Of a stretch of DNA of 64,000 nucleotides, positions 1 through 64,000 are shown one piece after another. Under the pieces are notes generated by a model. It made no database searches. It was not told the origin of the DNA and worked only from the letters and a program-made list of their open reading frames with translations. The first letter of the stretch is position 1. Every line of letters begins with the position of its first letter. The stretch is taken from NCBI GenBank assembly GCA_003054655.1, contig QAYZ01000016.1:1302001-1366000 (forward strand), in the 5' to 3' direction. The DNA is from Spartobacteria bacterium LR76. Lineage in GTDB: Bacteria; Verrucomicrobiota; Verrucomicrobiia; Chthoniobacterales; Terrimicrobiaceae. A program made the position numbers and the translations under genes.

Positions 1-686
1 AGCCATTTGCCAGCACGCTGGACCGCGACGCCTTCCGGGCGCTGCCGCAGACCGGTACTCCCGCCTCCAACCAGATTCGCATCCCGTTCGTCGCGGGAGC
101 CGTAGTCAAGGCGGATGGCAGCCCTGGTGAAACGGTTTGGAAAGAAGCCCTCAACATCGACATGAACGAGGACAAAATCCCCGAGTGGCATTTCTTTGGC
201 ACGCACATCGTCGAGGGCAAGCGCCTCCACGGCGAGGGCGGTCGGTTCTGGTTTGTCGCGACCGATGAGGGCCTCGCCATCACCGCCTACATCCGCAAGG
301 GCGAGCCGGGCGTGGTGATGGAAAAGCCGGACTGGTTTCAAAATGACTGCCTGGAGATCCTGATCGACGCCGATGGCAAGGGCGGGAAACCCGATAAGCA
401 AATCTTCCTCGCCTATCGTACGCCGAAGACCGACCAGGCCTCCGCCAGCGATCCTTCCATCCAGATTGGTCGGGCGGCGGATGAGCAGGGCTACCTGCTC
501 GAGGCGCTCATTCCGTGGAAGGCCCTGGGGTTTGCCGAACGGCCAGCCGGTGAATTCGGGCTGGAGATGCAGATCGACTTCGCCCGCCGGGGCCTCGGCC
601 GCGCCCTGCAAATGGTCTACGGCACGGGGACCAACGAGGCATTCATCCAATCCGAGAACTACCTCAAAGCCCGCATCGCTCCCTGA
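1..686 (+). CDS. C-terminal part of a CBM9-like (DOMON-type) carbohydrate-binding protein, 5' truncated by window edge
   Basis: The reading frame is open from base 3 to the TGA at 684-686 without any start, so the gene begins before the window; the internal Met at 162 is not a credible start because upstream codons encode protein-like sequence. The visible 227 residues resemble a family 9-like carbohydrate-binding beta-sandwich: the segment WFQNDCLEILIDADGKGG, then a strand pair ending LEALIPWKALGF and a C-terminal LEMQIDFARRG. The same fold and order (DSIQIGLDPDH ... YDILFPWAVMGL) closes the glycosidase at 53801-56467, so this is probably the C-terminus of a similar secreted multidomain glycosidase. 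The acetylesterase gene starts 39 bases downstream on the same strand and is likely co-transcribed. Substrate cannot be read from this part. Confidence 0.75.
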   Translation, partial: PFASTLDRDAFRALPQTGTPASNQIRIPFVAGAVVKADGSPGETVWKEALNIDMNEDKIPEWHFFGTHIVEGKRLHGEGGRFWFVATDEGLAITAYIRKGEPGVVMEKPDWFQNDCLEILIDADGKGGKPDKQIFLAYRTPKTDQASASDPSIQIGRAADEQGYLLEALIPWKALGFAERPAGEFGLEMQIDFARRGLGRALQMVYGTGTNEAFIQSENYLKARIAP

Positions 687-725
687 GTCGCGCCTCCATC
701 GCTTTCCCTTAGCCAATACGACATC

Positions 726-2642
726 ATGACGCTCCGCCTCGCCTCTCTGTTTCAAGATCACGCCATCCTGCAACGCGACCAGCCGCTGCCTGTCTGGGGG
801 TGGGCCGAGCCGGGAGCCGTGCTGCGCATCACCCTCGGCGGTCATGTGGCCGTGACGCAGGCCGGGGCGGGCGGCGACTTTCTCGTGCGCCTGCCTGAGC
901 TCCCGGCGGGCGGTCCGCATGCGTTATCGGTGACGATCCCGGCTACGGGAGAAGCGATCGAAATCCGCGACATCCTGATCGGCGAAGTGTGGCTCGCCTC
1001 CGGCCAGTCGAACATGGAGATGACTCTCGAGGGCTGTCTGCCCGTGAGTGAGAATGATCTGGCGTCGGCTGATTTTCCCGAGATCCGGTTTTTCAACGTG
1101 CCGAGGCGCGCGCATCTCGGCCCGGAGCGAACCGTGGAGGGAAATTGGCGGGCGGTGAATCCAGGCGTGGCACGGGAATGCTCGGCCGTTGGCTTCAGTT
1201 TTGCGCGACGGCTGCATCGCGCTCTGGGCGTTCCGGTCGGCGTGATTTCGTCCTCCTGGGGCGGGTCGGATATCAAGAGCTGGCTCAGCCGTTCCGCCCT
1301 GGCGCACAATCCCGATACCGCACAATGGCTCGCCGATTTTGAGAAAGTCGCGTGGACGGAAACTCGCTGGGAGGCCATGAGCAATCCCGATCCCGACGGG
1401 CGCGTGAGCAATCTTCCCAGGGACCCAGGCAATACCGGTATCGAGCGCGGCTGGCATTTGCCGGGCTACGTGGATTCCGGCTGGCAGAGCATCGACCTGC
1501 CTGCGACCTGGCAGTCGGCCGGGCATCCGAATACCGGCGTCTTCTGGTTCCGGCGCACGATCGAGATCCCGGCATCCTGGCGCGGGCGCGAGCTCGTGCT
1601 CAACCTCGGAGCAGCCGACAAGCAGGACATCACCTATGTGAACGGCACAGAGGTTGGCCGCATGGGGAAGGATCGCGAGGACGCATATTGGAATGTGCCG
1701 CGCGTCTACCCGGTGCCGGACCACCTCGTGGACGGCCCCGCGCTGACCGTCGCCGTGCGGGTCTATTCCTTTGTCTATGATGGCGGGCTGAGCGGCCCGG
1801 CGGCTGCGATGAATATCCACCCTGCCGGAAGTCCGGCGGAATGCCTGCACCTGTCCGGCGAGTGGCGATGCCATCGCGAGCACGATCTGGGCCTCGTCCT
1901 GGAGACGCATCTGATGGGGCAGGGCGAGCGCAATACCCCGCACATCCTCTTTGATAACATGATCCAGCCCCTCATCCCCTACGCCCTTCGCGGTGCGATC
2001 TGGTACCAGGGGGAATCCAACGCCTCCGAGCATCATACCTATGCACGATTGCAGCAGGATTTGATTCTCGACTGGCGCAGGCAATGGGGGCTTCCCGGCC
2101 TGGCCTTTCACCTCGTCCAACTCCCCGGCTTCAAGGCTCCGCAGGACCATGAACCGGCGAGTACATGGGCGAGGCTGCGTGAGGCCCAGGTGGCAGCGCT
2201 GTCGCTGCCGGGAGTGGGGATGGCCATCACCCTCGAGCTCGGCGACGCCAACGATATTCACCCGAAAAACAAAATGCCCGTGGGTGAGCGGTTGGCGCAG
2301 TCGTCGCTCGCCGTCACATATGGGACAGGAGGAACCGCCACCGGGCCGATAGTGGATCGCGTAGAGATCGATGGCTCCCGGATCCTCTGCACTTTCCGAA
2401 ATGCGGACTCCGGACTCGTGACGATGGACAAGGCAACACCGCGCACCTTCTGCGTGGCGGGGACCGACCGCGTCTTTCATCCAGCCGAGGCCACCCTCGG
2501 AGGAAATACCGTCTCGGTGAGCAGTCCTGCCGTGAGCGAACCCGTGGCCGTACGGTACGCCTGGGCCGACAACCCGGCCGCCGCCAATCTCGCCAGCGGC
2601 GAAGGGCTGCCAGCGAGCCCCTTCCGCACGGACACCTGGTAG
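726..2642 (+). CDS. Sialate O-acetylesterase-like SGNH esterase, no signal peptide
   Basis: A 638-residue SGNH-hydrolase-family esterase that would remove O-acetyl groups from sugars (sialic acids or acetylated plant polysaccharides in this family). Visible motifs are the nucleophile block SGQSNME with Ser95, the block GAIWYQGESN around residues 424-432, and the C-terminal catalytic DIHPKNK with Asp510 and His512. Residues about 240-380 form the inserted beta-sandwich typical of this family (GVFWFRRTIEIP). The N-terminus (MTLRLASLFQDHAILQR) starts directly with the conserved family beginning and has no signal peptide, unlike the paralogue at 8809-10830, so a cytoplasmic location is inferred. 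It lies 39 bases behind the CBM9-like gene. Family assignment is firm; the natural substrate is not. Confidence 0.88.
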   Translation: MTLRLASLFQDHAILQRDQPLPVWGWAEPGAVLRITLGGHVAVTQAGAGGDFLVRLPELPAGGPHALSVTIPATGEAIEIRDILIGEVWLASGQSNMEMTLEGCLPVSENDLASADFPEIRFFNVPRRAHLGPERTVEGNWRAVNPGVARECSAVGFSFARRLHRALGVPVGVISSSWGGSDIKSWLSRSALAHNPDTAQWLADFEKVAWTETRWEAMSNPDPDGRVSNLPRDPGNTGIERGWHLPGYVDSGWQSIDLPATWQSAGHPNTGVFWFRRTIEIPASWRGRELVLNLGAADKQDITYVNGTEVGRMGKDREDAYWNVPRVYPVPDHLVDGPALTVAVRVYSFVYDGGLSGPAAAMNIHPAGSPAECLHLSGEWRCHREHDLGLVLETHLMGQGERNTPHILFDNMIQPLIPYALRGAIWYQGESNASEHHTYARLQQDLILDWRRQWGLPGLAFHLVQLPGFKAPQDHEPASTWARLREAQVAALSLPGVGMAITLELGDANDIHPKNKMPVGERLAQSSLAVTYGTGGTATGPIVDRVEIDGSRILCTFRNADSGLVTMDKATPRTFCVAGTDRVFHPAEATLGGNTVSVSSPAVSEPVAVRYAWADNPAAANLASGEGLPASPFRTDTW

Positions 2643-2701
2643 GCGCTTCGGGGGCGAGAGGCGAATGAGCGCTCCCTCTCGGTATCTTCCCTAAAAGACA
2701 A

Positions 2702-2725
2702 CTGCCAGATCTCTCAATCTGGCAG
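2702..2725 (-). terminator. Probable intrinsic terminator (9-bp perfect stem)
   Basis: CTGCCAGAT and ATCTGGCAG form a perfect 9-bp stem with a 6-base loop. Reading leftward the stem is followed by TTGTCTTTT, so it fits the end of the PEP-CTERM gene at 2784; it may also serve the rightward esterase gene that ends at 2642. Confidence 0.7.
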
Positions 2726-2783
2726 CTGCAATTTCCCCCAAAGACTCTTGCGCCCTCCGGGGAAGGCGCGACTGTTTCCTGCC

Positions 2784-4688
2784 TTAAATATTGCGACGGC
2801 GGAAGACCAGCAAACCAAGCAGGCTGAAGCCCACGAGCGCCACTGTGCCGGGTTCCGGCACGGCGGTGAGGGTCAGCACGCCGGTCGAGTAGTCAAAAGT
2901 TCCCGCTGCCTCGGCCTGGGAAAAGGTAATGCTGCTAAACGTCCCGGTTTGCGTGGCGAATCCGGTGAACAACTGATACGACCCCGTCTGGGTGGCAAGC
3001 GAAACGTCGATCACGAGCGCACCGCCGTAGGTCAGGGAAAGCCCCGTGCCCGAGAGTGCGATTTGGTCAAACCCGGAGCCCGCACCCAGCGCGCTGCTGA
3101 CCAGCTCCATCGTCGTCGTCGAGGAGGACGCGAGCGAGAGATTGCCGCCAATGGTGACAATACCCGTACTGTTTCCCGGAGCGAGATTGCCACTCACTGT
3201 CAGCGTCTTTCCCGAAGCCAGGAGGACGCTGCCGTAGCCGGAAAGCGTTTGAGACGCACCGATCGTGTATCCGCCAGTCTTGGCAGTCACATCCAGCGTA
3301 CCTTGGGAACCGCTGGTGCCGAGATTGATGCCCGAGCTGCTGGAGATCGAGCCGCTGGCCGTCAGGATCAACGTACCGGCGGAGATCGTGGTGGCGCCAG
3401 TGTAAGTATTGGCGCCGCCGAGCGTCTGCGATCCAGAGCCGGCCTTAGTGAAGCTCATGCCGGTCGCGCCATCGGCGATCACTCCCGTGTAGGAGTAGGA
3501 TTTTCCGGTGCCGGTATTCAGCGTGATCGCGGTCAGACTGCCCGTATAACCCGAGTTGATTACTGTGGCCAGGGCGGTGCCGCCAGTGAGACCTCCGAAT
3601 GTCGATGTCGTGATTCCGGAGAGGTTGATCTTTCCTGGACCAGTGGTGTCGATGGCGCTATTCTGCAAGGCCAGACTGTTTCCGAGAACCAATACGCCCG
3701 TGTTCACCTTGGTCGCTCCTGAGAAGGTATTGGCTCCGTTAAGGCGCAACTGCCCGTTTCCAGCCTTGATCAAACCATAGACATTCCCTCCATCTCCAAT
3801 GGCTCCACCGACGGTCAGGGTGCGCGCGGCAACCGTGACAGTGCGCGTGGCGGAAAGCGTCACATCTCCCGTGCCAAGGTTCAGGTCGTTGAGGGAGGCA
3901 GACCCAAAGGTAAAGTCCCCGTTCCAGGCCTGGGCGTTATTCGTGCTTAGCGTACGAGCATTCCCATTACCATTTGTGATGGTGCCACCATTGATCGTAA
4001 ATGTGCCGGTTCCCAACGAGTTTTGAGAGTTTCCGAATTCCAACGTGCCCGCATTGAGGGTGACTCCGCCGGAAAAGGGGGTGGTTGCGCTACCGGTCAA
4101 CTTTAGCGTCCCCGTTCCGCTTTTGACAATAGACAGCACGCCATTCCCGTTAACAATGCCGCCGCCCAAGGTAACTGCGCCCAGGCTGTTATCCACCGTA
4201 ATAACCTTTGATCCGCTGCTTCCTCCCTGGATATAGGAGTTTATCGTAAGAGCGTTGGACGATGCATTGCGTATGATGAGAGAGCTGCTCTTGACAGCCA
4301 GGGGAGAGCCGATGGTGTCTCCTTTGCTTGTGCTTATCTGGTTGATCTCAGCTGCGCTTGCGCCATTGTCGAAAAAGATCGATGCCGTATTGCCCGAAAG
4401 TGTGAAGGAATTCGTGCCATTGGTATCACCGATATTCAGAATACCGATCGTCTTATTGGTTCCATCTACTGTAACTGTCTGATTTGCAGTGAGGTCGTAG
4501 GTGATGGAGGCGACATCACCGATGGAAGATCCCGGGATCGTGTTGCCGAGCCAGTTCGTGGCGGTGGTCCAGTTTCCGCCGGCGTCGACGTTCCAGGTGC
4601 CATTGGCGGCCTGACTGGACGGCGAGGAGCTGACAAGCGCGGCCATTGCGGCCAGAGGGAGCGCAGATCGTGACAAGATTCTTTTCAT
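2784..4688 (-). CDS. PEP-CTERM protein with autotransporter-associated beta-strand repeats
   Basis: A secreted, low-complexity Ser/Thr/Gly/Asn-rich protein of 634 residues. From the chosen start MKRILSRSALPLAAMAALVSSSPSSQAA it has a clear signal peptide; an in-frame ATG at 4751 would add 21 residues in front of the signal and is less likely. The body carries repeats of the autotransporter-associated (PATR) type, e.g. GSGSQTLGGANTYTGATTISAGTLIL and NGQLRLNGANTFSGATKVNTGVLVL. It ends in VPEPGTVALVGFSLLGLLVFRRRNI, the PEP-CTERM signal (VPEP, hydrophobic helix, basic tail) that targets proteins to exosortase processing. Function is probably structural or adhesive at the cell surface. It has its own promoter region containing a palindrome shared with the GntR module, and ends at the stem-loop at 2702-2725. 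Confidence 0.9.
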   Translation of the reverse strand: MKRILSRSALPLAAMAALVSSSPSSQAANGTWNVDAGGNWTTATNWLGNTIPGSSIGDVASITYDLTANQTVTVDGTNKTIGILNIGDTNGTNSFTLSGNTASIFFDNGASAAEINQISTSKGDTIGSPLAVKSSSLIIRNASSNALTINSYIQGGSSGSKVITVDNSLGAVTLGGGIVNGNGVLSIVKSGTGTLKLTGSATTPFSGGVTLNAGTLEFGNSQNSLGTGTFTINGGTITNGNGNARTLSTNNAQAWNGDFTFGSASLNDLNLGTGDVTLSATRTVTVAARTLTVGGAIGDGGNVYGLIKAGNGQLRLNGANTFSGATKVNTGVLVLGNSLALQNSAIDTTGPGKINLSGITTSTFGGLTGGTALATVINSGYTGSLTAITLNTGTGKSYSYTGVIADGATGMSFTKAGSGSQTLGGANTYTGATTISAGTLILTASGSISSSSGINLGTSGSQGTLDVTAKTGGYTIGASQTLSGYGSVLLASGKTLTVSGNLAPGNSTGIVTIGGNLSLASSSTTTMELVSSALGAGSGFDQIALSGTGLSLTYGGALVIDVSLATQTGSYQLFTGFATQTGTFSSITFSQAEAAGTFDYSTGVLTLTAVPEPGTVALVGFSLLGLLVFRRRNI

Positions 4689-4847
4689 GGATGCTGTTGA
4701 TTTTCGGGGTGAGGGAAACGGGGCTTCGAGAAACGCGAGCGAGGATTTCATGCGGCGGAGTGGGGGTAGAGTTTCGCTTCGAATTTAATTAGCACCCGCC
4801 CAATTCCATCAAAAGGGAATACCCCCCACCCACCCTAGATTTACACC

Positions 4848-4865
4848 GTTTTGTTTGAACAAAAC
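4848..4865. promoter_or_regulatory. Operator-like palindrome GTTTTGTTTGAACAAAAC
   Basis: Eight-base arms GTTTTGTT / AACAAAAC are perfectly complementary around a TG centre. It sits 160 bases upstream of the PEP-CTERM start at 4688. Close variants occur at 11557-11572 (next to the GntR regulator gene) and 22980-22997, so a shared regulator, most simply the GntR protein at 11642, is inferred. Confidence 0.6.
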
Positions 4866-4953
4866 CCGCCCAGGGAGAACAGAAACGAAACAAAGCCTCC
4901 GGACCCACATGGAAACGAGGCGAGAACGGATTTCATCATGTTTCGCAAAGGAT

Positions 4954-5001
4954 GCTAAAAAGCAAAAACGCCCGGACGTCATCACATGCGACATCCGGGC
5001 G
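4954..5001 (-). terminator. Rho-independent terminator of the Asp-box propeller gene
   Basis: An 11-bp stem (CGCCCGGACGT at 4969-4979 with ACATCCGGGCG at 4991-5001, one G-T pair) is followed, reading leftward, by TTTTTGCTTTTTAGC. It lies just behind the stop at 5030 and ends the leftward operon that begins at 11461. Confidence 0.85.
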
Positions 5002-5029
5002 TGCTAATGGTTTTTGCTAGTCTATCTCG

Positions 5030-7726
5030 CTATTGCTTGGTCTTGAACATGCCGACCCAGCCGGCCCAAAGCTCGTTGGTTTCCGGATTGAAGCGCAGGG
5101 TGTGGGGGCCGACGTAGGGGATGTTTCCCGTGATGTCGGTCCAGGTGTCTCCGCCATCGGTGGTCTTGTGGATCGATCCGAGCCGGAGGTTGGCCCAGTT
5201 GGTTCGCGAGACCCAGATGATGTTGGGATTGGTCGGGTGAACCTCGATGCCGACCATGGCGCGCGGTTTCTCGGGGAAGCTGGTGATCCGCGTCCAGGTT
5301 TTGCCCTGGTCCTTGCTGCGCCAGAGCTGTTCGCCAGAGCAGTAGATGGTGCCGTCGGAGGCGACGACTACATTCCAGATGAAGACATCATTGCGAAAGA
5401 CCTGTTCCCATGATTCCCCTCCGTCATTGCTGCGCCAGACGCCTCCCCCGTTGCCGCAGGCACCCCAGAAGACCCGGTTGGAATCGGTGGGGTCCACGGC
5501 GAGTCCGTTGAACATCCGGCGGCCTGTGGGCTGGGAGGCGAGCTGTGTCCAGGTGGCTCCCCCGTCATGCGACTTGAAGATGCCGCCGCCGATTTTGCCC
5601 GGCTCGGGATCACCATCGATGCCCATGTACACGACCTGCGGATCATTTGGGTCCACCGCGAGGGCGCGAGGATAGCCGCGGCCCCACATGGTATTGGGCA
5701 TGATCACGTAGTTCGGAATGCCCTCGCGGATCACCGTGAATGTATTGCCATCATCCTCGCTGCGGATGATAGCTTGCGGCTTGACCGTGCTCCAGGGGGA
5801 GCAGGTGGAGATAACCCGCGTATTTCCATTCACCTCGTTGACGGCCATGCGCCAGTTGTGCCCGCTGAGGTCGTCCGTATGCTTGAGCGGCCAGAGCTGT
5901 TTCCAGGTCTTGCCGTTGTCGGAGCTGACGAGACTTCCCTCATCCATGGCCGAGGCATAGACCTTGCCCTTATGGAAGCGGATGTCGGTGATGCAGGAGA
6001 TATCCGCTCCGCGGCAGCGCTCGGTCCATACGACTCCGCCATCCGTGCTCAAGCTGGGACGCCAGTTTGTGCTGAGGAAGATCTCGGAAGGGTTCAGCGG
6101 ATTGAAGGCGATGTTGGTCGGAGCGCTCAGGCGCGCCGATTTTCCGTCCGCAGAAAGCATGTCCATGGTGGGGTTACCGCTGGCCTCATCCAGATCGATC
6201 TTGTTGGAGTATTTTCCCGCAGAGCCGCCTTCGAGATCCTTGCCACTGGCCTGCCAGGTATTGCCTCCATCCTCGGAGGAAAGGAAGACGCCGGTCCAAC
6301 TGGACTTGCCGATGGCGCAGACGTTGAGCGGATTCGACGGGTTCACCGCGACATCAAGAACGTCGAACTTATCGGGGAAGCCATCGGAGATTTTCTTCCA
6401 CGTCGCGCCTCCATCGGTCGACTTCATCACGCCATCGGCAAAAAAGGAGCCGTAGATGATATTGGGATTCTTCGGATCAAAGGCGGCTGATGATGCCTTG
6501 GTGGGAGTCTGAAGTTCCTTCCAGGTCTTGCCTGCATCCTTGCTCATGACCAGCCCGAGGGCGGCAGTGGCGGCTATGACCCGCGAGGGATCGCTCGGGG
6601 CCACGGCGACGGAGTAAAACGTGGAGGCCGGAGCATCGCCGAGATGAATGTTTCCAGCGGTCTGGAAGGCCTTGACGGCATCGGGATTTGAGAAATCCGC
6701 GAAAGGAACAAGGCGAGGTTCACTGCCGCCTTCGGCCGGTGCAAACGCGAAGTAAAACCGTTTCAGCCGCGCGATCGCCGGGGTCGTCGGGATCGGGCCG
6801 GAGCACGTCAGGTCAAATCGCACGATGGAGGCGAAGTCGGGATTCACCGGCTGCGAGGCGGCCTCGGGATGGGCCTTCAAATACTGCGGATCGTAGACAA
6901 AATCCGACGCCTTGAGCACGATGTCGCGCCAGTTGGTATTCTGGTACTCCGTGTTGAGGTTCTTGCTGCGGTAGGCGATGCCGTCCTTGGTCTTCATGAT
7001 GAAGAAGGAGTCTTTCGGCAGGGTGCCATCACCCTTGAAGGTAAACCCGATACCCTGGGAGCCTGCGCCAGATTCTCCCCCTGGGAATTTCGGCAGCGTG
7101 AGACTCCCAAAGAAGGCATTGTTCACCTTCCCATACTGCACGCGCAGCACGCCGGGTTCCTCCTCCGGTGTCTTTTCCTCGTAGGCGACCGCCCAGGTCT
7201 GCCCACCATCGGTGCTTTTATAGACTTTTCCCAACGGGCTGGTCGCGTAGACGTTGCTGCCATTCGACGGATCGACGGCTACGGAGTGGATGCTCTTGTT
7301 CTTTTCGCCGGTGATGCGGAGGTCGTTCTTGTCGGTGCGCGGAAGCGTCACCCAGGTCTCGCCCGCATCGGTGCTCTTGCACAGTCCGCCCTCCGTGGCG
7401 GCGTAGACCGTGTCGGGATTGCTGCGATCGACCGCGAGCGAAAAGACGCCGTAGGAAGCCAGCCCGTTGTTGATCGTCTTCCAGTTCAGCCCATGGTCCA
7501 CGGTCTTGTAGGCCCCTCCGACATCGCCGCCCATGTAAATGGTCCCGTCCTTTGACGGATGGTAGGCGGCGCAGTAGAAGAACCCTCCCCCGCCCCACCC
7601 GGAATGCTCCCACACAGTGGAGGCACCCGCGCCGTCGGAGGTCTGAGCGTACAGGCCGGCCATCGGCAGCAAGGCGGCAATCGGAAGGATTTTGCGAAGG
7701 AATCGAGAGGGAACCGTGATACTCAT
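5030..7726 (-). CDS. Secreted Asp-box (BNR) beta-propeller protein, GH74/sortilin-like, with inserted domain
   Basis: An 898-residue exported protein: signal peptide MSITVPSRFLRKILPIAALLPMAGLYAQ, then about twelve Asp-box motifs of the form S-x-D-x-G-x-T-W (STDAGETW, STDGGQTW, SKDAGKTW, SEDGGNTW, SSDNGKTW, SKDQGKTW and others). This pattern is shared by sialidases, GH74 xyloglucanases and VPS10/sortilin propellers; the opening GGDVGGAYKTVDHGLNW resembles GH74. Residues of roughly 195 to 345 contain no Asp box and look like an inserted beta-sandwich (FFIMKTKDGIAYR ... WRDIVLKASDFVYDP). It is the last gene of the operon 11461 to 5030, behind the dehydrogenase by 46 bases. A glycosidase or sugar-binding role is inferred; catalytic acids were not identified. 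Confidence 0.8.
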   Translation of the reverse strand: MSITVPSRFLRKILPIAALLPMAGLYAQTSDGAGASTVWEHSGWGGGGFFYCAAYHPSKDGTIYMGGDVGGAYKTVDHGLNWKTINNGLASYGVFSLAVDRSNPDTVYAATEGGLCKSTDAGETWVTLPRTDKNDLRITGEKNKSIHSVAVDPSNGSNVYATSPLGKVYKSTDGGQTWAVAYEEKTPEEEPGVLRVQYGKVNNAFFGSLTLPKFPGGESGAGSQGIGFTFKGDGTLPKDSFFIMKTKDGIAYRSKNLNTEYQNTNWRDIVLKASDFVYDPQYLKAHPEAASQPVNPDFASIVRFDLTCSGPIPTTPAIARLKRFYFAFAPAEGGSEPRLVPFADFSNPDAVKAFQTAGNIHLGDAPASTFYSVAVAPSDPSRVIAATAALGLVMSKDAGKTWKELQTPTKASSAAFDPKNPNIIYGSFFADGVMKSTDGGATWKKISDGFPDKFDVLDVAVNPSNPLNVCAIGKSSWTGVFLSSEDGGNTWQASGKDLEGGSAGKYSNKIDLDEASGNPTMDMLSADGKSARLSAPTNIAFNPLNPSEIFLSTNWRPSLSTDGGVVWTERCRGADISCITDIRFHKGKVYASAMDEGSLVSSDNGKTWKQLWPLKHTDDLSGHNWRMAVNEVNGNTRVISTCSPWSTVKPQAIIRSEDDGNTFTVIREGIPNYVIMPNTMWGRGYPRALAVDPNDPQVVYMGIDGDPEPGKIGGGIFKSHDGGATWTQLASQPTGRRMFNGLAVDPTDSNRVFWGACGNGGGVWRSNDGGESWEQVFRNDVFIWNVVVASDGTIYCSGEQLWRSKDQGKTWTRITSFPEKPRAMVGIEVHPTNPNIIWVSRTNWANLRLGSIHKTTDGGDTWTDITGNIPYVGPHTLRFNPETNELWAGWVGMFKTKQ

Positions 7727-7772
7727 GATGCGGAATTTCTGGTGAGGTGGGACAGACAGAGGGTGAAGAAAA

Positions 7773-8786
7773 TCAGACTTTGGACCAATCGAAAACCACG
7801 CCGGTGTAGAGGTCCTTCTGGTTGGCGAGGCCCTCGTAGACCGAGTGGCAATCCGCCGGGCTGACGAGATGGGTGAGGAGCGGCGCGGTGTTGATCTTGC
7901 CGTGGGACATCATGCGCAGGAGCTGCCGCACGTTGTTCTCGATGGAGTGCTTGCAGAAGCCCGCCGGATCAGCCAATAGCGGATAACGCCACTCCAGCGC
8001 GCCCTTGACCGTGGTCTCCGCGTTGCAAAGATGCAGGCCGCTCAGGAATGGTGTGACATCGGCGACATGCGGAGCGCGCGGACTACCGAGGAGGACGATT
8101 TCTCCAAAGCGGGCTGCGAGCTGCGGAGCGCTTTCAATCGCCACGGAGGAAAGCCCGGTGGCCTCGATGACCGCAGCACACATCCTGCCCTCGGTGATGG
8201 CGGCGACCTGCGCCTTCATTTCCGGGCCGGGGGCAATCACATGAGGGATGCCGCAGGCCAGCGCCTGTTCGCGCCGACGGGCGGATGGGTCAATACCGAT
8301 GACCTCACAACCGGCCAGACCAAAGAGCTGCGCCGAAAGATTGCCGACGAGGCCGAGGCCGATCACAGCCACAAAGTCGCCCAGTTCCGCATCGGAAGCC
8401 CGCGACGCCGCCATGGATACAGCCGCCATACGGGCGAAGGTGACCTTGACGGGGTCCAGTCCATCGGGGACGGGAACGACGACGAACTCGCCGAGGATGT
8501 GCTTGGCGTGGCGGCCAAACGAGAGCACGCGCTGGCCGACCGAGAGGTTCTTCACCTCATCTCCGAAAGCCATGACCCGGCCGACCGAACCGTAGCCGGG
8601 TGAGAACGGCAGAGGTGCCCAGCTTTCCAAGCCGGCCCGGCAGGCGAGCTCGGTGCCAGCACTCACGATGCTATATTCATTTTCAATCAGCACATCGGTC
8701 GGATGGCTGATCACTGGCATGGGAAATTCCTCAAGCGCGGCGAGGCCGGGCGAAGGGAAAATGACACGAACGGACTGAGTTTTCAT
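7773..8786 (-). CDS. Medium-chain (MDR) dehydrogenase, zinc ADH-like
   Basis: A 337-residue NAD(P)-dependent dehydrogenase of the medium-chain superfamily. The start MKTQSVRVIF at 8786 is preferred because it opens the GroES-like fold and lies 22 bases after the esterase gene; the longer frame would overlap that gene. Visible are the GroES-like domain (TDVLIENEYSIVSAGTEL), the glycine turn PGYGSVGRV, and the Rossmann fingerprint VIGLGLVGNLSAQLFGLAG. The GHE zinc motif of classical alcohol dehydrogenases is replaced by GYG and the four-Cys structural zinc loop is absent, so this is a variant MDR enzyme, likely a sugar or polyol oxidoreductase in view of the operon. Substrate unknown. Confidence 0.82.
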   Translation of the reverse strand: MKTQSVRVIFPSPGLAALEEFPMPVISHPTDVLIENEYSIVSAGTELACRAGLESWAPLPFSPGYGSVGRVMAFGDEVKNLSVGQRVLSFGRHAKHILGEFVVVPVPDGLDPVKVTFARMAAVSMAASRASDAELGDFVAVIGLGLVGNLSAQLFGLAGCEVIGIDPSARRREQALACGIPHVIAPGPEMKAQVAAITEGRMCAAVIEATGLSSVAIESAPQLAARFGEIVLLGSPRAPHVADVTPFLSGLHLCNAETTVKGALEWRYPLLADPAGFCKHSIENNVRQLLRMMSHGKINTAPLLTHLVSPADCHSVYEGLANQKDLYTGVVFDWSKV

Positions 8787-8808
8787 GAAATAAGACAAGC
8801 TGTGGCCA

Positions 8809-10830
8809 TCAGTACCTGGCGGACTGGGTGGTGATCGGAAAATCGTCGGTGCGGAAGGGCGAGGCAGGGAATCCCTCGGCATTGTAAAGGTTGCAGGTGG
8901 GATTGCTCGACCACGCATAGCGCACGGCTATTGGAGAGGACACATGCGGGGATGAGACGACGACCTCGCCGCCTTGGATCCTTGCGTCGGCCCAGGTCCA
9001 CTTGCGATCCTCGCCGCAGATGGCGAAGCCTTCCAGTTCCGACGAGCTATTGCGCACGATCTGAGCTTTCGCTCCGCTTTCGGAATCGACGCTGTAGGTT
9101 TCCGGTAGAGGCTTGGCTACGAGTCCTCCCCCGGTTCCGCTAAAGGTGAGGCGGATCTTGTCGCCGTCGACCTGCATCGACTTATAAGCCGGGCCGGAGC
9201 CGACGATCTTGTGGCCATAGGTCCCGGCAAGAGCGAGGGCGGAGAGGCGCGCGCCGACGTCCTTTTTATTGCGAGGGTGAATGTTCACGGAATCACCAAG
9301 GTCGATCAGCACAGCCTCCCCGGTGTTGGGCACCGAGAGCGTCATGGACTGAGCCTCCCGCAGCTCCGCCCAACTCGAGTCTCCAGGTGCCGCGGACTTG
9401 TCGTTCTTGTTGGCAAGCTGGCAGATGTAGAAGGCAAAATCCCCCTGCCCCCACCGGCTGCGCCAGTCAGCGATCATCAGCGGGAGGGCCTTCCGGTACT
9501 GATAGGCGCGCTCGATGTTGCTCTCGCCCTGATACCATATGACGCCCTGGATGGCGTAAGGGATCAGAGGATAAATCATGGCATTGAAAAGATGGCTCGC
9601 TGCCTGCCAGGAGATCGGTTCGACGCCGGGAGGAGCAGGAAGCGCGGCGCGAGCCTCTGCGGCAAGCGCGGGAAACTGCTTCTCGACGCGTTTCATCCAT
9701 GTGCCCGGAATCACGGGCCTTCCGACGGTGATATAGGAAACCGAAAGGTCACTGGCCGGGTGAGTGAAGCGGATGGCGAGAGTGGATTCTCCCGGTGCCA
9801 GGGCGGAGGTCGGCACGGTGTACCGCCGCGGGGCGCGGGACTTCGCCGCCTGCTCGAGCGAGAAACGCCCGATGGGTTTGCCATTCCAAAAGACCTCCTC
9901 GATGCCCGTGGTCCCCTCGCCGACCGTGATCAGCAAAGGCCGGGCGGCCTGTTCAGGAGTGATCTCGACCGTACGGCGCAGCCAGATCGCCCCGGCGTCC
10001 CCGAGCTTGCCGGGAACGGTCGCGGGCTGCCAGTCCTCGCCGTCATCAGGCACCGTCCCAGCGGGCTGATCCTGGCGCTGGTTGGCATCCTGCCACTCGG
10101 ACATGGACAGCAGGTACTCGCGAATGCGGCGCGAATACGTCCGCAGATCCTCTTCCCGTTTCTCCATGCCAGCGGCGATCTCGGGGTCGGAAAGAAGCGC
10201 CTCCTTGCTCGTCCATGTCTCTATCGGAGTACCTCCCCAGGCGGAGAGAATCATGCCGACGGGAGCCTTGACGCCCTCCTGGAGGAACTTCCCAAAATAG
10301 TACCCGACAGCGGAGAAGCTCGCGATGGTATCCGGCCCCGCGACCACCCACTTGCCCTGGTAGCCCTTGATCGGGATCGCGGCCTCGGCCTTGGTCACGA
10401 CGAAAAGACGCAGCAAGGGGTTGGCCGGAGCAGCCAATTCCTTGCCGACCTCCGGCGTGTTGGCCAGGGTCCACTCCATATTGGACTGGCCCGAGGCCAG
10501 CCAGACCTCGCCAACCACGACATCGGGGATGGTGACGGTATTCTCGCCCTGGACGATGAGATCAAACGGGCCGGGGGCGCTCTGGCTCAGGTCGAGATCA
10601 ACCTGCCAGCGCCCCTTGTCATCCGCGACTGTCTTGGCGACCGTCTTTCCCAGCGAGACGGTGATCTCGCGGCCAGCCTCGGCCTTGCCCCAGACCGGTA
10701 CGCGCACGGCCCTCTGGAGCACGGCGTGCTCGGAGAACAGGGCGGGCAGCTTGACCTCCGCAACGGCCATCACAGCCGGGAAAGCGAGGCCAAGACACAG
10801 CGCGATCCAAAACGGTCGTCTCATAATCAT
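8809..10830 (-). CDS. Secreted sialate O-acetylesterase-like SGNH esterase
   Basis: A 673-residue paralogue of the esterase at 726-2642, here with a signal peptide (MIMRRPFWIALCLGLAFPAVMAVA), so it acts outside the cytoplasm. Motifs: SGQSNMEW with nucleophile Ser116, GVIWYQGESN, and NIHPRNK with His518; the residue two before the His is Asn, where the first paralogue has Asp. The beta-sandwich insertion (GAIWLRRTVEI, about residues 275-385) is present. It starts 41 bases after the small secreted protein gene and precedes the dehydrogenase by 22 bases. It probably removes acetyl groups from the polysaccharide handled by this module. Confidence 0.88.
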   Translation of the reverse strand: MIMRRPFWIALCLGLAFPAVMAVAEVKLPALFSEHAVLQRAVRVPVWGKAEAGREITVSLGKTVAKTVADDKGRWQVDLDLSQSAPGPFDLIVQGENTVTIPDVVVGEVWLASGQSNMEWTLANTPEVGKELAAPANPLLRLFVVTKAEAAIPIKGYQGKWVVAGPDTIASFSAVGYYFGKFLQEGVKAPVGMILSAWGGTPIETWTSKEALLSDPEIAAGMEKREEDLRTYSRRIREYLLSMSEWQDANQRQDQPAGTVPDDGEDWQPATVPGKLGDAGAIWLRRTVEITPEQAARPLLITVGEGTTGIEEVFWNGKPIGRFSLEQAAKSRAPRRYTVPTSALAPGESTLAIRFTHPASDLSVSYITVGRPVIPGTWMKRVEKQFPALAAEARAALPAPPGVEPISWQAASHLFNAMIYPLIPYAIQGVIWYQGESNIERAYQYRKALPLMIADWRSRWGQGDFAFYICQLANKNDKSAAPGDSSWAELREAQSMTLSVPNTGEAVLIDLGDSVNIHPRNKKDVGARLSALALAGTYGHKIVGSGPAYKSMQVDGDKIRLTFSGTGGGLVAKPLPETYSVDSESGAKAQIVRNSSSELEGFAICGEDRKWTWADARIQGGEVVVSSPHVSSPIAVRYAWSSNPTCNLYNAEGFPASPFRTDDFPITTQSARY

Positions 10831-10870
10831 CTGGCAGGGGAATGTGCTGACTCGGTACGACAGTGGCCGC

Positions 10871-11461
10871 TCACTCCTTGATCACGCAATCGACGATCAA
10901 GAAGCCTGCGACCGGAGGCCCGAAGAACTGGATGCGCACGGCGGAAATGCTGGCCAGTTGGTCCTGATCCGCGAGTCCCTTGAGCGCCTCGGGCAAGGTC
11001 ATCTTCACTGTATTACCTGCCTCCGCCGCACTGATATCGGCCTTCACGTTGAACTTGCCATGCACCGTCTCGCCATCCTTGTTAAAAAAGGTGAGAGCCA
11101 ACTGCACCGGCTGCGGTTCCTTCGCCGTCTGGACCTGGGCATCCTTCCCAGGCTTGAAGGTGATCTCCACGACCCCGTTTTCCCGGAGCTTGTCCGTCAG
11201 ATCCAGACCGCTGCCGGGATTGGCGGAAAGAATGACGCCAGAGAAGGGCTGGGCACCATTCTGGATGTTCACATCGAGGACCGTGGCGCGCTTGCCCTCC
11301 GCGTCGACCTGGAGGACGGCAGGGCCGCCCCAGGCCGAGGCTTTCCAGCCATCGGCGAAACCACCCTTCGAGGAATAGACCTCAAAGGGCGAAGCGGCGA
11401 GAGCGGCAGCAGAAAACACCGGCAGAAGGGGCAACATTAAGCTAATCACGCGAAGTTTCAT
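10871..11461 (-). CDS. Small secreted beta-rich protein, carbohydrate-binding-like
   Basis: Starting at MKLRVISLMLPLLPVFSAAALA (a good signal peptide) the product is 196 residues; the longer frame to 11641 would run through the palindrome at 11557 and up to the regulator start. The mature part begins SPFEVYSSKGGFADGWKASAWGG and continues with alternating strands and LDLTDKLRENGVVEITFKPG, ending FLIVDCVIKE, which suggests a galactose-binding-like beta-sandwich. No catalytic motif was recognised. It is the first gene of the leftward operon and lies opposite the GntR regulator, so it should be among the most directly regulated products. Function unknown; sugar binding is an inference. Confidence 0.65.
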   Translation of the reverse strand: MKLRVISLMLPLLPVFSAAALAASPFEVYSSKGGFADGWKASAWGGPAVLQVDAEGKRATVLDVNIQNGAQPFSGVILSANPGSGLDLTDKLRENGVVEITFKPGKDAQVQTAKEPQPVQLALTFFNKDGETVHGKFNVKADISAAEAGNTVKMTLPEALKGLADQDQLASISAVRIQFFGPPVAGFLIVDCVIKE

Positions 11462-11556
11462 AAGCGAATCGGAAAGGGGGTTCGTTACGCCCAAAGGAAC
11501 TCCCATCCGCTCCCGCATGACAGCCCAAAGTGCCCTGTGAATTTGCATTTTCAGAA

Positions 11557-11572
11557 ATTTGTTTAAACAAAT
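11557..11572. promoter_or_regulatory. Perfect 16-bp palindrome ATTTGTTTAAACAAAT in divergent promoter
   Basis: A perfect palindrome lies between the small secreted protein gene (start 11461) and the GntR regulator gene (start 11642). Position and symmetry are as expected of the regulator's own operator. Variants at 4848-4865 and 22980-22997 share the core TTTGTT-N2-AACAAA. Confidence 0.7.
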
Positions 11573-11641
11573 CGCTCTTCCGCGCACCTGGGCGGGAAAA
11601 TCTCTTTCGCCCTCCCATGTCCTGCGGTAAGGGTCGCTCAA

Positions 11642-13519
11642 ATGTCCTATGGCGTAATACTGTCGGACTCCGTCCAGACCCTGCGACGTTGGCTGGAATC
11701 CTCAAATCTCTCCCCCGGAAACCGCCTCCCCTCGGAGCGCGTGCTGGCCCGGGAGCTAGGCATGAAGCACAATGCCATCAATCGCGCAATGTCGCGCCTG
11801 TTGGGCGAGGGCGTGGTGCGCAGAGATGGGTACAAGCTTTTCTACGCCGGGGCGGAAAAGCCGCAGCAGAGCCGCTTCGCGTGCGATCTGGTCATCGCGC
11901 GCCGATCATTCTTCGCGAAAGGCTACACGAAGCTGGCCAGGGAGCTGGGCATCGAACTCCGGCTGCACCAGTACGACTCCGGCGGCGATGCCTTGAGCCA
12001 TTTCTATCACCTCGATACGCCGGAGACGGAATGCGTAATCTTCGAACCCCCGCATTTGATGCCTGTCCCCCTCTGGGAACCCGCCGTGAGAAAGCTGCTC
12101 TCGCATGACATCCCGGCCATCAGCGCGCGGCAGGCGGCCCCCGGCGTGCCCTGTGTCGATCCTGACTACACGCGCGCGGTGGAACTGGCTGTATCGCATC
12201 TGCGGGAAAACGGGCATCAGGAAATGGGACTGCTCACGATCTCACCGCGATCGGAATCCGGCAAGGAGATCGTCTCCGCCTGGAAGTCCCTGAGACTCCA
12301 GAAAGGCCTCTCCTCGACCGCACGAAGAGTCGCCTACTACTCTGACGGCCGCGAGGATGACATCCAGATGATCATGGAAAAACTCGACGGCGACTGGAAG
12401 GGCGCGTCTTCGCTCGTCATCTACTCCGAGCACGACCCCATCGTCCCCCACCTGCTGGAGGGTCTCGCCCGCAAGGGGCTGCGCGTGCCGCAGGATCTCG
12501 CCGTGGTGTGCATCGGAGACCTGCCGCACCTCGCGGCGACCAATCCTCCCGTAACGACGATATCTTTCGACGCGCCGCTGATGCAGGAGGTGATCTTTGG
12601 CCTGGCGCAAAGACTCATCCGTCGGCGGCAGGATCTCCGCAACCACTCCTCCGCCGCAAGGATTCGCGTACAACCTCACCTCATTCGGAGAGCGTCCACC
12701 GACGCACCAGGCCCCATGCCGATCCAGGCAACCTCTGCCTCTTCGCGCTTCAGCGCATCATCTCCCGAGCTTGCCTCGACGCCATCGGACATGGCGGCGG
12801 ATTTCGCCCAGTTGCTGAACCGCCGTTACCCGCTGACGTCGAATGCCAACGAGTCCCGCTTCGAACAGATCGATCTGGGAAACTTCGTCAACCGCCCCCT
12901 GAACTTTCGCAAGGGATGGCTCGGCGATCTGCCGCTGACCAATTTTGCCACCGGAAGGCACAAGATCCATGGCGTGCCTTTTGTCGTGCTCGGTGGCCAC
13001 GCAAGAGAGGATTGCGGAGCCATCGTCTTTCGCTCCACATCCAACAAGACGGGCAACTCCCGCGCACTGCCTTCCCTTCTGCGCATCCCGATCGGAAAAA
13101 GCGCGCAAGCCATCTACGTCCTGCATGGCTGCGGCTACAGCCGATACTTGTCTCCCTTTGCGCAATATGACTTCTACGCCGGGCGGAAGCACCTCGGCTC
13201 CGTGCCGCTCGTCTCGCTGGGCTATCCGCCGCCCGATGGCGATACGCGGAACTTTGAGAAGGAGGCGATGAAGGCCAACATCCAGGACTGGTGGTCGGAC
13301 TTTCCGCATCTCGATTTTCCACATGCCTGGAGAGCTCCAGTCATGGAGGGAAAAACCGAGTATCCCGACCGCAATGTCTATCTCTATACGCTGGAGTGGA
13401 AAAACCCCTTCCCGGGCCGCACCATCACCCACATGGAGATCACAGTCGATGCCGAAAAGCCGACGACCCTCGGCGTGCTGGCGATTTCCTCGCTCAAGCC
13501 GGAGCCAGCGCACGGTTGA
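11642..13519 (+). CDS. GntR-type regulator with LacI-like sensor and fused C-terminal beta-sandwich domain
   Basis: A 625-residue protein with three parts. Residues 1-70 are a GntR winged helix (SVQTLRRWLESSNLSPGNRLPSERVLARELGM ... GEGVVRRDG). Residues of about 75-345 are a LacI/periplasmic-binding-like sensor (ELAVSHLRENGHQEMGLLTIS; VPQDLAVVCIGDLPHLAATNPPVTTISFD). After a Ser/Ala/Pro linker, residues of about 380-620 form a domain with GVPFVVLGG, IPIGKSAQAIYVLHGCGY and NIQDWW, features of galactose-binding-like domains usually attached to secreted planctomycete and verrucomicrobial proteins. The whole is one uninterrupted frame. It is divergent from the operon at 11461 and likely controls it. 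The regulator assignment is firm; the role of the last domain (effector binding?) is open. Confidence 0.85.
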   Translation: MSYGVILSDSVQTLRRWLESSNLSPGNRLPSERVLARELGMKHNAINRAMSRLLGEGVVRRDGYKLFYAGAEKPQQSRFACDLVIARRSFFAKGYTKLARELGIELRLHQYDSGGDALSHFYHLDTPETECVIFEPPHLMPVPLWEPAVRKLLSHDIPAISARQAAPGVPCVDPDYTRAVELAVSHLRENGHQEMGLLTISPRSESGKEIVSAWKSLRLQKGLSSTARRVAYYSDGREDDIQMIMEKLDGDWKGASSLVIYSEHDPIVPHLLEGLARKGLRVPQDLAVVCIGDLPHLAATNPPVTTISFDAPLMQEVIFGLAQRLIRRRQDLRNHSSAARIRVQPHLIRRASTDAPGPMPIQATSASSRFSASSPELASTPSDMAADFAQLLNRRYPLTSNANESRFEQIDLGNFVNRPLNFRKGWLGDLPLTNFATGRHKIHGVPFVVLGGHAREDCGAIVFRSTSNKTGNSRALPSLLRIPIGKSAQAIYVLHGCGYSRYLSPFAQYDFYAGRKHLGSVPLVSLGYPPPDGDTRNFEKEAMKANIQDWWSDFPHLDFPHAWRAPVMEGKTEYPDRNVYLYTLEWKNPFPGRTITHMEITVDAEKPTTLGVLAISSLKPEPAHG

Positions 13520-13527
13520 CCGTCGCT

Positions 13528-13546
13528 CCTTTTCCTTCGGAAAAGG
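13528..13546 (+). terminator. Stem-loop after the GntR regulator gene
   Basis: CCTTTTCC and GGAAAAGG form a perfect 8-bp stem with a TTC loop, nine bases behind the stop at 13519. A T-run is lacking, so termination is likely but not certain. Confidence 0.45.
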
Positions 13547-13557
13547 CCGGGAGGATA

Positions 13558-13569
13558 TTTGTTCGAACA
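13558..13569. promoter_or_regulatory. Weak GntR-type half palindrome TTTGTTCGAACA
   Basis: TGTTCGAACA is a perfect 10-bp palindrome and extends to TTTGTT on the left side, resembling the core of the sites at 4848, 11557 and 22980. It lies 174 bases upstream of the GH28-like gene. The right arm diverges after AACA, so this may be chance. Confidence 0.3.
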
Positions 13570-13742
13570 CTCGACTGAGAGACTACAGTCCGACGTGTAT
13601 TTAGGATTTTAGCTCCGGGACATGCCCTCGCAGAATGGCGGGAGATGTCCGCCCTTAGCGATGAAGCCATGGCTGGTCTCCTCAGCGCCCAGCTCTCGCG
13701 CCTCTTTCGTCCGGAAATCGACCATCTTCTCACCCTATACTC

Positions 13743-15131
13743 ATGAATCCTCTGGCCCACTTTTACCCGCATTCGCTGCCTCGCTCCACCCGCTTCCACG
13801 CCACGGCAGACGGCCAGGCGCTCGACGTGCTCGCTCATCCGTCTGCGGATCACACATCTTTTGAATGCGACGGACCGGTGGCAATCGAGATCGCGTGCAG
13901 CGAAATTCCCTCCGAGGTAAAGGTGCGTCCGCTCCGGCTCGATATCGAGGCCGAGATCATAGGCAACCGCATCCGTTTCCTCGCCCCGGGGCCGCAGCCT
14001 CTCCAGGTCGAGGTGGATGGCGCACATCTGCTATACGTGTATGCTCTCGCCCCCGCCGCCCCGACGCCGCAGGGTCCCGATGTGCGGATCTTCCGGAGCG
14101 GCGCGGTCCATGAAGCCGGGCTGATCGTGCTCAAGGATGGCGAAACCTGCTGGATCGAGCCGGGCGCGGTGGTGCGCGGCAGCATTCGCGCGGCGGATGG
14201 CTCGGGTTTTCACATCGGCGGCTATGGCATCCTCGATGGCGGGTACTGGCCCGAGCACGAGGGGCGCTGCCGCAAGTCTCTCGTCCTCGATCACTGCCGG
14301 AACTCGAGGGTCGAGGACATCCTCATGCTGGGGCCGACCAGTTGGATGCTGGTTCTCGGGGCCAGCGAGGACATCACGATCAAGGGCATCCGCCAGATCG
14401 CCGGGGACATGAGCTCCGACGGTATAGACATCGCGGGCTCGCGCCGGGTGCGAATCTCCGGGTGCTGCCTGCACAATGGCGACGACAACATCGCCATCAA
14501 GGCCATCTGCAACAAATCCGGCCAGGACGATCGCGTCCCCCTCGGCTTCCCCGACGAAGACTGGAACCACACGGTCGAGGATGTCGTAGTGAGCGGCTGC
14601 ATGTTTTACAACACGCATGGCGGTTCCGCGATGGAGATCGGCTACGAGACGATCACCGAACACATCCGCAACATCCGGTTTGAGGATATCGACGTGCTGG
14701 CGGTCCATCAGTTCGGGTCGGTCTTCGGCATTCACAATGGCGACCGCGCCCGGGTCGAGAATATCGTCTGGGACAACATCCGCATCGAGCATCATTTTGA
14801 CACGCTGATTGATTTTCGCGTGCTGCGCTCGCGCTGGAACGTCGATGCCGAGCGGGGCTTTATTCGCAACATTCAGATCCGCAATGTCGTCGCCCTGCAA
14901 AGCATTCATAACCCCGGCTATACCGTGAGCATCATCAGCGGATACGATGCAGACCATACGGTCACGGGTGTCGTGGTGGAGAATTTCGTGCTCGGCGGGA
15001 AGCTGGTGCGGAACGCCGACGACCTCGATCTCGTCACCCGCCACGCCCACGGTATCACCTTTGCCGCCGAAACTTCGGCCGAGAGCAGGCAGCCCCTGCC
15101 GCAGGCGCGTGAGCTGGCCGCAGCGTCGTAG
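13743..15131 (+). CDS. GH28-like polygalacturonase-family protein, apparently cytoplasmic
   Basis: A 462-residue right-handed beta-helix protein of glycoside hydrolase family 28 type. Family active-site signatures are present: SSDGIDI with Asp226 and Asp229 (the NTDGxD block) and NGDDNIAIK with Asp247 and Asp248 (the GDD block). About 90 N-terminal residues form an extra beta-domain before the helix. There is no signal peptide, so it probably acts on imported oligosaccharides. Family members cleave galacturonides or related alpha-linked sugars; the exact substrate cannot be read. It is followed after 111 bases by a Gfo/Idh oxidoreductase on the same strand, likely one transcript. Confidence 0.82.
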   Translation: MNPLAHFYPHSLPRSTRFHATADGQALDVLAHPSADHTSFECDGPVAIEIACSEIPSEVKVRPLRLDIEAEIIGNRIRFLAPGPQPLQVEVDGAHLLYVYALAPAAPTPQGPDVRIFRSGAVHEAGLIVLKDGETCWIEPGAVVRGSIRAADGSGFHIGGYGILDGGYWPEHEGRCRKSLVLDHCRNSRVEDILMLGPTSWMLVLGASEDITIKGIRQIAGDMSSDGIDIAGSRRVRISGCCLHNGDDNIAIKAICNKSGQDDRVPLGFPDEDWNHTVEDVVVSGCMFYNTHGGSAMEIGYETITEHIRNIRFEDIDVLAVHQFGSVFGIHNGDRARVENIVWDNIRIEHHFDTLIDFRVLRSRWNVDAERGFIRNIQIRNVVALQSIHNPGYTVSIISGYDADHTVTGVVVENFVLGGKLVRNADDLDLVTRHAHGITFAAETSAESRQPLPQARELAAAS

Positions 15132-15242
15132 CGTCCGGTCCGCTCCCAGCCCCACGGGAGAAAAACAAACCATCCGCACCGCCGAAGCCCGCTCCACCCG
15201 GGTCGGCACAGACCTTCTGTTTCCCAACGAAAACATACACCC

Positions 15243-16247
15243 ATGCAAAAGCTAAAAATAGGAATGGTGGGAGCCGGCTTCATCGCCGACTGGCACCGCA
15301 ATGCGTTTATCACTCTCCCCGAGGTCGAGTTTGCCGGCATGTGCCGCAATGACTCCGGGGCCACCGACCCGCAGTCCGCAGCGAACCAGGCCGCACTGGA
15401 AAAAAAGTGCAGCGAATGGAGCATCCCGGCGTACCCGAGCTTTGAGGCGATGGCTAATGATCCCTCTCTCGACGCCCTGATCATCGGGAGTATCAATCCC
15501 TTTCACCACGCTCAGATCCTTGCCGGATTGAAAGCGGGCAAGCACCTCCTCGTGGAAAAGCCCGTCGTCACCGACATCGCGGAGGTCGACGAGATCCAGA
15601 AACTCAGCGCGGCGACCGGCAAGGTCGTCTTCCCGGGCCATAACTTCGTTTATCGCGGGGCTGTGCAAAAGGCGAAGCAGATCCTCGCCAGCGGGGCTCT
15701 TGGCCGACTGGTCTCCTCCTCATTCGTCTCCAGCCACACGATCAGCGAGGCGCACGCCACGGGCTGGCGCGCGAAGAAGGCGCTCTCCAAGGGCGGCGCG
15801 CTGATGGATAGCGGCCATCACCTCGTTTACCAACTGCTGTACCTGCTCGGCATGCCGGTGGCCCTCCAGGCCTTTTGCTCCCGGCAGGTTCTGGTGAACA
15901 TGGAGGGCGAGGACACGGCCCAGGTCAACGTGAAGTTTGCCGACGGTTCGGTGGGCCTCATCCTGCAATCGTGGGCCTCGGGCATGGACCAGGGGATCAG
16001 CGGCATACGCATCCTCGGCGAAAAGGGCAACCTCATCATCACCGACGCGCTCTACCACAACGGCGAGCGCATCGACGGCGACGTCGAGTACGGCGATTCC
16101 TTCAAGGGGCAGGCAAAGGCTTTCGTCGATGCCGTGCGCCAGGGCACGCCGCCAGTATCCACGCTGGAAGATGTGAAAAACACGCTCCGCCTCATTTACG
16201 CCGCCTACGACGACGAAGGCAAAGTCACCCGCTTTGCCCAGGCCTGA
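15243..16247 (+). CDS. Gfo/Idh/MocA-family NAD(P)-dependent sugar oxidoreductase
   Basis: A 334-residue oxidoreductase. The N-terminus MQKLKIGMVGAGFIADWHRNAF carries the Rossmann G-x-G-x-x-A/D fingerprint, KHLLVEKPVVTD contains the conserved catalytic EKP, and the C-terminal alpha/beta domain has the usual open-sheet strands (DTAQVNVKFADGSVGLILQSW). Family members oxidise or reduce sugars and inositols or hydrolyse glycosides by transient oxidation. It follows the GH28-like gene, so it may process the released sugar. No clear ribosome-binding site precedes the ATG. Substrate unknown. Confidence 0.9.
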   Translation: MQKLKIGMVGAGFIADWHRNAFITLPEVEFAGMCRNDSGATDPQSAANQAALEKKCSEWSIPAYPSFEAMANDPSLDALIIGSINPFHHAQILAGLKAGKHLLVEKPVVTDIAEVDEIQKLSAATGKVVFPGHNFVYRGAVQKAKQILASGALGRLVSSSFVSSHTISEAHATGWRAKKALSKGGALMDSGHHLVYQLLYLLGMPVALQAFCSRQVLVNMEGEDTAQVNVKFADGSVGLILQSWASGMDQGISGIRILGEKGNLIITDALYHNGERIDGDVEYGDSFKGQAKAFVDAVRQGTPPVSTLEDVKNTLRLIYAAYDDEGKVTRFAQA

Positions 16248-16266
16248 TCGGGAAATTTAAAGCCTG

Positions 16267-16297
16267 CTCACGGCGGAGAGCCACGCTCCGCCGTGAG
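16267..16297. terminator. Perfect 12-bp stem-loop between convergent genes
   Basis: CTCACGGCGGAG and CTCCGCCGTGAG pair perfectly around a 7-base loop, 19 bases behind the oxidoreductase stop. It faces the end of the pseudopilin cassette at 16450; reading leftward an A/T-rich tract (TTTAAATTT) follows, so it may act in both directions. Confidence 0.7.
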
Positions 16298-16449
16298 TAA
16301 TCCAGTCCTCGTCCGTAAACGAGGTCGTCGCGAACGGAGAACGGGGACATCGCTCAACTCCGGCACCGACCGGGCAGCGCCCGTTATCCCGGCCGATTGT
16401 TTGCACGAAACTTCGCTACGTTTTCCGGTCGCCCAGGACAGGCGCGATA

Positions 16450-19400
16450 TCAGGGGGAGAACCGCTTCGCACTCAGCACCCGGAACCGATAAAACGAGTC
16501 GAGAGTGGGATCGGTCGTCGAGTTGTTCGAGGAATAAACGGAAGCCGAGGCATAATCAGGGATGCGCGTATCGGCGGGATCGATGTAGCGCTCGATCACC
16601 TGCGACCCACGGTATTCGCTCATGACGGCGTCCTTGCCCTCCACCCACGTGGCGGAATCAGTGCGGCTGGATTTCTTCAACGCCTGCACGCGGAAGTGCA
16701 CGGTGTAGGTGTTGGACTTCGTCGTCAGGCGAGGATAGATCGTCGCATAGGGCCGCTCGCGGCTGTTATCCCCGGTGGGCCGGTGGGTTAGCCAATACGA
16801 TGCCATTCCGGCATAAGTGGCGTTGGAATCCTTGGGGACGAGAGATATCCCGCAGATTTCCGCCGCGGAACGGAAGATCTCCTTCTGATCGAACCGATTT
16901 GTAAATCCTTTCAGCGTCTCATCCGCATTGACCGAATATCGGACCGGGGATTGCGCCTTGTTGGCATTGTGGGTCTTGTAGTTTTTCGCGTCGCTGTCGG
17001 CCACGGAAATGATTTTCTCCGACTTCAGAATCGCACGGATGCCCGTGTCGCGATTGATGTAGCTAAACGGAATGATCTGGTAATTCATATTGATCCGTCC
17101 CGCCGTGGAGAGAGGCTCGCTGATCGGATACGGCTCCACGATCGGCATGCTGAAGAGATCCAGCAGCAGGTAGTCCGGCGGCACGGTAAAGGGTGGCCCG
17201 GCGACCGGCGTGCCGAGGCCGCGATGCCCTTCCGGCAGCGGACGAAACAGGAGAGTCTGCCAGGGCTTGTTGGCAAAGACCTCGCTGGGAAGCGAACCGA
17301 ACGCCACGGCGGAAGGGATCTGGCGATTCGGCGAGAACTGCGACATCGACGCGTCGTAGGTTGTGCTATGATACTGGAAATAGGGATAGTACACACTGTT
17401 TGCCTGTCCATCACCCTCGTCCACCTTGTTGATGTAAGGCCCATCGGCTGCAGCACCAAAACCATTGTCAAAGTCTCCCAGCACCTTGCCATTTCCTCCC
17501 CCCATCCTCACGCCGTTATCGTTGAGGGCGCGATAGCCAAAATCAAAAACATTGGTCAGTTGCGAGTAGGCGGGTTTGGAATCAGCAGAGCCATTGACAG
17601 TATAGACCGGATTAGATGTGGAGGGATATCCTGAGGGATCGATCGGAAGCAATCGCCCCGCCGTGGCGCCGTAGTAGGGGTAGTTCTGCGCCGTACGGAG
17701 CGAATGCGCCATGAATTTGGTCGAGTCGCCATAGTACATGTGGCGGGCAAAAAAGGATATCGGCACGTCAGGCTGCGCCGCGACCATGCGGGTATCGCCG
17801 TCCGCGAGTTCGACACTGCGCACCACATCCGTGAATTTCCCGTCAGCCCGTCTCCCGAGAATCCAGGAAACCGGCTCGCGATTGCCCTTGCTACCGAGAT
17901 CACCTCGCGCATTGAGCCGGCCGCCGTAGTGATTTTCCGGATCCGCCTTGGATGTCGGGCCGACAAAGGTCCGAAAGTTTCCATACACGACCTGGCCGCC
18001 ATCCTCGTCACGCTGGCCGGACAGACCTCCCACCGTATTGATCGGCGGGAGGTTTGGCACCGGCCAGCCTCCCGGCGGAGAGGAAGGGATATCGATCGTC
18101 AGTTTCTGGATTTCATTCGGCCCATTCGGCGGAGTCTGGTTGTCCAGGATCGTAACGGTGATCGTTCCTCCGTCGAAGTAGAACTGGCCGCCCACTGGGA
18201 AGTCCGTATCCGTCTCGGTGTAGGCGATGAAGGGATAGACATCCTCGCCAGAGGACGTTCCCAGCGTCCCCGATCCCTTGCTGGCAACAAAGGGAGCCCA
18301 GCCCATCAGGCCGCCAACGAAGGTCTCATTGACCAAAGCATCCCATACGGTGAAGGGATACGCCTTCCATGCGCCAGAGGGGTACGCCTTGAACGTCCTC
18401 GCCGACGTGGGGAACCCTTTCATCGGGTACGCAGGCGTCAGCGGATCGGTCACAGGACCCCAGCGAAAATTCTGCATCCCGTCGATTTTCACCTGAAACT
18501 TGGGATTGATCTGCATAAACCCTTTCGCCGGATCAAAGAACTCGAGGAACAGCCCGGCCTGCACGCGAACATTACCCTCCTTCACCCCTTTGGGATTGGC
18601 TGTGGCGTCCCAAGCGTTGACCGTGACCGGAGGCGAAAGCGAGGGCGAGTTTTCCCCATTGGCAATGAACATGAGAAATGCCTTGCTCACGGTGGGAAAC
18701 CGGCCAAAGCCCTTCGTGTTGTTCTTCTTGTCCAGGATGGGTATTACCTGGCCCCGCCCCAGCCTTGCAGAGTCGCCTGGGGCATAGGGGTTGGTCACCC
18801 TCGTATCGTAGAGATTTGCACAGCGGATGTAGTCAAAGATCTCCGTCAATATCTGGTCGCAGTCCGTGGCTCCCTTGGAGTTTTTCGTATTGTATTTGCT
18901 TTGGAAATCCCCCCCGAACCCCGGAATGGGCTGCGAGGTAAGATACCGCAGGTATTCCATGAGCATGCGATTGCGCTCCAGATCGTTTTCGGAGCTTTTG
19001 GTCGGCAGGTCCTCAGTCGAGCTTTCGCTACCCCGCTTCGTGGGATCGGTACTGCGTTGAAAATAGTACTTGTGCCCGTTGACGGTGGAGCAAAAGGCAA
19101 ACTGCTGGTCAAAGACGCTGCGGTCGCTGCTGCCGGGGGTGCTGCTGACCGGCCAGATGCACACGCGGGGTTTGTTGAAGAGATTCACATCGGGCGCGCG
19201 GCTGTTGGCGGTCAGGAAAAAGCGGCTTCTCTCCAGTTGCTCCCGGTTCAGCCCTTGCAGGGAGCGCTCGGAGCCGGAGAGCGTGGGAGCAAAGATCAGC
19301 TCATCGATCGTGGCGTAGAGACGATCCGAGTCGAGGGTGATCTTCGGGATGGTGGTAGTCCCGATCTTCATCGTCTGCACCGTACCCCCCTGCGATCCTC

Positions 19401-20436
19401 CGCCGGAAATTCGCGGTGTGATGGCGTAGATCTGGTTCGCCGTGAGGGTGGGGAAAACAACACTCAGGCTCGTCATCGCCGGATGTCCCGGGTAGCGTTG
19501 AAACTCCTTGTTGATCGGCTGGTTCAGCGAAAGGGTGGTCATGTCCTCGTCGGCACGGAAGCGAGGCATGTCCGCGTACACGCCCTCGGAGGCTGTATTG
19601 ACATTCACCTTGCAGGTATCGTCATCGGTCCAGAAGGCGATGCGTCCCGTGATGGGATTGCTCGCCGACGGGCGTTTGGATGAGGGGGCGTCGTTAAACG
19701 TCGCCGTGGTGCCGCTGCTGGCATCCGCGACGGTCACCGTGCCATCCTGGAGCACGTAGAGCCATTTCGTCGGCATGGGCACGGGAGTGTTGGTCACCGA
19801 GATGGCGCTGCCCGGGCTGTAGGTCACCTTTGTCGGATTGACCGAGAAGCCCTCGACATCCGGCAGGCCGTCATTGTCGGCCTCGTATCCCAGGTACGAA
19901 GTCACGGTCGCTCCATCGCGATTTTTTGACAGGCTGCGCATGTCATTGCCGTCGAGGATCGGGAACACGGCGGTGCTTCCGGAGACGACAGGGCTGTTCA
20001 GGTCGGTGAAGAGGGCCGGTTTCGTGCTCCACTGGTCATCGAGATCAGACTTTCCGGGCTCGAAACTGGCGATCTGCGAGGAGGTCACCACCATGGTGTC
20101 GGAGGAGTAGAGCTTGTAATAGGCCTTGGGAGCGCCGGTCTGATCGTAGACGCGGATCATTCCCGGCTGGGAGGCCCAGGTCTCCTGGACCCCGTGATCG
20201 GTCGCGGCCTGGATCGCGCCGATGGCGATCTGCACGGCGGAGTCCGCCAGTTGCTTGGACCGCGATCCATCGGCGTAGCCTTTCGCCCCGGAGTGCTCCG
20301 TCGTGACGTTGGAGAGAAAGGCGATGATGAGCGCCGTGATCAACACGAGAAACGCGAGCACCAGCACCAATGCCATGCCCCGGGTGCGGGACCCGGCAGC
20401 GAAAAGTACACCGTCGCCTGGAGGGAAAGTTCTCAT
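16450..20436 (-). CDS. Verru_Chthon cassette protein A (large PilX-like membrane-anchored protein)
   Basis: A 1328-residue protein with one N-terminal membrane helix (MALVLVLAFLVLITALIIAFLSNVTTE) directly after a short basic segment, as in PilX/GspK-type minor pilins, followed by an alanine-rich helix (SKQLADSAVQIAIGAIQAATDHG) and a very long exported part. Size, context and N-terminus match what is known as Verru_Chthon cassette protein A, named from Verrucomicrobium and Chthoniobacter. It is the last gene of a D-B-C-A set, 7 bases behind protein C. By analogy with minor pseudopilins it may cap or scaffold a pseudopilus; the large body could bind a surface substrate. The exact role of these cassettes is not known. 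Confidence 0.85.
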   Translation of the reverse strand: MRTFPPGDGVLFAAGSRTRGMALVLVLAFLVLITALIIAFLSNVTTEHSGAKGYADGSRSKQLADSAVQIAIGAIQAATDHGVQETWASQPGMIRVYDQTGAPKAYYKLYSSDTMVVTSSQIASFEPGKSDLDDQWSTKPALFTDLNSPVVSGSTAVFPILDGNDMRSLSKNRDGATVTSYLGYEADNDGLPDVEGFSVNPTKVTYSPGSAISVTNTPVPMPTKWLYVLQDGTVTVADASSGTTATFNDAPSSKRPSASNPITGRIAFWTDDDTCKVNVNTASEGVYADMPRFRADEDMTTLSLNQPINKEFQRYPGHPAMTSLSVVFPTLTANQIYAITPRISGGGSQGGTVQTMKIGTTTIPKITLDSDRLYATIDELIFAPTLSGSERSLQGLNREQLERSRFFLTANSRAPDVNLFNKPRVCIWPVSSTPGSSDRSVFDQQFAFCSTVNGHKYYFQRSTDPTKRGSESSTEDLPTKSSENDLERNRMLMEYLRYLTSQPIPGFGGDFQSKYNTKNSKGATDCDQILTEIFDYIRCANLYDTRVTNPYAPGDSARLGRGQVIPILDKKNNTKGFGRFPTVSKAFLMFIANGENSPSLSPPVTVNAWDATANPKGVKEGNVRVQAGLFLEFFDPAKGFMQINPKFQVKIDGMQNFRWGPVTDPLTPAYPMKGFPTSARTFKAYPSGAWKAYPFTVWDALVNETFVGGLMGWAPFVASKGSGTLGTSSGEDVYPFIAYTETDTDFPVGGQFYFDGGTITVTILDNQTPPNGPNEIQKLTIDIPSSPPGGWPVPNLPPINTVGGLSGQRDEDGGQVVYGNFRTFVGPTSKADPENHYGGRLNARGDLGSKGNREPVSWILGRRADGKFTDVVRSVELADGDTRMVAAQPDVPISFFARHMYYGDSTKFMAHSLRTAQNYPYYGATAGRLLPIDPSGYPSTSNPVYTVNGSADSKPAYSQLTNVFDFGYRALNDNGVRMGGGNGKVLGDFDNGFGAAADGPYINKVDEGDGQANSVYYPYFQYHSTTYDASMSQFSPNRQIPSAVAFGSLPSEVFANKPWQTLLFRPLPEGHRGLGTPVAGPPFTVPPDYLLLDLFSMPIVEPYPISEPLSTAGRINMNYQIIPFSYINRDTGIRAILKSEKIISVADSDAKNYKTHNANKAQSPVRYSVNADETLKGFTNRFDQKEIFRSAAEICGISLVPKDSNATYAGMASYWLTHRPTGDNSRERPYATIYPRLTTKSNTYTVHFRVQALKKSSRTDSATWVEGKDAVMSEYRGSQVIERYIDPADTRIPDYASASVYSSNNSTTDPTLDSFYRFRVLSAKRFSP

Positions 20437-20443
20437 TTCAGAG

Positions 20444-21505
20444 TCAGTTCTTTTGTTCCCGGCTCCACTTGGCCGCCTTGAGCGCGACGTTCATGGTGAA
20501 TATCCGGTAGCTGAGGTTGAGTGATTTCAGGTTGCTTTCGAGCTTCTGGAGATCCCGTTCGTACTGGGAGGCATCCGTGAACGCGCACCCGGCATAGATG
20601 GGGGCCATGTCGGGCGGAGAATCCCCGTTTTGCAGACGGATAAACGACGTTTCGTCGACTGCCACCATGGTCACCTGGACCACGGGGGGGAGCTGGTTCT
20701 TGGGGTTGATTGTCCCGTCGCTCTTCGAGTCGGTGGAGTCGTACTCATAGTTCGGAGCCAGCTTGATTCCCGACGAGTCCTCCTGGCTGGAGAGTTTGGG
20801 CAGAAAAATGAGCGCCACGATATTCTCGGCGAGCACCCGGACGGGTCGGGTAGATGGCGTGTAGGGAGCCGTGCCATCGACCGCAGACTTGAACCACGAA
20901 ACCCCATCGTAGCCCGCGTTGCCGCCGGCCTTTTGCGCTTCGTCGTAGAGGGAGAAAGACTCGGCTGGCCCGACAAGCTCCATCAGACGGGAGCGATACC
21001 GCTCGCGGGGGGGATTGCCGCCCTGATTGACAAACTTGGGCCGCCAGTCTTTGTCGCTGCCGAACTCAAGAAAGAATCCGCAGGTATTCATCAGCGTCCC
21101 GAGATCAGCGTAGTTTGTGTTGTTAACGTAGCCCAATGGAGCGGTGAAGAAGATCCCATGCGTCCTGGCGGTCGAGTCGGAGAGCAAAGCCGAGGCCGGG
21201 CCGCTGCGGAACCTGAGCTCGGACTGCCGGGAGTAGGAGGTCGGGTCGTTAGGGTCGTTGTAGTCCCAATAGGGATTGAGCGTGGCCTGGCTTAGCTTGC
21301 TGGTAATGGACTCAAAGGCCTCGCGCGCCCCGCGAAACTCCTCGATGCGGCCGCTGGCATAGCCCCAGGTCCGACGGGTCGCATCGATGATGGAGGCGAT
21401 GACGAGGAGGAGAAGGGCGAGGATCGCGACGGAGACGAGCAGCTCGATCAAGGTAAACCCCCGGGATCGCAAAAAACGCGAACCGGCTGCAAACAAGGCG
21501 CTCAT
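20444..21505 (-). CDS. Verru_Chthon cassette protein C (prepilin-type pseudopilin)
   Basis: A 353-residue prepilin-like protein. After a short basic leader it has the type IV prepilin cleavage and methylation motif RGFTLIELLVSVAILALLLLVIASIID (Gly before the cleavage site, Phe+1, Glu+5), then an amphipathic helix and a globular part. Its ATG overlaps the end of protein B by four bases, indicating translational coupling, and protein A follows after 7 bases. Length and position match cassette protein C; it resembles GspJ-type minor pseudopilins in general design. Processing would need a prepilin peptidase, which is not in the window. Confidence 0.87.
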   Translation of the reverse strand: MSALFAAGSRFLRSRGFTLIELLVSVAILALLLLVIASIIDATRRTWGYASGRIEEFRGAREAFESITSKLSQATLNPYWDYNDPNDPTSYSRQSELRFRSGPASALLSDSTARTHGIFFTAPLGYVNNTNYADLGTLMNTCGFFLEFGSDKDWRPKFVNQGGNPPRERYRSRLMELVGPAESFSLYDEAQKAGGNAGYDGVSWFKSAVDGTAPYTPSTRPVRVLAENIVALIFLPKLSSQEDSSGIKLAPNYEYDSTDSKSDGTINPKNQLPPVVQVTMVAVDETSFIRLQNGDSPPDMAPIYAGCAFTDASQYERDLQKLESNLKSLNLSYRIFTMNVALKAAKWSREQKN

Positions 21506-22032
21506 CGATTTTTCGCGACGAAAGCCTCGGAGGTCACCATGGCCACCGAGCGATCATTCCACATCCCGGTGGCAGAGTCGGTCGTCAGCGTACGATTGCC
21601 GGGGTTGTTGGCGATCTGGATGGTCACAGTCGCGAGCTTGCCATTGCTCGCCGTCGCCGAGCCGCCCGGCAGGTCGGTCGCAGGCTTGACCCAGGTCTTT
21701 ACGTGATAGACTGCCGAGGCAGGAGCCTTCACCTCGGAACCCTGATCGTCAAAATAGCGGGGCGAGACCTGAAACGGCTCGGTATGCCCATCCACCAGGA
21801 CATCAAAATCCGTCTGCTGGATATCATTAATGATGCGCTGGGTGATCTGCGCGCTGATCGAGGCGTCGATCGCCCGGCGAAACGTTTGCAGCCCGACTGG
21901 CAGCACGCCCACGAGCGCGACGAAAGCAAAAGCCACGATACCGATGGCGATAGTAACCTCCACCAGGCTGAAAGCCCGGCGTGCTATCGCACGACGACGA
22001 TGCCTAAGGATGATAGATGCGTGTCCGCCCAT
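21502..22032 (-). CDS. Verru_Chthon cassette protein B (prepilin-type pseudopilin)
   Basis: A 176-residue prepilin-like protein with the leader MGGHASIILRHRRRAIARRA followed by AFSLVEVTIAIGIVAFAFVALVGVLPVG, an N-terminal methylation helix with Ala instead of Gly before the cleavage site and Glu at +5. It overlaps the 3' end of protein D by 29 bases and protein C by 4 bases, so D-B-C form one tightly coupled translational unit. GspI-like in size. Role in a pseudopilus is inferred from the family. Confidence 0.85.
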   Translation of the reverse strand: MGGHASIILRHRRRAIARRAFSLVEVTIAIGIVAFAFVALVGVLPVGLQTFRRAIDASISAQITQRIINDIQQTDFDVLVDGHTEPFQVSPRYFDDQGSEVKAPASAVYHVKTWVKPATDLPGGSATASNGKLATVTIQIANNPGNRTLTTDSATGMWNDRSVAMVTSEAFVAKNR

Positions 22033-22684
22033 TTGCCGGATCGATTTGAACGGTTGAGTAATCCGCAGGCGCCTGGGACAGGCTGTCCCCTTCGGATGCG
22101 TGATGCAGGGTCAGAAACCACGAGGTGTTCGCCGTGGAGAGATCGGTCGAGCCATCGGGCAGGAAGCGAAACTTTACACACCGATAGGATTTCCCGATCT
22201 CCGGGAGCGAATACCCGACATCGGCACCGCTGCTCGTATCTGTAATGATCGACGACAGGGTCGAGCCGGAATCTATCAGGACCGAGGCGGGAAGCCGGCA
22301 GACTCGACCGAGAGGCTGGGCCACTCCGGACTCCAGAATCTCAAAGGTCTGAATCGCGCGAAACTTCCCGGCCCCCGTCTCAGGAGCGACGGCGTATTGA
22401 TAGATGCGCACCTCGACGCTGCGATTTTTGGAAATGGCCATCTGCCGCGCGAGGCCAAGCTGCTCGCTCAGGATCTGCGATCCAGTGCGCAGATCGGAAG
22501 CTCTCATGACCGACGACACCGCCGGCATGGTGAACGATGCAATGATGCCAAACACCGCAATGACGGCGAGCAGCTCCAACAGCGAAAAGCCAGCCGAAGC
22601 ACCGCGCAGCGGCTTGCGGGATTTCTCACACGGTCCGGCTATAAACCAAGACCGAGCCATATCTGGAAGCAACGGGGAATGCAT
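22004..22684 (-). CDS. Verru_Chthon cassette protein D (prepilin-type pseudopilin)
   Basis: A 226-residue prepilin-like protein and the first gene of the cassette. The leader ends with AGFSLLELLAVIAVFGIIASFTMPAV, a canonical prepilin motif with Glu+5; the following region LRTGSQILSEQLGLARQMAISKNRSVEVRIYQY resembles GspH/FimT minor pseudopilins. An alternative start, MARSWF at 22660, is possible. The 5' region contains an A/T-rich stretch and, about 300 bases upstream, the GntR-type palindrome at 22980-22997, separated from the GH130 gene by a terminator. The cassette is therefore probably transcribed from its own regulated promoter. Confidence 0.87.
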   Translation of the reverse strand: MHSPLLPDMARSWFIAGPCEKSRKPLRGASAGFSLLELLAVIAVFGIIASFTMPAVSSVMRASDLRTGSQILSEQLGLARQMAISKNRSVEVRIYQYAVAPETGAGKFRAIQTFEILESGVAQPLGRVCRLPASVLIDSGSTLSSIITDTSSGADVGYSLPEIGKSYRCVKFRFLPDGSTDLSTANTSWFLTLHHASEGDSLSQAPADYSTVQIDPANGRTRIYHP

Positions 22685-22979
22685 GGGGGAGGGCTGGGTG
22701 GAAATATCCTAGGTAATTTCTTCAAACACCAGATGATGCTGAAACTGTGTTCGGATTTTTCGTCGAATTTTTTAAATAATTTCCGGACGCTACCGTACAA
22801 TTCATGGGGGAGTCATTTCATCGGATCGCACCTCCCGGCAGGGTTCCCGCGTCTTTTTCTCGCATACCTGCGACGACCCGGGTGACGCCTTGCTAAGAAA
22901 CACGTCTGATCTGGGTCAAAATTAAGACAGGTAATGACAAAGTAAAGAAACCGCAGCCGGGCGAAATGGGTATTTCAAT

Positions 22980-22997
22980 ATTTTGTTCAAACAAAAT
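22980..22997. promoter_or_regulatory. Operator-like palindrome ATTTTGTTCAAACAAAAT
   Basis: Eight-base arms ATTTTGTT / AACAAAAT pair perfectly around a CA centre. The site lies between the GH130 terminator and the pseudopilin cassette D-B-C-A and matches the palindromes at 4848-4865 and 11557-11572, suggesting that the cassette belongs to the GntR regulon. Confidence 0.6.
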
Positions 22998-23020
22998 CCC
23001 CATTCCTCCTGGCCGCCCCA

Positions 23021-23075
23021 GGCAAAAGAAAAGCGGGCCGGCCATCTGCGGTGTCACCCGCATCAGCCAGCCCGC
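23021..23075 (-). terminator. Intrinsic terminator of the GH130 gene
   Basis: A long imperfect GC stem (23033-23051 with 23058-23075, GCGGGC and GCCCGC at the base, 6-base loop) is followed, reading leftward, by the T-rich tract CTTTTCTTTTGCC. It lies about 50 bases behind the stop at 23129. Confidence 0.75.
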
Positions 23076-23128
23076 CTTGGTCGGCAGCAATCCTTCCTCC
23101 CTACGTTCGGGAACCAGGAACGCCGGAA

Positions 23129-24337
23129 TCAGACAACGTTGCGGCGAGATTTTGCGCCGCACAGGCGGCGATTGGCCCGGATGAGCGCGATGCGCTGCTG
23201 GACGCTGGCAGCCGAGCGCAGGCCATCGGCGGGCGTATTCCGCACATAGTCGAGGAGTCGCGGGATCGTGCTGCTCGCGACATGGAGGCGCGTGTCGGAC
23301 GAGGCGTAGTAGATGAGCACGGTGCCGTCCTTGCGGGCCACCCATCCATTGCTAAAGACGACATTGGAGACATCGCCGATGCGCTCATCGCCCACCGGAG
23401 CGATGAAGTAGCCCTGCGGGCGGGCGATGATTTTGCGGGGATCAGTCAAATCCGTCAGGAACAGATAGAGCACATAGCGCAGGCCGGCGGCTGTATTGCG
23501 CACGCCGTGGGCGAGATGCAGCCAGCCCTCCGGAGTCTTGATGGGAGCCGGACCCTGCCCATTCTTCAGTTCGCTAATAGTATGATAGACCCTCGGGTCG
23601 ATGATCTCCTCCTTGCCCGAGCGGGGCTTCTCGAGGGTCCGGCAGAGCGCCCAGCCGATGCCGCCGCCGGAGCCTGCATCGATAAAGGAATCCTGCGGGC
23701 GGGTGTAGAGTGCGTACTGGCCGCGCACGAACTCCGGGTGCAGGACCACATTGCGCTGCTGCGCCGAGGGCGTAACGAGATCAGGAAGACGCTCCCAGTC
23801 CTTGAAGTCACGCGTGCGCACGATGCCGCATTGCGCGATGGCGCTGGATTGATCGGCGGGCGTGGCCTTTGGGTCGCGGCGCTCCGTGCAGAAGAGCCCG
23901 TAGATCCAGCCATCCTCATGCTGTACGAGCCGCATGTCATAGACATTGGTATCCGGCTTGTCGGTCTCCGGAATCACGCAGGGCTCGTCCCAGAAGCGGA
24001 ACCCGTCGATTCCATTTTTGGACTCGGCCATGGCGAAGAAGCTCTTGCGATCCCAACCCTCGACGCGCACGCAGAGCAGCACCCGGCCCTTCCACTCGAT
24101 GGCTCCGGCATTGAAGGCCGCATTGATCCCGAGACGCTCCTGACAAAAGGGATTGCTCTTCGGGTTCAGGTCGTACCTCCACTCCAGCGGCACGTGGTCG
24201 GCGGTCAGCACGGGATGCGCGTACCGGCTGTAGACGCCGTTGTACCACGAGAGATCGACAGGATTCCGGCGTGCGAGCAGAGCGGAGTGCCTGCGCTGGA
24301 GCTTGCCCATCAGGGATGCAAACTGTGTGTTTTTCAT
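23129..24337 (-). CDS. GH130 4-O-beta-D-mannosyl-D-glucose phosphorylase
   Basis: A 402-residue five-bladed beta-propeller phosphorylase that splits beta-1,4-mannosyl-glucose with phosphate into mannose 1-phosphate and glucose. The sequence follows the characterised mannosylglucose phosphorylases closely: [80 protein letters not shown] and [16 protein letters not shown], with the acidic residue in YDMRL-type context near the phosphate site. No signal peptide, so it works in the cytosol on imported disaccharide, as expected in mannan or mannosylglucose use. It is divergent from a XylR-like regulator with only 95 bases between the starts, and ends in its own terminator. Confidence 0.93.
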
Positions 24338-24432
24338 AGGGAATTTTTTGGGGGGAGACGCAAGATGCCGGGAGGATTCCTGCGAGAAGCGCTGTTTTCA
24401 ACCGCATTTGCTTGCACTTTTCTCGTCGAAAA

Positions 24433-25656
24433 ATGAACTACACCCATTCCCGCATGAATGGCTCCCCCCTGTGCCCCCATCGACCCGTCATCCTGATCGC
24501 GCTGAACTGGTACTCCCGCGCCATTCATCGCGGCATCGCACGGTATGCCAGCGAAGCAGGCTGGATCCTGGACTCAAGCATGACCCGCCATGGACTCGTG
24601 CCAAAGGACTGGCGAGGCGACGGCATCATCTGCTGTCTGCACTGGGGCTCCGCCCTGCACGAAATGGTCGAGCGCACCACTCTGCCCGTGGTCAATATCG
24701 GAGGAAGCATCCTCGGCCTGCCCGCAGTCCTGCCCGACGACCGGGCGATCGGAAAACTCGCCGCGAGTTACTTCAAGAAGCGCGGATTTCAAAACTACGC
24801 GTTCTTTCTCAAGTCCAACGCCCTGACGTCCCGCAATCGCGGCCGGGCCTTTGCCGATGCCGTGCGCCGCGCCGGGGGACGATGTTTCATTCTCGACTGG
24901 CCCAAGGCCAGCGCCATGCCGAAGCAGACCCGCTACTCACAGCACTACCCTGCCGGCGAGCATGACGAGCGGCGACTGTTGGACTGGCTCGCAGGCGAGA
25001 TCGACGAACTGCCAAAACCGGTCGCGCTCTTCGGCGAGTTTGACGATCCCGCCATCGACGCCCTCTACGCCTGCCGCGAACGGGATATCATGGTGCCGGA
25101 GCAGGTCGCCGTGCTCGGGATGGACAACGACGAGCTGCGCTGCGAGTTTGCCCCGGTCCCGCTATCGAGTATTGACAGCAACCAGGAAATCCTCGGCTAC
25201 CGGGCGGCGGCGCTGCTGGATCAACTGCTCAAAAAGGAGCCGCTCACCAAACGGGTCGTGCGCATCCCTCCGGCGGGCATCGTCACGCGCCAGAGCACCG
25301 ACATCCTCGCCATCGCGCATCCGCATGTCGCGTCCGTGCTCCGCTACATCTGGCAAAACTACGCCCGGAGGATCAACGCCAAAACCGCCGCGGCGACCGT
25401 ACCGGTTTCCTATCGCTGGCTGCATACCGCCTTCCTTCGGCATGTCGGAAGGACCATCGCCGACGAGATCGAACACAAGAGACTGGAGGCGGCAAAGAAA
25501 CTCCTGACCGAGTCGCGCCAAAAGGCCCGGGAAATCGCCGCCGCGGCAGGCTTTCCCAACGAGGACCGGATGGGCCGCGTATTCCGCCGCGTCGAGGGAA
25601 TGTCGCCCATGGCCTATCGACGCCGCTATGGCACCGTCAATACAAGCAGCTTGTGA
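24433..25656 (+). CDS. XylR-like regulator: LacI-type sensor with AraC DNA-binding domain
   Basis: A 407-residue regulator starting at MNYTHSRMNGSPLC (ATG 24433; a TTG 21 bases earlier is the only longer option). Residues of about 20-285 are a periplasmic-binding-like sensor (VILIALNWYSRAIHRGIARYA; VAVLGMDNDELRCEFAPVPLSSID), and residues of about 300-400 an AraC-type double helix-turn-helix (ISKHRLEAAKKLLTES, AREIAAAAGFPNEDRMGRVFRRVEGMSPMAYRRRYG-like segments). This order is that of E. coli XylR. Divergence from the GH130 gene implies that it senses the sugar that gene handles, probably mannosyl-glucose or a monosaccharide from it, and activates the phosphorylase. Confidence 0.88.
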   Translation: MNYTHSRMNGSPLCPHRPVILIALNWYSRAIHRGIARYASEAGWILDSSMTRHGLVPKDWRGDGIICCLHWGSALHEMVERTTLPVVNIGGSILGLPAVLPDDRAIGKLAASYFKKRGFQNYAFFLKSNALTSRNRGRAFADAVRRAGGRCFILDWPKASAMPKQTRYSQHYPAGEHDERRLLDWLAGEIDELPKPVALFGEFDDPAIDALYACRERDIMVPEQVAVLGMDNDELRCEFAPVPLSSIDSNQEILGYRAAALLDQLLKKEPLTKRVVRIPPAGIVTRQSTDILAIAHPHVASVLRYIWQNYARRINAKTAAATVPVSYRWLHTAFLRHVGRTIADEIEHKRLEAAKKLLTESRQKAREIAAAAGFPNEDRMGRVFRRVEGMSPMAYRRRYGTVNTSSL

Positions 25657-25771
25657 ATGAAACCCGCGCCTGCTTCGCACGCTCCTCCCCCACTCCGTCC
25701 CGACCCAATCGACGCAACTGGCAGCCGCCCGCCTCCGCAGGGAATCGGCTCATCGCTCCGGGTGAAGCCCA

Positions 25772-26281
25772 CTAATAATACACGGTCGGCTGGCGATAAC
25801 CGTGCGGCGTCTTTACGCGCCATTTGCCATCGCCCACGCTCAGTACCTCCACCCGTACGCGAGTCAGCCCCTGATGATAAAAACCGAGCTTCTTCGCCAC
25901 AGGAGTGGTGACGTCGATGACCCTGTCACCGATGAATGGTCCCCGATCATTGAGTCGTATTACCACCGAGCGGCCATTCTGGAGATTTGTCACCCGCACC
26001 GTGCAGGGCAGAGGCAGGGTCTTGTGCGCCCCGCTGCTTTTCCAAAACCACAGCGACTCGCCGAGTGCGGTCTTGCCGGGGAAGATGAGAAAACCCTCGT
26101 GATAATGGGACGCCACGCCCTCCTCGACATATCCCACCGCCTCGCTCGGACTCATCGGTTCATAATGCTGGCCTCTCACCGTGTAGGGCTTGAACTTGTA
26201 ACCGCTATACTGCGGGCTGGAACACCCCGCCAGCACCAGCAACCCCAGCACACAGCCAGCCCACCGAGAAGCTTGAGACAT
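25772..26281 (-). CDS. rlpA: RlpA-like septal-ring lipoprotein
   Basis: A 169-residue lipoprotein. The signal peptide ends in the lipobox Leu17-Ala-Gly-Cys20. The mature part has the double-psi beta-barrel of RlpA: EGVASHYHEGFLIFPGKTALGES, then VRVTNLQNGRSVVIRLNDRGPFIGDRVIDVTTPVAKKLGF. In the first motif the usual GVASWYG is GVASHYH. It lacks the C-terminal SPOR domain of the E. coli protein, as in many short homologues. RlpA proteins bind or cleave denuded peptidoglycan at the septum. It is divergent from the aldo/keto reductase, with 70 bases between the two starts, and convergent with the XylR-like gene. Confidence 0.85.
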   Translation of the reverse strand: MSQASRWAGCVLGLLVLAGCSSPQYSGYKFKPYTVRGQHYEPMSPSEAVGYVEEGVASHYHEGFLIFPGKTALGESLWFWKSSGAHKTLPLPCTVRVTNLQNGRSVVIRLNDRGPFIGDRVIDVTTPVAKKLGFYHQGLTRVRVEVLSVGDGKWRVKTPHGYRQPTVYY

Positions 26282-26351
26282 GCTCCTTCGGTACCAATTT
26301 CACCGCCGCCGGGCAAGCTGCGGGCGATCTTTGCCGTTTCTTCCGCTCCTC

Positions 26352-27380
26352 ATGTCTGATAGCGATGATCCCCGAATGAGCTTACCCCACCTCCCCGCAC
26401 CCGACCGCTATGACGCCATGCTCTATCGCCGCTGCGGCCGGAGCGGACTCAAGCTGCCCGCGCTCTCCCTGGGACTGTGGCACAACTTTGGCGGAGTCGA
26501 TACCCTGGAAAACGCCAGTCAGATAATCCTGCGCGCCTTCGACCTCGGGGTGACGCACTTTGATCTCGCGAACAACTACGGTCCGCCGCCGGGAAGCGCC
26601 GAAGAAACCTTCGGCAGCGTGCTCCACGGCCAACTCGCCGCCCATCGCGATGAGCTCATCATCTCGACCAAGGCAGGATACCGCATGTGGCCCGGGCCCT
26701 ACGGGGAATGGGGCTCCCGCAAATATCTCCTCTCCAGCCTCGATCAGAGCCTCAAGCGCATGAGGCTCGACTACGTCGACATTTTCTACCACCACCGCCC
26801 CGACCCCGATACGCCGATCGAGGAAAGCCTCGGCGCGCTGGTGCAGGCGGTACGCTCCGGTCGCGCCTTGTACGCCGGGGTGTCCAACTACCCGGCCCCG
26901 CTCGCCGCACAGGCCGCCGACTATCTCCGTGAGGAAAAGGTGCCGCTCCTCATTCATCAGCCGAGCTACAGCATGCTCAATCGCTGGATCGAGGATGGCC
27001 TCACCGCCGTGCTCGAGGAAAAAGGCGTGGGCTGCATCCCCTTTTCTCCCCTCGCCCAGGGACTCCTGACCAATCGCTACCTGGGAGGCATCCCGGCCGA
27101 CTCCCGTGCGGCGAGGCCGACCGGTTTTCTCCAGTCCAGCGCCGTCACCGAGGAAAAAATCGCCCTCATCCGCAAGCTCAACGATCTCGCCGTGGAGCGA
27201 GGTCAGACACTCGCCCAGATGGCGGTGGCCTGGATTCTCCGGCTCCCGGTGGTCACTTCCGTGCTCGTCGGGGCCAGCCGGGTGGCTCAACTGGAGGACA
27301 CCGTGGCGGCGCTGCAGAAACTGGAATTCTCCGCCGACGAACTCGCCCGGATCGAAACCATCCTCCGGGAGCCGCACTAG
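26352..27380 (+). CDS. Aldo/keto reductase, YghZ (L-glyceraldehyde 3-phosphate reductase) type
   Basis: A 342-residue NADPH-dependent aldo/keto reductase, starting at MSDSDDPRMSLPHLPAPDRYDAMLYRRCGRSGLKLPALSLGLWHNFGG. The opening, the ITHFDLANNYGPPPGSAEETFG-like active-site segment (VTHFDLANNYGPPPGSAEE, with the catalytic Asp and Tyr), GSRKYLLSSLDQSLKRMRLDYVDIFYHHRPDPDTP and the final VLVGASRVAQLEDTVAAL fit the YghZ/Kv-beta-like subgroup, which detoxifies L-glyceraldehyde 3-phosphate and methylglyoxal. Downstream in-frame ATG at 26376 is an alternative start. Monocistronic; ends in a shared stem-loop with the convergent YkvA-like gene. Confidence 0.9.
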   Translation: MSDSDDPRMSLPHLPAPDRYDAMLYRRCGRSGLKLPALSLGLWHNFGGVDTLENASQIILRAFDLGVTHFDLANNYGPPPGSAEETFGSVLHGQLAAHRDELIISTKAGYRMWPGPYGEWGSRKYLLSSLDQSLKRMRLDYVDIFYHHRPDPDTPIEESLGALVQAVRSGRALYAGVSNYPAPLAAQAADYLREEKVPLLIHQPSYSMLNRWIEDGLTAVLEEKGVGCIPFSPLAQGLLTNRYLGGIPADSRAARPTGFLQSSAVTEEKIALIRKLNDLAVERGQTLAQMAVAWILRLPVVTSVLVGASRVAQLEDTVAALQKLEFSADELARIETILREPH

Positions 27381-27388
27381 CGGCTCCC
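27367..27388. terminator. Stem-loop shared by convergent genes
   Basis: GGGAGCCG and CGGCTCCC form a perfect 8-bp stem with a 6-base loop that includes the reductase stop codon. The convergent YkvA-like gene ends at 27400. There is no T-run. Confidence 0.45.
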
Positions 27389-27399
27389 CCCCAGCCAGG

Positions 27400-27807
27400 T
27401 TACGGGTTGCCCGTGACCTTCGCGTAGTTCAATCCGGCATACTGGGCAAATCCCTGAAACTCAGCCTCGTGGCTGAGCAAGACCGCCCGCAGGACTGCCG
27501 AATCATCCGCAAGTCCCTTGCCCGGAATGTCATCCGGGATGATATCGACATCATTCAGCAGATAGCCGAGCGCGAAAACCGTCTCGGTGATCGCCTGGAG
27601 ATCGCCTGATTGATAAACCCCGTCGAGCACGTCCTCGGCGTAGCGCGAGAGAAATCTCGCCTGCTCGGCCAGATGAGGGAAGTCGGGGCTGTTCAGCGTC
27701 TCCGCCTTGACCTTGAGGAAAGGGATCTGCCGACGGAAGGCATTCATGCGCCCGGCCGTAACGGTCTGACCGCCGCGAAGAACAAACTCGTGGAAGCTGC
27801 TGCTCAT
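27400..27807 (-). CDS. YkvA-like (DUF1232) protein
   Basis: A 135-residue protein with the DUF1232 core ALGYLLNDVDIIPDDIPGKGLADDSAVLRAVL, close to the family consensus around P-x-D-x-I-P-D-x-(I/L)-P. The N-terminal part (SFHEFVLRGGQTVTAGRMNAFRRQIPFLKVKAETLN) is helical and lacks clear membrane segments. Members are often membrane-associated and of unknown function. It is divergent from the BamE-like protein gene at 27893 (85 bases between the starts). Confidence 0.7.
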   Translation of the reverse strand: MSSSFHEFVLRGGQTVTAGRMNAFRRQIPFLKVKAETLNSPDFPHLAEQARFLSRYAEDVLDGVYQSGDLQAITETVFALGYLLNDVDIIPDDIPGKGLADDSAVLRAVLLSHEAEFQGFAQYAGLNYAKVTGNP

Positions 27808-27892
27808 CTGATCTGCTTAAGCGGTCGGCAGCGACTCGACAAGCCTCCGTTCACGCTGGCAAGTTTCCCCGACCCATGCCAGATTACGTGAA

Positions 27893-28651
27893 ATGACTCG
27901 TCTGGCGAATCTCCCCGGGTTCCTCGTGTTTCTCCTCGCGGCGGCTTCCCTCCATGCCTCCCCCATCGTCCGGGAGCCAGGTGCGATTTACCTCTCCGAT
28001 TTCGGCGACAAAACGCTCCGCGTCACTGTAACCCGGGCGGCAAAGAGCTATTTCGACATCGGCATGACCCGCTATGCAGGCACCCTGCGCTTTCCGCAGC
28101 AGGTCCAGGTGGTAGCCGTTGCCGATATCGGCTGCCGCGTGCGCGGCAATGCCCAGCAGGGCGGCGTAGTCGCCTGGGTGTCCTACGATGATCTGTCCGG
28201 CCTGCCAAAGGACTTCCTGGCCACCATGAAAAAGGCGGAAGAACGCCGCCTCATGGTGGAAGCCCTCATCGCGAAGAAAGAGGTCGCCATCGGAATGACC
28301 GCCGACGAAGTCCGCCGCAGCCTGGGTAAACCGGCAAAAACCACCAAACGAGCCAGCAAGGAGGGCCTGGAGGAACTCTGGGAATATGTGAAGTACGACC
28401 TTATCCCCCAGACCACCTATACCCCGGGCGTCACCCAGACCGTCATTCCCTCCACCAAGCCCGGCCAGCCGTCCAATGTCGTGACCCAGACCGTCATGAT
28501 CGGAAACACGATCTACGTAAAAGTCCCGGTCGGCACCTTGAAAGTCGCCTTCAAAGACAACCTTGTGGACTCCCTGGACCAGACGGAAGGAACTTTAGTG
28601 GGAGCCGGACAAGTTTCGATTGTCACACCGCCACTGAACGTATATTGGTAA
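27893..28651 (+). CDS. Exported protein with BamE/SmpA-like motif
   Basis: A 252-residue exported protein. Signal peptide MTRLANLPGFLVFLLAAASLHAS; mature N-terminal region of beta strands with no recognised domain; a helical stretch (KDFLATMKKAEERRLMVEALIAKKEVA); then IGMTADEVRRSLGKPAKTTKRAS, which matches the BamE/SmpA beta-alpha motif (GMTxxEVxxxLGxP), followed by strands (ELWEYVKYDL ... YVKVPVGTLKVAFKDNLVDSLDQ). No lipobox Cys. It could be an envelope protein; a direct role in outer-membrane protein assembly is not shown. tRNA-Cys follows 17 bases after the stop. Confidence 0.6.
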   Translation: MTRLANLPGFLVFLLAAASLHASPIVREPGAIYLSDFGDKTLRVTVTRAAKSYFDIGMTRYAGTLRFPQQVQVVAVADIGCRVRGNAQQGGVVAWVSYDDLSGLPKDFLATMKKAEERRLMVEALIAKKEVAIGMTADEVRRSLGKPAKTTKRASKEGLEELWEYVKYDLIPQTTYTPGVTQTVIPSTKPGQPSNVVTQTVMIGNTIYVKVPVGTLKVAFKDNLVDSLDQTEGTLVGAGQVSIVTPPLNVYW

Positions 28652-28668
28652 CCGTTCTTGCGCCCAAC

Positions 28669-28743
28669 GGCGGGGTAGCCAAGTGGTAAGGCCGGGCTCT
28701 GCAAAAGCCCCATGCGTCGGTTCGATTCCGACCCCCGCCTCCA
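28669..28743 (+). tRNA. tRNA-Cys (anticodon GCA)
   Basis: The acceptor stem GGCGGGG (28669-28675) pairs with CCCCGCC (28733-28739). The anticodon stem GGGCT/AGCCC encloses the loop CTGCAAA with anticodon GCA. The T-arm GTCGG-TTCGATT-CCGAC is canonical. Discriminator T is followed by an encoded CCA. Confidence 0.96.
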
Positions 28744-29170
28744 TCCTCAAATTCCTGAAGATCGGGCCACGAACGACCTCAATCCTCCTCCTCCGCGGAA
28801 AAAATCGAAACGAGGTCTTTTGTCTGATGGCTTTTCTGCCTCGCGGCAACCCGTCAACAAGCCACACCATTTTTCCCGGCACCGCGATACTCAGCGCCAC
28901 GCTCAATGCATCCTCCTGAATGACAATACTTTAAAGCATGACAGTTAGACATGACAACCGCGCGGAAAATACCCTCGGTTTCCCGGGGAGTAGTTTTTGC
29001 GGCCTCGCTTCTTGCACCGAATGGTCTCGTGCCCTATTTTCCGGCGCTACCGCCCCCTAGGCTCCCTGGCGTTTCTCGATTTTCTTTTAGATCAAGACCC
29101 GGGAGACAGGGAAAACCCCCGAATACGAGTCCGCCCTGTAACCCGCAGAATGAACGCCCTCTAGACACCG
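28744..29170. other. Intergenic region upstream of the SSS transporter
   Basis: No convincing gene, strong stem-loop or repeat was seen in these 427 bases. Short open frames present have no protein-like sequence. It presumably holds the transporter promoter; none of the three module palindromes occurs here. Confidence 0.5.
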
Positions 29171-31468
29171 ATGCATTTTATTGACTGGCTCATCGTCCTT
29201 GTTCCCGTGATCGGGATTCTCTGGTTATCCGTCTATTCAAAGCGTTATGTGAGAGGAGTCGCGGATTTTCTCGCGGCAGGCCGTACGGCCGGACGCTACG
29301 TTCTCTCGGCCGGCGACATGACGTCCGGCCTGGGCATCATCACCCTCGTCGCCCTCGTCGAGGCCAAGTATCAGGTGGGCTACGCGCTCACCTTTTGGGA
29401 GTACCTCACAGTCCCTGTCGGCATCATCATGGGACTCACCGGATTCTGCATCTACCGATTCCGCGAGACACGCTCGCTTTCCATCGGACAGTTCCTGGAA
29501 ATCCGCTACAGCCGGTCATTCCGCATCATCGCGGCAGGCCTGCGTACCATCTCGGAGATGCTCACCAACGCCATCGGCCCTGCGGTCGCGGCAAACTTCT
29601 TCATTTATTTCCTCGGCCTGCCTCACAAGGTGATGATCGCAGGCATTCCGCTGCCGACCTTTGGCCTGCTCGTCGGCTTCTCACTCTGCCTGTGCATGGT
29701 GGTCATCTGGCCGGGAGGACGCATTTCGCTGCTGATCTCCGATGCCTTCCAGGGCCTCATGAGTTACCCGATCTTCGTCATCATCGCCGGGTATATTTTC
29801 CTCAAGTTCGGTTGGAATGACGCCATTGCCCCCGTGATGATTGATCGCGCTCCTGGCGAGAGTTTCATCAACCCCTTCGATATCGAGAAGCTGCGCGATT
29901 TCAACATCTTCGCCCTCTTCGTCACGATCATGGGCAGCATCCTCAACCGTGCGAGCTGGATCGGCAACGATACCTCCAACTGCGGAAGGACGCCCCACGA
30001 GCAAAAGATGGCCGGCATCCTCGGCACCTGGCGCTCCCTTTACTCCAATCTCATGCTGCTCCTTGTGGCAGTGATGGTCATCGCATTGATGGCGCATCAG
30101 AAATTCGCCGACCAGGCCCATGGCATCCGCCAGCAGTTGAGCCAGAAAGTCGCCGAGGAGGCCGTGCTCGATCCTGAGACACGCTCGAGTCTGGACGCCC
30201 GCTTGAGCGCCATTCCCGTGCAGCGCCATGAGATCGGCGTCGACGCTCCGCTTTCCCGCGAGCAGAACAACGACACTCCCTTCATGACCGCCGCCCACGA
30301 GACCCTCGCGGGCACCCCGGAGGGCAATCTCCAGTTCCAGAAGTTTCGCACCCTTTATCATCAGATGATGCTGCCGGTCGCGCTACACAACATCCTTCCC
30401 ATCGGCCTGATGGGCCTATTCTGCCTGCTGGTCATCATGCTGATGCTTTCGACGGACGACTCGCGCGTCTTTAACGCCTCATCGACCATCGTGCAGGACG
30501 TGATCATGCCTTTTCGAAAAACGCCGTTTACGCCCAAGCAGCACCTGCTGGTCATCCGGCTGGTCTCGACGGGCGTCTGCGTCTTTTTCTTCATCGTCTC
30601 CCTGTTCTTCGTCCAGATCGACTACATCCAGATGTTCACCACGATCATGACCGCCATCTGGCTCGGCGGTGCCGGCCCCATCATGATCTTCGGCCTCTAC
30701 AGCCGGTTCGGCACCACCACCGGGGCATTTTGCTCCCTGATCTTTGGCTCCGGGCTTTCCATCGTGGGGCTATTCTTCCAGCGCAACTGGGCCGAGAACG
30801 TCTACCCCTGGCTGCAAGCGAATGGCTGGGATGTCGCCATCGGCAATCTGCTCCATACCGTCTCCCAGCCCTTCAATCCCTACATCGTCTGGGAAATGAA
30901 CCCGGTGAAGTTCCCCATCAACTCCTACGAGTTGTACTTCATGTCGATGGTCATCGGCATCGCCGCCTACGTCATCGGCTCCTTCCTCACCCAAAAGCAA
31001 CCCTACAACCTCGACCGGCTCCTCCACCGCGGCGTTTACGACGTGGCGGGCGAATTCAAAGAGCCCTTCAAGTGGACCTTCCGCAACGCGTTTCAGAAAC
31101 TTATCGGCATCACTCCCGAGTACACTCTCGGTGACAAGGTGATCGCCTGGTCCGTGGTGGGATATGCCATCGTCTACAAGTTCGGCCTCTGCTTCGTCGC
31201 CGTCCTGATCTGGAATGCCATATCTCCATGGCCAACGGAATGGTGGAGCACCTACTTCTTCATCACCAGCCTGGTCGTGACTGGCGTCATCGGTATCATT
31301 TCCACCTTCTGGTTCTTCATCGGAGGTGTCATCGACATCCGCCGTCTCTTCCGCGACCTCGCCGCGCGCGTCGACAACCCGCTCGACAACGGCATGGTCG
31401 AGGGTCACGTCTCTCTGGCCGACAAAGCCCTCTTTGAAGAACGCACTCACAAAAAGCAGGACGACTAG
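29171..31468 (+). CDS. Sodium:solute symporter (SSS family)
   Basis: A 765-residue inner-membrane transporter with about 13-14 hydrophobic helices. The start MHFIDWLIVLVPVIGILWLSVYSKRYVRGVADFLAAGRTAGRY and the helix MTSGLGIITLVALVEAKYQVGYA are typical of the SSS family, which couples sugar, amino-acid or osmolyte uptake to sodium. An extended soluble loop of about 110 residues (HQKFADQAHGIRQQL ... LQFQKFRTLY) and a C-terminal cytoplasmic tail make it longer than the usual 500-600 residues. It lies opposite the kinase-phosphatase operon, convergent with it, and may supply its sugar. Substrate cannot be read. Confidence 0.9.
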   Translation: MHFIDWLIVLVPVIGILWLSVYSKRYVRGVADFLAAGRTAGRYVLSAGDMTSGLGIITLVALVEAKYQVGYALTFWEYLTVPVGIIMGLTGFCIYRFRETRSLSIGQFLEIRYSRSFRIIAAGLRTISEMLTNAIGPAVAANFFIYFLGLPHKVMIAGIPLPTFGLLVGFSLCLCMVVIWPGGRISLLISDAFQGLMSYPIFVIIAGYIFLKFGWNDAIAPVMIDRAPGESFINPFDIEKLRDFNIFALFVTIMGSILNRASWIGNDTSNCGRTPHEQKMAGILGTWRSLYSNLMLLLVAVMVIALMAHQKFADQAHGIRQQLSQKVAEEAVLDPETRSSLDARLSAIPVQRHEIGVDAPLSREQNNDTPFMTAAHETLAGTPEGNLQFQKFRTLYHQMMLPVALHNILPIGLMGLFCLLVIMLMLSTDDSRVFNASSTIVQDVIMPFRKTPFTPKQHLLVIRLVSTGVCVFFFIVSLFFVQIDYIQMFTTIMTAIWLGGAGPIMIFGLYSRFGTTTGAFCSLIFGSGLSIVGLFFQRNWAENVYPWLQANGWDVAIGNLLHTVSQPFNPYIVWEMNPVKFPINSYELYFMSMVIGIAAYVIGSFLTQKQPYNLDRLLHRGVYDVAGEFKEPFKWTFRNAFQKLIGITPEYTLGDKVIAWSVVGYAIVYKFGLCFVAVLIWNAISPWPTEWWSTYFFITSLVVTGVIGIISTFWFFIGGVIDIRRLFRDLAARVDNPLDNGMVEGHVSLADKALFEERTHKKQDD

Positions 31469-31499
31469 ATCCCCCCGTAACCAGCCCGGGCAACTGTCC

Positions 31500-31709
31500 A
31501 GCTCATCGCACCCGGGGCCTGCCGGATGGGGATCAGAGAAATACTGGACCCTGAATGCGTTCCAATGGCGGGACGAGCCGATCCGCAATGCCGACGGCAG
31601 CGAGGTCCTTCTCCCGCTTTCGGCTGGGAAGCACACGATCACCTTCTCGCATCCCTCCGCCGGCATCAACCTCGATACCCTCACGCTCTCGGGCACTGCC
31701 GACCCGTAA
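31500..31709 (+). pseudogene. C-terminal remnant of a carbohydrate-binding protein
   Basis: After the transporter stop there is a protein-like frame without a start: GWGSEKYWTLNAFQWRDEP, then VLLPLSAGKHTITFSHPSAGINLDTLTLSG and a stop at 31707-31709. The pattern (L-xx-G-x-H-T-I-xx-xx-x-G-x-x-LD-x-L-x-L) is that of a C-terminal carbohydrate-binding beta-sandwich. Only the last 60 or so residues remain and no usable start lies in the 31 bases after the transporter, so a decayed gene or deletion scar is inferred. Confidence 0.5.
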
Positions 31710-31720
31710 GAACGGAGGAG

Positions 31721-31744
31721 GGCGGCGTCGACAGGGACGCCGCC
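31721..31744 (-). terminator. Perfect 9-bp stem-loop at the end of the leftward operon
   Basis: GGCGGCGTC and GACGCCGCC pair around a 6-base loop, 22 bases behind the mutarotase-like gene stop at 31766. No T-run follows on either strand. Confidence 0.45.
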
Positions 31745-31765
31745 GGGATCGAACCGGACCGCCTC

Positions 31766-32923
31766 CTAGGGCAGGGACAGAAAGCCCGCGTCCACCGCGA
31801 ACCGCACGGCCTTGCCAGTCGACGATGAAAATATCGCCTCGCCTGGAAGAAATGCCGCCTTTGCGACATCGGCAAAACCTTTCGGGATATTGACTGCTCC
31901 CTGGATGTAGCGCACCTCAAAAGGGGACTTCCCGCGGAGATTCACGCTGGTCGGAATGCCCTGGCGGCTTATCGGATTGGGACGGCTGGATTCCGCCACT
32001 CCGCGATCGAAGTACATGCATCCATCCTCGATGCCGAGGCAGGTGTTTCGCCCGCCCCATGGAGGCTGGTGACGGCCTTTGTTCTCCACCCAGAAAAGCC
32101 TGCCGGGCATGACCGAGGGATTCTTGAGGGCAAACCACATCCAGTTTTCCTCGGTATTGATCGCCGCAACCCAGGAGACCTTGTCTCCGTGAGGTCGCTC
32201 GAACTGCTGCAGGAGATCGCAAAAGCCGGGACGGGCGGGAAAGGCCGAATAGTCCGCCGGAGGCTCGCCCTTGAAAATCGAAGGCACCCTCGCCAGGGAG
32301 CGAAAGGCGGCGTCCCGGGCCAGAAACTGATACTCGCCCTGGGCGGGATCAGCCAATGCCACAGGGTAGGTCCGGCCGAGAGCGAAAGGACTGGTGAAAA
32401 TGCGTAAGGCCCGCTCCTGCCGGGGCATCGCGAGAACCGCATGGTGCGCAAAGGGGGTGCGACCGCGAAATCCGTCGATCACCGTGCGGCAATAGACGGC
32501 ATTGTGGCCATCGCGGAGGGAGAACTCGCGGTGCACCACGCCGGGGCGCACCGTCGTCTCCAGGCTGATGCGCAGGCTCGTCGCCTTCTCCGAGCGGTCG
32601 GCTTTCTCGAGTTTCCACCGGCTGCCAGCGGTTTCGCCATGAGGAGCGTGCTGCTCGCCGCGCCAGGCCTCCTGGTTTGCACCAAAGGGGAGGCAGAAAA
32701 AATCGCCCCGCAACGGAACCATCGTGGCGGGCATGGGGATCGGGCGCTCATCCTGCCAGGGGCTGATGTAGTAGGGCTGGACGGGACGCGCTCCGTCCCG
32801 GCAAAAGGTCACGGGCGCCATGTGGCCGCCGAGTTCGGTCACGGCCAGGCTGACACAGTCGTTGCCAATGACCCAGGACGGCTGGGAGGCTATCTTTCGT
32901 CGTTCGGGGAGGGATCGCTTCAT
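31766..32923 (-). CDS. Galactose-mutarotase-like protein
   Basis: A 385-residue protein with features of the aldose-1-epimerase/mutarotase-like supersandwich: WVIGNDCVSLAVTELGGHMAPVTF near the N-terminus, RGDFFCLPFGANQ, VHREFSLRDGHNAVYCRTVIDGF and FAHHAVLAMP. No signal peptide. It is the last gene of the operon starting at 36598; its ATG overlaps the stop of the SIS gene by four bases. It may interconvert anomers or remodel the sugar entering the pathway, but related folds are also lyases, so the exact reaction is open. Confidence 0.6.
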   Translation of the reverse strand: MKRSLPERRKIASQPSWVIGNDCVSLAVTELGGHMAPVTFCRDGARPVQPYYISPWQDERPIPMPATMVPLRGDFFCLPFGANQEAWRGEQHAPHGETAGSRWKLEKADRSEKATSLRISLETTVRPGVVHREFSLRDGHNAVYCRTVIDGFRGRTPFAHHAVLAMPRQERALRIFTSPFALGRTYPVALADPAQGEYQFLARDAAFRSLARVPSIFKGEPPADYSAFPARPGFCDLLQQFERPHGDKVSWVAAINTEENWMWFALKNPSVMPGRLFWVENKGRHQPPWGGRNTCLGIEDGCMYFDRGVAESSRPNPISRQGIPTSVNLRGKSPFEVRYIQGAVNIPKGFADVAKAAFLPGEAIFSSSTGKAVRFAVDAGFLSLP

Positions 32924-33540
32924 TGATGAATGGCCGCAAATCTATCCTCAAGCATCAGGCAGAGACAATGATAGATCGGCAGATGAAACTCCTGCACCAG
33001 CGGCGTGCTCGTGGCAGGCACGCAGATACAGATGTCGGCCAGTTCCTTCAGCCTGCCCCCGCTTTCTCCCGTGAGAGCGAGCACCGGGAGTCCCCTCGCC
33101 CGCGCCACCTCGGCGGCGCGGCAGACATTGCGCGAATTGCCCGAGGTGCTCAGAGCGGTCAATACATCCCCTTTCCGTCCCAGGGCGAGAGTGAGCTGGG
33201 CAAAGACAAACTCGGGCTCCACGTCATTGGCGAAGGCGGTGGCCAGGGCCGGAAAGCCGGTGAGCGGGATGACGGGGAAGGCCCATTGCAGGCGAGACGC
33301 CATGTCGTCGGAGATTCCGTGCCGCATCTCCGGAGGGAGCGGTCGGAGCTGGCCAAAGCCTTTCAGCAGTTCGCCCGCCCAATGGTCGGCATCCGAGGCG
33401 CTGCCGCCATTTCCGCACAGGAGCAATTTTCCATCCCGGAGAAAAGTTCCCTCCAGGAGTTCATAAGCCTTGGCGATCTCCGGCAGGCAGGGCTGGAGTG
33501 CGGGGTAGCGGAAGATAAGCGACTCGAGATGGTGTGACAT
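32920..33540 (-). CDS. SIS-domain sugar isomerase, GmhA (phosphoheptose isomerase)-like
   Basis: A 206-residue single SIS-domain protein. The family motifs LLCGNGGSASDADH (residues 41-53), LSTSGNS and ATSTPLVQEFH are those of GmhA, which turns sedoheptulose 7-phosphate into D-glycero-heptose 7-phosphate. The QEFH Glu and His occupy catalytic positions of GmhA. It lies 2 bases after the deoxyhypusine-synthase-like gene and overlaps the mutarotase-like gene by 4. With the kinase-phosphatase fusion upstream it would complete the first three steps of a heptose-1-phosphate pathway, or an analogous route for another sugar phosphate. Confidence 0.85.
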   Translation of the reverse strand: MSHHLESLIFRYPALQPCLPEIAKAYELLEGTFLRDGKLLLCGNGGSASDADHWAGELLKGFGQLRPLPPEMRHGISDDMASRLQWAFPVIPLTGFPALATAFANDVEPEFVFAQLTLALGRKGDVLTALSTSGNSRNVCRAAEVARARGLPVLALTGESGGRLKELADICICVPATSTPLVQEFHLPIYHCLCLMLEDRFAAIHQ

Positions 33541-33542
33541 GG

Positions 33543-34649
33543 TTATCTGGCAAGGGCCTGGGCGAGGGTGAGAAAAAAATCGCGATTGTGGGCGCTGACG
33601 TAGCGCATGGTGCCGCCCATGCGGCTGAAGGTTTTGCAGTACCGCAGATAGTAGGCGGGATTGTCCATCGGGGGTTCGCCATCGCTTTTCCAGTCCCAGG
33701 AGCTCTTCGCGAGATCGACGATGACCATGTGATGCCTGGTAATTTTGCGGCCCTCCTGGAGTTCCAGGTTCTGCGACATGGAGAGGGATTTTTCGAAAAT
33801 CATCGGCGACATCACAGCGGAACCGACGGACAGATAGACACCGCCCTCGAGGCCATGCACCTGCGCGGCAAAGGTGAGGAAATCCCGCAGAGCGGCCCGC
33901 CCGATGGCCGCGCCATGGTTCACCGGGTGATTGTAGATGATGTCGTGGCCGATCATGGGATGCGCGGTGAAGGGAACATTGAGCCGATAGGCGGCGGCCT
34001 GGGCGCTGTATTTCTTGTACGGGTGCGGGATGGAAAGAAAACCCGCCGGGACAGAGTTGCGCCGGATCGTCGCCAGCAGGTCGAGCGCGGCAGCCGCGTG
34101 CTCGGGGTGCCCCGTGGCAGAGCGTTTCGCGATCCCGAGCAATTCGTCCTCCGAGGGAATATCGAGCCCCTCGCGTTCGATCATCTTTCCGACGGCCTCC
34201 CCGTAGCCGAGTCCCTCATAAGCTCCGACGACGAGGGCGAGGTTCAGATTGAATCCGGTTTCCTCCCAGATGCCGAATTGACCCTGGGCCACATTGGCCC
34301 GCACGTCTTCGCTGCTCAGTCCCTGAAAGGAAAACTCCCAGTCGTGAATGATGCCCGCCCCATTCGTCGCCAGCAGGGTCACCCACCCCTGCTCCATGAG
34401 CTGGATGAGCACAGGCGCGAGCCCGTTCTTGATGGTATGCGCGCCGAAGGCCAGCATCACGGGCCGGCCCGCCGCGCGCGCGGAGCGGATTTTCTCCACG
34501 CACTCCGCCAGGTCCTCCGCCGCAGCGGGATCGAGAGGCCGGGGCGGCGTGTCGGGATGAACGGCGTCGGACTCGATGGCCACCTTGTTGGGGCGTTCGG
34601 AAAGCCGGCGTACGCGCAGCCTGGTGCGATCGAGCTGAGGGTGCGACAT
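33543..34649 (-). CDS. Deoxyhypusine-synthase-like protein of unknown function
   Basis: A 368-residue protein. The start MSHPQLDRTRL at 34649 overlaps the upstream stop by one base (TAATG) and is preferred to the longer frame. The region AGRPVMLAFGAHTIKNGLAPVLIQLMEQGWVTLLATNGAGIIHDWE followed by SSEDVRANVAQGQFGIWEETG and IGHDIIYNHP has a Rossmann-like, deoxyhypusine-synthase-like look; bacteria lack eIF5A modification of the archaeal/eukaryotic kind, so a different NAD-dependent reaction is more likely. It is embedded between a PfkB-HAD fusion and a GmhA-like isomerase in a tight operon, which points to sugar-phosphate metabolism. Function not recognised; family assignment by eye only. Confidence 0.5.
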   Translation of the reverse strand: MSHPQLDRTRLRVRRLSERPNKVAIESDAVHPDTPPRPLDPAAAEDLAECVEKIRSARAAGRPVMLAFGAHTIKNGLAPVLIQLMEQGWVTLLATNGAGIIHDWEFSFQGLSSEDVRANVAQGQFGIWEETGFNLNLALVVGAYEGLGYGEAVGKMIEREGLDIPSEDELLGIAKRSATGHPEHAAAALDLLATIRRNSVPAGFLSIPHPYKKYSAQAAAYRLNVPFTAHPMIGHDIIYNHPVNHGAAIGRAALRDFLTFAAQVHGLEGGVYLSVGSAVMSPMIFEKSLSMSQNLELQEGRKITRHHMVIVDLAKSSWDWKSDGEPPMDNPAYYLRYCKTFSRMGGTMRYVSAHNRDFFLTLAQALAR

Positions 34650-36598
34650 TATCGGCCTCCGAGATTGCCCAGGCGCAGGAAACTCCACAGCGCCTCCCAT
34701 TGGGAAAAGTCTGGAATGATGGCATGAGCCCCCGCCCGCACGAGACGCGGGCGCTTGTCGAGATTCGTCCCGAAACGCCGCTTTTCATCGCTCGCGATGC
34801 CGACGGCATAAGATCCCCGGCGATTTGTTTCGCGAATCTCCACCGGCCCATCCCCGAAGGCGACGAGCTGCTCAAATGCTCCGCCCACCTCCTGAAGGAT
34901 GCGCTCGATGACCATGCGCTTGGCGTCCTTGGTGATCTGGCCGATCGAGCCATATATCCCCCCGTCGAACACGTCGGCATACCCCAGGCGCGCCGCCTCG
35001 ATCTTCACATCCGCCTCGTCCGTGCCGCTCGCGAGATAAAGGCGCACGCCGGCCTGCTTCAAGGCATAGAGGAAAGGCACGGCGCCCTTGATGGTAAAGT
35101 CGCTGATCTCAAGTTCACCGCGGTCGAGCTTTTCCAGGCGCCGGTCGACGAGAGTCTGGAGGTCCGTGTTATAGATCGCCTTGTACTCCGCAGGCGTGAG
35201 AAGCGACTCCTCCGGCACGAGGCCAAACTCGCGGATGAGATCCACCAGCCCATGCATCTGGGCGATGGTCTGGATGCCGGTCGTGCGCTCGATGAATTCC
35301 CTCACCCGATACTGCGCGCGATGAAACGTGGCCGCCTCGGCATCGCGGAAGTGCTCACCCAGCACGGCCTTGATCATCATCGGCTCCATGATCTGCTCCC
35401 AGCCCTCGCGCAGAGTCGAGATGGTGCCGTCGTGGTCAAAGATGGCGTACCGGATGTTCAGCGCCGCCGAGGGTTCCGTGATCACCTCGATCTCGGTGCC
35501 GTCGAGATAGCGCGCCCGATGCGGTGACTCGCTCAGCTCGGGATTGTAGTAAAAGTCGGCATTGGCCCCGAGGGCGAGGACTTCGCCCGGCGAGGCCGTC
35601 CCGGTCTGGAAGAGCTTCTGCGCGGTGACAGCCGCAGCCACATTGGCCACGAACGCAGCCGCAGCGATATTGACTCCCGAGGACAGGATGGCCGCGAGGG
35701 TGGCCACAAAAGTATCTCCCGCTCCCACGGGATCGATGCGCCCGGGAAGCTGCACGCCAAAGATCTGCCAGACCACATCGCTGGAAAACACGAAGCAGCC
35801 CCGATCCCCGCGAGTCACCACCAAAGGCGCCCCCCAGCGCGCGTAAAGCTCCCCGGCGCGCTGGGCCAGCTCCTCCACGGGAACGACATCCCCGGGCTCC
35901 AGGGAAATCCCGCACGAGCGCATGACCTCAGCCTCGTTCAGCTTATGAACCGCCGAGGTGTAGGCTTCATGATATTTCCGGGAGTCCACGACGAAGCACA
36001 CCGAGGGATGACGCTCCATCACCTCGCGCAGCGCGCCGCGAAAACCCTCGTCATCGTGGATGCTGCCGATCACCTGATGATTGATCAGGACGACGGACAC
36101 CTTTTCCACGATCTCCTCCAGCCGCTCGAAAAACTCCCGCTGCGTGTCGGCGGAGAGGCGATTGAAATTCCCATGGTCTATCCGGTTGAGTTCCCTGCTA
36201 TCGACATAGGGCTTCACATAACTGTGCGTGGCCCATCCCTCCACCTGCGAAATCAAACCGCGCTGGTCAACGCTGGGATGTTCCAGCAACCGGCGGAGCT
36301 CCCTTCCAAACGGGTCCTCACCCAGCACCCCCACGGGGTAGATGCGATGCGCGCCGAGCGCGACCAGGTTGGCCACAACATTGCCCGCCCCGCCCGGCGA
36401 GTACCGCTGCTGCCGCACGGGCTGGGTCCTCAAACCCGTCTCGACGGAATCCTCCGAGGCCGACGGGTCGATCGTCCAATACACATCCAGACAGAAATCG
36501 CCCACCACTGCCACCGAAGCCATGGAGAGCTTGTCGAGGATGGAAGCGATTTCGGCAGGCTCCAGGATGTCAAAAGGCTGAAGGGAAGATTTGCTCAT
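34649..36598 (-). CDS. Bifunctional PfkB sugar kinase fused to HAD phosphatase
   Basis: A 649-residue fusion. Residues of about 25-365 are a PfkB/RfaE-type kinase: VAVVGDFCLDVYW, SPGGAGN (67-73) and IDPVGAGDTF with catalytic Asp295. Residues of about 384-649 are a HAD phosphatase: FDHDGT with Asp388 and Asp390, LASGTDE as motif II, and FGDGPVE as motif IV. The start MSKSSLQPFDILEPAEIASIL at 36598 is chosen because the longer frame runs through the operator at 36653 into the regulator gene. In heptose synthesis an RfaE-type kinase and a HAD phosphatase act in sequence, so the fusion would make the two-step phosphorylation-dephosphorylation in one polypeptide. First gene of the operon to 31766. 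The substrate is inferred only. Confidence 0.87.
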   Translation of the reverse strand: MSKSSLQPFDILEPAEIASILDKLSMASVAVVGDFCLDVYWTIDPSASEDSVETGLRTQPVRQQRYSPGGAGNVVANLVALGAHRIYPVGVLGEDPFGRELRRLLEHPSVDQRGLISQVEGWATHSYVKPYVDSRELNRIDHGNFNRLSADTQREFFERLEEIVEKVSVVLINHQVIGSIHDDEGFRGALREVMERHPSVCFVVDSRKYHEAYTSAVHKLNEAEVMRSCGISLEPGDVVPVEELAQRAGELYARWGAPLVVTRGDRGCFVFSSDVVWQIFGVQLPGRIDPVGAGDTFVATLAAILSSGVNIAAAAFVANVAAAVTAQKLFQTGTASPGEVLALGANADFYYNPELSESPHRARYLDGTEIEVITEPSAALNIRYAIFDHDGTISTLREGWEQIMEPMMIKAVLGEHFRDAEAATFHRAQYRVREFIERTTGIQTIAQMHGLVDLIREFGLVPEESLLTPAEYKAIYNTDLQTLVDRRLEKLDRGELEISDFTIKGAVPFLYALKQAGVRLYLASGTDEADVKIEAARLGYADVFDGGIYGSIGQITKDAKRMVIERILQEVGGAFEQLVAFGDGPVEIRETNRRGSYAVGIASDEKRRFGTNLDKRPRLVRAGAHAIIPDFSQWEALWSFLRLGNLGGR

Positions 36599-36652
36599 GG
36601 TGGCAAGGGAAAGCTCTGGCAGCATCAACCGCACACAAGCTCCCGTCAACCA

Positions 36653-36674
36653 AAAATGTAATGCTTTACATTTT
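36653..36674. promoter_or_regulatory. LacI-type operator with 9-bp arms, core TGTAATGCTTTACA
   Basis: AAAATGTAA and TTACATTTT are perfectly complementary around TGCT. The site lies in the gap between the LacI-family gene (stop 36693) and the kinase-phosphatase gene (start 36598), right where a repressor of that operon should bind. The core resembles the usual LacI-family form with a central CG/GC. Confidence 0.72.
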
Positions 36675-36692
36675 AACCACGCAAACGCTCTT

Positions 36693-37661
36693 TCAAACGA
36701 GTGTGGCCCGGGGAACGAAGGCGGCTTCAAAGCTGCGCGCCTGTTTTCTCCGCCCGAGGGCAAGGTCCACCGCACAAGCCGCCATGTCGTCGAGAGGCTG
36801 GCGGTACGTGCTCAGCGGAGGGTGGGAAAAGGCCGCCTCGGCGATGTCATCCATACCGACCACCTTGACCTTCGCGGGCACGGAAAGCTTGAGGTCCCGG
36901 CAAAACGCCATCGCCGTCAGGGCTGACCGGTCATCATTTCCGATGATTGCGTCGATCCTGCGGGAACGCATCACCCCGGCAAACTCGACCTGCGTCGGAG
37001 AGCCCGGCAGCACCGTAGTCTCCGCGCCAAAACAGGCGGGAGCCAGCTCGCCAAACGCGCGGCGCCGATCCGCGTGATCCGGCTCCTCCGCTCGCCCGCC
37101 AAAGAAGAGCACCCGCTTGCATCCGCTGTCCTTGAACCTTCGCAGCGCATCCGCGATCCATCCCGCCTGGTTGAGCTGGACCCCCTTCCAGTCCGGACAC
37201 GCGGGCAGTTTTCCCATGAGGCAGACCACGGGTTTACGGGACTCGAGCAGGGCGGGAATCAAGACATCGTGATGACGCGGATAAAGGAGTATCCACGCAT
37301 CACAGCGCGAGCGTTGGAGAGTTCTGCGGGCATGGGCGATGGTCGCCTCCTCCCGACGATCGACCGGGCAAACCAGGAGATCGAGATCATTGGCCACGAG
37401 ATTCTTGGAGAGCGCAGCCAGGATGCGCTGGGCAAACACAGCCTCCGCGCCTTCCACCTCCAGCGGCCAGACGAGACCGATCACGTCGTGCCGACCGCGC
37501 TTGAGCGCGCGTCCGCTCGGACTCGGGTAGTAGCCAAGCTCCCGGGCCAGCGCGAGGATGTGCTCACGCGTATCGGGACGCAGCTTCTCCGGCTCGTGGA
37601 AGGCGCGGGAAACGGATGCGGTCGATACCTCTGCTCGCCGGGCAAACTCCTGAATGTTCAT
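36693..37661 (-). CDS. LacI-family transcriptional regulator
   Basis: A 322-residue regulator starting MNIQEFARRAEVSTASVSRAFHEPEKLRPDTREHILALARELGYYPSPSGRALKRGR, a standard LacI helix-turn-helix with hinge, followed by a periplasmic-binding-like sensor (VIGLVWPLEVEG; RVLFFGGRAEEPDHADRRRAF; VKVVGMDDIAEAAFSHPPLSTYRQPLDDM). The longer frame to 37736 adds 25 residues with no family match. It is directly upstream of the kinase-phosphatase operon on the same strand, with the palindrome at 36653-36674 in the gap, so repression of that operon is likely; the inducing sugar is unknown. Confidence 0.92.
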   Translation of the reverse strand: MNIQEFARRAEVSTASVSRAFHEPEKLRPDTREHILALARELGYYPSPSGRALKRGRHDVIGLVWPLEVEGAEAVFAQRILAALSKNLVANDLDLLVCPVDRREEATIAHARRTLQRSRCDAWILLYPRHHDVLIPALLESRKPVVCLMGKLPACPDWKGVQLNQAGWIADALRRFKDSGCKRVLFFGGRAEEPDHADRRRAFGELAPACFGAETTVLPGSPTQVEFAGVMRSRRIDAIIGNDDRSALTAMAFCRDLKLSVPAKVKVVGMDDIAEAAFSHPPLSTYRQPLDDMAACAVDLALGRRKQARSFEAAFVPRATLV

Positions 37662-37789
37662 CGAGAAGCCGGAAACGTAACCCAAAACGCGTGGGGTTCG
37701 CCATTCCGAAACGCAGGCCCAGTGCGGCATCTCCATTCTCTTGTAGTCAGGAGACGCCCAAAATTCGGGAAACCCCGACCCTAAGGTGC

Positions 37790-38896
37790 ATGCGAAATAG
37801 TGTTGGCCGTCCGCGGAATGACATTCATGATCCTTTGGTGAAGCTCTGCCTGGCTGTTCTGCTCCTGTTCATCTGGCTCGCTCACGGAGAAGCACTAGGC
37901 GAACCTCGCTTCGAGGCAGGACCTCCGAAAACTCTTGGCGACTCCTCCTGGCGGACCCGCGCCAGACTGTCGTGGTTTCCCGATGGGAACATCGGTGCGC
38001 TGAGACGCAATGCGTCCACGCTCCTCTATGCGGCGAATGGTCCCAAGCCCGTCCGGCTAACCTTCGGCAAGGACGGTCACCTCATCGCCGTGCAGCCCGT
38101 GATGATCGAGGGAACCGCGCAGGGCTACCATTACCTCGCCGGCGGCCCAATTTATCGCGACCCCGTGTCGGGTCGGGTCCTGCTTTTCTACCATGCCGAG
38201 ATTCATCGAGGGTCAGAGAAAGACTTCTCCTCCGTTCTCGGTCTGGCCATCCAGGTTGATGAGGAAGGGTTGCGCTTCCGTGATGCGGGGGTGATTTTCC
38301 GGCCATCAGCTCACCGCAAATCAGGTGCATTCGATGCGGGCGGAGCGCCTGTCGTCGTGCGTGGCGGTGACTTTTATGTGTACGCGCGCGATCTCTCACC
38401 GGGAGGAACGGTCAATAACCTCATCGTCCTGAGCGCTCCGGTAAAGGAAGTCATCTCTGCTGCGGCAAAAGGGAAGCCATTCGCCTGGCGAAAGTTTTTC
38501 AACGGCGCGTTCTCAGAGCCGACTCTCGGAGGGCTCTCGTCGCCGTTGGAAAAGGGCAATCCTCCCGTCCGTTGGATGGATGTCAGCTTTCACCCAGCGC
38601 TCGGGCTTTACATTCTTGTCGTTGCCGCGCCGTCAGGCCGCGGGACGGCACTGTTTGCCTCCTGGTCCCGCGATGGGCTCCATTGGGTCCGGCGGGTCCG
38701 GCTGACGGATCATCAGGGCGGCGAGTGTTTCTATCCGTCGATCATCAGTTCGCCGCAACGCGAGTGCGGGAGCGAGTTCCATCTCGACTACACCTACTCT
38801 CGCGAGGGCGAGTGGGATCGCTGGAGCGATGCCCTATGGCTCCGCCGGACCGTGCGGATCACGGATGCGAACCGCGAATCAGAAAACGCTCGCTAA
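37790..38896 (+). CDS. Secreted beta-propeller-like protein, possibly GH43/GH32-related
   Basis: A 368-residue product from ATG 37790; a GTG at 37838 would begin exactly at a signal peptide (KLCLAVLLLFIWLAHGEALG) and may be the true start. The mature part has repeating strands of the five-bladed propeller kind (YLAGGPIYRDPVSGRVLLFYHAEIH; GGAPVVVRGGDFYVYARDL; WMDVSFHPALGLYILVVAA; FASWSRDGLHWVRRVRL; HLDYTYSREGEWDRW), seen in GH43, GH32 and related proteins. Catalytic acids were not assigned. It is divergent from the LacI gene and its stop overlaps the convergent beta-helix gene by four bases. Function unknown. Confidence 0.6.
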   Translation: MRNSVGRPRNDIHDPLVKLCLAVLLLFIWLAHGEALGEPRFEAGPPKTLGDSSWRTRARLSWFPDGNIGALRRNASTLLYAANGPKPVRLTFGKDGHLIAVQPVMIEGTAQGYHYLAGGPIYRDPVSGRVLLFYHAEIHRGSEKDFSSVLGLAIQVDEEGLRFRDAGVIFRPSAHRKSGAFDAGGAPVVVRGGDFYVYARDLSPGGTVNNLIVLSAPVKEVISAAAKGKPFAWRKFFNGAFSEPTLGGLSSPLEKGNPPVRWMDVSFHPALGLYILVVAAPSGRGTALFASWSRDGLHWVRRVRLTDHQGGECFYPSIISSPQRECGSEFHLDYTYSREGEWDRWSDALWLRRTVRITDANRESENAR

Positions 38897-40458
38897 AGGG
38901 AAGCCTGCTCCGAGACGCAAAAGGCGCCCGGCACCAGTTCCGACGTCTTGCTGCGAAGCACGCCATTGAAATCCCGGTCCACCTTTTGATTCGGCTCGGA
39001 GGGCTTTAGGTAGACGGGGTCGGCAATACCCGCCGCCAGCGCACCCTTCTTCGGTCGGTAATCTCCCGCGGCATAATCCGTAAAGATGTCCGTACCCGCC
39101 TTGAGCAGCATGCTGTTCGCATCCTGTGAGGTCGCAGCCTTCCAGTCCTCAAAGGTCTTGAAGACGACACCTTGTTGCGCAGTGCGCAGCCAGGAGGTCG
39201 AGGCAGCGCCGACAGCATAGATATTATGGTTCGGCGCGAAGTTCTTATACTTGTCCTCCGGCGGTTCGGCATTCTGGTAGAACATGAAGAAGTTCCCACT
39301 CGGCTTGAAGAGCAGGCCGTTGTTGAGGATCGTCCGGCCCGAGTAGCCCCACAGGCACGCGTAGCCCTCAGAGCCTCTCGCCACAAATCCCTTCAGTACC
39401 AGCGGGGCCTTGGTCAGATCGAAGATGTACGTATTGTTTACGAAGACCGTGTCCGAAGCCTCGCGATGATAGTCGCCAAGGGTCGAGTTGATGAAGAGGT
39501 TGTTGGCAAAGAAAAGAGTGTCGGGCCCTGGCACCCTCCCGACGCTCTTGTAAAATGTGGAGTTCTTCACGATGTTGCGCTCGATCCGGAAAAAACGGTC
39601 CTGATACTCGGGCTCGTCCCGTCGAAAACTCATGTCCAGAGCCGCGTCGCTGCCCGGGCGCAGCCAATTCTCGACCACGCAGTTGAAAAGCAGGCCATTG
39701 CTCGCCGAGTGGACCAGCACGCCGTCATGGTTTCTCCCCACGCCGTCATCCTCCGTATTATCGTGGATGTAGCAGTTTTGCACGATCTGCCAGCCGGGAA
39801 GCTTCGGGTTCTTCGCGGTCAACGCGGGCAGCCCCGGCTTGCCATCACCGTTGTTGATCCAGATGCCACCGCCGAGACGGTGCCGCCCGTTGCCGGAGTA
39901 GTCAATGCCCGCGATTTCGACATTGTCGATGAAGACATCCCGGCACCCTTCGAGGCGGATGTGGTACATCTGCACGGTGCCCGCAAGATAGAGATTGCGA
40001 ATGGTTACGCGGTTCGCCCCCTCGATGTAGATCGTGTGGTACTGGCGATAGTCGGGATTTTCGCTGATGATCGACAGATTTTCGATCACCACCTCGTCAG
40101 CATCCTCAATGTAAAACAACGTGGTCCCAAACTTGTCCGCCTTGGGCTGCTGCCACTTGACCCTGAGATTGAGGTTGGAGATCACGACCTTCTTTTCCCC
40201 GCGCCACTCCTTTTTCACCTGCTCGCCCTGCACGTCCTGAAACTCGATGCCTGCGAGGTTCTTCCGGGCCAGCACATCTCCCGTCGGCAGCCTGGACCAG
40301 TCGCTTTGATACGCAGCAGTGTATTTCCCGTGCTCCGGGATGATATCGCCCGTCACGGTCGGCGCAGAGGCCTCCTGGGCGGCAGCGGCATGAAGGAAAA
40401 GGGCCAGGGGGATGAGTACTCCGGCGAAAGTGCCAGGAAGTCTGCGTGCTCGGATCAT
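38893..40458 (-). CDS. Secreted right-handed beta-helix protein
   Basis: A 521-residue exported protein. Its ATG overlaps the stop of the prepilin gene as ATGA, and directly encodes a signal peptide (MIRARRLPGTFAGVLIPLALFLHAAAAQ); the longer frame to 40842 is antisense-like noise over the prepilin. The body shows parallel beta-helix coils (VVIENLSIISENPDYRQYHTIYIEGANRVTIRNLYLAGTVQMYHIRLEGCRDVFIDNVEIAGIDYSG; NCYIHDNTEDDGVGRNHDGVLVHSASNGLLFNCVVEN), as in pectate lyases, alginate-type lyases and GH-type beta helices. Catalytic residues are not assigned. It probably acts on the polysaccharide of the LacI module to its right. Confidence 0.78.
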   Translation of the reverse strand: MIRARRLPGTFAGVLIPLALFLHAAAAQEASAPTVTGDIIPEHGKYTAAYQSDWSRLPTGDVLARKNLAGIEFQDVQGEQVKKEWRGEKKVVISNLNLRVKWQQPKADKFGTTLFYIEDADEVVIENLSIISENPDYRQYHTIYIEGANRVTIRNLYLAGTVQMYHIRLEGCRDVFIDNVEIAGIDYSGNGRHRLGGGIWINNGDGKPGLPALTAKNPKLPGWQIVQNCYIHDNTEDDGVGRNHDGVLVHSASNGLLFNCVVENWLRPGSDAALDMSFRRDEPEYQDRFFRIERNIVKNSTFYKSVGRVPGPDTLFFANNLFINSTLGDYHREASDTVFVNNTYIFDLTKAPLVLKGFVARGSEGYACLWGYSGRTILNNGLLFKPSGNFFMFYQNAEPPEDKYKNFAPNHNIYAVGAASTSWLRTAQQGVVFKTFEDWKAATSQDANSMLLKAGTDIFTDYAAGDYRPKKGALAAGIADPVYLKPSEPNQKVDRDFNGVLRSKTSELVPGAFCVSEQASL

Positions 40459-41147
40459 TTGTCGTATTGAGAACTGCTGATGGGGCGGGTGTCGTAGCTG
40501 CTGAAATAGTTGGGCGTGCCTTTGGTGAAATCCGCCCAGGTGAGCTGGCTCACCAGCACCGGCGTACTGTGACCATCGAGATAGGTGACATTCACCATGC
40601 GGCTGTGCGGCCGGGGCACTCCCTCTGCATACGATTTCGCCCCTGTGCCCGTGAGGATCGAAAAGCTCGCCCAGCGGGAGCCGTCGGTCGCATCGGTGAT
40701 GTAAATCAATTTGCTCTTCTCCGGGATCGCCGCGGCGGACATGCCGGAGGCAAAGGAGTTGAAGCCGAAAGTCCCCCACACCGAGGTCTGCGTCGATCCG
40801 CTCGCGTTCAGCTTGCGCGAGGGGCAGAACAATGTCTTCCACGCCTCCTGCTTGCTGCTCTTTCCCGTGTAGGGATACAGCGCATCCGTCGCGTCCACCG
40901 AGGACCCGACCGTATAGGCCGAAACGGGCATTTGATTGTTGTTATCGGAGAGATAGAGATGCAGTGCCTTGATCCAGGTCTGCTGATTGCTGAGGCACTT
41001 CACCCCCTGGGCCCGGGTGATGGCCCCGCGCATGCCTGGGATCAACACCGCAGCCAGCGTGCCGATGATCGCCACGGTGACAAGCATCTCCATGAGGGTG
41101 AAGCCAGCGACCGAACGGCGCGGGGATCGGAACTTGTGAGGCATCAT
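40455..41147 (-). CDS. Prepilin-type protein with H-X9-DG ending
   Basis: A 230-residue prepilin-like protein starting MMPHKFRSPRRSVAGFTLMEMLVTVAIIGTLAAVLIPGMRGAI, a canonical type IV prepilin leader and methylation helix with Glu+5. The C-terminal part contains PHSRMVNVTYLDGHSTPV, the H-X9-DG pattern of the large family of single prepilin-like proteins in Planctomycetes and Verrucomicrobiota. Longer starts up to 41210 are possible. It is translationally coupled (ATGA) to the beta-helix gene and lies 69 bases after the small secreted protein gene. Surface or pseudopilus role is inferred; no secretion ATPase is nearby. Confidence 0.85.
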   Translation of the reverse strand: MMPHKFRSPRRSVAGFTLMEMLVTVAIIGTLAAVLIPGMRGAITRAQGVKCLSNQQTWIKALHLYLSDNNNQMPVSAYTVGSSVDATDALYPYTGKSSKQEAWKTLFCPSRKLNASGSTQTSVWGTFGFNSFASGMSAAAIPEKSKLIYITDATDGSRWASFSILTGTGAKSYAEGVPRPHSRMVNVTYLDGHSTPVLVSQLTWADFTKGTPNYFSSYDTRPISSSQYDK

Positions 41148-41215
41148 GTCTGGGGGCATGCAGGGGCTCGGGAAAGCGCAGGCCTCCATGGCCGGAAGCG
41201 CGGCGCGCACGGAAG

Positions 41216-41713
41216 TTACTTCAATCGGGTCACCTGGACATCGTCTATCTCGCAGGAACCGGAGGAGCGGAAGCTGATCTCAAGGCTGACGGGGCTGCCG
41301 TCCGCCGGCGCGGTGAAAGTGGTCTCCAGCGCCGTCCAGTTATCTCCCGCTTCGATCGTGCCGGAGTTAAGATATTTGCCATTCAGCAGATTCCTAATGA
41401 TCAGCCGGGCGTCCGAGGAGGAGTTGTTTCTCGCCTTGAGGCTCACGAGGTACTTCTGCCCCGCCTCGAGCTTGCCGAGCGGCTGGATGAGATTCAGCGT
41501 GCGGCCTTCCGGGATGGTCATCACCACAAAGGCCTCGCCGGAGGCGGCACTCCCAGCATCATTGCGCAAGGCAACCCCCGAGGCCGGGACCTTCCAAGCG
41601 GTCAATCCGTCTTCAAAGCTGCCATTCTGGAGGATTTCTTCTCCGCGATTATCGTTGCTATGGGCGTAGGCTACGAGGCCCAGGAGGGAGAGAGCACAGA
41701 TCGCGCGTTTCAT
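41216..41713 (-). CDS. Small secreted CBM-like protein
   Basis: A 165-residue exported protein from MKRAICALSLLGLVAYAHS, preceded by a plausible AAGGAA ribosome-binding site. The mature part EEILQNGSFEDGLTAWKVPASGVALRND ... GQKYLVSLKARNNSSSDARLIIRNLLNGKYLNSGTIEAGDNWTALETTFTAP ... SCEIDDVQVTRL has the features of CBM4/9/22-like sugar-binding beta-sandwiches (NGSFE-D-x-x-x-W, and the final DDV). It is seven bases behind the PEP-CTERM gene, in a prepilin-encoding operon. A carbohydrate-binding accessory role is likely; no enzyme domain is present. Confidence 0.78.
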   Translation of the reverse strand: MKRAICALSLLGLVAYAHSNDNRGEEILQNGSFEDGLTAWKVPASGVALRNDAGSAASGEAFVVMTIPEGRTLNLIQPLGKLEAGQKYLVSLKARNNSSSDARLIIRNLLNGKYLNSGTIEAGDNWTALETTFTAPADGSPVSLEISFRSSGSCEIDDVQVTRLK

Positions 41714-41720
41714 AGGTTCC

Positions 41721-43211
41721 TTAGGCAGATACCTGAGCCGACTGGCGGCGACGAGCACGAATCCAGATCATCCCGGCCGCTCCGCCGAGAAGCAAAGCCC
41801 AGGTCGAAGGCTCAGGCACCGTCGTGATCGTGACAAACTGGTCTCCGAAGCTCGTGGCATTCGCACTGTAGTTCGTTCCAGCCGTGGAGTCGTTGTAATC
41901 AATGACCCAGGTGTTTCCGGCCAGCGTGAAGGTGCTGCCATCGGCATATCCCGTGAAGATGCCGCCGTTCCAGCCTCCCGCCGCCGTGTAGCTGATGAGG
42001 GTAAACTTCGTGCCAGCCGCCAGCGCGACATTGGAACCGATGTCTGTCAGAGACAGAGTCGTCGCGCCGCTCGCGATCGACAGTGCTGCCGTGCTGTTTG
42101 TCGCATAGAGCAGATCCGCTGCCGGCGTACCGCTCGTATTGAGCTCAAAGGCAAAGGTGCCTCCCGTGAAGGTCACGCCGCCTGCGCCGAGGGACTCGAT
42201 ACCCGCCCCAGGAGCCATGGTGCCGCCGGCACCCACTGTCACCTTGCCGGTAAAGCTTCCGGTTCCACCCAGCGTGCCGCCGTTAACGGCAACATCGCCC
42301 GTACCCAGTCCGCTGCCAGTCGTATTATTCACCAGCAGAGTGCCCGCGCTCACGGTCGTGCCCGAGGCATAGGTGTTGCTGCCGGAAAGCGTTTGGACGC
42401 CCGCGCCTGATTTCGTCACGGCAATGCTGCTCGTTCCCGTGCCATTGCTGATCGTGCCGGAGTATTCCTTGGTCGCGCTGCCCGTGATCGCCAGCGTCGT
42501 GACGTATCCCGTGCCCGTCGTCGTCTGGCCGATGGTGCCGCCATTGCCTTCCAGGCTGGCCACATTGATCGTCCGCGCACTAATGCCCGAGAGGTAGGCG
42601 AGGTTAAAGGCACCGCCCGTCATGGACACCGCGCCAAAGGTCGAGTCCGTCGAGGATCGAATGTTGACCGTACCTCCGGAGATTGTCGTCGTCCCAGCCA
42701 CGGAGAGGCCCACGAGATTGTTGGCGGTATCACGGCCAAAATTCACCGTTCCCGCGTTCACCTGGAGGTTGCCACCCACCGAAACCGCAAGCGTGCCAGT
42801 GGCGCTCACCGAGTAAAATGCCAGCGTGCCTGAGTCATATTTGATCACGTCTCCCGTCGTCGAAAAGGTCCGGGCGACAGTTCCGCTCCCTCGGAAGGAA
42901 ATCTGGCGCGAAACATCCGTACCCGCATCAGCGGTTCCGAAGGTGAGCGATGTCATTGTCGCGCTTCCCGAGTTGAGGGCTACAATGGAATTCGTCGTGG
43001 AGGTGTTCACGAGAGAAATCGAATCCGTGCCATTGAGAGCCGGGGTTGATCCCGTGCCTGACGACAATGTCCAACGGGTGGAGGCGTTCCAGTTATCCGT
43101 CGTGTTGTCGGTCGAGACATCAAAGACCGATGCGGAGGCACTTTCAGCACCGAGCATCGCAACTCCAGCGGCAGCGATCAGGGCAGGAAGGTAGGCATTT
43201 CGAGATTTCAT
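41721..43211 (-). CDS. PEP-CTERM protein with autotransporter-associated beta-strand repeats
   Basis: A 496-residue exported repeat protein. Signal peptide MKSRNAYLPALIAAAGVAMLGAESASAS; Ser/Thr/Gly-rich body with PATR-type repeats (KSGAGVQTLSGSNTYASGTTVSAGTLLVNNTTGSGLGTGDVAVNGGTLGGTGSF); C-terminal VPEPSTWALLLGGAAGMIWIRARRR, a PEP-CTERM signal. It is the first gene of the leftward operon of this module and lies opposite the LacI gene, with a cluster of TTCCGGAA-type sites between them. Same architecture as 2784-4688; structural surface role inferred. Confidence 0.9.
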   Translation of the reverse strand: MKSRNAYLPALIAAAGVAMLGAESASASVFDVSTDNTTDNWNASTRWTLSSGTGSTPALNGTDSISLVNTSTTNSIVALNSGSATMTSLTFGTADAGTDVSRQISFRGSGTVARTFSTTGDVIKYDSGTLAFYSVSATGTLAVSVGGNLQVNAGTVNFGRDTANNLVGLSVAGTTTISGGTVNIRSSTDSTFGAVSMTGGAFNLAYLSGISARTINVASLEGNGGTIGQTTTGTGYVTTLAITGSATKEYSGTISNGTGTSSIAVTKSGAGVQTLSGSNTYASGTTVSAGTLLVNNTTGSGLGTGDVAVNGGTLGGTGSFTGKVTVGAGGTMAPGAGIESLGAGGVTFTGGTFAFELNTSGTPAADLLYATNSTAALSIASGATTLSLTDIGSNVALAAGTKFTLISYTAAGGWNGGIFTGYADGSTFTLAGNTWVIDYNDSTAGTNYSANATSFGDQFVTITTVPEPSTWALLLGGAAGMIWIRARRRQSAQVSA

Positions 43212-43290
43212 GGCAGTAAGAGGTGGCGGGGGATTGGTTGAGGAAACTCTCCAACCTGTACTCCCCGGTTGCCGGAAACGTCAAATTATT

Positions 43291-43320
43291 TTTCGAAAAT
43301 TTCCGAAATCATTCCGGAAT
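43291..43320. promoter_or_regulatory. Cluster of TTTCGAAA / TTTCCGAAA / ATTCCGGAAT sites
   Basis: Between the PEP-CTERM gene and the LacI gene lie TTTCGAAAA (43291), TTTCCGAAA (43300-43308) and the perfect palindrome ATTCCGGAAT (43311-43320). The same motif returns four times upstream of the oxidoreductase gene (44541-44583), so it is the likely operator of the LacI protein between them. Confidence 0.55.
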
Positions 43321-43365
43321 TGAGATGCCTTGCATTTCCGGGAACGAGGCCGCATAATTCTGCCC

Positions 43366-44409
43366 ATGTCTTCCAATGAGCGCGCCATCGGGCTGGCCAA
43401 GATCGCCGAAAACGCCCAAGTCGCCGTCTCCACCGTATCCCGGGCGCTACGAAACTCGCCCGAGATTCACCCCAAGACACGCAAGCGCATCCTGCGAGAG
43501 GCCCAGGCCCTCGGCTATGAAACCGGCGGGCGCGCCCGGGGGCGCAACCCTTCCCTGCCCACGCAAATCCTCGTCCTCACCGCTGGCGAGGAGCCGCCCA
43601 GGGGCTATATGACCGGGCTGAGCCAGGCCTCGATAGGCCAGAACGTCACCCTGAATTTTCACTCCTGCCCGGCAAAGGACGCGGTCAACCTCCTTCAGCC
43701 CGACAAGATCCCCGTCGCTCTCAAGCAGGGCCTCGCCGCCGGAGCGATTCTCATCTATCGCTGGCCCGCAGCGGTCGCCGAGCAAATCGCCCGGCAGCTC
43801 CCCACGGTTTCCATCGTCCACACTTACCCGAGCATCCCGGCGGATACGATCGGCATCCAGGAGTCCGGCGGCATCGCCCTCCTCGTCGAGCACCTCCGCG
43901 GACTCGGGCACAAGAGAATCGGCTTTTTCGGCCTCTGCCCGGAGCTGAGCTGGTCCCGGGCGCGATACGGCGCATATGTCGACGCCCTCATCGGCGCCGG
44001 CCTCCCCATCCTTCCCGACGCCACCTTCCGCATCGGCCTCCGCAAGGACAATGGCACCCTCTTTCCCGTGGACTTCAGCGACCGCATCGACGCCATCGTC
44101 AAGCAGGTGCGGAGCGGCGTCAGCGCGTGGATCGCCCCGGATGAAGGCGTGGCATACGCCCTCGAGGCCGCCCTCTTGGGCCAGGGAATCCGCATCCCGG
44201 AGGACGTCTCTGTCGTCGGCTTCCACCGGCATCCCAATCACCCCCCAAACACCCCTCTCGTCACCAGCGTCTCCGTCGATGTCGAGCAAATGGCCAAGCT
44301 GGCCATCAAGCAAATCCTAAGCCGTCAGGAGGATCCCGATCAGGAGCACCTGGCCCTGCTGGTTCCCTGCAAGTTTGCCCCCGGAGAATCCACCGGCCCC
44401 TGCCGGTAG
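43366..44409 (+). CDS. LacI-family transcriptional regulator
   Basis: A 347-residue regulator from ATG 43366 (MSSNERAIGLAKIAENAQVAVSTVSRALRNSPEIHPKTRKRILREAQALGYE), a standard LacI DNA-binding domain, with sensor sequence SIVHTYPSIPADTIGIQESGGIALLVEHLRGLGHKRIGFFG and IPEDVSVVGFHRHPNHPPNTPLVTSVSVDVEQMAKLAIKQIL. A TTG 36 bases earlier is a possible but less likely start. It sits between the PEP-CTERM/prepilin/beta-helix operon on the left and the oxidoreductase-transporter-phosphorylase operon on the right; both promoters carry the same TTCCGGAA-like sites. Confidence 0.93.
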   Translation: MSSNERAIGLAKIAENAQVAVSTVSRALRNSPEIHPKTRKRILREAQALGYETGGRARGRNPSLPTQILVLTAGEEPPRGYMTGLSQASIGQNVTLNFHSCPAKDAVNLLQPDKIPVALKQGLAAGAILIYRWPAAVAEQIARQLPTVSIVHTYPSIPADTIGIQESGGIALLVEHLRGLGHKRIGFFGLCPELSWSRARYGAYVDALIGAGLPILPDATFRIGLRKDNGTLFPVDFSDRIDAIVKQVRSGVSAWIAPDEGVAYALEAALLGQGIRIPEDVSVVGFHRHPNHPPNTPLVTSVSVDVEQMAKLAIKQILSRQEDPDQEHLALLVPCKFAPGESTGPCR

Positions 44410-44477
44410 GCCCACAGTACCGCGGGATTTTCCGCTCACGAAAAAAACGCCCTAAAATGAGGCGGAAATCCGGCAAT

Positions 44478-44512
44478 TTTCGTAATTTCCTTTCAAAAAG
44501 GACGTTACGAAA
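44478..44512 (+). terminator. Long inverted repeat behind the LacI gene
   Basis: TTTCGTAA pairs with TTACGAAA, and the inner TCCTTT pairs with AAAGGA around CAA, with a two-base mismatch between the two stems. It lies 68 bases behind the LacI stop and 114 bases before the oxidoreductase start. It may be a terminator or a structured operator. Confidence 0.4.
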
Positions 44513-44540
44513 TTCCTCAACCACCGCCTCCCCGGATACG

Positions 44541-44583
44541 TTCGGAAATATTTTCGGAATTATTTCCGGAACTTTTCGGAAAA
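44541..44583. promoter_or_regulatory. Four helically spaced TTCGGAA repeats
   Basis: TTCGGAA-like units start at 44541, 44553, 44564 and 44575, that is every 10.5-12 bases, about one DNA turn; the third is the palindromic TTCCGGAA. They lie about 45-85 bases upstream of the oxidoreductase ATG and match the sites on the other side of the LacI gene. Confidence 0.55.
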
Positions 44584-44625
44584 CTTCTAGACTTTTCGCC
44601 ATCAAAGGCCGATTTATCGGAAATA

Positions 44626-45795
44626 ATGAAGGTCACGAAAATGTCCTCTGCGGGTCTGGAACCCGTGAGCATTCACCTCATCGGCATCTCTGGTTATGCG
44701 AGGGCGGTGCTGCATTCCTTACTTGAGGTCATCGAATCAGCGGGAGGCCGTCTTGCCGCCGCGACGGTAATCAACCGAGAGGAGGAGGAAGATTCGTGCC
44801 GGCTCCTGGAAAGCCGGGGCTGCCGGATTTTTTCCGATTATCGCGAGATGCTGGAGGCGTCGGACCCATCGGACCGCAATCTCTGCATCATCCCCACCAG
44901 TATTTTCCAGCATGCCCCCATGACGGTGGCCGCCATCAGAGCAGGTTGTCACGTGCTGGTGGAAAAACCCCTCGCCGGCAGTGTGGAGGATTGCCGGATG
45001 ATGATCCGCGAAAGCGCCCTCAATGGCCGGGCTGTCTCGGTGGGCTTTCAGGACATGTACGCCCCTCAGGTGGCGCAGATCAAAAAGGCGCTTGATGACG
45101 GGATCATCGGCCGCATGCGAGCGATCCGCATCACGGCGAGCTGGCCGCGCGATCTCGCCTACTACACACGCAACCGCTGGGCCGGGAAGGAGACCTGCGA
45201 AGGACGCCCCGTCTTTGACTCCCCCCTTTGCAACGCGTTTGCCCACTTCGTGAACCTCGCCCTTTTCTTCGCCGGGAGGGAGCCGGGAAAGATGGCCCGG
45301 GTGGCATCGGTTCACGGGCGACTGTTCCGCTTCTTTCCCATCGAGACTTTTGACACGGCGCGGGTCTCCTTCGACACGGAGGAGGAGATCGAGATCGGAT
45401 GCACCCTCACCCACGCCGCCGCCGAGCGGCTGGAACCGCTGATCGAAATCACCTGTGATCACGGCACGCTGCAATGGCGGCAGGAGGATCAGGCATCGAT
45501 CATGGATCTGGGCGGAGAGCCGCTCATCCAATGGCCGCTCGACTCCGAGGAGACCAACCGCAGGCGCATGCTGGCCCGGGTCATCCAGGACACGCTCGCC
45601 GGCAACGCCCCGGCATGCAGCGCCGCGATGGCGATGCACCACGTCGAAGCCTTCCGCCTCGCCGCACGCGACCTCCCGGTCGAGGATGGTCCGGCCGCGC
45701 TCCAGATCGAAAGACAAGAGTCCGCCTCCAGGTGGTCCGGAATCCCGGAACTCCTCGACCGTTTGTTGGAAGCCGATTTCGCCCTCAGCCGCTAA
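44626..45795 (+). CDS. Gfo/Idh/MocA-family oxidoreductase
   Basis: A 389-residue oxidoreductase; the Rossmann start is SIHLIGISGYARAVLHSLLEV and the catalytic Lys is in CHVLVEKPLAGS. The substrate domain (VGFQDMYAPQVAQIKKALDDGIIGRMRAIRI ... WAGKETCEGRPVFDSPLCNAFAHFVNLALFFAGREP) fits the sugar-oxidoreductase branch. It is the first gene of the rightward operon (MFS transporter, GH94, LamG), so it probably oxidises the imported oligosaccharide or one of its sugars. Its MFS neighbour starts 52 bases downstream. Confidence 0.88.
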   Translation: MKVTKMSSAGLEPVSIHLIGISGYARAVLHSLLEVIESAGGRLAAATVINREEEEDSCRLLESRGCRIFSDYREMLEASDPSDRNLCIIPTSIFQHAPMTVAAIRAGCHVLVEKPLAGSVEDCRMMIRESALNGRAVSVGFQDMYAPQVAQIKKALDDGIIGRMRAIRITASWPRDLAYYTRNRWAGKETCEGRPVFDSPLCNAFAHFVNLALFFAGREPGKMARVASVHGRLFRFFPIETFDTARVSFDTEEEIEIGCTLTHAAAERLEPLIEITCDHGTLQWRQEDQASIMDLGGEPLIQWPLDSEETNRRRMLARVIQDTLAGNAPACSAAMAMHHVEAFRLAARDLPVEDGPAALQIERQESASRWSGIPELLDRLLEADFALSR

Positions 45796-45847
45796 GCCTT
45801 TGCCTCGTATGGCCGCGTGCTCGTCACGCCCGGCCCGCGCTCTTTCC

Positions 45848-47215
45848 ATGACCACCTCCCCCGCATCCTATCAAGCTGGCAGCCTCGCCTACACCAGGCG
45901 GGGGCTGCTCGTCCTCTCGTGCTGGCTGCTTTGGGGCGACTTTGCCTTCTACTTCTTTGAAGCCATCTTCCTGCGATTCATCCCCATCTACCTCAAGGAA
46001 CTGGAGGCCTCCAACACCCTGATCGGCATCATGACGGGAAGCTTTGCCGGATTAGTCAATGTCCTCTTCCTGCCGGGCATCAGCAAGATGAGCGACAACT
46101 TCCGCAGCAGGCTCGGACGGCGCATTCCCTTCCTGCTCGTCGTCACGCCCATCGTGGTGGGGACCCTCATCCTCGTGGGCTTCGCTCCCGAGATCGGCGG
46201 GTGGCTTCACGATCGCTTCGCCCTGCAAATCCCCTCCGGCATCAGCCGCGGCTCCTTCATCCTCGGCCTCCTCAGCGTATTGATCATCACCTTTCATTTC
46301 TTCAACATGGTGCTGGTCAACGGGTACAACTGGCTGATCCGCGACGTGGTGCCGCTCCAGGTGATGGCGCGGTTACTCGCCTGGTTCCGCATCGTGGGCA
46401 CCATCAGCTCGGTCCTCTTCCTCTGGTATGTCTTTCCTCATCTCCTGACCCATCGCGGGATCATCTGCCTGACCATCGGCGTGTTTTACCTCGTGGTGTT
46501 TCTTCTGATGTGCTTCAAGGTCCGGGAAGGCACCTACCCCGCGCCGGAAACGGCATCCCGCAAGGGCATCTTCCGGCTGTACGCGGATTACTTCCGCGAG
46601 TGCCTCCAGGTGCCGCTTTACCGGAACTTCCTACTCACCTTCCTGCTCGTGATCGTCGCAACGAACTGCGCCACGAGCTTCACCACGCTGTTCATGAAAG
46701 AGTCGCTCGGCATCAGCATGGATGGCATGGGGCGGATCTTCTCCTACACCGCGGCGCTCTCGGCCATCGTCTACTTCCCGCTGGGCTGGCTGTGCGACCG
46801 CATCTCGCCGGTGAAGGTCGCCGTGGGCGCGCTCGCCGGGCTGAGCCTCTGCCCCCTTGCCGGATACTTCTGGGTGCAGACCAGGGGCGATTATATTGCC
46901 TACTCCCTCCTGTTCATCCTGCCCACCTCGGCATGGCTGCTGAGCAGCATGGCGGTGGCGATGCTGCTGTTTCCATCGGAAAAATTTGGCCAGTTCTCAG
47001 GAGCGATGAATGTCTTCGGCTGCGGCGGTCAGATCGGCGGCAACCTGCTCATCGGGTTCATCATCGACCACTTTCACAACGACTACCGCATGGCCCTGCT
47101 CTGGATCGCCATCTTTGCCGGGGCCGCGACGATCCCGATGATCCTCGTGATCCGGGGCTGGCTGGCCCATGGCGGACCCGCCAACTACGTGCCGCCCCAG
47201 CCATTGATCCGCTAA
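45848..47215 (+). CDS. MFS sugar transporter
   Basis: A 455-residue major-facilitator protein with twelve hydrophobic helices, starting MTTSPASYQAGSLAYTRRGLLVLSCWLLWGDFAFYFFEAIFLRFIPIYL. The MFS-type basic loop after helix 2-3 is MSDNFRSRLGRRIPFLLVVTPIVVG, as in the SLC45/GPH-like sugar transporters. Longer in-frame extension into the oxidoreductase is rejected. It lies 20 bases before the GH94 gene, so it most likely imports the oligosaccharide that GH94 splits. Confidence 0.85.
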   Translation: MTTSPASYQAGSLAYTRRGLLVLSCWLLWGDFAFYFFEAIFLRFIPIYLKELEASNTLIGIMTGSFAGLVNVLFLPGISKMSDNFRSRLGRRIPFLLVVTPIVVGTLILVGFAPEIGGWLHDRFALQIPSGISRGSFILGLLSVLIITFHFFNMVLVNGYNWLIRDVVPLQVMARLLAWFRIVGTISSVLFLWYVFPHLLTHRGIICLTIGVFYLVVFLLMCFKVREGTYPAPETASRKGIFRLYADYFRECLQVPLYRNFLLTFLLVIVATNCATSFTTLFMKESLGISMDGMGRIFSYTAALSAIVYFPLGWLCDRISPVKVAVGALAGLSLCPLAGYFWVQTRGDYIAYSLLFILPTSAWLLSSMAVAMLLFPSEKFGQFSGAMNVFGCGGQIGGNLLIGFIIDHFHNDYRMALLWIAIFAGAATIPMILVIRGWLAHGGPANYVPPQPLIR

Positions 47216-47235
47216 CCCCATCTACGACCACCCTT

Positions 47236-49566
47236 ATGAGCACGCCTTACTCTGCCTACAGCTTCTCCCCATCAGGCGACCGCCTGGAACTCCGCGATCC
47301 CTTCCTGCTTCGCTCCGCCGACTCCGACCTCTGGAACGACCGCCTGTATCTTCAAATCGATCACCGAGGACAGGTCCTGACCTCCGGTTGGCTCAGTCCC
47401 GACTTCACGCCCTATTCCCAACCGCTGCGGACATTCTACCTTCGTGACAATGAAACCGGGGAGATCTGGTCCGTACCACAGGGTCCCATCCGCTCGAAGC
47501 CGGATGAGTTTTTGTTCTCCGCCGGGAAATCCGACATCCTCTGGACGGTCACGATCGCAGGGATCCGCTGCATCATCCGCGTAGTGGTGCCGGTGCATGA
47601 TCCGGTGGAGCTTTGGACTGTCGAGGTGCAGAATATCTCGGCACGGCCGCGCTCGATCTCCGTCTTCAGCTATCTGCCTATCGGAAAACCCTCGTGGCTT
47701 CGGAACAACACCCGGTATGAGCCGGAATGGCATGGCGTCGTTTTTGACTTCTTCCCGTATTACGTCGACTACCGGGATTACGAAAAGCTGAGCCACGGCA
47801 GCAACACCATCTTTGCCGCCTCAGACCGCTCTCCGGACGGCTGGATGTCCTGCATCGCCGATTTCGTCGGCCACGGTACTCCCGGCCAGCCCGACGCTCT
47901 CACTCAGGAGACTCTGCCCCCGGCGGATCGCTGGGCCGACGCGGAATCCGAGGCCGCCGCCATCCTCCAGTTCAACAAAGCCCTGGCACCCACGGAAACC
48001 GACCGGATTCAGTTCGTTTTCGGACCAGCCGCCAACCCGGAGAGCGCCCGCGAAACCGCCCGTAAATACCTGGTGCCCGGTGGTATCGATGCCGCCCTCG
48101 CCGAGGCCGCAGCCCGGTACGCCGACTATCCGCCCGCGCTGGAGATCTCGACTCCCGATGCGGAGTTTGACGCCTTCATCAATCACTGGCTGCCCCGCCG
48201 CTCCCTCATGCTGGCCCGGGCGATGCGGTTCATGTCCGCCCCGCAGGGACGCAATCTCCTCCAGGACTCGATGGCGGGCGGGCTGATCGACCCCGTCTCA
48301 AGCCGCAAATGGTTCCTGAAATTCTACGCCTTCCAGAAACAGGATGGCTGGCTGCCGCATGGCATGCCGCTGGAACCCGGCGCCACTCAGCTCAGGATCA
48401 ACACCGTCCCCCACAAGGATATCAACTCCTGGGGGCCGGAGGCTCTGACCTATTACCTGCACGAAACCGGAGACCACAGCATCCTGGATGAGCAGGTTTC
48501 CTTCTCCGACGCGCCCGACAAGACCGATACTCTGTATCATCACGTCTGTCGCGGACTCGACTGGCTCCTCACCGACCGCACCGCGCGCGGGCTGTGCCGC
48601 ATCGGGCAGGGAGACTGGAACGATCCGCTGAACATGGCGGGCCATGACGAGAAGGGAGAATCCATCTGGCTCTCGGAAGCCCTCGCGTTCGCCCTGGACA
48701 CCTGGGCACCCGTGTGCGCCTCGCGTGGCGACGCCTCGCTCGCCGCCTCCTATCGGGGAGAAGCCGAAGCGCTGCGAGCATCCATCAACCAGCTCGCCTG
48801 GGACGGCGAATGGTACGCGCGGGGATTTACCGACGCCGGGCGGCCCTTCGGCTCCAGCCGGGATGAGGAGGGCAGGATCTTCCTCAACGCCCAAAGCTGG
48901 GCCATCATCTCCGGGACAGCCACCCCCGACCGCGCACGGCAGTGCATCGACTCCGTGGAGAAGCACCTCGCGACGCCCTCCGGCCCGATGATGCTCGCGC
49001 CCGCCTATACCCGCATGCGCACCGACATCGGCAAGCTCTCCCAGAAATGCCCGGGACGGCTTGAGAACGGATCAGTCTATTCTCACGCAGTGACCTTTTA
49101 CGCCTACGCCCTGTACCTGGCCCGGCGGCCGGCGGACGCCTTCCGCACCCTGCGCATGCTTCTTTCAGGAGCCGATACCAATCCGGTCACACGCTCCGGC
49201 CAGCTCCCCCTCTACATTCCCAACTCCTACTTCGGTCTCCCCGCCGGAGCCAAAGCCGGGCAAAGCACACGCTCGGCCAACACCGGAACCGCCGCCTGGT
49301 ATTATCGTGCGGCTGTGGATTGTCTCTTCGGTCTCAGGTCCGAGGCCGACGGACTGCGCATCGATCCCCAACTCCCTCCCGGGTGGCAGAAAGTCCGCGT
49401 CCTCCGGCGCTGGCGCGGCTCGACATTTGATGTGACGATCGAACGACAGGCCGGAGTATCCTCCATGCGAACCGTGATGGACGGAACCGAGCTTTCCGAT
49501 CATCTTGTCCCTCCTCAAGTCTCCGGCTCCCGCCATACGGTAACCGTCACCCTGCCGCTCGCCTAA
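47236..49566 (+). CDS. GH94 glycoside phosphorylase (cellobiose-phosphorylase family)
   Basis: A 776-residue GH94 enzyme from ATG 47236; no signal peptide. The N-terminal beta-sandwich (residues 1-270) precedes the alpha/alpha barrel, which contains GRNLLQDSMAG, VPHKDINSWGPEALTYYL, GQGDWNDPLNMAG with Asp460 and Asp463 (the family's general acid lies in this motif), and KCPGRLENGSVYSHAVTFYAYALYLARR. GH94 enzymes phosphorolyse beta-linked disaccharides such as cellobiose, chitobiose or laminaribiose, saving one ATP. The specificity is not readable, but DWNDPLNMAG rather than DWNDAL suggests a non-cellobiose subgroup. It is followed 2 bases later by a LamG protein gene. Confidence 0.9.
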   Translation: MSTPYSAYSFSPSGDRLELRDPFLLRSADSDLWNDRLYLQIDHRGQVLTSGWLSPDFTPYSQPLRTFYLRDNETGEIWSVPQGPIRSKPDEFLFSAGKSDILWTVTIAGIRCIIRVVVPVHDPVELWTVEVQNISARPRSISVFSYLPIGKPSWLRNNTRYEPEWHGVVFDFFPYYVDYRDYEKLSHGSNTIFAASDRSPDGWMSCIADFVGHGTPGQPDALTQETLPPADRWADAESEAAAILQFNKALAPTETDRIQFVFGPAANPESARETARKYLVPGGIDAALAEAAARYADYPPALEISTPDAEFDAFINHWLPRRSLMLARAMRFMSAPQGRNLLQDSMAGGLIDPVSSRKWFLKFYAFQKQDGWLPHGMPLEPGATQLRINTVPHKDINSWGPEALTYYLHETGDHSILDEQVSFSDAPDKTDTLYHHVCRGLDWLLTDRTARGLCRIGQGDWNDPLNMAGHDEKGESIWLSEALAFALDTWAPVCASRGDASLAASYRGEAEALRASINQLAWDGEWYARGFTDAGRPFGSSRDEEGRIFLNAQSWAIISGTATPDRARQCIDSVEKHLATPSGPMMLAPAYTRMRTDIGKLSQKCPGRLENGSVYSHAVTFYAYALYLARRPADAFRTLRMLLSGADTNPVTRSGQLPLYIPNSYFGLPAGAKAGQSTRSANTGTAAWYYRAAVDCLFGLRSEADGLRIDPQLPPGWQKVRVLRRWRGSTFDVTIERQAGVSSMRTVMDGTELSDHLVPPQVSGSRHTVTVTLPLA

Positions 49567-49568
49567 TC

Positions 49569-50294
49569 ATGACCCACCCGAAGAACATTTCCGGTCTCGT
49601 CAGCTTCTGGGACTTCCAGGAACCAGCCGGGCAGCCTCGTCAAGCCATAGGCAGCTTCCCCGCCAGCCTGCGGGAGGGAGCAGCACCGGTCGAACGCGCC
49701 GCCGGGGGGATCTTTGGCGATTATTGTGCCCAGCTCTCTCGAGGGCAGTACTTCTTCCTCCCGCATGCCGAATGCGGCGAGCTCCGCCTCCGCGAAAGCC
49801 TCACCGTCGTCGCCTGGATCCAGCGGCACCGGAAACCCGAGATCGAATGCGAGGCCGTCGCCGGCATGTGGAACGAAACCGACCGCCAGCGCCAGTACGC
49901 CCTGTTTCTCGACCTCCGCATCCATGGCGGCGCGGATAATGTCTGCGGCCACCTTTCCTCCTCCGGCGGCCCGACCCCGAACCATCGCTGGTGTATGGAT
50001 GCGGCCATCGGCGGTACAAGAATCCCCTATTTTGACTGGCATTGCGTCGCCTTCACCTACGATGGCAGCGAGGCTCGCACCTATCTCGACGGCGCGTTTC
50101 ACCCGCGCGATTCCTTCAACCCGTTTCCGTATCCCGGTGGAATTTTTCAGGGCACGGCGGATTTCACCGTCGGAGCCGTGCACAGGCAGGGGTCGATGGG
50201 AAACTGGTTTGTGGGAAAGATCGGCGGCCTGGCCATCTACCGCAGGTCGCTGACCTCGGAAGAGATCTCCTCGCTCATCGTTGATCCCAGCTAG
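49569..50294 (+). CDS. LamG/concanavalin-like jellyroll protein without signal peptide
   Basis: A 241-residue single-domain protein with LamG-type pattern: SGLVSFWDFQEPAGQPRQA, LRESLTVVAWIQRHRK, HCVAFTYDGSEARTYLDGAFHP, and GKIGGLAIYRRSLTSEEISSLIV. These domains are normally secreted and bind sugars, but here no signal peptide is present and the gene is two bases behind GH94, so a cytosolic helper of the phosphorylase pathway or an enzyme with jellyroll fold is possible. It is the last gene of the operon; a stem-loop follows at 50316. Confidence 0.72.
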   Translation: MTHPKNISGLVSFWDFQEPAGQPRQAIGSFPASLREGAAPVERAAGGIFGDYCAQLSRGQYFFLPHAECGELRLRESLTVVAWIQRHRKPEIECEAVAGMWNETDRQRQYALFLDLRIHGGADNVCGHLSSSGGPTPNHRWCMDAAIGGTRIPYFDWHCVAFTYDGSEARTYLDGAFHPRDSFNPFPYPGGIFQGTADFTVGAVHRQGSMGNWFVGKIGGLAIYRRSLTSEEISSLIVDPS

Positions 50295-50315
50295 CTTTGC
50301 TTTGCCAGACACCAA

Positions 50316-50341
50316 CGCCGCAGGCGATTCCGACTGCGGCG
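50316..50341 (+). terminator. Stem-loop behind the LamG gene
   Basis: CGCCGCAG and CTGCGGCG form a perfect 8-bp stem with a 10-base loop, 21 bases behind the stop. No T-run follows directly. The rest of the gap to 50450 shows only a weaker GGAAG/CTTCC hairpin. Confidence 0.45.
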
Positions 50342-50449
50342 ATATGGAAGGCGGTGCCACTCCAGTTGAATGAGGCCGGAAGTCCTCAGGCTTCCGCCAT
50401 TACCGTTTCTTTCCTGCCTCTCTGATAAGCCACCTCTCCAACCCTTCGC

Positions 50450-50938
50450 TTACGAGGGTTGCCATTCCCTTTGCTGTAGGAGCAAAGCGCCTCCCTGAAA
50501 ATCTCCCAGCCCCTCAAAAACCGCAGCACCGTTCGTAAGGGAGACGTTCAGTCCAGGCAACTGCCCAGCGGTTCGCCAGTCACCTTCCGGGATGGGAACT
50601 GACACCTGGGCAGGCGCAGCGGAGAAGGTGTGGACAACCAGCAAAATGGATCGTCCATCACTAGCGATCCGGCGCACGGCCTGCCATCCGCGCGGATGCC
50701 GCCAACTCGAGCCAGTTTCGCCGAACAGCCGGCTGACGCCGCATTTGATGGTGGGCACGGCCTGTCGATAAAGCCTCATCGCCGCCTCCACCAATCGCCA
50801 TTGCCCGGGAGACAGTTCCGTCACTTCCCCGGAGAGGCACATCCTCCCCAGGAAGGTAGCTGCCAGGCTGTAGCTGAGGCGGCGATCCGAATCGGAGGCA
50901 TGGAGCACCGCCCAGATCTGAGACTGCCGGGGCAGCAT
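50450..50938 (-). pseudogene. C-terminal remnant of a GH36-like alpha-galactosidase
   Basis: About 162 codons of the C-terminal part of an alpha-galactosidase-like enzyme: QSQIWAVLHASDSDRRLSYSLAATFLGRMCLSGEVTELSPGQWRLVEAAMRLYRQAVPTIKCG, followed by SWRHPRGWQAVRRI and a small beta domain. Homologous-looking codons continue a short way upstream of the only Met, to a stop in frame at about 50976. The N-terminal and catalytic barrel parts are missing, since the prepilin gene ends at 51008. I infer a truncated gene left by deletion; a small independent protein is less likely. Confidence 0.65.
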
Positions 50939-51007
50939 CAGTCGATGAAGGCATTCGGCAGGCTCGATCGAGATTCAGACCTGCCGGAGTTTCTTACTTC
51001 ACGCAGC

Positions 51008-51619
51008 TCACGGAATCCCGTATGCCCAGTTTTCGATCTTCCTTAGATCGTTTGTTCCCAGCGCCTCGACGTGTCCGTCGCAATAGAGGACATTCCCCCG
51101 GTTTCCATGGGGGGCGGCGGCGGATTCCGGGGCGGAGATGTAGGCTCCCGCTTTGCCGCTCCAGCTTTGCTTCATCGTCTCGGAGAAGAAGATGGTGCGG
51201 GGCGAGAGGAGGGAGAGCTTGTACTTTCCGTGCGACCAGAAGTACACGTCCCCCGGCCCCCATTGCGGGTCGGAGGTGACAAGCCGGCTGCTGATCCCAT
51301 AGGTGGGCGATTGCAGGCCGGAGGCGGGGCAAACCGTCATCTTCGCGGTCAGGCCGTACTTGGTGAGATTGCTGTATCTCGTGGGCAGGTTCGTCACATA
51401 CCACTGGCTCTGGGGCACGTAACCATCATTGTCCGTGGCCCAGACGGCGGAGAGCTGGAAAATCTGGCGGAGATTTGACACGCAGACGGCATTCGCCGCC
51501 GCCTTGCGAGTGCTGCTCAACGCTGGGAACAGCAAACTCGCCAGCACGGCGATGATACCAATGACAACGAGGATTTCTATGAGGGTAAGGCCGTGCGGAT
51601 TCCGGCGACGATACTTCAT
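51008..51619 (-). CDS. Prepilin-type protein with H-X9-DG ending
   Basis: A 203-residue prepilin-like protein, MKYRRRNPHGLTLIEILVVIGIIAVLASLLFPALSSTRKAAANAVCVSNLRQIFQL, with prepilin leader, Glu+5 helix, and C-terminal PHGNRGNVLYCDGHVE of the H-X9-DG pattern. Cys and Trp/Tyr-rich globular part. Its promoter region (51620-51742) holds an 18-bp palindrome shared with the LacI gene at 58139. It lies downstream of the GH151-like gene in the same direction but with a 123-base gap, so it may be transcribed on its own under the LacI operator. Confidence 0.87.
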   Translation of the reverse strand: MKYRRRNPHGLTLIEILVVIGIIAVLASLLFPALSSTRKAAANAVCVSNLRQIFQLSAVWATDNDGYVPQSQWYVTNLPTRYSNLTKYGLTAKMTVCPASGLQSPTYGISSRLVTSDPQWGPGDVYFWSHGKYKLSLLSPRTIFFSETMKQSWSGKAGAYISAPESAAAPHGNRGNVLYCDGHVEALGTNDLRKIENWAYGIP

Positions 51620-51638
51620 GGGGGGCGTCTTTCAAGTT

Positions 51639-51656
51639 AGAGAAAGTATTTTCTCT
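51639..51656. promoter_or_regulatory. Operator AGAGAAAGTATTTTCTCT upstream of the prepilin gene
   Basis: Eighteen-base near-perfect palindrome (one mismatched pair), 20 bases upstream of the prepilin ATG at 51619. It matches the perfect palindrome at 57996-58013 in 17 of 18 bases, 6.4 kb away next to the LacI gene. Confidence 0.72.
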
Positions 51657-51742
51657 TTCCAGAGAAATCTTTCCCGTGGTGTTTGGAGAGGCGTTTAGGT
51701 TGGGGTGGAGGGAAGCCGTTTCGGCGTTCTGAGGGTGCCTGG

Positions 51743-53794
51743 CTAGCTCCGTTGCGTGGCGACCGGTCGAGCTGGGCGGCTGGCTTTGGCGGCGAAAAAT
51801 CCGGGGACCTCAAGCAGGAGGCGGCCCTTCGTAACAGGCAGGATGAAGCTCTTGCCGTCCGTGGAGCGTTCCAGCGTCTTGCCGTTATCGAACCGGCGGA
51901 CTTCTTTTACCTTGGTGGAAAAGGCGAGAGTTTCCCCTGCGAAGCTCATGCGCTCCTCGCACACGTCGATCTCGAGGGCTTTGCGCACAGGCACATAATG
52001 CAAGAGCGTGAGGATCAGATCGCGTCCCCGGCGGCGCGGGAGGCAAAGCATGGTGCTGGGGAGTTCGTGGCCCACGAGTGGCTCGCCTACGAGGTCGCGG
52101 ATGATGCGCCGCCATACATCGCGGGCGGCCTGATTGCCAGTCTGCCGATACTCGCGGAAAATCGGGTCGGCAAAATACACAAATCCCTTCCCCGAGACGA
52201 CGGCCGGGAAGCGGTCGGGCTCGGCCTGCGGCGGAGTTTGAAAATGCGAGGAAAAGGTCAGATCGGTGCGCTTGAAATACGGCAGCACGCGATCGACGAG
52301 CACCTTGGCGCCCTTGCCCGGGAAGACATTCGCACCCTGCGAATACACCACGCGGTCGCTGGCGCTCAGCTCGGGCCAGAAGTCCTTGCGCGCCCGCCAG
52401 TAGGTGGGAAACTTTTCCACCATGCCGTTAAAGCCGAGGGGCAGGAAATCCAGCGTCCAGCGGCCCGAGATATCGCGGCCCGAGCGGTGTGAGATGATGA
52501 GCCTGCCACCTGCGGCATGATAGGCCTTGAGCTTCTTGTAAAGGCGTGGCGTGATGACCACATCGTCCGGCAGAATAAGGCCACGGCAGGCGGAGAGGTC
52601 GGAGTGTTCGTCGAGAAGGGCGGCCTCGTAATGCGTCTCTTCACACATCTGGATCGCGCCTTCATCGGATGTTCCGGTCGCGGAGAGATCCCGGCCCGGA
52701 AAGTTTGCGGAGAGGACGCCGATATCGGTCAGTTCGACGCTGCCGGCATAGAAAGGTTCGGCGGCTTCGCATTGTTCGTAGACCGCGCCGATGAGGTCAT
52801 AGGCCGCAGCATCGAGCCGACCGCGAGGCGGGAGCTGGTCGCCGACGGAATTTCCGCCGCCAAGAGCCTGCGAGCGAAAGCACTCGTACTCCAGCGCGGC
52901 CTGGGGCTTGATCCCGCCGAAGTCGCCCCACATGCGCTGAAAGCGGCCCGTCATGCCGACCCACGGCTTGCCCCACCGGCCCGCGCCGCGCGCCAGGCGC
53001 GGGAAATGGTAATACCCCCAGAATCCCGAAGGCAGCGACTCGATCTCGATATGGGTGAGATGAGGCAGGCGCTGGCGACCGCCGGTGCCGTCGACATAGA
53101 CATCGAAGGGCGTGTTGTAAAAGACCGAACTCTCCGGCGAGAGGCTGCGAATGAGTTTCGTAAAACGGGCGGCGAAACCGGCTTGGGCGTGAGACTCGAA
53201 GCGCTTGAAGGTCTCGACATCATCCGCCTCGAAACCATGGCGTGCGCGGTAGCGGCGGCAGGCGTCGCTGTGGTGGGCGAGGAGATCGTAGAACAGAATG
53301 TCGAAGAAAAGCCCGTCCAGCTTGCCATAGCGGGCGAAAAGCTCGCGCACATGCGCCTCCAGATAGTCGAGATAATCGGGATTCACCCAGTCGTTGAACC
53401 GCCATCCGCCGGGATGCGGCGGGCGGGCGGGATCGACATTCTCGCAGCGAGCGAAGGTGCCGTCGGCCCGCATTTGCCGCCACTCCGGGTGAAGGTCGGC
53501 GACATTTTCCTCCCACGCCACGGTGGTGTAGACGGGGCAGCGAATCCCTTCCTCTCGGAGGGCTTCCAACATCTCGCCGAGCAGATCGCGACCGTTCAGG
53601 GCCGGGTGCGGCGTGCCGGTCTGCGTTGGGTAGTAGCACATCCCATGGTGGCACTTGGCAAAGATGGTCACGCTATTGACCCGGGCGCGCTTGAATGTCG
53701 CGGCGAACTCGTGCGCGTCGAATTCCGCGCCGACATCGGGAATGAACGGCGAGGTGTGGAAGTCGAGGTGAACCTGGCGAAGAGCGGATTGCAT
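51743..53794 (-). CDS. GH151/beta-galactosidase-trimerisation-type glycosidase
   Basis: A 683-residue, signal-peptide-free TIM-barrel glycosidase: RQVHLDFHTSPFIPDVGAEFDAHEFAATFKRARVNSVTIFAKCHHGMCYYPT, HPEW, LDGLFFDILFYDL and SGFWGYYHFPRLARG. A C-terminal class I glutamine-amidotransferase-like/beta-galactosidase-trimerisation region (ACRGLILPDDVVITPRLYKKLKAYHAAGGRLIISHRSG) follows. This arrangement is that of the GH151 alpha-L-fucosidase-like group, annotated often as alpha-amylase-family or trimerisation-domain proteins. It begins 6 bases behind the larger secreted glycosidase gene and is probably the cytosolic step of the same pathway. Substrate is a guess. Confidence 0.65.
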   Translation of the reverse strand: MQSALRQVHLDFHTSPFIPDVGAEFDAHEFAATFKRARVNSVTIFAKCHHGMCYYPTQTGTPHPALNGRDLLGEMLEALREEGIRCPVYTTVAWEENVADLHPEWRQMRADGTFARCENVDPARPPHPGGWRFNDWVNPDYLDYLEAHVRELFARYGKLDGLFFDILFYDLLAHHSDACRRYRARHGFEADDVETFKRFESHAQAGFAARFTKLIRSLSPESSVFYNTPFDVYVDGTGGRQRLPHLTHIEIESLPSGFWGYYHFPRLARGAGRWGKPWVGMTGRFQRMWGDFGGIKPQAALEYECFRSQALGGGNSVGDQLPPRGRLDAAAYDLIGAVYEQCEAAEPFYAGSVELTDIGVLSANFPGRDLSATGTSDEGAIQMCEETHYEAALLDEHSDLSACRGLILPDDVVITPRLYKKLKAYHAAGGRLIISHRSGRDISGRWTLDFLPLGFNGMVEKFPTYWRARKDFWPELSASDRVVYSQGANVFPGKGAKVLVDRVLPYFKRTDLTFSSHFQTPPQAEPDRFPAVVSGKGFVYFADPIFREYRQTGNQAARDVWRRIIRDLVGEPLVGHELPSTMLCLPRRRGRDLILTLLHYVPVRKALEIDVCEERMSFAGETLAFSTKVKEVRRFDNGKTLERSTDGKSFILPVTKGRLLLEVPGFFAAKASRPARPVATQRS

Positions 53795-53800
53795 GGCGAT

Positions 53801-56467
53801 TTAGCGGAGCCAGAGAGGGCCGTATTTTTCCGGGTCCTTGCCCTCGGCGATGCCGCCGTAGAGACGCAGGGCGCGGCGGCTGGTTTTGCCCGTATCGGCG
53901 TCGGCGAGAGAAAGTGAGATGCCAATGGCGGAACCCGCAGCCACGGGACGGTCGAGACCCATGACGGCCCACGGGAACAGGATGTCGTAGGTGGTGATGT
54001 CCCCTTCCCGCTTGACCCGGAGCTGCACGCGCGGCTCGGCGACACCGACGGGAAGCTCCGGTACGTAGGAAACCCAGCGCCACGTCATGGGCTGTTTGCC
54101 ATTCCATGCCACGCCGTACTCGAAGACACGATGTCCCTTGAGACCGAAGAGGTCGTTGGCCTCCCAGGTCTTCTGGTGATCGGGATCGAGGCCGATCTGG
54201 ATGGAATCCTGCGACCAGATATCCTCGCCGGTGCGGGTCTGGAGGTGCTCTTCGTCACGGACAGCGACACGGAGGTGTAGTCCCTCAACCCCATGAGCAG
54301 CCTGCAGCGTCGCGGAGCAATCCTCCGGAGCAATGGGGCCGCCGAATGGATCCCAGCCTGAAAAATCCACCGCCGGAATCTGGCTCCAGTCGGGCTGTGC
54401 GCCGCGCGCCACGGGAGCTGCGGAAAGAATGGTGAAATCCAGCGGAAGCGAGATTTCATCACGACGCCCTTCGTGGCGGCTGTCCACGGCCATCTTGCCG
54501 CGGTAGCGCGTGCCTTGGGCGAGTCCATCGAGTGGCACCGAGAGGCGACGTGTCTCGCCGGGTGCGATCTCGGAGGCCTCAAGGAACCGGTCACGTGTCC
54601 CCTCGAGCTTCACCGCGAGCCGCGTGGTCACAGGCACAGTGGAATGCGAGATGACAGTCGTCTCCAGCGAAGGCTCCGGCTGATCCGCAGGCCAGGCGAG
54701 AACGGGCGGGCGGGCCTCGAGCGGAGGGATCACCTTCACGGGCTGTCCGAGCCACTTCTGGCCGTCACGGGTCAGAAGCAGGTAGTCTCCATTCGCGGCG
54801 GAGGCAGGCACAGTGAGACGGTTATCACGGACGGCCAGAGGAGCCGGAGCGATCCACTCGCCGCCACGCGGGAGAGTGATATCCTCGCCGCCGCGCATCA
54901 CGTCGAGGCGCGCGAGCATTTCGATCGTCGGCGATTGGGCTTGGGAAAACTCCAGAAATATCGGACTCGGCGAGAGCGCCAGCGTATCGGAGGCCGGGAG
55001 TGCGCGGCCCATCATGTCCTCGCGCCGGGAGGTGACAAGCGGCAGGCCGATCTCACGCTCCGCATCGGTATCCCACGCGACGGCAATCGAGGTATTGTCG
55101 CTTTTCTCGAAGAGCACGAGATGGGTCGTGGGAGTGAGGCGCAGCCAGGTGCCTGTCCCCTTCACGCCTGCGAGCCACCGGGCGACATTGGCATAGGCGG
55201 CATAGCCGGGCTTCGGAGTGGAATCGTCGTGAACGAGTGAGAAGCCACGCTCGCCGGGATTGGGAGCGGCCTTGAATTGCAGGCAAAAGTAGGTCGCATT
55301 CTCCACGCCCAGCGCTGCAAGCAGGGTGAGCGAACGCGTCACATAGCGGGCTTGGGTGACCTCGTCGACGGGCTTCTGCCAGGTGCCTTTGCCTGAGGTC
55401 CAGCCGAACTCCGTGATATGGATCGGAAACTTTGGCCGACCGATCTCGCGCAGGAATTCCTGGAGTTCCTCGACACGCTGGATGAATTCGTTCTCGGGAG
55501 CGGAACCGTCCACATAGGCGTGAACGACGAGTCCATCGAGATGATCAAAGAGTCCCTGCTCCTTCGCGGTGACGAGATCGAGGCGGGCGGGGTCCTTGAT
55601 ACGGATGGACGAGAATCCCGGGCCGAGCACCTGCGTTTTCGGGCTGGCCTCCTTGATCCCGTCGGCGATGGTGGCGAGTACGCGGACGAGGTCTTCATTC
55701 GACGCGCCTTTCCACTGCCACTCGGGTTCGTTGTAGATCTCGAAATAGTCAGGGAAATTTTCCCCCTGCTGGCGCACCCAGGCGGAGACGAGCGCCTTGA
55801 GCTTGCTCCAATCCGTCGGCTTGTTGAGCGGATTGCCGAAGCTCTTTTTCTTGTCGGTCGGCTCCATGAGCCAGAGCGGAAGGCCGAAGGACATCACGCC
55901 GACCTGAGTGAACGGCGACTTCGGAAAGAGCACGCTCTCGGCGGCGGGAGGATTCTCACTGAGCATGTTCTCCCCCAGTTTGTGGATGGAGATCATGCGG
56001 CGGTTCCAGCGAGCGCCGGCAGCGAGCACGAGATCAGCGTCCCCTTGCACGGTCCAGAGGCCGAGGCGAGACTGGAGGCGCATTTCCTCGGATGGCACCG
56101 GGCCGACCACAGCCGCAGTGGTGGAACCGCGGGATTTCGTGCCATCCGCCTGTACCGTCTCGGCATCGAGCGCGTAGAATCCCTTTTGCGGGAGCGTGAT
56201 GGACACATCCCCTGAATTCCCTGCGAGCGGGCGCGTCTCAATGACAGCGCCGCTCTCGTTTTTCACTGTGAGTGTGCCGCTGGCTACGGAGGCGGGCACC
56301 TTCAGAGTGACGTTTCCCTGGGCGTCCGTGAAAATGTTCCCCTTCGCCGTCGAGGAAAAGGCAAGACCGGCGGGAGCATCCGCGGCTTTCACCGTCGGAG
56401 CGAGCAAGACCAGGGCGAGGGCCAGGGTGAGCAGCCGACCCGGCAGGAACTGGGGAATATCCTTCAT
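53801..56467 (-). CDS. Secreted TIM-barrel glycosidase with C-terminal CBM9-like domain
   Basis: An 888-residue exported enzyme from MKDIPQFLPGRLLTLALALVLLAPTVKA, 19 bases after the CBM-like protein gene; the longer frame is rejected. An N-terminal Ig-like domain is followed by a clan-A TIM barrel: YFEIYNEPEW with acid/base Glu247 and ITEFGWTS with nucleophile Glu353, typical of GH39/GH5-like enzymes. A beta domain follows, then a C-terminal CBM9-like domain (about residues 690-888) with DSIQIGLDPDH and YDILFPWAVMGL. It likely cuts a beta-linked polysaccharide outside the cell. The first partial gene of the window ends in the same type of domain. Confidence 0.82.
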   Translation of the reverse strand: MKDIPQFLPGRLLTLALALVLLAPTVKAADAPAGLAFSSTAKGNIFTDAQGNVTLKVPASVASGTLTVKNESGAVIETRPLAGNSGDVSITLPQKGFYALDAETVQADGTKSRGSTTAAVVGPVPSEEMRLQSRLGLWTVQGDADLVLAAGARWNRRMISIHKLGENMLSENPPAAESVLFPKSPFTQVGVMSFGLPLWLMEPTDKKKSFGNPLNKPTDWSKLKALVSAWVRQQGENFPDYFEIYNEPEWQWKGASNEDLVRVLATIADGIKEASPKTQVLGPGFSSIRIKDPARLDLVTAKEQGLFDHLDGLVVHAYVDGSAPENEFIQRVEELQEFLREIGRPKFPIHITEFGWTSGKGTWQKPVDEVTQARYVTRSLTLLAALGVENATYFCLQFKAAPNPGERGFSLVHDDSTPKPGYAAYANVARWLAGVKGTGTWLRLTPTTHLVLFEKSDNTSIAVAWDTDAEREIGLPLVTSRREDMMGRALPASDTLALSPSPIFLEFSQAQSPTIEMLARLDVMRGGEDITLPRGGEWIAPAPLAVRDNRLTVPASAANGDYLLLTRDGQKWLGQPVKVIPPLEARPPVLAWPADQPEPSLETTVISHSTVPVTTRLAVKLEGTRDRFLEASEIAPGETRRLSVPLDGLAQGTRYRGKMAVDSRHEGRRDEISLPLDFTILSAAPVARGAQPDWSQIPAVDFSGWDPFGGPIAPEDCSATLQAAHGVEGLHLRVAVRDEEHLQTRTGEDIWSQDSIQIGLDPDHQKTWEANDLFGLKGHRVFEYGVAWNGKQPMTWRWVSYVPELPVGVAEPRVQLRVKREGDITTYDILFPWAVMGLDRPVAAGSAIGISLSLADADTGKTSRRALRLYGGIAEGKDPEKYGPLWLR

Positions 56468-56486
56468 CGAGAAATCCAGGGCGTGA

Positions 56487-57092
56487 TCAGGGCGTGACAG
56501 CGGGGAGCAGTTCGATCGACACATCGTCGATCCAGAGCGTCGCCGGGGCTTCCTCCGTATAAGCAACCACCATGAAGGAGATCGACGCGGTGCGCGAATG
56601 CAGTACGCCCTCAGCATCGAGCTCCACCCAGTCGGGAGACTCCGGCACCGGAATAAGTGTTTTCTCTCCGCCCAGGAGGCGAATGCTGGCACCTGCTTCA
56701 TCGCGTTCCAGAATGCGGATACCCGCCCCCTTCTCGCCAAAGCCCGTCGCGCGGGCGAAGAGGCGCACGCGCACCTTTCGCTCGCCGTCGGCGGGCTCGA
56801 CCTTGATGGCCGGGCTGTGAACGATCTTTTCCTTATCGGAGGGTTCCAGCAACTCGAAGCGGAGGGAGTTATCGCCCGAATGCGGATTTTCCTGATCGAG
56901 CGAAACCTTGAACGGCGCCTTCCAGCCGGTAGCCGGCTTGTAGGTGCTGCCGAGTCCCGCGCCCCAGTTTGGCACGTAGGCGGGGATTTTTTCGAAGTCG
57001 TATTCGGCAAGCAAAGTCGGACTGTCCGCCGCGCGGAGCGAACCGGAGAAACAGGTGAGAATGAGGGCCGAAAGAGGGAGGAAGTGTTTCAT
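56487..57092 (-). CDS. Small secreted CBM4/9-like protein
   Basis: A 201-residue exported protein from MKHFLPLSALILTCFSGSLRAAD. Mature part: LLAEYDFEKIPAYVPNWGAG, PHSGDNSLRFELLEPSD, KVRVRLFARATGFGEKGAGIRILER, PDWVELDAEGVLHSRTASISFMVVAYTEEAPATLWIDDVSIEL, a galactose-binding-like beta-sandwich of the CBM4/9 sort. No catalytic motif. It lies between the PEP-CTERM gene (72 bases upstream) and the large glycosidase gene, and mirrors the small CBM-like protein at 41216 in the other LacI module. Confidence 0.75.
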   Translation of the reverse strand: MKHFLPLSALILTCFSGSLRAADSPTLLAEYDFEKIPAYVPNWGAGLGSTYKPATGWKAPFKVSLDQENPHSGDNSLRFELLEPSDKEKIVHSPAIKVEPADGERKVRVRLFARATGFGEKGAGIRILERDEAGASIRLLGGEKTLIPVPESPDWVELDAEGVLHSRTASISFMVVAYTEEAPATLWIDDVSIELLPAVTP

Positions 57093-57121
57093 GGGGAAGA
57101 AGGATAAATTGACCAGGGGAA

Positions 57122-57156
57122 CCCGGCAGATCATGCGCAATATAAGACCTGCCGGG
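57122..57156 (-). terminator. Stem-loop between PEP-CTERM and CBM-like genes
   Basis: CCCGGCAG pairs with CTGCCGGG across a 19-base loop. It lies just behind the PEP-CTERM gene. It lacks a T-run and may attenuate rather than stop transcription into the glycosidase genes. Confidence 0.4.
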
Positions 57157-57164
57157 CAAAGATG

Positions 57165-57974
57165 CTAAGCCTGACGACGACGCCTGAGGATAAAGCAAAA
57201 GGTAAGTCCCGCCACCACAAGCCCCAGCACGCCAGGCTCGGGAACAACGGTGAGATCGACATTCGAGAAGCTCACCTGATCGGCATTGAGTCCTCCGCCG
57301 GTGAAGAAGCCGACGCGGTTGTATGTGTAAGTCTGCGGAGTGGTATCCAGGTAGGTGCCAGAGACGGTGTAGTTGACATTCGCGCCGATGAGCGTCCATC
57401 CCACCTCCAGACCGGTGGCGACACGGGTGAGCGTAAGGGAGAACGTGTAAGTGCCCGAGGCAAAGGAGGTATTTCCTGGCGTAGCATTGACATTGGCGAC
57501 CGCCGTGGCACCCGTGCCGCTGCCGAAGCTGCCGGTATTGGGATTGTTCCGCTCCCAGAGCCGGCTGTAGGTCGGGCCTCCGCTGGTGCCGGAGTTCGAC
57601 GCCATGTAGCCGAGCCAGCCGGTACCGCCGGATTGGCCATTCACATTATACAGGCCAAAACGGAACTGGTCGGCCTGGGGAGTAGCAAGATTCAAAAAGG
57701 TCACTCCGCCGGAGAGGGTGAGGGAATCTCCCACGCTGCTCAGCGTATAGGAGGTCGGTGTAATAGCGTAGATCGATTGATTATCGCCAGAGTCGGTCGT
57801 GCCATTGCCAAGAACCGGGCTGGATGTATTCAGCCCGCTACTGACCGAACCGGAGTACTGGGTCCAGGAGGTAAGCAAGGCGGCATTGGCCGACATGGCA
57901 CTGAGTCCGACAGCCAAAACGGCGACGGCTGAAGACAGAAGACGGGGGGATCTGAGTGTGAGCGGGGAGATCAT
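57165..57974 (-). CDS. PEP-CTERM protein without beta-strand repeats
   Basis: A 269-residue exported protein from MISPLTLRSPRLLSSAVAVLAVGLSAMSANAA; the longer frame would include the operators. Mature part is Gly/Ser/Thr/Asn-rich with jellyroll-like strands (ADQFRFGLYNVNGQSGGTGWLGYMASN; GTYTFSLTLTRVATGLEVGWTLIGANVNYTVSGTYLDTTPQTYTYNRVGFFTGGG), ending VPEPGVLGLVVAGLTFCFILRRRRQA, a PEP-CTERM signal. Unlike the two larger PEP-CTERM proteins it lacks PATR repeats. It is the first gene of the leftward operon next to the LacI regulator, three operator copies lying between. Confidence 0.88.
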   Translation of the reverse strand: MISPLTLRSPRLLSSAVAVLAVGLSAMSANAALLTSWTQYSGSVSSGLNTSSPVLGNGTTDSGDNQSIYAITPTSYTLSSVGDSLTLSGGVTFLNLATPQADQFRFGLYNVNGQSGGTGWLGYMASNSGTSGGPTYSRLWERNNPNTGSFGSGTGATAVANVNATPGNTSFASGTYTFSLTLTRVATGLEVGWTLIGANVNYTVSGTYLDTTPQTYTYNRVGFFTGGGLNADQVSFSNVDLTVVPEPGVLGLVVAGLTFCFILRRRRQA

Positions 57975-57995
57975 GGTGAGGTGGAAACTTTCTAT

Positions 57996-58013
57996 AGAGA
58001 AAGTACTTTCTCT
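57996..58013. promoter_or_regulatory. Perfect 18-bp operator AGAGAAAGTACTTTCTCT
   Basis: A perfect palindrome 22 bases upstream of the PEP-CTERM ATG, in the divergent promoter shared with the LacI gene. It is the strongest copy of the motif also seen at 51639, 58019 and 58091. Confidence 0.78.
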
Positions 58014-58018
58014 GCGTT

Positions 58019-58036
58019 TGCGCAAGTATTTTCTCT
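58019..58036. promoter_or_regulatory. Second operator copy, degenerate left half
   Basis: TGCGCAAGTATTTTCTCT: the right nine bases match the operator at 51639 exactly, while the left half keeps only GCAAGT. Its centre is 23 bases from that of the perfect copy, about two DNA turns. Confidence 0.5.
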
Positions 58037-58090
58037 CGGAAGTTTTTCCGAGGAAAACTCTGAAAATTCGCTGAGTCGCCCCACCGATTT

Positions 58091-58108
58091 TAAGAAAGTC
58101 TTTTCTCA
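58091..58108. promoter_or_regulatory. Third operator copy upstream of the LacI gene
   Basis: TAAGAAAGTCTTTTCTCA, arms related to AGAGAAAGT/ATTTTCTCT, lies 30 bases before the LacI ATG at 58139, a position suited to autoregulation. Confidence 0.55.
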
Positions 58109-58138
58109 CAGCCGTTTTTCCATAGATATGAGGGTGTT

Positions 58139-59179
58139 ATGTCCTCACTCGCGGAAATCGCCCGGATATGCGGTGTATCAATCGGAGCCACGTCGAAGGC
58201 CCTCAGCGGCAAGGCAGGGGTGTCGGAGACGACGCGGCAACGCATCCTGAGCGTGGCCGCGCAGCACCACTACCGGCCAAACCGCCTCGTGCATGCCATC
58301 CAAAAGGGCCGGAGCATGACGGTCGGCCTTACTTGCAACGACTTTCGGGACGATTTTTCCGGCCGCATCGTGGAGGGCATGCTGGAGGTCCTTTACGGGG
58401 CCGCCTACGACACGATCGTGATCAGTTGGGATCTCTGTGTCCATGAGGGCGAAAAGGTGCTGAGGACCTTCACCGAGCGGCGTGTGGATGGCTTGCTCAT
58501 GTTTCCGCCGGGAGACCAGCCTACCCCGGCCTACCTCCAGGAATTGCGCACCTTTCACCGCCCGATCGTGGTGGTGGACCAGACCTTCGCCGGAGTCGAG
58601 GAATATGCCTTCGTCGGCAGCCAGGACTATGAGGGAGGCATCGCCGCGACCGAGCATCTCATCGAACTCGGCCATCGCCGCATCGCCAATATTTTCCATC
58701 GGAAGATCAGCACCGGCCGTGCCCGGGTGGAGGGATTCCGCCACGCGATGGAGCGCCACGGCCTGCCGATTCGGGAGCCATGGATGCGCGACATCCAAAA
58801 CTACGGCTCCGAGGAAATCTACCGCCATGCCAGGGAACTCCTCGCCATGGACGAAGCGCCCACGGCCATCGTGTGCTTCAATGACTGGGTGGCCATGGAC
58901 GTGCTCGCTGCAACGCAAGACAGCGGGCGGAGAGTGCCGGAGGATGTCTCGATCGTCGGCTTCGGCGACCTGCGCATTGCCTCCGCAGTACGTCCCCGGC
59001 TGACCACCATCGCCCAGGACCCCATCGGGATCGGACGCCATGCCGTGAGGCATCTGCTCACCCAGTTGCGGGCGGCAAACCAGCAGGAGGAACTCCGCGA
59101 CACGCCCCCCGTCCCGATATGCGATCGGCTGCCGGTGCGCCTCGTCCACCGTGATTCCACACAGCCCGCAGCCCGCTAG
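58139..59179 (+). CDS. LacI-family transcriptional regulator
   Basis: A 346-residue regulator, MSSLAEIARICGVSIGATSKALSGKAGVSETTRQRILSVAAQHHYRPNRLVHAIQKGRSMTVGLT: the DNA-reading helix has SIGATSKALSGK where most LacI proteins have TVSRALN, so an unusual operator is plausible. The sensor part (VGSQDYEGGIAATEHLIELGHRRIANIF; VPEDVSIVGFGDLRIASAVRPRLTTIAQDPIGIG) is standard. It is divergent from the PEP-CTERM/glycosidase operon. Three copies of an AGAGAAAGTAYTTTCTCT-type site lie between the two starts and one more lies in front of the prepilin gene at 51619. Confidence 0.93.
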   Translation: MSSLAEIARICGVSIGATSKALSGKAGVSETTRQRILSVAAQHHYRPNRLVHAIQKGRSMTVGLTCNDFRDDFSGRIVEGMLEVLYGAAYDTIVISWDLCVHEGEKVLRTFTERRVDGLLMFPPGDQPTPAYLQELRTFHRPIVVVDQTFAGVEEYAFVGSQDYEGGIAATEHLIELGHRRIANIFHRKISTGRARVEGFRHAMERHGLPIREPWMRDIQNYGSEEIYRHARELLAMDEAPTAIVCFNDWVAMDVLAATQDSGRRVPEDVSIVGFGDLRIASAVRPRLTTIAQDPIGIGRHAVRHLLTQLRAANQQEELRDTPPVPICDRLPVRLVHRDSTQPAAR

Positions 59180-59181
59180 AG

Positions 59182-59403
59182 CTAGTTGTTTTGTGATAGG
59201 GAGACTTCCCTGACCAAAATATAAGGCGGTCGCCGCCTCCACATCCCGAGGCTCCTGAAAACAACGGCATCACCGAAGGGTTCCACCGCAAAATGAAACT
59301 CATCCAAAGACGAGCCTACGGCTTCAAAAACTTCCACAACTACCGCTTGCGCGTCATCGCTCAATGCGGATAACTCAACATCAACAATTGACCTCGTCCC
59401 CAT
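59182..59403 (-). CDS. Small hypothetical protein
   Basis: A 73-codon frame from MGTRSIVDVELSALSDDAQAVVVEVFEAVG with a fairly normal amino-acid mix and a hydrophobic/acidic helix. No family was recognised and no clear ribosome-binding site is seen. It ends three bases after the stop of the convergent LacI gene. It may be a real small gene because the frame uses GC-rich third positions, but the evidence is weak. Confidence 0.3.
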   Translation of the reverse strand: MGTRSIVDVELSALSDDAQAVVVEVFEAVGSSLDEFHFAVEPFGDAVVFRSLGMWRRRPPYILVREVSLSQNN

Positions 59404-59449
59404 TTTTTGGCGGAGAGCCAATCAACGTAAGTTATTGATTTTCAATAAC

Positions 59450-59522
59450 TGGAGGTAAGGGGATTCGAACCCCTGGCCTCTTCATTGCGAACGAAGCGCT
59501 CTACCAACTGAGCTATACCCCC
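59450..59522 (-). tRNA. tRNA-Ala (anticodon CGC)
   Basis: Read leftward from 59522: acceptor GGGGGTA pairs with TACCTCC (one G-T pair); D-arm GCTC-AGTTGGTA-GAGC; anticodon stem CTTCG/TGAAG with loop TTCGCAA, anticodon CGC; T-arm AGGGG-TTCGAAT-CCCCT. Discriminator A at 59450. CCA is not encoded, in contrast to the tRNA-Cys gene. Confidence 0.93.
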
Positions 59523-59912
59523 GTTGAGTGGGAGAAGAATCCTAAACGGTCTTTCGGCAAAGGGAAAGCGATTTATGCGAGAGGTTCCGACTACCGAATG
59601 GGCTCAAAGGAAAAGACCCTTTGGAGCGGTGGCTTTGAAGATGGAGTGAAATCAGTCGTCAGGAGGTTTGGGAGCAAAGCTGGGGAACAGGCCGGGCGGG
59701 CCGGTCCCTACTGATGAACGAGGCTTGGCTACCCTGATCAACGAACTCTCCGCAGTTTTGAGGCTTGCCGCCCGAGCCGCGTGCGGCTTGAACGCTCCTC
59801 CAACCGGCTTGTTCGCAAACCGGTGGCTCTGGCTTGGTGCCAGCGCCCGAGACCTTTCGTCCTCTTCAAAATCTCCCCCGGTGTCTTTTCTCCTCGAGGC
59901 GACACGCCATGC
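59523..59912. other. Gap between tRNA-Ala and agmatine deiminase
   Basis: No convincing gene is seen in these 390 bases. A short imperfect inverted repeat (GCTCAAAGG with CCTTTGGAGC) lies near 59599-59631 in the part just upstream of the tRNA on its coding strand. The remaining sequence has no clear stem-loop with a T-run. Confidence 0.4.
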
Positions 59913-60956
59913 TTACACTGCTGGTTGTTGTTGGGTGAGACAGTGAAAGGCTCCCAACCCCCATATGAGCTCCCGGCAGTCGATGGGAACGATCTCTCGG
60001 GTCGGGAAAACCTCCTTCAAGACCGAAGCCGCCCAGGCGTCATTGGTATCGTGGTAGACAGGGAGCAGCACCCGGGTGTTGGCGATGTAGAAATTTGCAT
60101 AGCTCGCGGGCAGGCGCTGTCCCTCGCGGGCGATGCGGGCCGGCATGGGAAGCTTGATGACATTGAGAAGACGCCCGTCCTTGAGGCTCATGCTCTGGAG
60201 TCGCTCGAAATTCACGCGCAACGGTTCGTAGTTTGGGTCATCCTCATCCTCCTCCACCACGGTCACGACTGTATCCTCGGAGACAAACCGGGTGATGTCG
60301 TCGACATGCCCGTCGGTATCGTCTCCCTCAATGCCATCGCCGAGCCAGAGAATCTGGGATACGCCGAGGCACTCGCGGAGTTTCGTTTCGATCTCGCTGC
60401 GATTGAGATGCGAGTTGCGGTTCGGATTGAGCAGGCAGGACTCTGTGGTCAGCACGGTTCCCTTGCCATTCACATCGACCGAGCCGCCCTCGAGGATGAA
60501 GTCGTCGTATTCGAAAACCGGGAGGCCGAGCTTGTTGCCCATGTGGGTCGCTGCCTCGTCGTCTTCCTCGAAGGGCGAGAGTTTGTAGCCCCAGGCGTTG
60601 AAGCCGAAATTGATCGCGGCCAGCCTCGGTGCATCCTTCTTCACGACAAAGATCGGGCCGTGATCGCGGCACCAGGGTTCGTTCGTGGCGATGTGAAAAA
60701 ACTCCAGGCGCTCCGGCGGCGCGCCCTTGAGCAGCCCGCGCACTTGTTTTTCCTGCTCCGTGTCTTTGACATTGATACGGACGATCTCGGAATGCGCGAG
60801 AGCTTCGGCCATCTTGACGAAGGCGGGGATGACCTTTGCGTAGGCGCCGGGAAAACTGTTGCCTTCGGGATGCGGCCACGAAATCCAGGTGGCTTCGTGG
60901 GGCTGCCATTCGGCGGGCATGGCGTATCCCTGTTTGGCGGGGGTGCTCGTGGACAT
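59913..60956 (-). CDS. aguA: Agmatine deiminase (AguA)
   Basis: A 347-residue enzyme that hydrolyses agmatine to N-carbamoylputrescine and ammonia, towards putrescine. Motifs: MPAEWQPHEATWISWPHP at the N-terminus, TNEPWCRDHGPIFVV, LEGGSVDVNGKGTVLTTESCLLNPNRN, WLGDGIEGDDTDGHVDDITRFV, and the catalytic Cys339 in FHCLTQQQP (the family has GGIHCxTQQxP). The start MSTSTPAKQGYAMPAEWQPHE at 60956 is chosen; the frame stays open far upstream but only as antisense of miaB. Monocistronic, divergent from miaB with 117 bases between the starts. Confidence 0.95.
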   Translation of the reverse strand: MSTSTPAKQGYAMPAEWQPHEATWISWPHPEGNSFPGAYAKVIPAFVKMAEALAHSEIVRINVKDTEQEKQVRGLLKGAPPERLEFFHIATNEPWCRDHGPIFVVKKDAPRLAAINFGFNAWGYKLSPFEEDDEAATHMGNKLGLPVFEYDDFILEGGSVDVNGKGTVLTTESCLLNPNRNSHLNRSEIETKLRECLGVSQILWLGDGIEGDDTDGHVDDITRFVSEDTVVTVVEEDEDDPNYEPLRVNFERLQSMSLKDGRLLNVIKLPMPARIAREGQRLPASYANFYIANTRVLLPVYHDTNDAWAASVLKEVFPTREIVPIDCRELIWGLGAFHCLTQQQPAV

Positions 60957-61073
60957 GGATAGAATGTACCTCGGGTTCACCGATTGAAAACAAGCCGTTT
61001 TTTGTAACATCGAAAAGCCGCGCAACGAGGCTGGAAATTTGCCATGGCGTGGGTATTCTGAAGGTTTCTCCCG

Positions 61074-62432
61074 ATGCCAAACGTCTACATCAAAACCTAC
61101 GGCTGCCAGATGAACGAGCGCGACTCCGACCATGTCGCCCGCTCCCTCGTCGCCCGGGGGTATCAGATGGTAGACGATGAGCAGGAGGCCGACGTGATCC
61201 TCCTGAATACGTGCAGCGTCCGCGACATGGCGGAGCAGAAGGCGATCGGCAAAATGGGCATGCTGCAACGATTGCGCGAAAAGCGCCCGCATCTGGTCTT
61301 TGGCTACCTCGGGTGCATGGCCCAGAGCCGCGGCGAGGAACTCCTGAAAACCTCGCCCAATGTCGACCTCGTGGCAGGAACGCAGAAATTTCACCGCGTG
61401 GCGGATTACGTGGACGAATTGATCCGCCGCAAAATGGAGGCCCGCATGGACAACGAGCGCCTGGCCATCGTGGACGTGGAGGAGGAAGCCGGGTCGCAAT
61501 CCCACATCCGCGAGCATCTCGATGCCGCCCAGCAGGCGACGGCGTTTGTCTCGATCATGCAGGGGTGCAACATGCACTGCGCGTTTTGCATCGTGCCGCA
61601 GACTCGGGGAGCGGAGCGCGGGCGAACGATCGAGGATATCGTGGCCGAGGTGCGCGGACTCGCCGCCCAGGGCGTGCGCGAGGTCACCCTTCTCGGTCAG
61701 ATCGTCAATCTCTATGGCCGGCACGAATTTGAGAAACGTGACGGCATCAGCCCGTTCGTGCAGTTGATCGAGGCGGTTTGCGCGGTGGATGAGATCGCCC
61801 GCGTGCGCTTTACCTCCCCTCACCCGATCGGATTCCGCGAGGATCTGATCAACGCCTTCAACCGCCTGCCCAAGCTGGTCGAGCATGTCCACCTGCCGTT
61901 GCAAAGCGGTTCCGATCGCATCCTGAAGGCGATGCGCCGGGGCTACACCGCCGAGAAATATCTCAAGCTGGTCGAGCGCCTGCGCGAGGCCCGGCCCGGC
62001 ATCGCGATCACCACGGACATCATCGTCGGATTCCCCGGAGAGACCGAGGAGGACTATCAGCAGACTCGCCAGCTCACCGAAACCGTCGGTTTCGACCATG
62101 GGTTTATTTTCCGCTACTCGCCCCGCCGAGACACGCCGGCAGCCACGATGGGCGACCAGCTTCCCGAGGAGGTGAAAGAAGCCCGCAACCAGGATCTGCT
62201 CTCGGTCATCAGCAAGTCGTCGCGGGAAATCCTGGAGGCTCATGTGGGCCAGCGCGTGGAGATCCTCTGCGAAGGCCCGAGCAAAACGAATGCGGAACGC
62301 CTCACTGGCCGCACCCGCACGAACAAGGTGGTCGTCTTCGAGGGCGCTCCCCGGCACATCGGCCAGGTCTTCGATGTGCAGATCGTCTCCGCCTCGACAT
62401 CCACCCTGTATGGCGATCCCGCCCTGCTGTAA
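61074..62432 (+). CDS. miaB: MiaB, tRNA-2-methylthio-N6-isopentenyladenosine synthase
   Basis: A 452-residue radical-SAM methylthiotransferase that adds the methylthio group to isopentenyladenosine 37 in tRNA. The N-terminal UPF0004 domain has the second cluster Cys11, Cys47 and Cys81 (TYGCQMN, NTCSVRD, GYLGCMAQ); the radical-SAM motif is GCNMHCAFC with Cys165, Cys169 and Cys172; a C-terminal TRAM domain is present (VGQRVEILCEGPSKTNAERLTGRTRTNKVVVF). It belongs to the MiaB rather than the RimO or MtaB branch because of MNERDSD and the TRAM ending. Its end overlaps the glycosylase gene by 23 bases. Confidence 0.95.
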   Translation: MPNVYIKTYGCQMNERDSDHVARSLVARGYQMVDDEQEADVILLNTCSVRDMAEQKAIGKMGMLQRLREKRPHLVFGYLGCMAQSRGEELLKTSPNVDLVAGTQKFHRVADYVDELIRRKMEARMDNERLAIVDVEEEAGSQSHIREHLDAAQQATAFVSIMQGCNMHCAFCIVPQTRGAERGRTIEDIVAEVRGLAAQGVREVTLLGQIVNLYGRHEFEKRDGISPFVQLIEAVCAVDEIARVRFTSPHPIGFREDLINAFNRLPKLVEHVHLPLQSGSDRILKAMRRGYTAEKYLKLVERLREARPGIAITTDIIVGFPGETEEDYQQTRQLTETVGFDHGFIFRYSPRRDTPAATMGDQLPEEVKEARNQDLLSVISKSSREILEAHVGQRVEILCEGPSKTNAERLTGRTRTNKVVVFEGAPRHIGQVFDVQIVSASTSTLYGDPALL

Positions 62433-63249
62433 GGTCCGGGCCTACGAATTCGATCTGAAGCGAACGCTGGAAAGCGGTCAGGTCTTTCATGCCATGCCGG
62501 TCGGAAAGGGCTGGCAGGTGCTGGCGGATCGCACGCCGTTTTACATTGAGCAGGATGGCGAGTGGCTTCTCGTGGAAGAGGGCCGGGAGGAGCTGGTGGC
62601 GAGGTACTTCTCCTTCGATCATCCGCTGGAGGCCATCTACGAGGAATTTCCCAGGGACCCTTTCAGCACAGCGGCTCTGCACTCGTGCCGGGGGTTGCGC
62701 ATCATCCGACAGCCTCGCTGGGAGTGCGTCGGCACCTTTATCACCTCGCCCATGAAGCAGGTGAGCCACATCCGGCAGATCTCCCTCACCCTGCGGGGGC
62801 GGTATGGAAAAAAAGTCCCGGGGTCCCTGATCAATGCGTATCCCGATCCGAGCGCGCTTGCCGCCTTGCAGGAGGAGGATTTGCGGGATTGTAAACTGGG
62901 TTTCCGTGCCAAGGGACTCCTCGGCACCGCTCGCACTGTGGCGGAAGGCCGCGTCGATCTGGATGCCATCGCTGCACTGCCCACCCCGGAAGCCAGGAAG
63001 GCGCTTTGCACCCTGCCCGGGGTCGGGCGCAAGGTGGCAAATTGCATCCTGCTTTTCGCCTACGAGCGCCTCGATGCCGTGCCGGTGGATGTCTGGATCG
63101 GCCGCATCCTCCTCGCCATGCGCAAGCGCAAAGGGTCCAATCTCACCCTGGAGAAGTATTCCGCCCGGAAATTCGGCGTCTACGCGGGATATGTGCAGCA
63201 ATATCTTTTCCACCACGCCCGAATCACCAAGACTCTGCCCGCAGCATGA
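62410..63249 (+). CDS. OGG1-type 8-oxoguanine DNA glycosylase
   Basis: A 279-residue helix-hairpin-helix DNA glycosylase. The N-terminal domain (FDLKRTLESGQVFHAMPVGKGWQVLADRTPFYIEQDGEWL) and central RQPRWECVGTFITSPMKQVSHIRQ are of the OGG1 type. The HhH-GPD motif is LPGVGRKVANCILLFAYERLDAVPVDVWIGRIL, with Lys208 as nucleophile and Asp227 as general acid, 19 residues apart as in human OGG1 (249/268). It should excise 8-oxoguanine opposite C. ATG 62410 lies within miaB, so the two are co-translated; the TonB-like gene begins by ATGA overlap at the 3' end. Confidence 0.9.
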   Translation: MAIPPCCKVRAYEFDLKRTLESGQVFHAMPVGKGWQVLADRTPFYIEQDGEWLLVEEGREELVARYFSFDHPLEAIYEEFPRDPFSTAALHSCRGLRIIRQPRWECVGTFITSPMKQVSHIRQISLTLRGRYGKKVPGSLINAYPDPSALAALQEEDLRDCKLGFRAKGLLGTARTVAEGRVDLDAIAALPTPEARKALCTLPGVGRKVANCILLFAYERLDAVPVDVWIGRILLAMRKRKGSNLTLEKYSARKFGVYAGYVQQYLFHHARITKTLPAA

Positions 63250-64000
63250 AGTGGTTGTACGGAGAAAATACGCCGGAACGGCGCAAGGTCGCGATTGCCC
63301 TCGCGATCTCCATCCTCCTGCACCTGCTGCTCATCCTCGTCGTCGCAGCAGTAATCATGTACCGGCCCGTCCCGCCGCCGGAAGACCAGACAGTCGAGCT
63401 GACCATCGTCGAACCGCCCCCGCCGACTCCGCCGCCACAGGTCACGAAACCCATCTTCGTCGATAGTACGGACTCCCAACCGGCGGAAACTCCTCCCAAG
63501 AACTCCCCGTTTGAGTCGGACCGCGATACCAAGGGGGCATCGGAGCAAACCAGTTCCGTCCAGGCTCCAGTGCCCACCCAGGATGGAGAGAACTCCCCCG
63601 GCATGGAACTGCGCAACCGCGAGTACACGGACAGCCCGCGCCCCGGCCAGCCGGCTCCGCCTCCTTCTCAGCAACAGCAAGCCCAACAGGCGCAGCAAAC
63701 TCAGCAGCAGGCGCAGCAACAGCCGACGCCTCAACCCACAGCGACACCCACTCCGCGACCGGTGATGACTCCGCGGCAAACCACGCCTCTTGCCCTGCTG
63801 GAACCCACCCCTACGGCCACCCCAACACCCCGCCCCACGCCTCCCGAGCCGCAGCAACCGCAGCAGCCAAACCAACAGACTGCCCAGCAGCCACCTCAGC
63901 CGCAGCAGCCTCCGCAGCCCCCGGGCGCTCCGGGGTATCAGCCCCAGACACGCATCACCCGGCTGAAAGGAAACATCTCAAATCGCGGTCGGGCCTCCCT
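63246..64000 (+). CDS. TonB-like energy transducer, 3' truncated by window edge
   Basis: 251 codons are visible before the window ends. The N-terminal helix (RRKVAIALAISILLHLLLILVVAAVIMY) contains the SxxxH pattern ISILLHL typical of TonB, with the His conserved for coupling to ExbBD. It is followed by VELTIVEPPPPTPPP and a very long Pro/Gln/Thr-rich periplasmic linker (QQQQAQQAQQTQQQAQQQP, TPTPRPTPP). The start of a C-terminal domain (QTRITRLKGNISNRGRAS) is visible but its TonB C-terminal fold lies beyond the window. It overlaps the glycosylase stop by four bases (ATGA), and exbB/exbD are not in the window. Confidence 0.75.
   Translation, partial: MKWLYGENTPERRKVAIALAISILLHLLLILVVAAVIMYRPVPPPEDQTVELTIVEPPPPTPPPQVTKPIFVDSTDSQPAETPPKNSPFESDRDTKGASEQTSSVQAPVPTQDGENSPGMELRNREYTDSPRPGQPAPPPSQQQQAQQAQQTQQQAQQQPTPQPTATPTPRPVMTPRQTTPLALLEPTPTATPTPRPTPPEPQQPQQPNQQTAQQPPQPQQPPQPPGAPGYQPQTRITRLKGNISNRGRAS

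Follow-up and report, generated by a model that had tools for sequence, protein, structure and literature searches.

A predicted LacI-controlled operon joins a kinase-phosphatase fusion to a conserved deoxyhypusine synthase-fold protein in a putative heptose-like sugar phosphate pathway

Within a window of 64,000 nucleotides from Spartobacteria bacterium LR76 (the whole stretch of DNA that was analysed), we describe an operon whose main new point is a conserved, uncharacterised enzyme with the fold of deoxyhypusine synthase (DHS), lying at the heart of a module of sugar genes. In our judgement the chances are about even that this operon encodes a form of the heptose-1-phosphate pathway that is switched on by a sugar and does without a nucleotidyltransferase, and in which the DHS-fold protein would serve as an integral fourth enzyme. 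With one regulator, one operator, a fusion, an isomerase and the uncharacterised DHS-fold enzyme, the operon offers a compact test set for this idea.

Operon organization and predicted operator

The genes are all encoded on the minus strand, in the order LacI-family regulator (36693..37661), kinase-phosphatase fusion of 649 amino acids (34649..36598, with its ATG at 36598 and its TAA at 34649), DHS-like protein (33543..34649), GmhA-like SIS isomerase (32920..33540) and mutarotase-fold protein (31766..32923). The regulator matched the Pfam models LacI (41 bits) and Peripla_BP_3 (70.5 bits), both above cut-off. An earlier note on this DNA, made from the letters alone, had listed a fused kinase-phosphatase followed by DHS-like, GmhA-like and mutarotase-like proteins, and this gene set was confirmed by the coordinates together with family and fold matches. 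The overlaps of 1-4 bases that it reported were found at two of the three junctions, namely 1 base between the fusion and the DHS-like gene (TAATG) and 4 bases between the SIS and mutarotase-like genes; the DHS-like and SIS genes are separated by 2 bases. We also considered the SSS transporter gene at 29171-31468 as an operon partner and rejected it: it lies outside the operon, carries no operator match, and has no close counterpart adjoining the module in a second genome of the same genus (L042).

In front of the fusion, at 36653..36674, stands a predicted LacI-type operator, AAAATGTAATGCTTTACATTTT, a 22-bp palindrome with 9-bp arms and a 4-base centre, so that the operon has both a LacI gene and a predicted operator palindrome. 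The operator core ATGTAAnnnnTTACAT occurs once in the whole 4.75 Mb genome and is present as a single mismatch-free copy in the 64-kb window. In L042 it again directly precedes the fused gene, and a genome of the same family (L043) has it in this place with a single arm base altered, the distance from the LacI gene to the fusion there being about 1.3 kb. Since the core is unique in the genome and retained in both relatives, the predicted operator is very likely a real LacI site, with a regulon consisting of this operon alone. The LacI operator proposed by the earlier note therefore stands.

Kinase-phosphatase fusion, isomerase and mutarotase-fold protein

The fusion consists of a kinase half (residues ~20-340) and a HAD phosphatase half (~380-649), which matched the Pfam models PfkB (88 bits) and HAD hydrolase (51 bits), both above cut-off. 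The best family match of the kinase half was RfaE domain I (TIGR02198, HldE/HldA) at 122.1 bits, where the equivalog cut-off is 345 bits, and its best match in the PDB was HldA (4e84, E 1.5e-22). The HAD half alone matched no NCBIfam model and no GmhB/HAD-IIIA model, and its nearest PDB sequence was a phosphoserine phosphatase (E 1.5e-4). The catalytic D295 of the GAGD motif and the HAD residues D388/D390 are invariant across 26 fusion sequences. The proposed pairing of a heptose kinase with a heptose phosphatase is thus upheld in part: the kinase is closest to heptose-7-phosphate kinase, though below the TIGR02198 cut-off, and the HAD half is not GmhB-like.

In a kinase tree, in which some deep joins fall on long branches, the fused kinases clustered with a few kinases whose genomes gave no DHS-like protein, and this clade was set apart from the split kinases, the nucleotidyltransferase-kinases and the second kinase of this genome. 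Judging from these separate groups, relatives of heptose kinases from different lineages have become partners of the DHS-like protein. One kinase relative that has no DHS-like protein with it (L235) adjoins two genes of GT9, the heptosyltransferase family.

For the SIS isomerase, the GmhA model TIGR00441 gave 133.2 bits against an equivalog cut-off of 209. In GmhA the zinc ligands are H64, E68, Q175 and H183 and the channel residue is D61, in B. pseudomallei numbering (PMC5705639). Their counterparts by motif, H53, E57, Q183 and H191 together with D50, are all present in the SIS protein. The description of this protein as GmhA-like accordingly holds for its zinc site and falls short at the level of the equivalog. 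The mutarotase-like protein matched no Pfam or NCBIfam model and takes its label from the fold of its predicted model, which resembles GalM and YeaD (E down to 2.7e-12). Its homologues occur in 59 of the 388 genomes of the phylum, and among the loci examined the gene adjoins the module in the same genus only. It is not part of the conserved module.

Heptose genes elsewhere in the genome

The isomerase, kinase and phosphatase correspond to the first three steps of heptose-1-phosphate synthesis, and the kinase and the SIS enzyme are nearest to RfaE-I and GmhA, which might suggest that the operon is simply the ordinary ADP-heptose pathway by which this organism supplies its lipopolysaccharide. 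We regard this as highly improbable. Pfam and NCBIfam searches found no heptose-1-phosphate nucleotidyltransferase among the five genes of the operon, just as the earlier note had said, and the search that it recommended elsewhere in the genome located one on contig C13 (188.7 bits, above cut-off). The same contig carries an RfaE-I-like kinase, and two GmhA homologues (on C9 and C13) scored 181-183 bits, under the cut-off and above the score of the operon's SIS. Because the nucleotidyltransferase, the kinase and both GmhA homologues lie elsewhere, the operon is probably not the LPS heptose route of this organism. The operon has, moreover, a LacI operator of its own, and the DHS-like family was found in only 6 of the 39 genomes of relatives, an absence from most of them that is as expected for an accessory function.

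The DHS-fold protein

Of the companions in the module, the DHS-like protein is conserved best, and the earlier note had left it unexplained. It belongs to the GSU2086 family (NF052581), with 346.4 bits against a curated cut-off of 250 over residues 6-365, and is a long-form member. Its sequence alone gave no match in the PDB, and its profile gave only weak matches to AgrE/ArgZ. The predicted model (pLDDT 91) matched the ornithine-cyclodeaminase domain of AgrE (Z 18.4), deoxyhypusine synthase (Z 17.8) and archaeal LOR/SDH (Z 17.2). The fold is thus common to all of these proteins at Z 17-18, whereas identity is just ~10-19%, the Pfam DS model (PF01916) stays at 19 bits, under its cut-off of 27, and wherever the neighbours of the DHS-like protein are informative, they include sugar genes. 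In a weak global profile alignment to true DHS, the region of K340 lies opposite the SWGK motif that carries the catalytic lysine, but out of register.

AgrE and DHS use NAD for amine chemistry. By analogy of fold, we infer that the DHS-like protein would use NAD in a redox-neutral step such as epimerisation. The shared fold, and the weak Pfam DS match, could also be taken to mean that it is an amine enzyme of the deoxyhypusine/homospermidine synthase or ornithine cyclodeaminase type, in an operon making an amino sugar or a polyamine-sugar compound. This seems improbable to us, as the recurrent neighbours are sugar genes and include no recognisable gene for an aminotransferase or amine donor.

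Members of the GSU2086 family come in two forms, the short members lacking about 50 residues that are present in the long ones. Long members accompany the HAD phosphatase. Among the short members, four (L048, L049, L050 and L167) adjoin a gene encoding an RfaE-II nucleotidyltransferase and an RfaE-I kinase on one protein, and one of these (L049) also adjoins a GmhB-like phosphatase and a GmhA-like SIS protein, giving a near-complete heptose set; two others (L046 and L047) have no nucleotidyltransferase-kinase partner. On a Solidesulfovibrio plasmid, the trio is found within a NeuB/PseF-type cluster.

Co-occurrence and gene neighborhoods

The DHS-like protein was found above cut-off in 48 of the 388 genomes of the window's phylum. 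Full-length kinase-HAD fusions were present in 17 genomes, every one of them among these 48 (p 2e-17 under the assumption of independent genomes, which these are not). In 11 of the 17 genomes the fusion and the DHS-like protein are encoded on different contigs, and the link is therefore not merely one of neighbourhood. Seven further genomes have split HAD and kinase genes adjoining the DHS-like protein, and in one of them (L051) HAD and DHS are themselves fused. In about 20 genomes with the DHS-like protein, neither a fusion nor a split HAD was found at the threshold used, with three candidates scored per genome; kinases of the fused clade are, conversely, also present in genomes where the DHS-like protein was not found.

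Scanning named genomes yielded at least 578 stretches that encode a relative of the DHS-like protein, a family without an assigned function. We analysed the best 80 of them, whose hosts include Bacteroidales, Spirochaetes, Planctomycetes, Lentisphaerae and Hydrogenedentes. Of the 80, 45 have a kinase and/or HAD gene of the type seen here no more than 3 kb away on the same strand. The surrounding 8 kb at 35 of these 45 loci, and at 3 of the 35 others, include a gene for a transporter, a ROK kinase, a 2-epimerase, LacI or an alpha-mannosidase, in counts that draw on best-scoring hits, related genomes and profiles built from the same loci and are thus not independent. In Bacteroidota and Spirochaetota, the module keeps company with sugar transporters, ROK kinases, 2-epimerases, LacI regulators and alpha-mannosidases, and family checks on representatives confirmed GlcNAc_2-epim, ROK, SSF, GH38 and GH92. 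Since the set recurs in several phyla, the module looks like a real sugar pathway. From its predicted control by induction, together with uptake genes found in relatives, we argue that it responds to an external sugar. The earlier suggestion that LacI control points to catabolism or to induction by a sugar is supported in so far as relatives of the module adjoin sugar-uptake genes.

Such neighbours raise a serious alternative, the catabolism of six-carbon manno sugars. A ROK kinase would phosphorylate the mannose that alpha-mannosidases set free, the SIS protein would isomerise the product to fructose 6-phosphate, and the fusion and the DHS-like protein would handle a related hexose phosphate. 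The GH38/GH92 mannosidases, ROK kinases, 2-epimerases and SSS or ABC transporters found with the module in Bacteroidales and Spirochaetes speak for such a route, and the mannosidases and 2-epimerases are equally compatible with a hexose and a heptose. The window's own operon, however, contains neither a ROK kinase nor a transporter nor a mannosidase, and since its operator has no second copy in the genome, none of these is co-regulated through it. A kinase and a phosphatase on one chain would also waste ATP in plain catabolism, and the kinase and the SIS protein are nearest to heptose enzymes. On balance we consider the hexose route less likely than not.

Proposed pathway

In the heptose-type pathway that we favour for the operon, LacI would act through its single operator to keep transcription off in the absence of a sugar or sugar phosphate. 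Between a ketose phosphate and a manno-configured aldose phosphate, the zinc SIS enzyme would catalyse conversion in both directions. The kinase half of the fusion would add a phosphate at C1, and from the resulting bisphosphate the HAD half would remove one phosphate. The net effect of the fusion would be to move a phosphate irreversibly from the sugar end to C1, as in heptose synthesis. With bound NAD, the DHS-fold protein may carry out its redox-neutral step, for example an epimerisation, on one of the intermediates. A seven-carbon substrate is plausible. The heptose-like pathway named in the earlier note draws support from a kinase and an SIS protein that are nearest to heptose enzymes, and is weakened by scores that miss every heptose equivalog cut-off widely.

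More tentatively, and at odds clearly short of even, the GSU2086 family could be the first DHS-fold group to act on sugar phosphates. Its members would then use NAD to epimerise or rearrange their substrate and would mark out a heptose-type pathway, unrecognised until now, in several phyla. One form of this pathway would make nucleotide sugars, and another would process imported sugars through the kinase-phosphatase fusion. If the DHS-like protein does act on sugar phosphates, this would be a new reaction for a fold known for amine chemistry, and would explain a sugar-gene cluster that recurs in Bacteroidota, Spirochaetota and the PVC group.

Comparison with known systems

Literature searches on the module, on heptose together with the DHS-like protein and on the breakdown of heptoses found no description, most subscription journals being outside the search. 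The earlier note knew of no description of the combination, and this is correct to the extent that no paper on the pathway was found; the trio of kinase, DHS and GmhA had already been seen in Geobacter, without a function. The mannoheptulose pathway was examined as a possible counterpart and is different, since it uses a ROK kinase, a CysC-like kinase and an aldolase (PMC5507952).

Compared with the ADP/GDP-heptose pathway (GmhA, HldE or HldA/HddA, GmhB, HldC/HddC), the operon has the same classes of isomerase, C1-type kinase and phosphatase, but it lacks a nucleotidyltransferase, its phosphatase is not of the GmhB type, it adds a DHS-fold enzyme, and its proteins miss all of the equivalog cut-offs. 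The closest known arrangement is that of Geobacter sulfurreducens, where GSU2085 (hldE), GSU2086 (the founder of NF052581) and GSU2087 (gmhA) form part of a "sugar biosynthesis operon" and are all listed among the genes affecting growth on electrodes (PMC5585712). The kinase, the DHS-like protein and the GmhA-type isomerase follow in the same order in both organisms. However, the Geobacter kinase bears an adenylyltransferase, whereas the kinase described here bears a HAD phosphatase, its DHS-like partner has the roughly 50 additional residues of the long form, and a predicted LacI operator stands in front of the operon.

Gene surroundings of the operon

The operon faces a convergent gene for an SSS-type transporter (29171-31468, plus strand), whose score of 22.7 bits fell narrowly under the Pfam cut-off of 22.8, and no operator match was found near it. 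On the regulator side, the region 38893-43211 encodes one beta-helix-like, one pseudopilin-like and one PEP-CTERM protein, as judged by eye only. Elsewhere in the same genome, on contigs C13 and C9, we found an RfaE-I-like kinase (C13:229182-230150), a heptose nucleotidyltransferase (C13:237403-237822) and two GmhA homologues (C9:497555-498013 and C13:552689-553150). The mutarotase-fold protein (31766-32923) belongs to a family, including loci L205-L224, without a Pfam or NCBIfam model; its homologues occur in 59 of the 388 genomes of the phylum, most of them not linked to the conserved module.

The module and its relatives in other genomes

In three spirochaete loci (L126, L136 and L148), the upstream regions carry TGTAACCGGTTACA-type palindromes that resemble LacI operators and lie close to the module, which suggests that LacI control is common to it. 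At L235:6202-9680, a near relative of the operon's kinase adjoins two GT9 genes within a polysaccharide cluster; the search for the DHS-like protein found none in this genome. At L051:2040-3785, a single frame of 581 residues joins the HAD phosphatase to the DHS-like protein, with a separate kinase gene after it; this is a second way of fusing the same three parts. The Solidesulfovibrio carbinolicus plasmid pDCAR1 (L167) encodes a nucleotidyltransferase-kinase, a short DHS-like protein and an SIS protein inside a NeuB/PseF cluster that also contains three radical SAM proteins, and this cluster possibly serves the synthesis of an unusual higher sugar.
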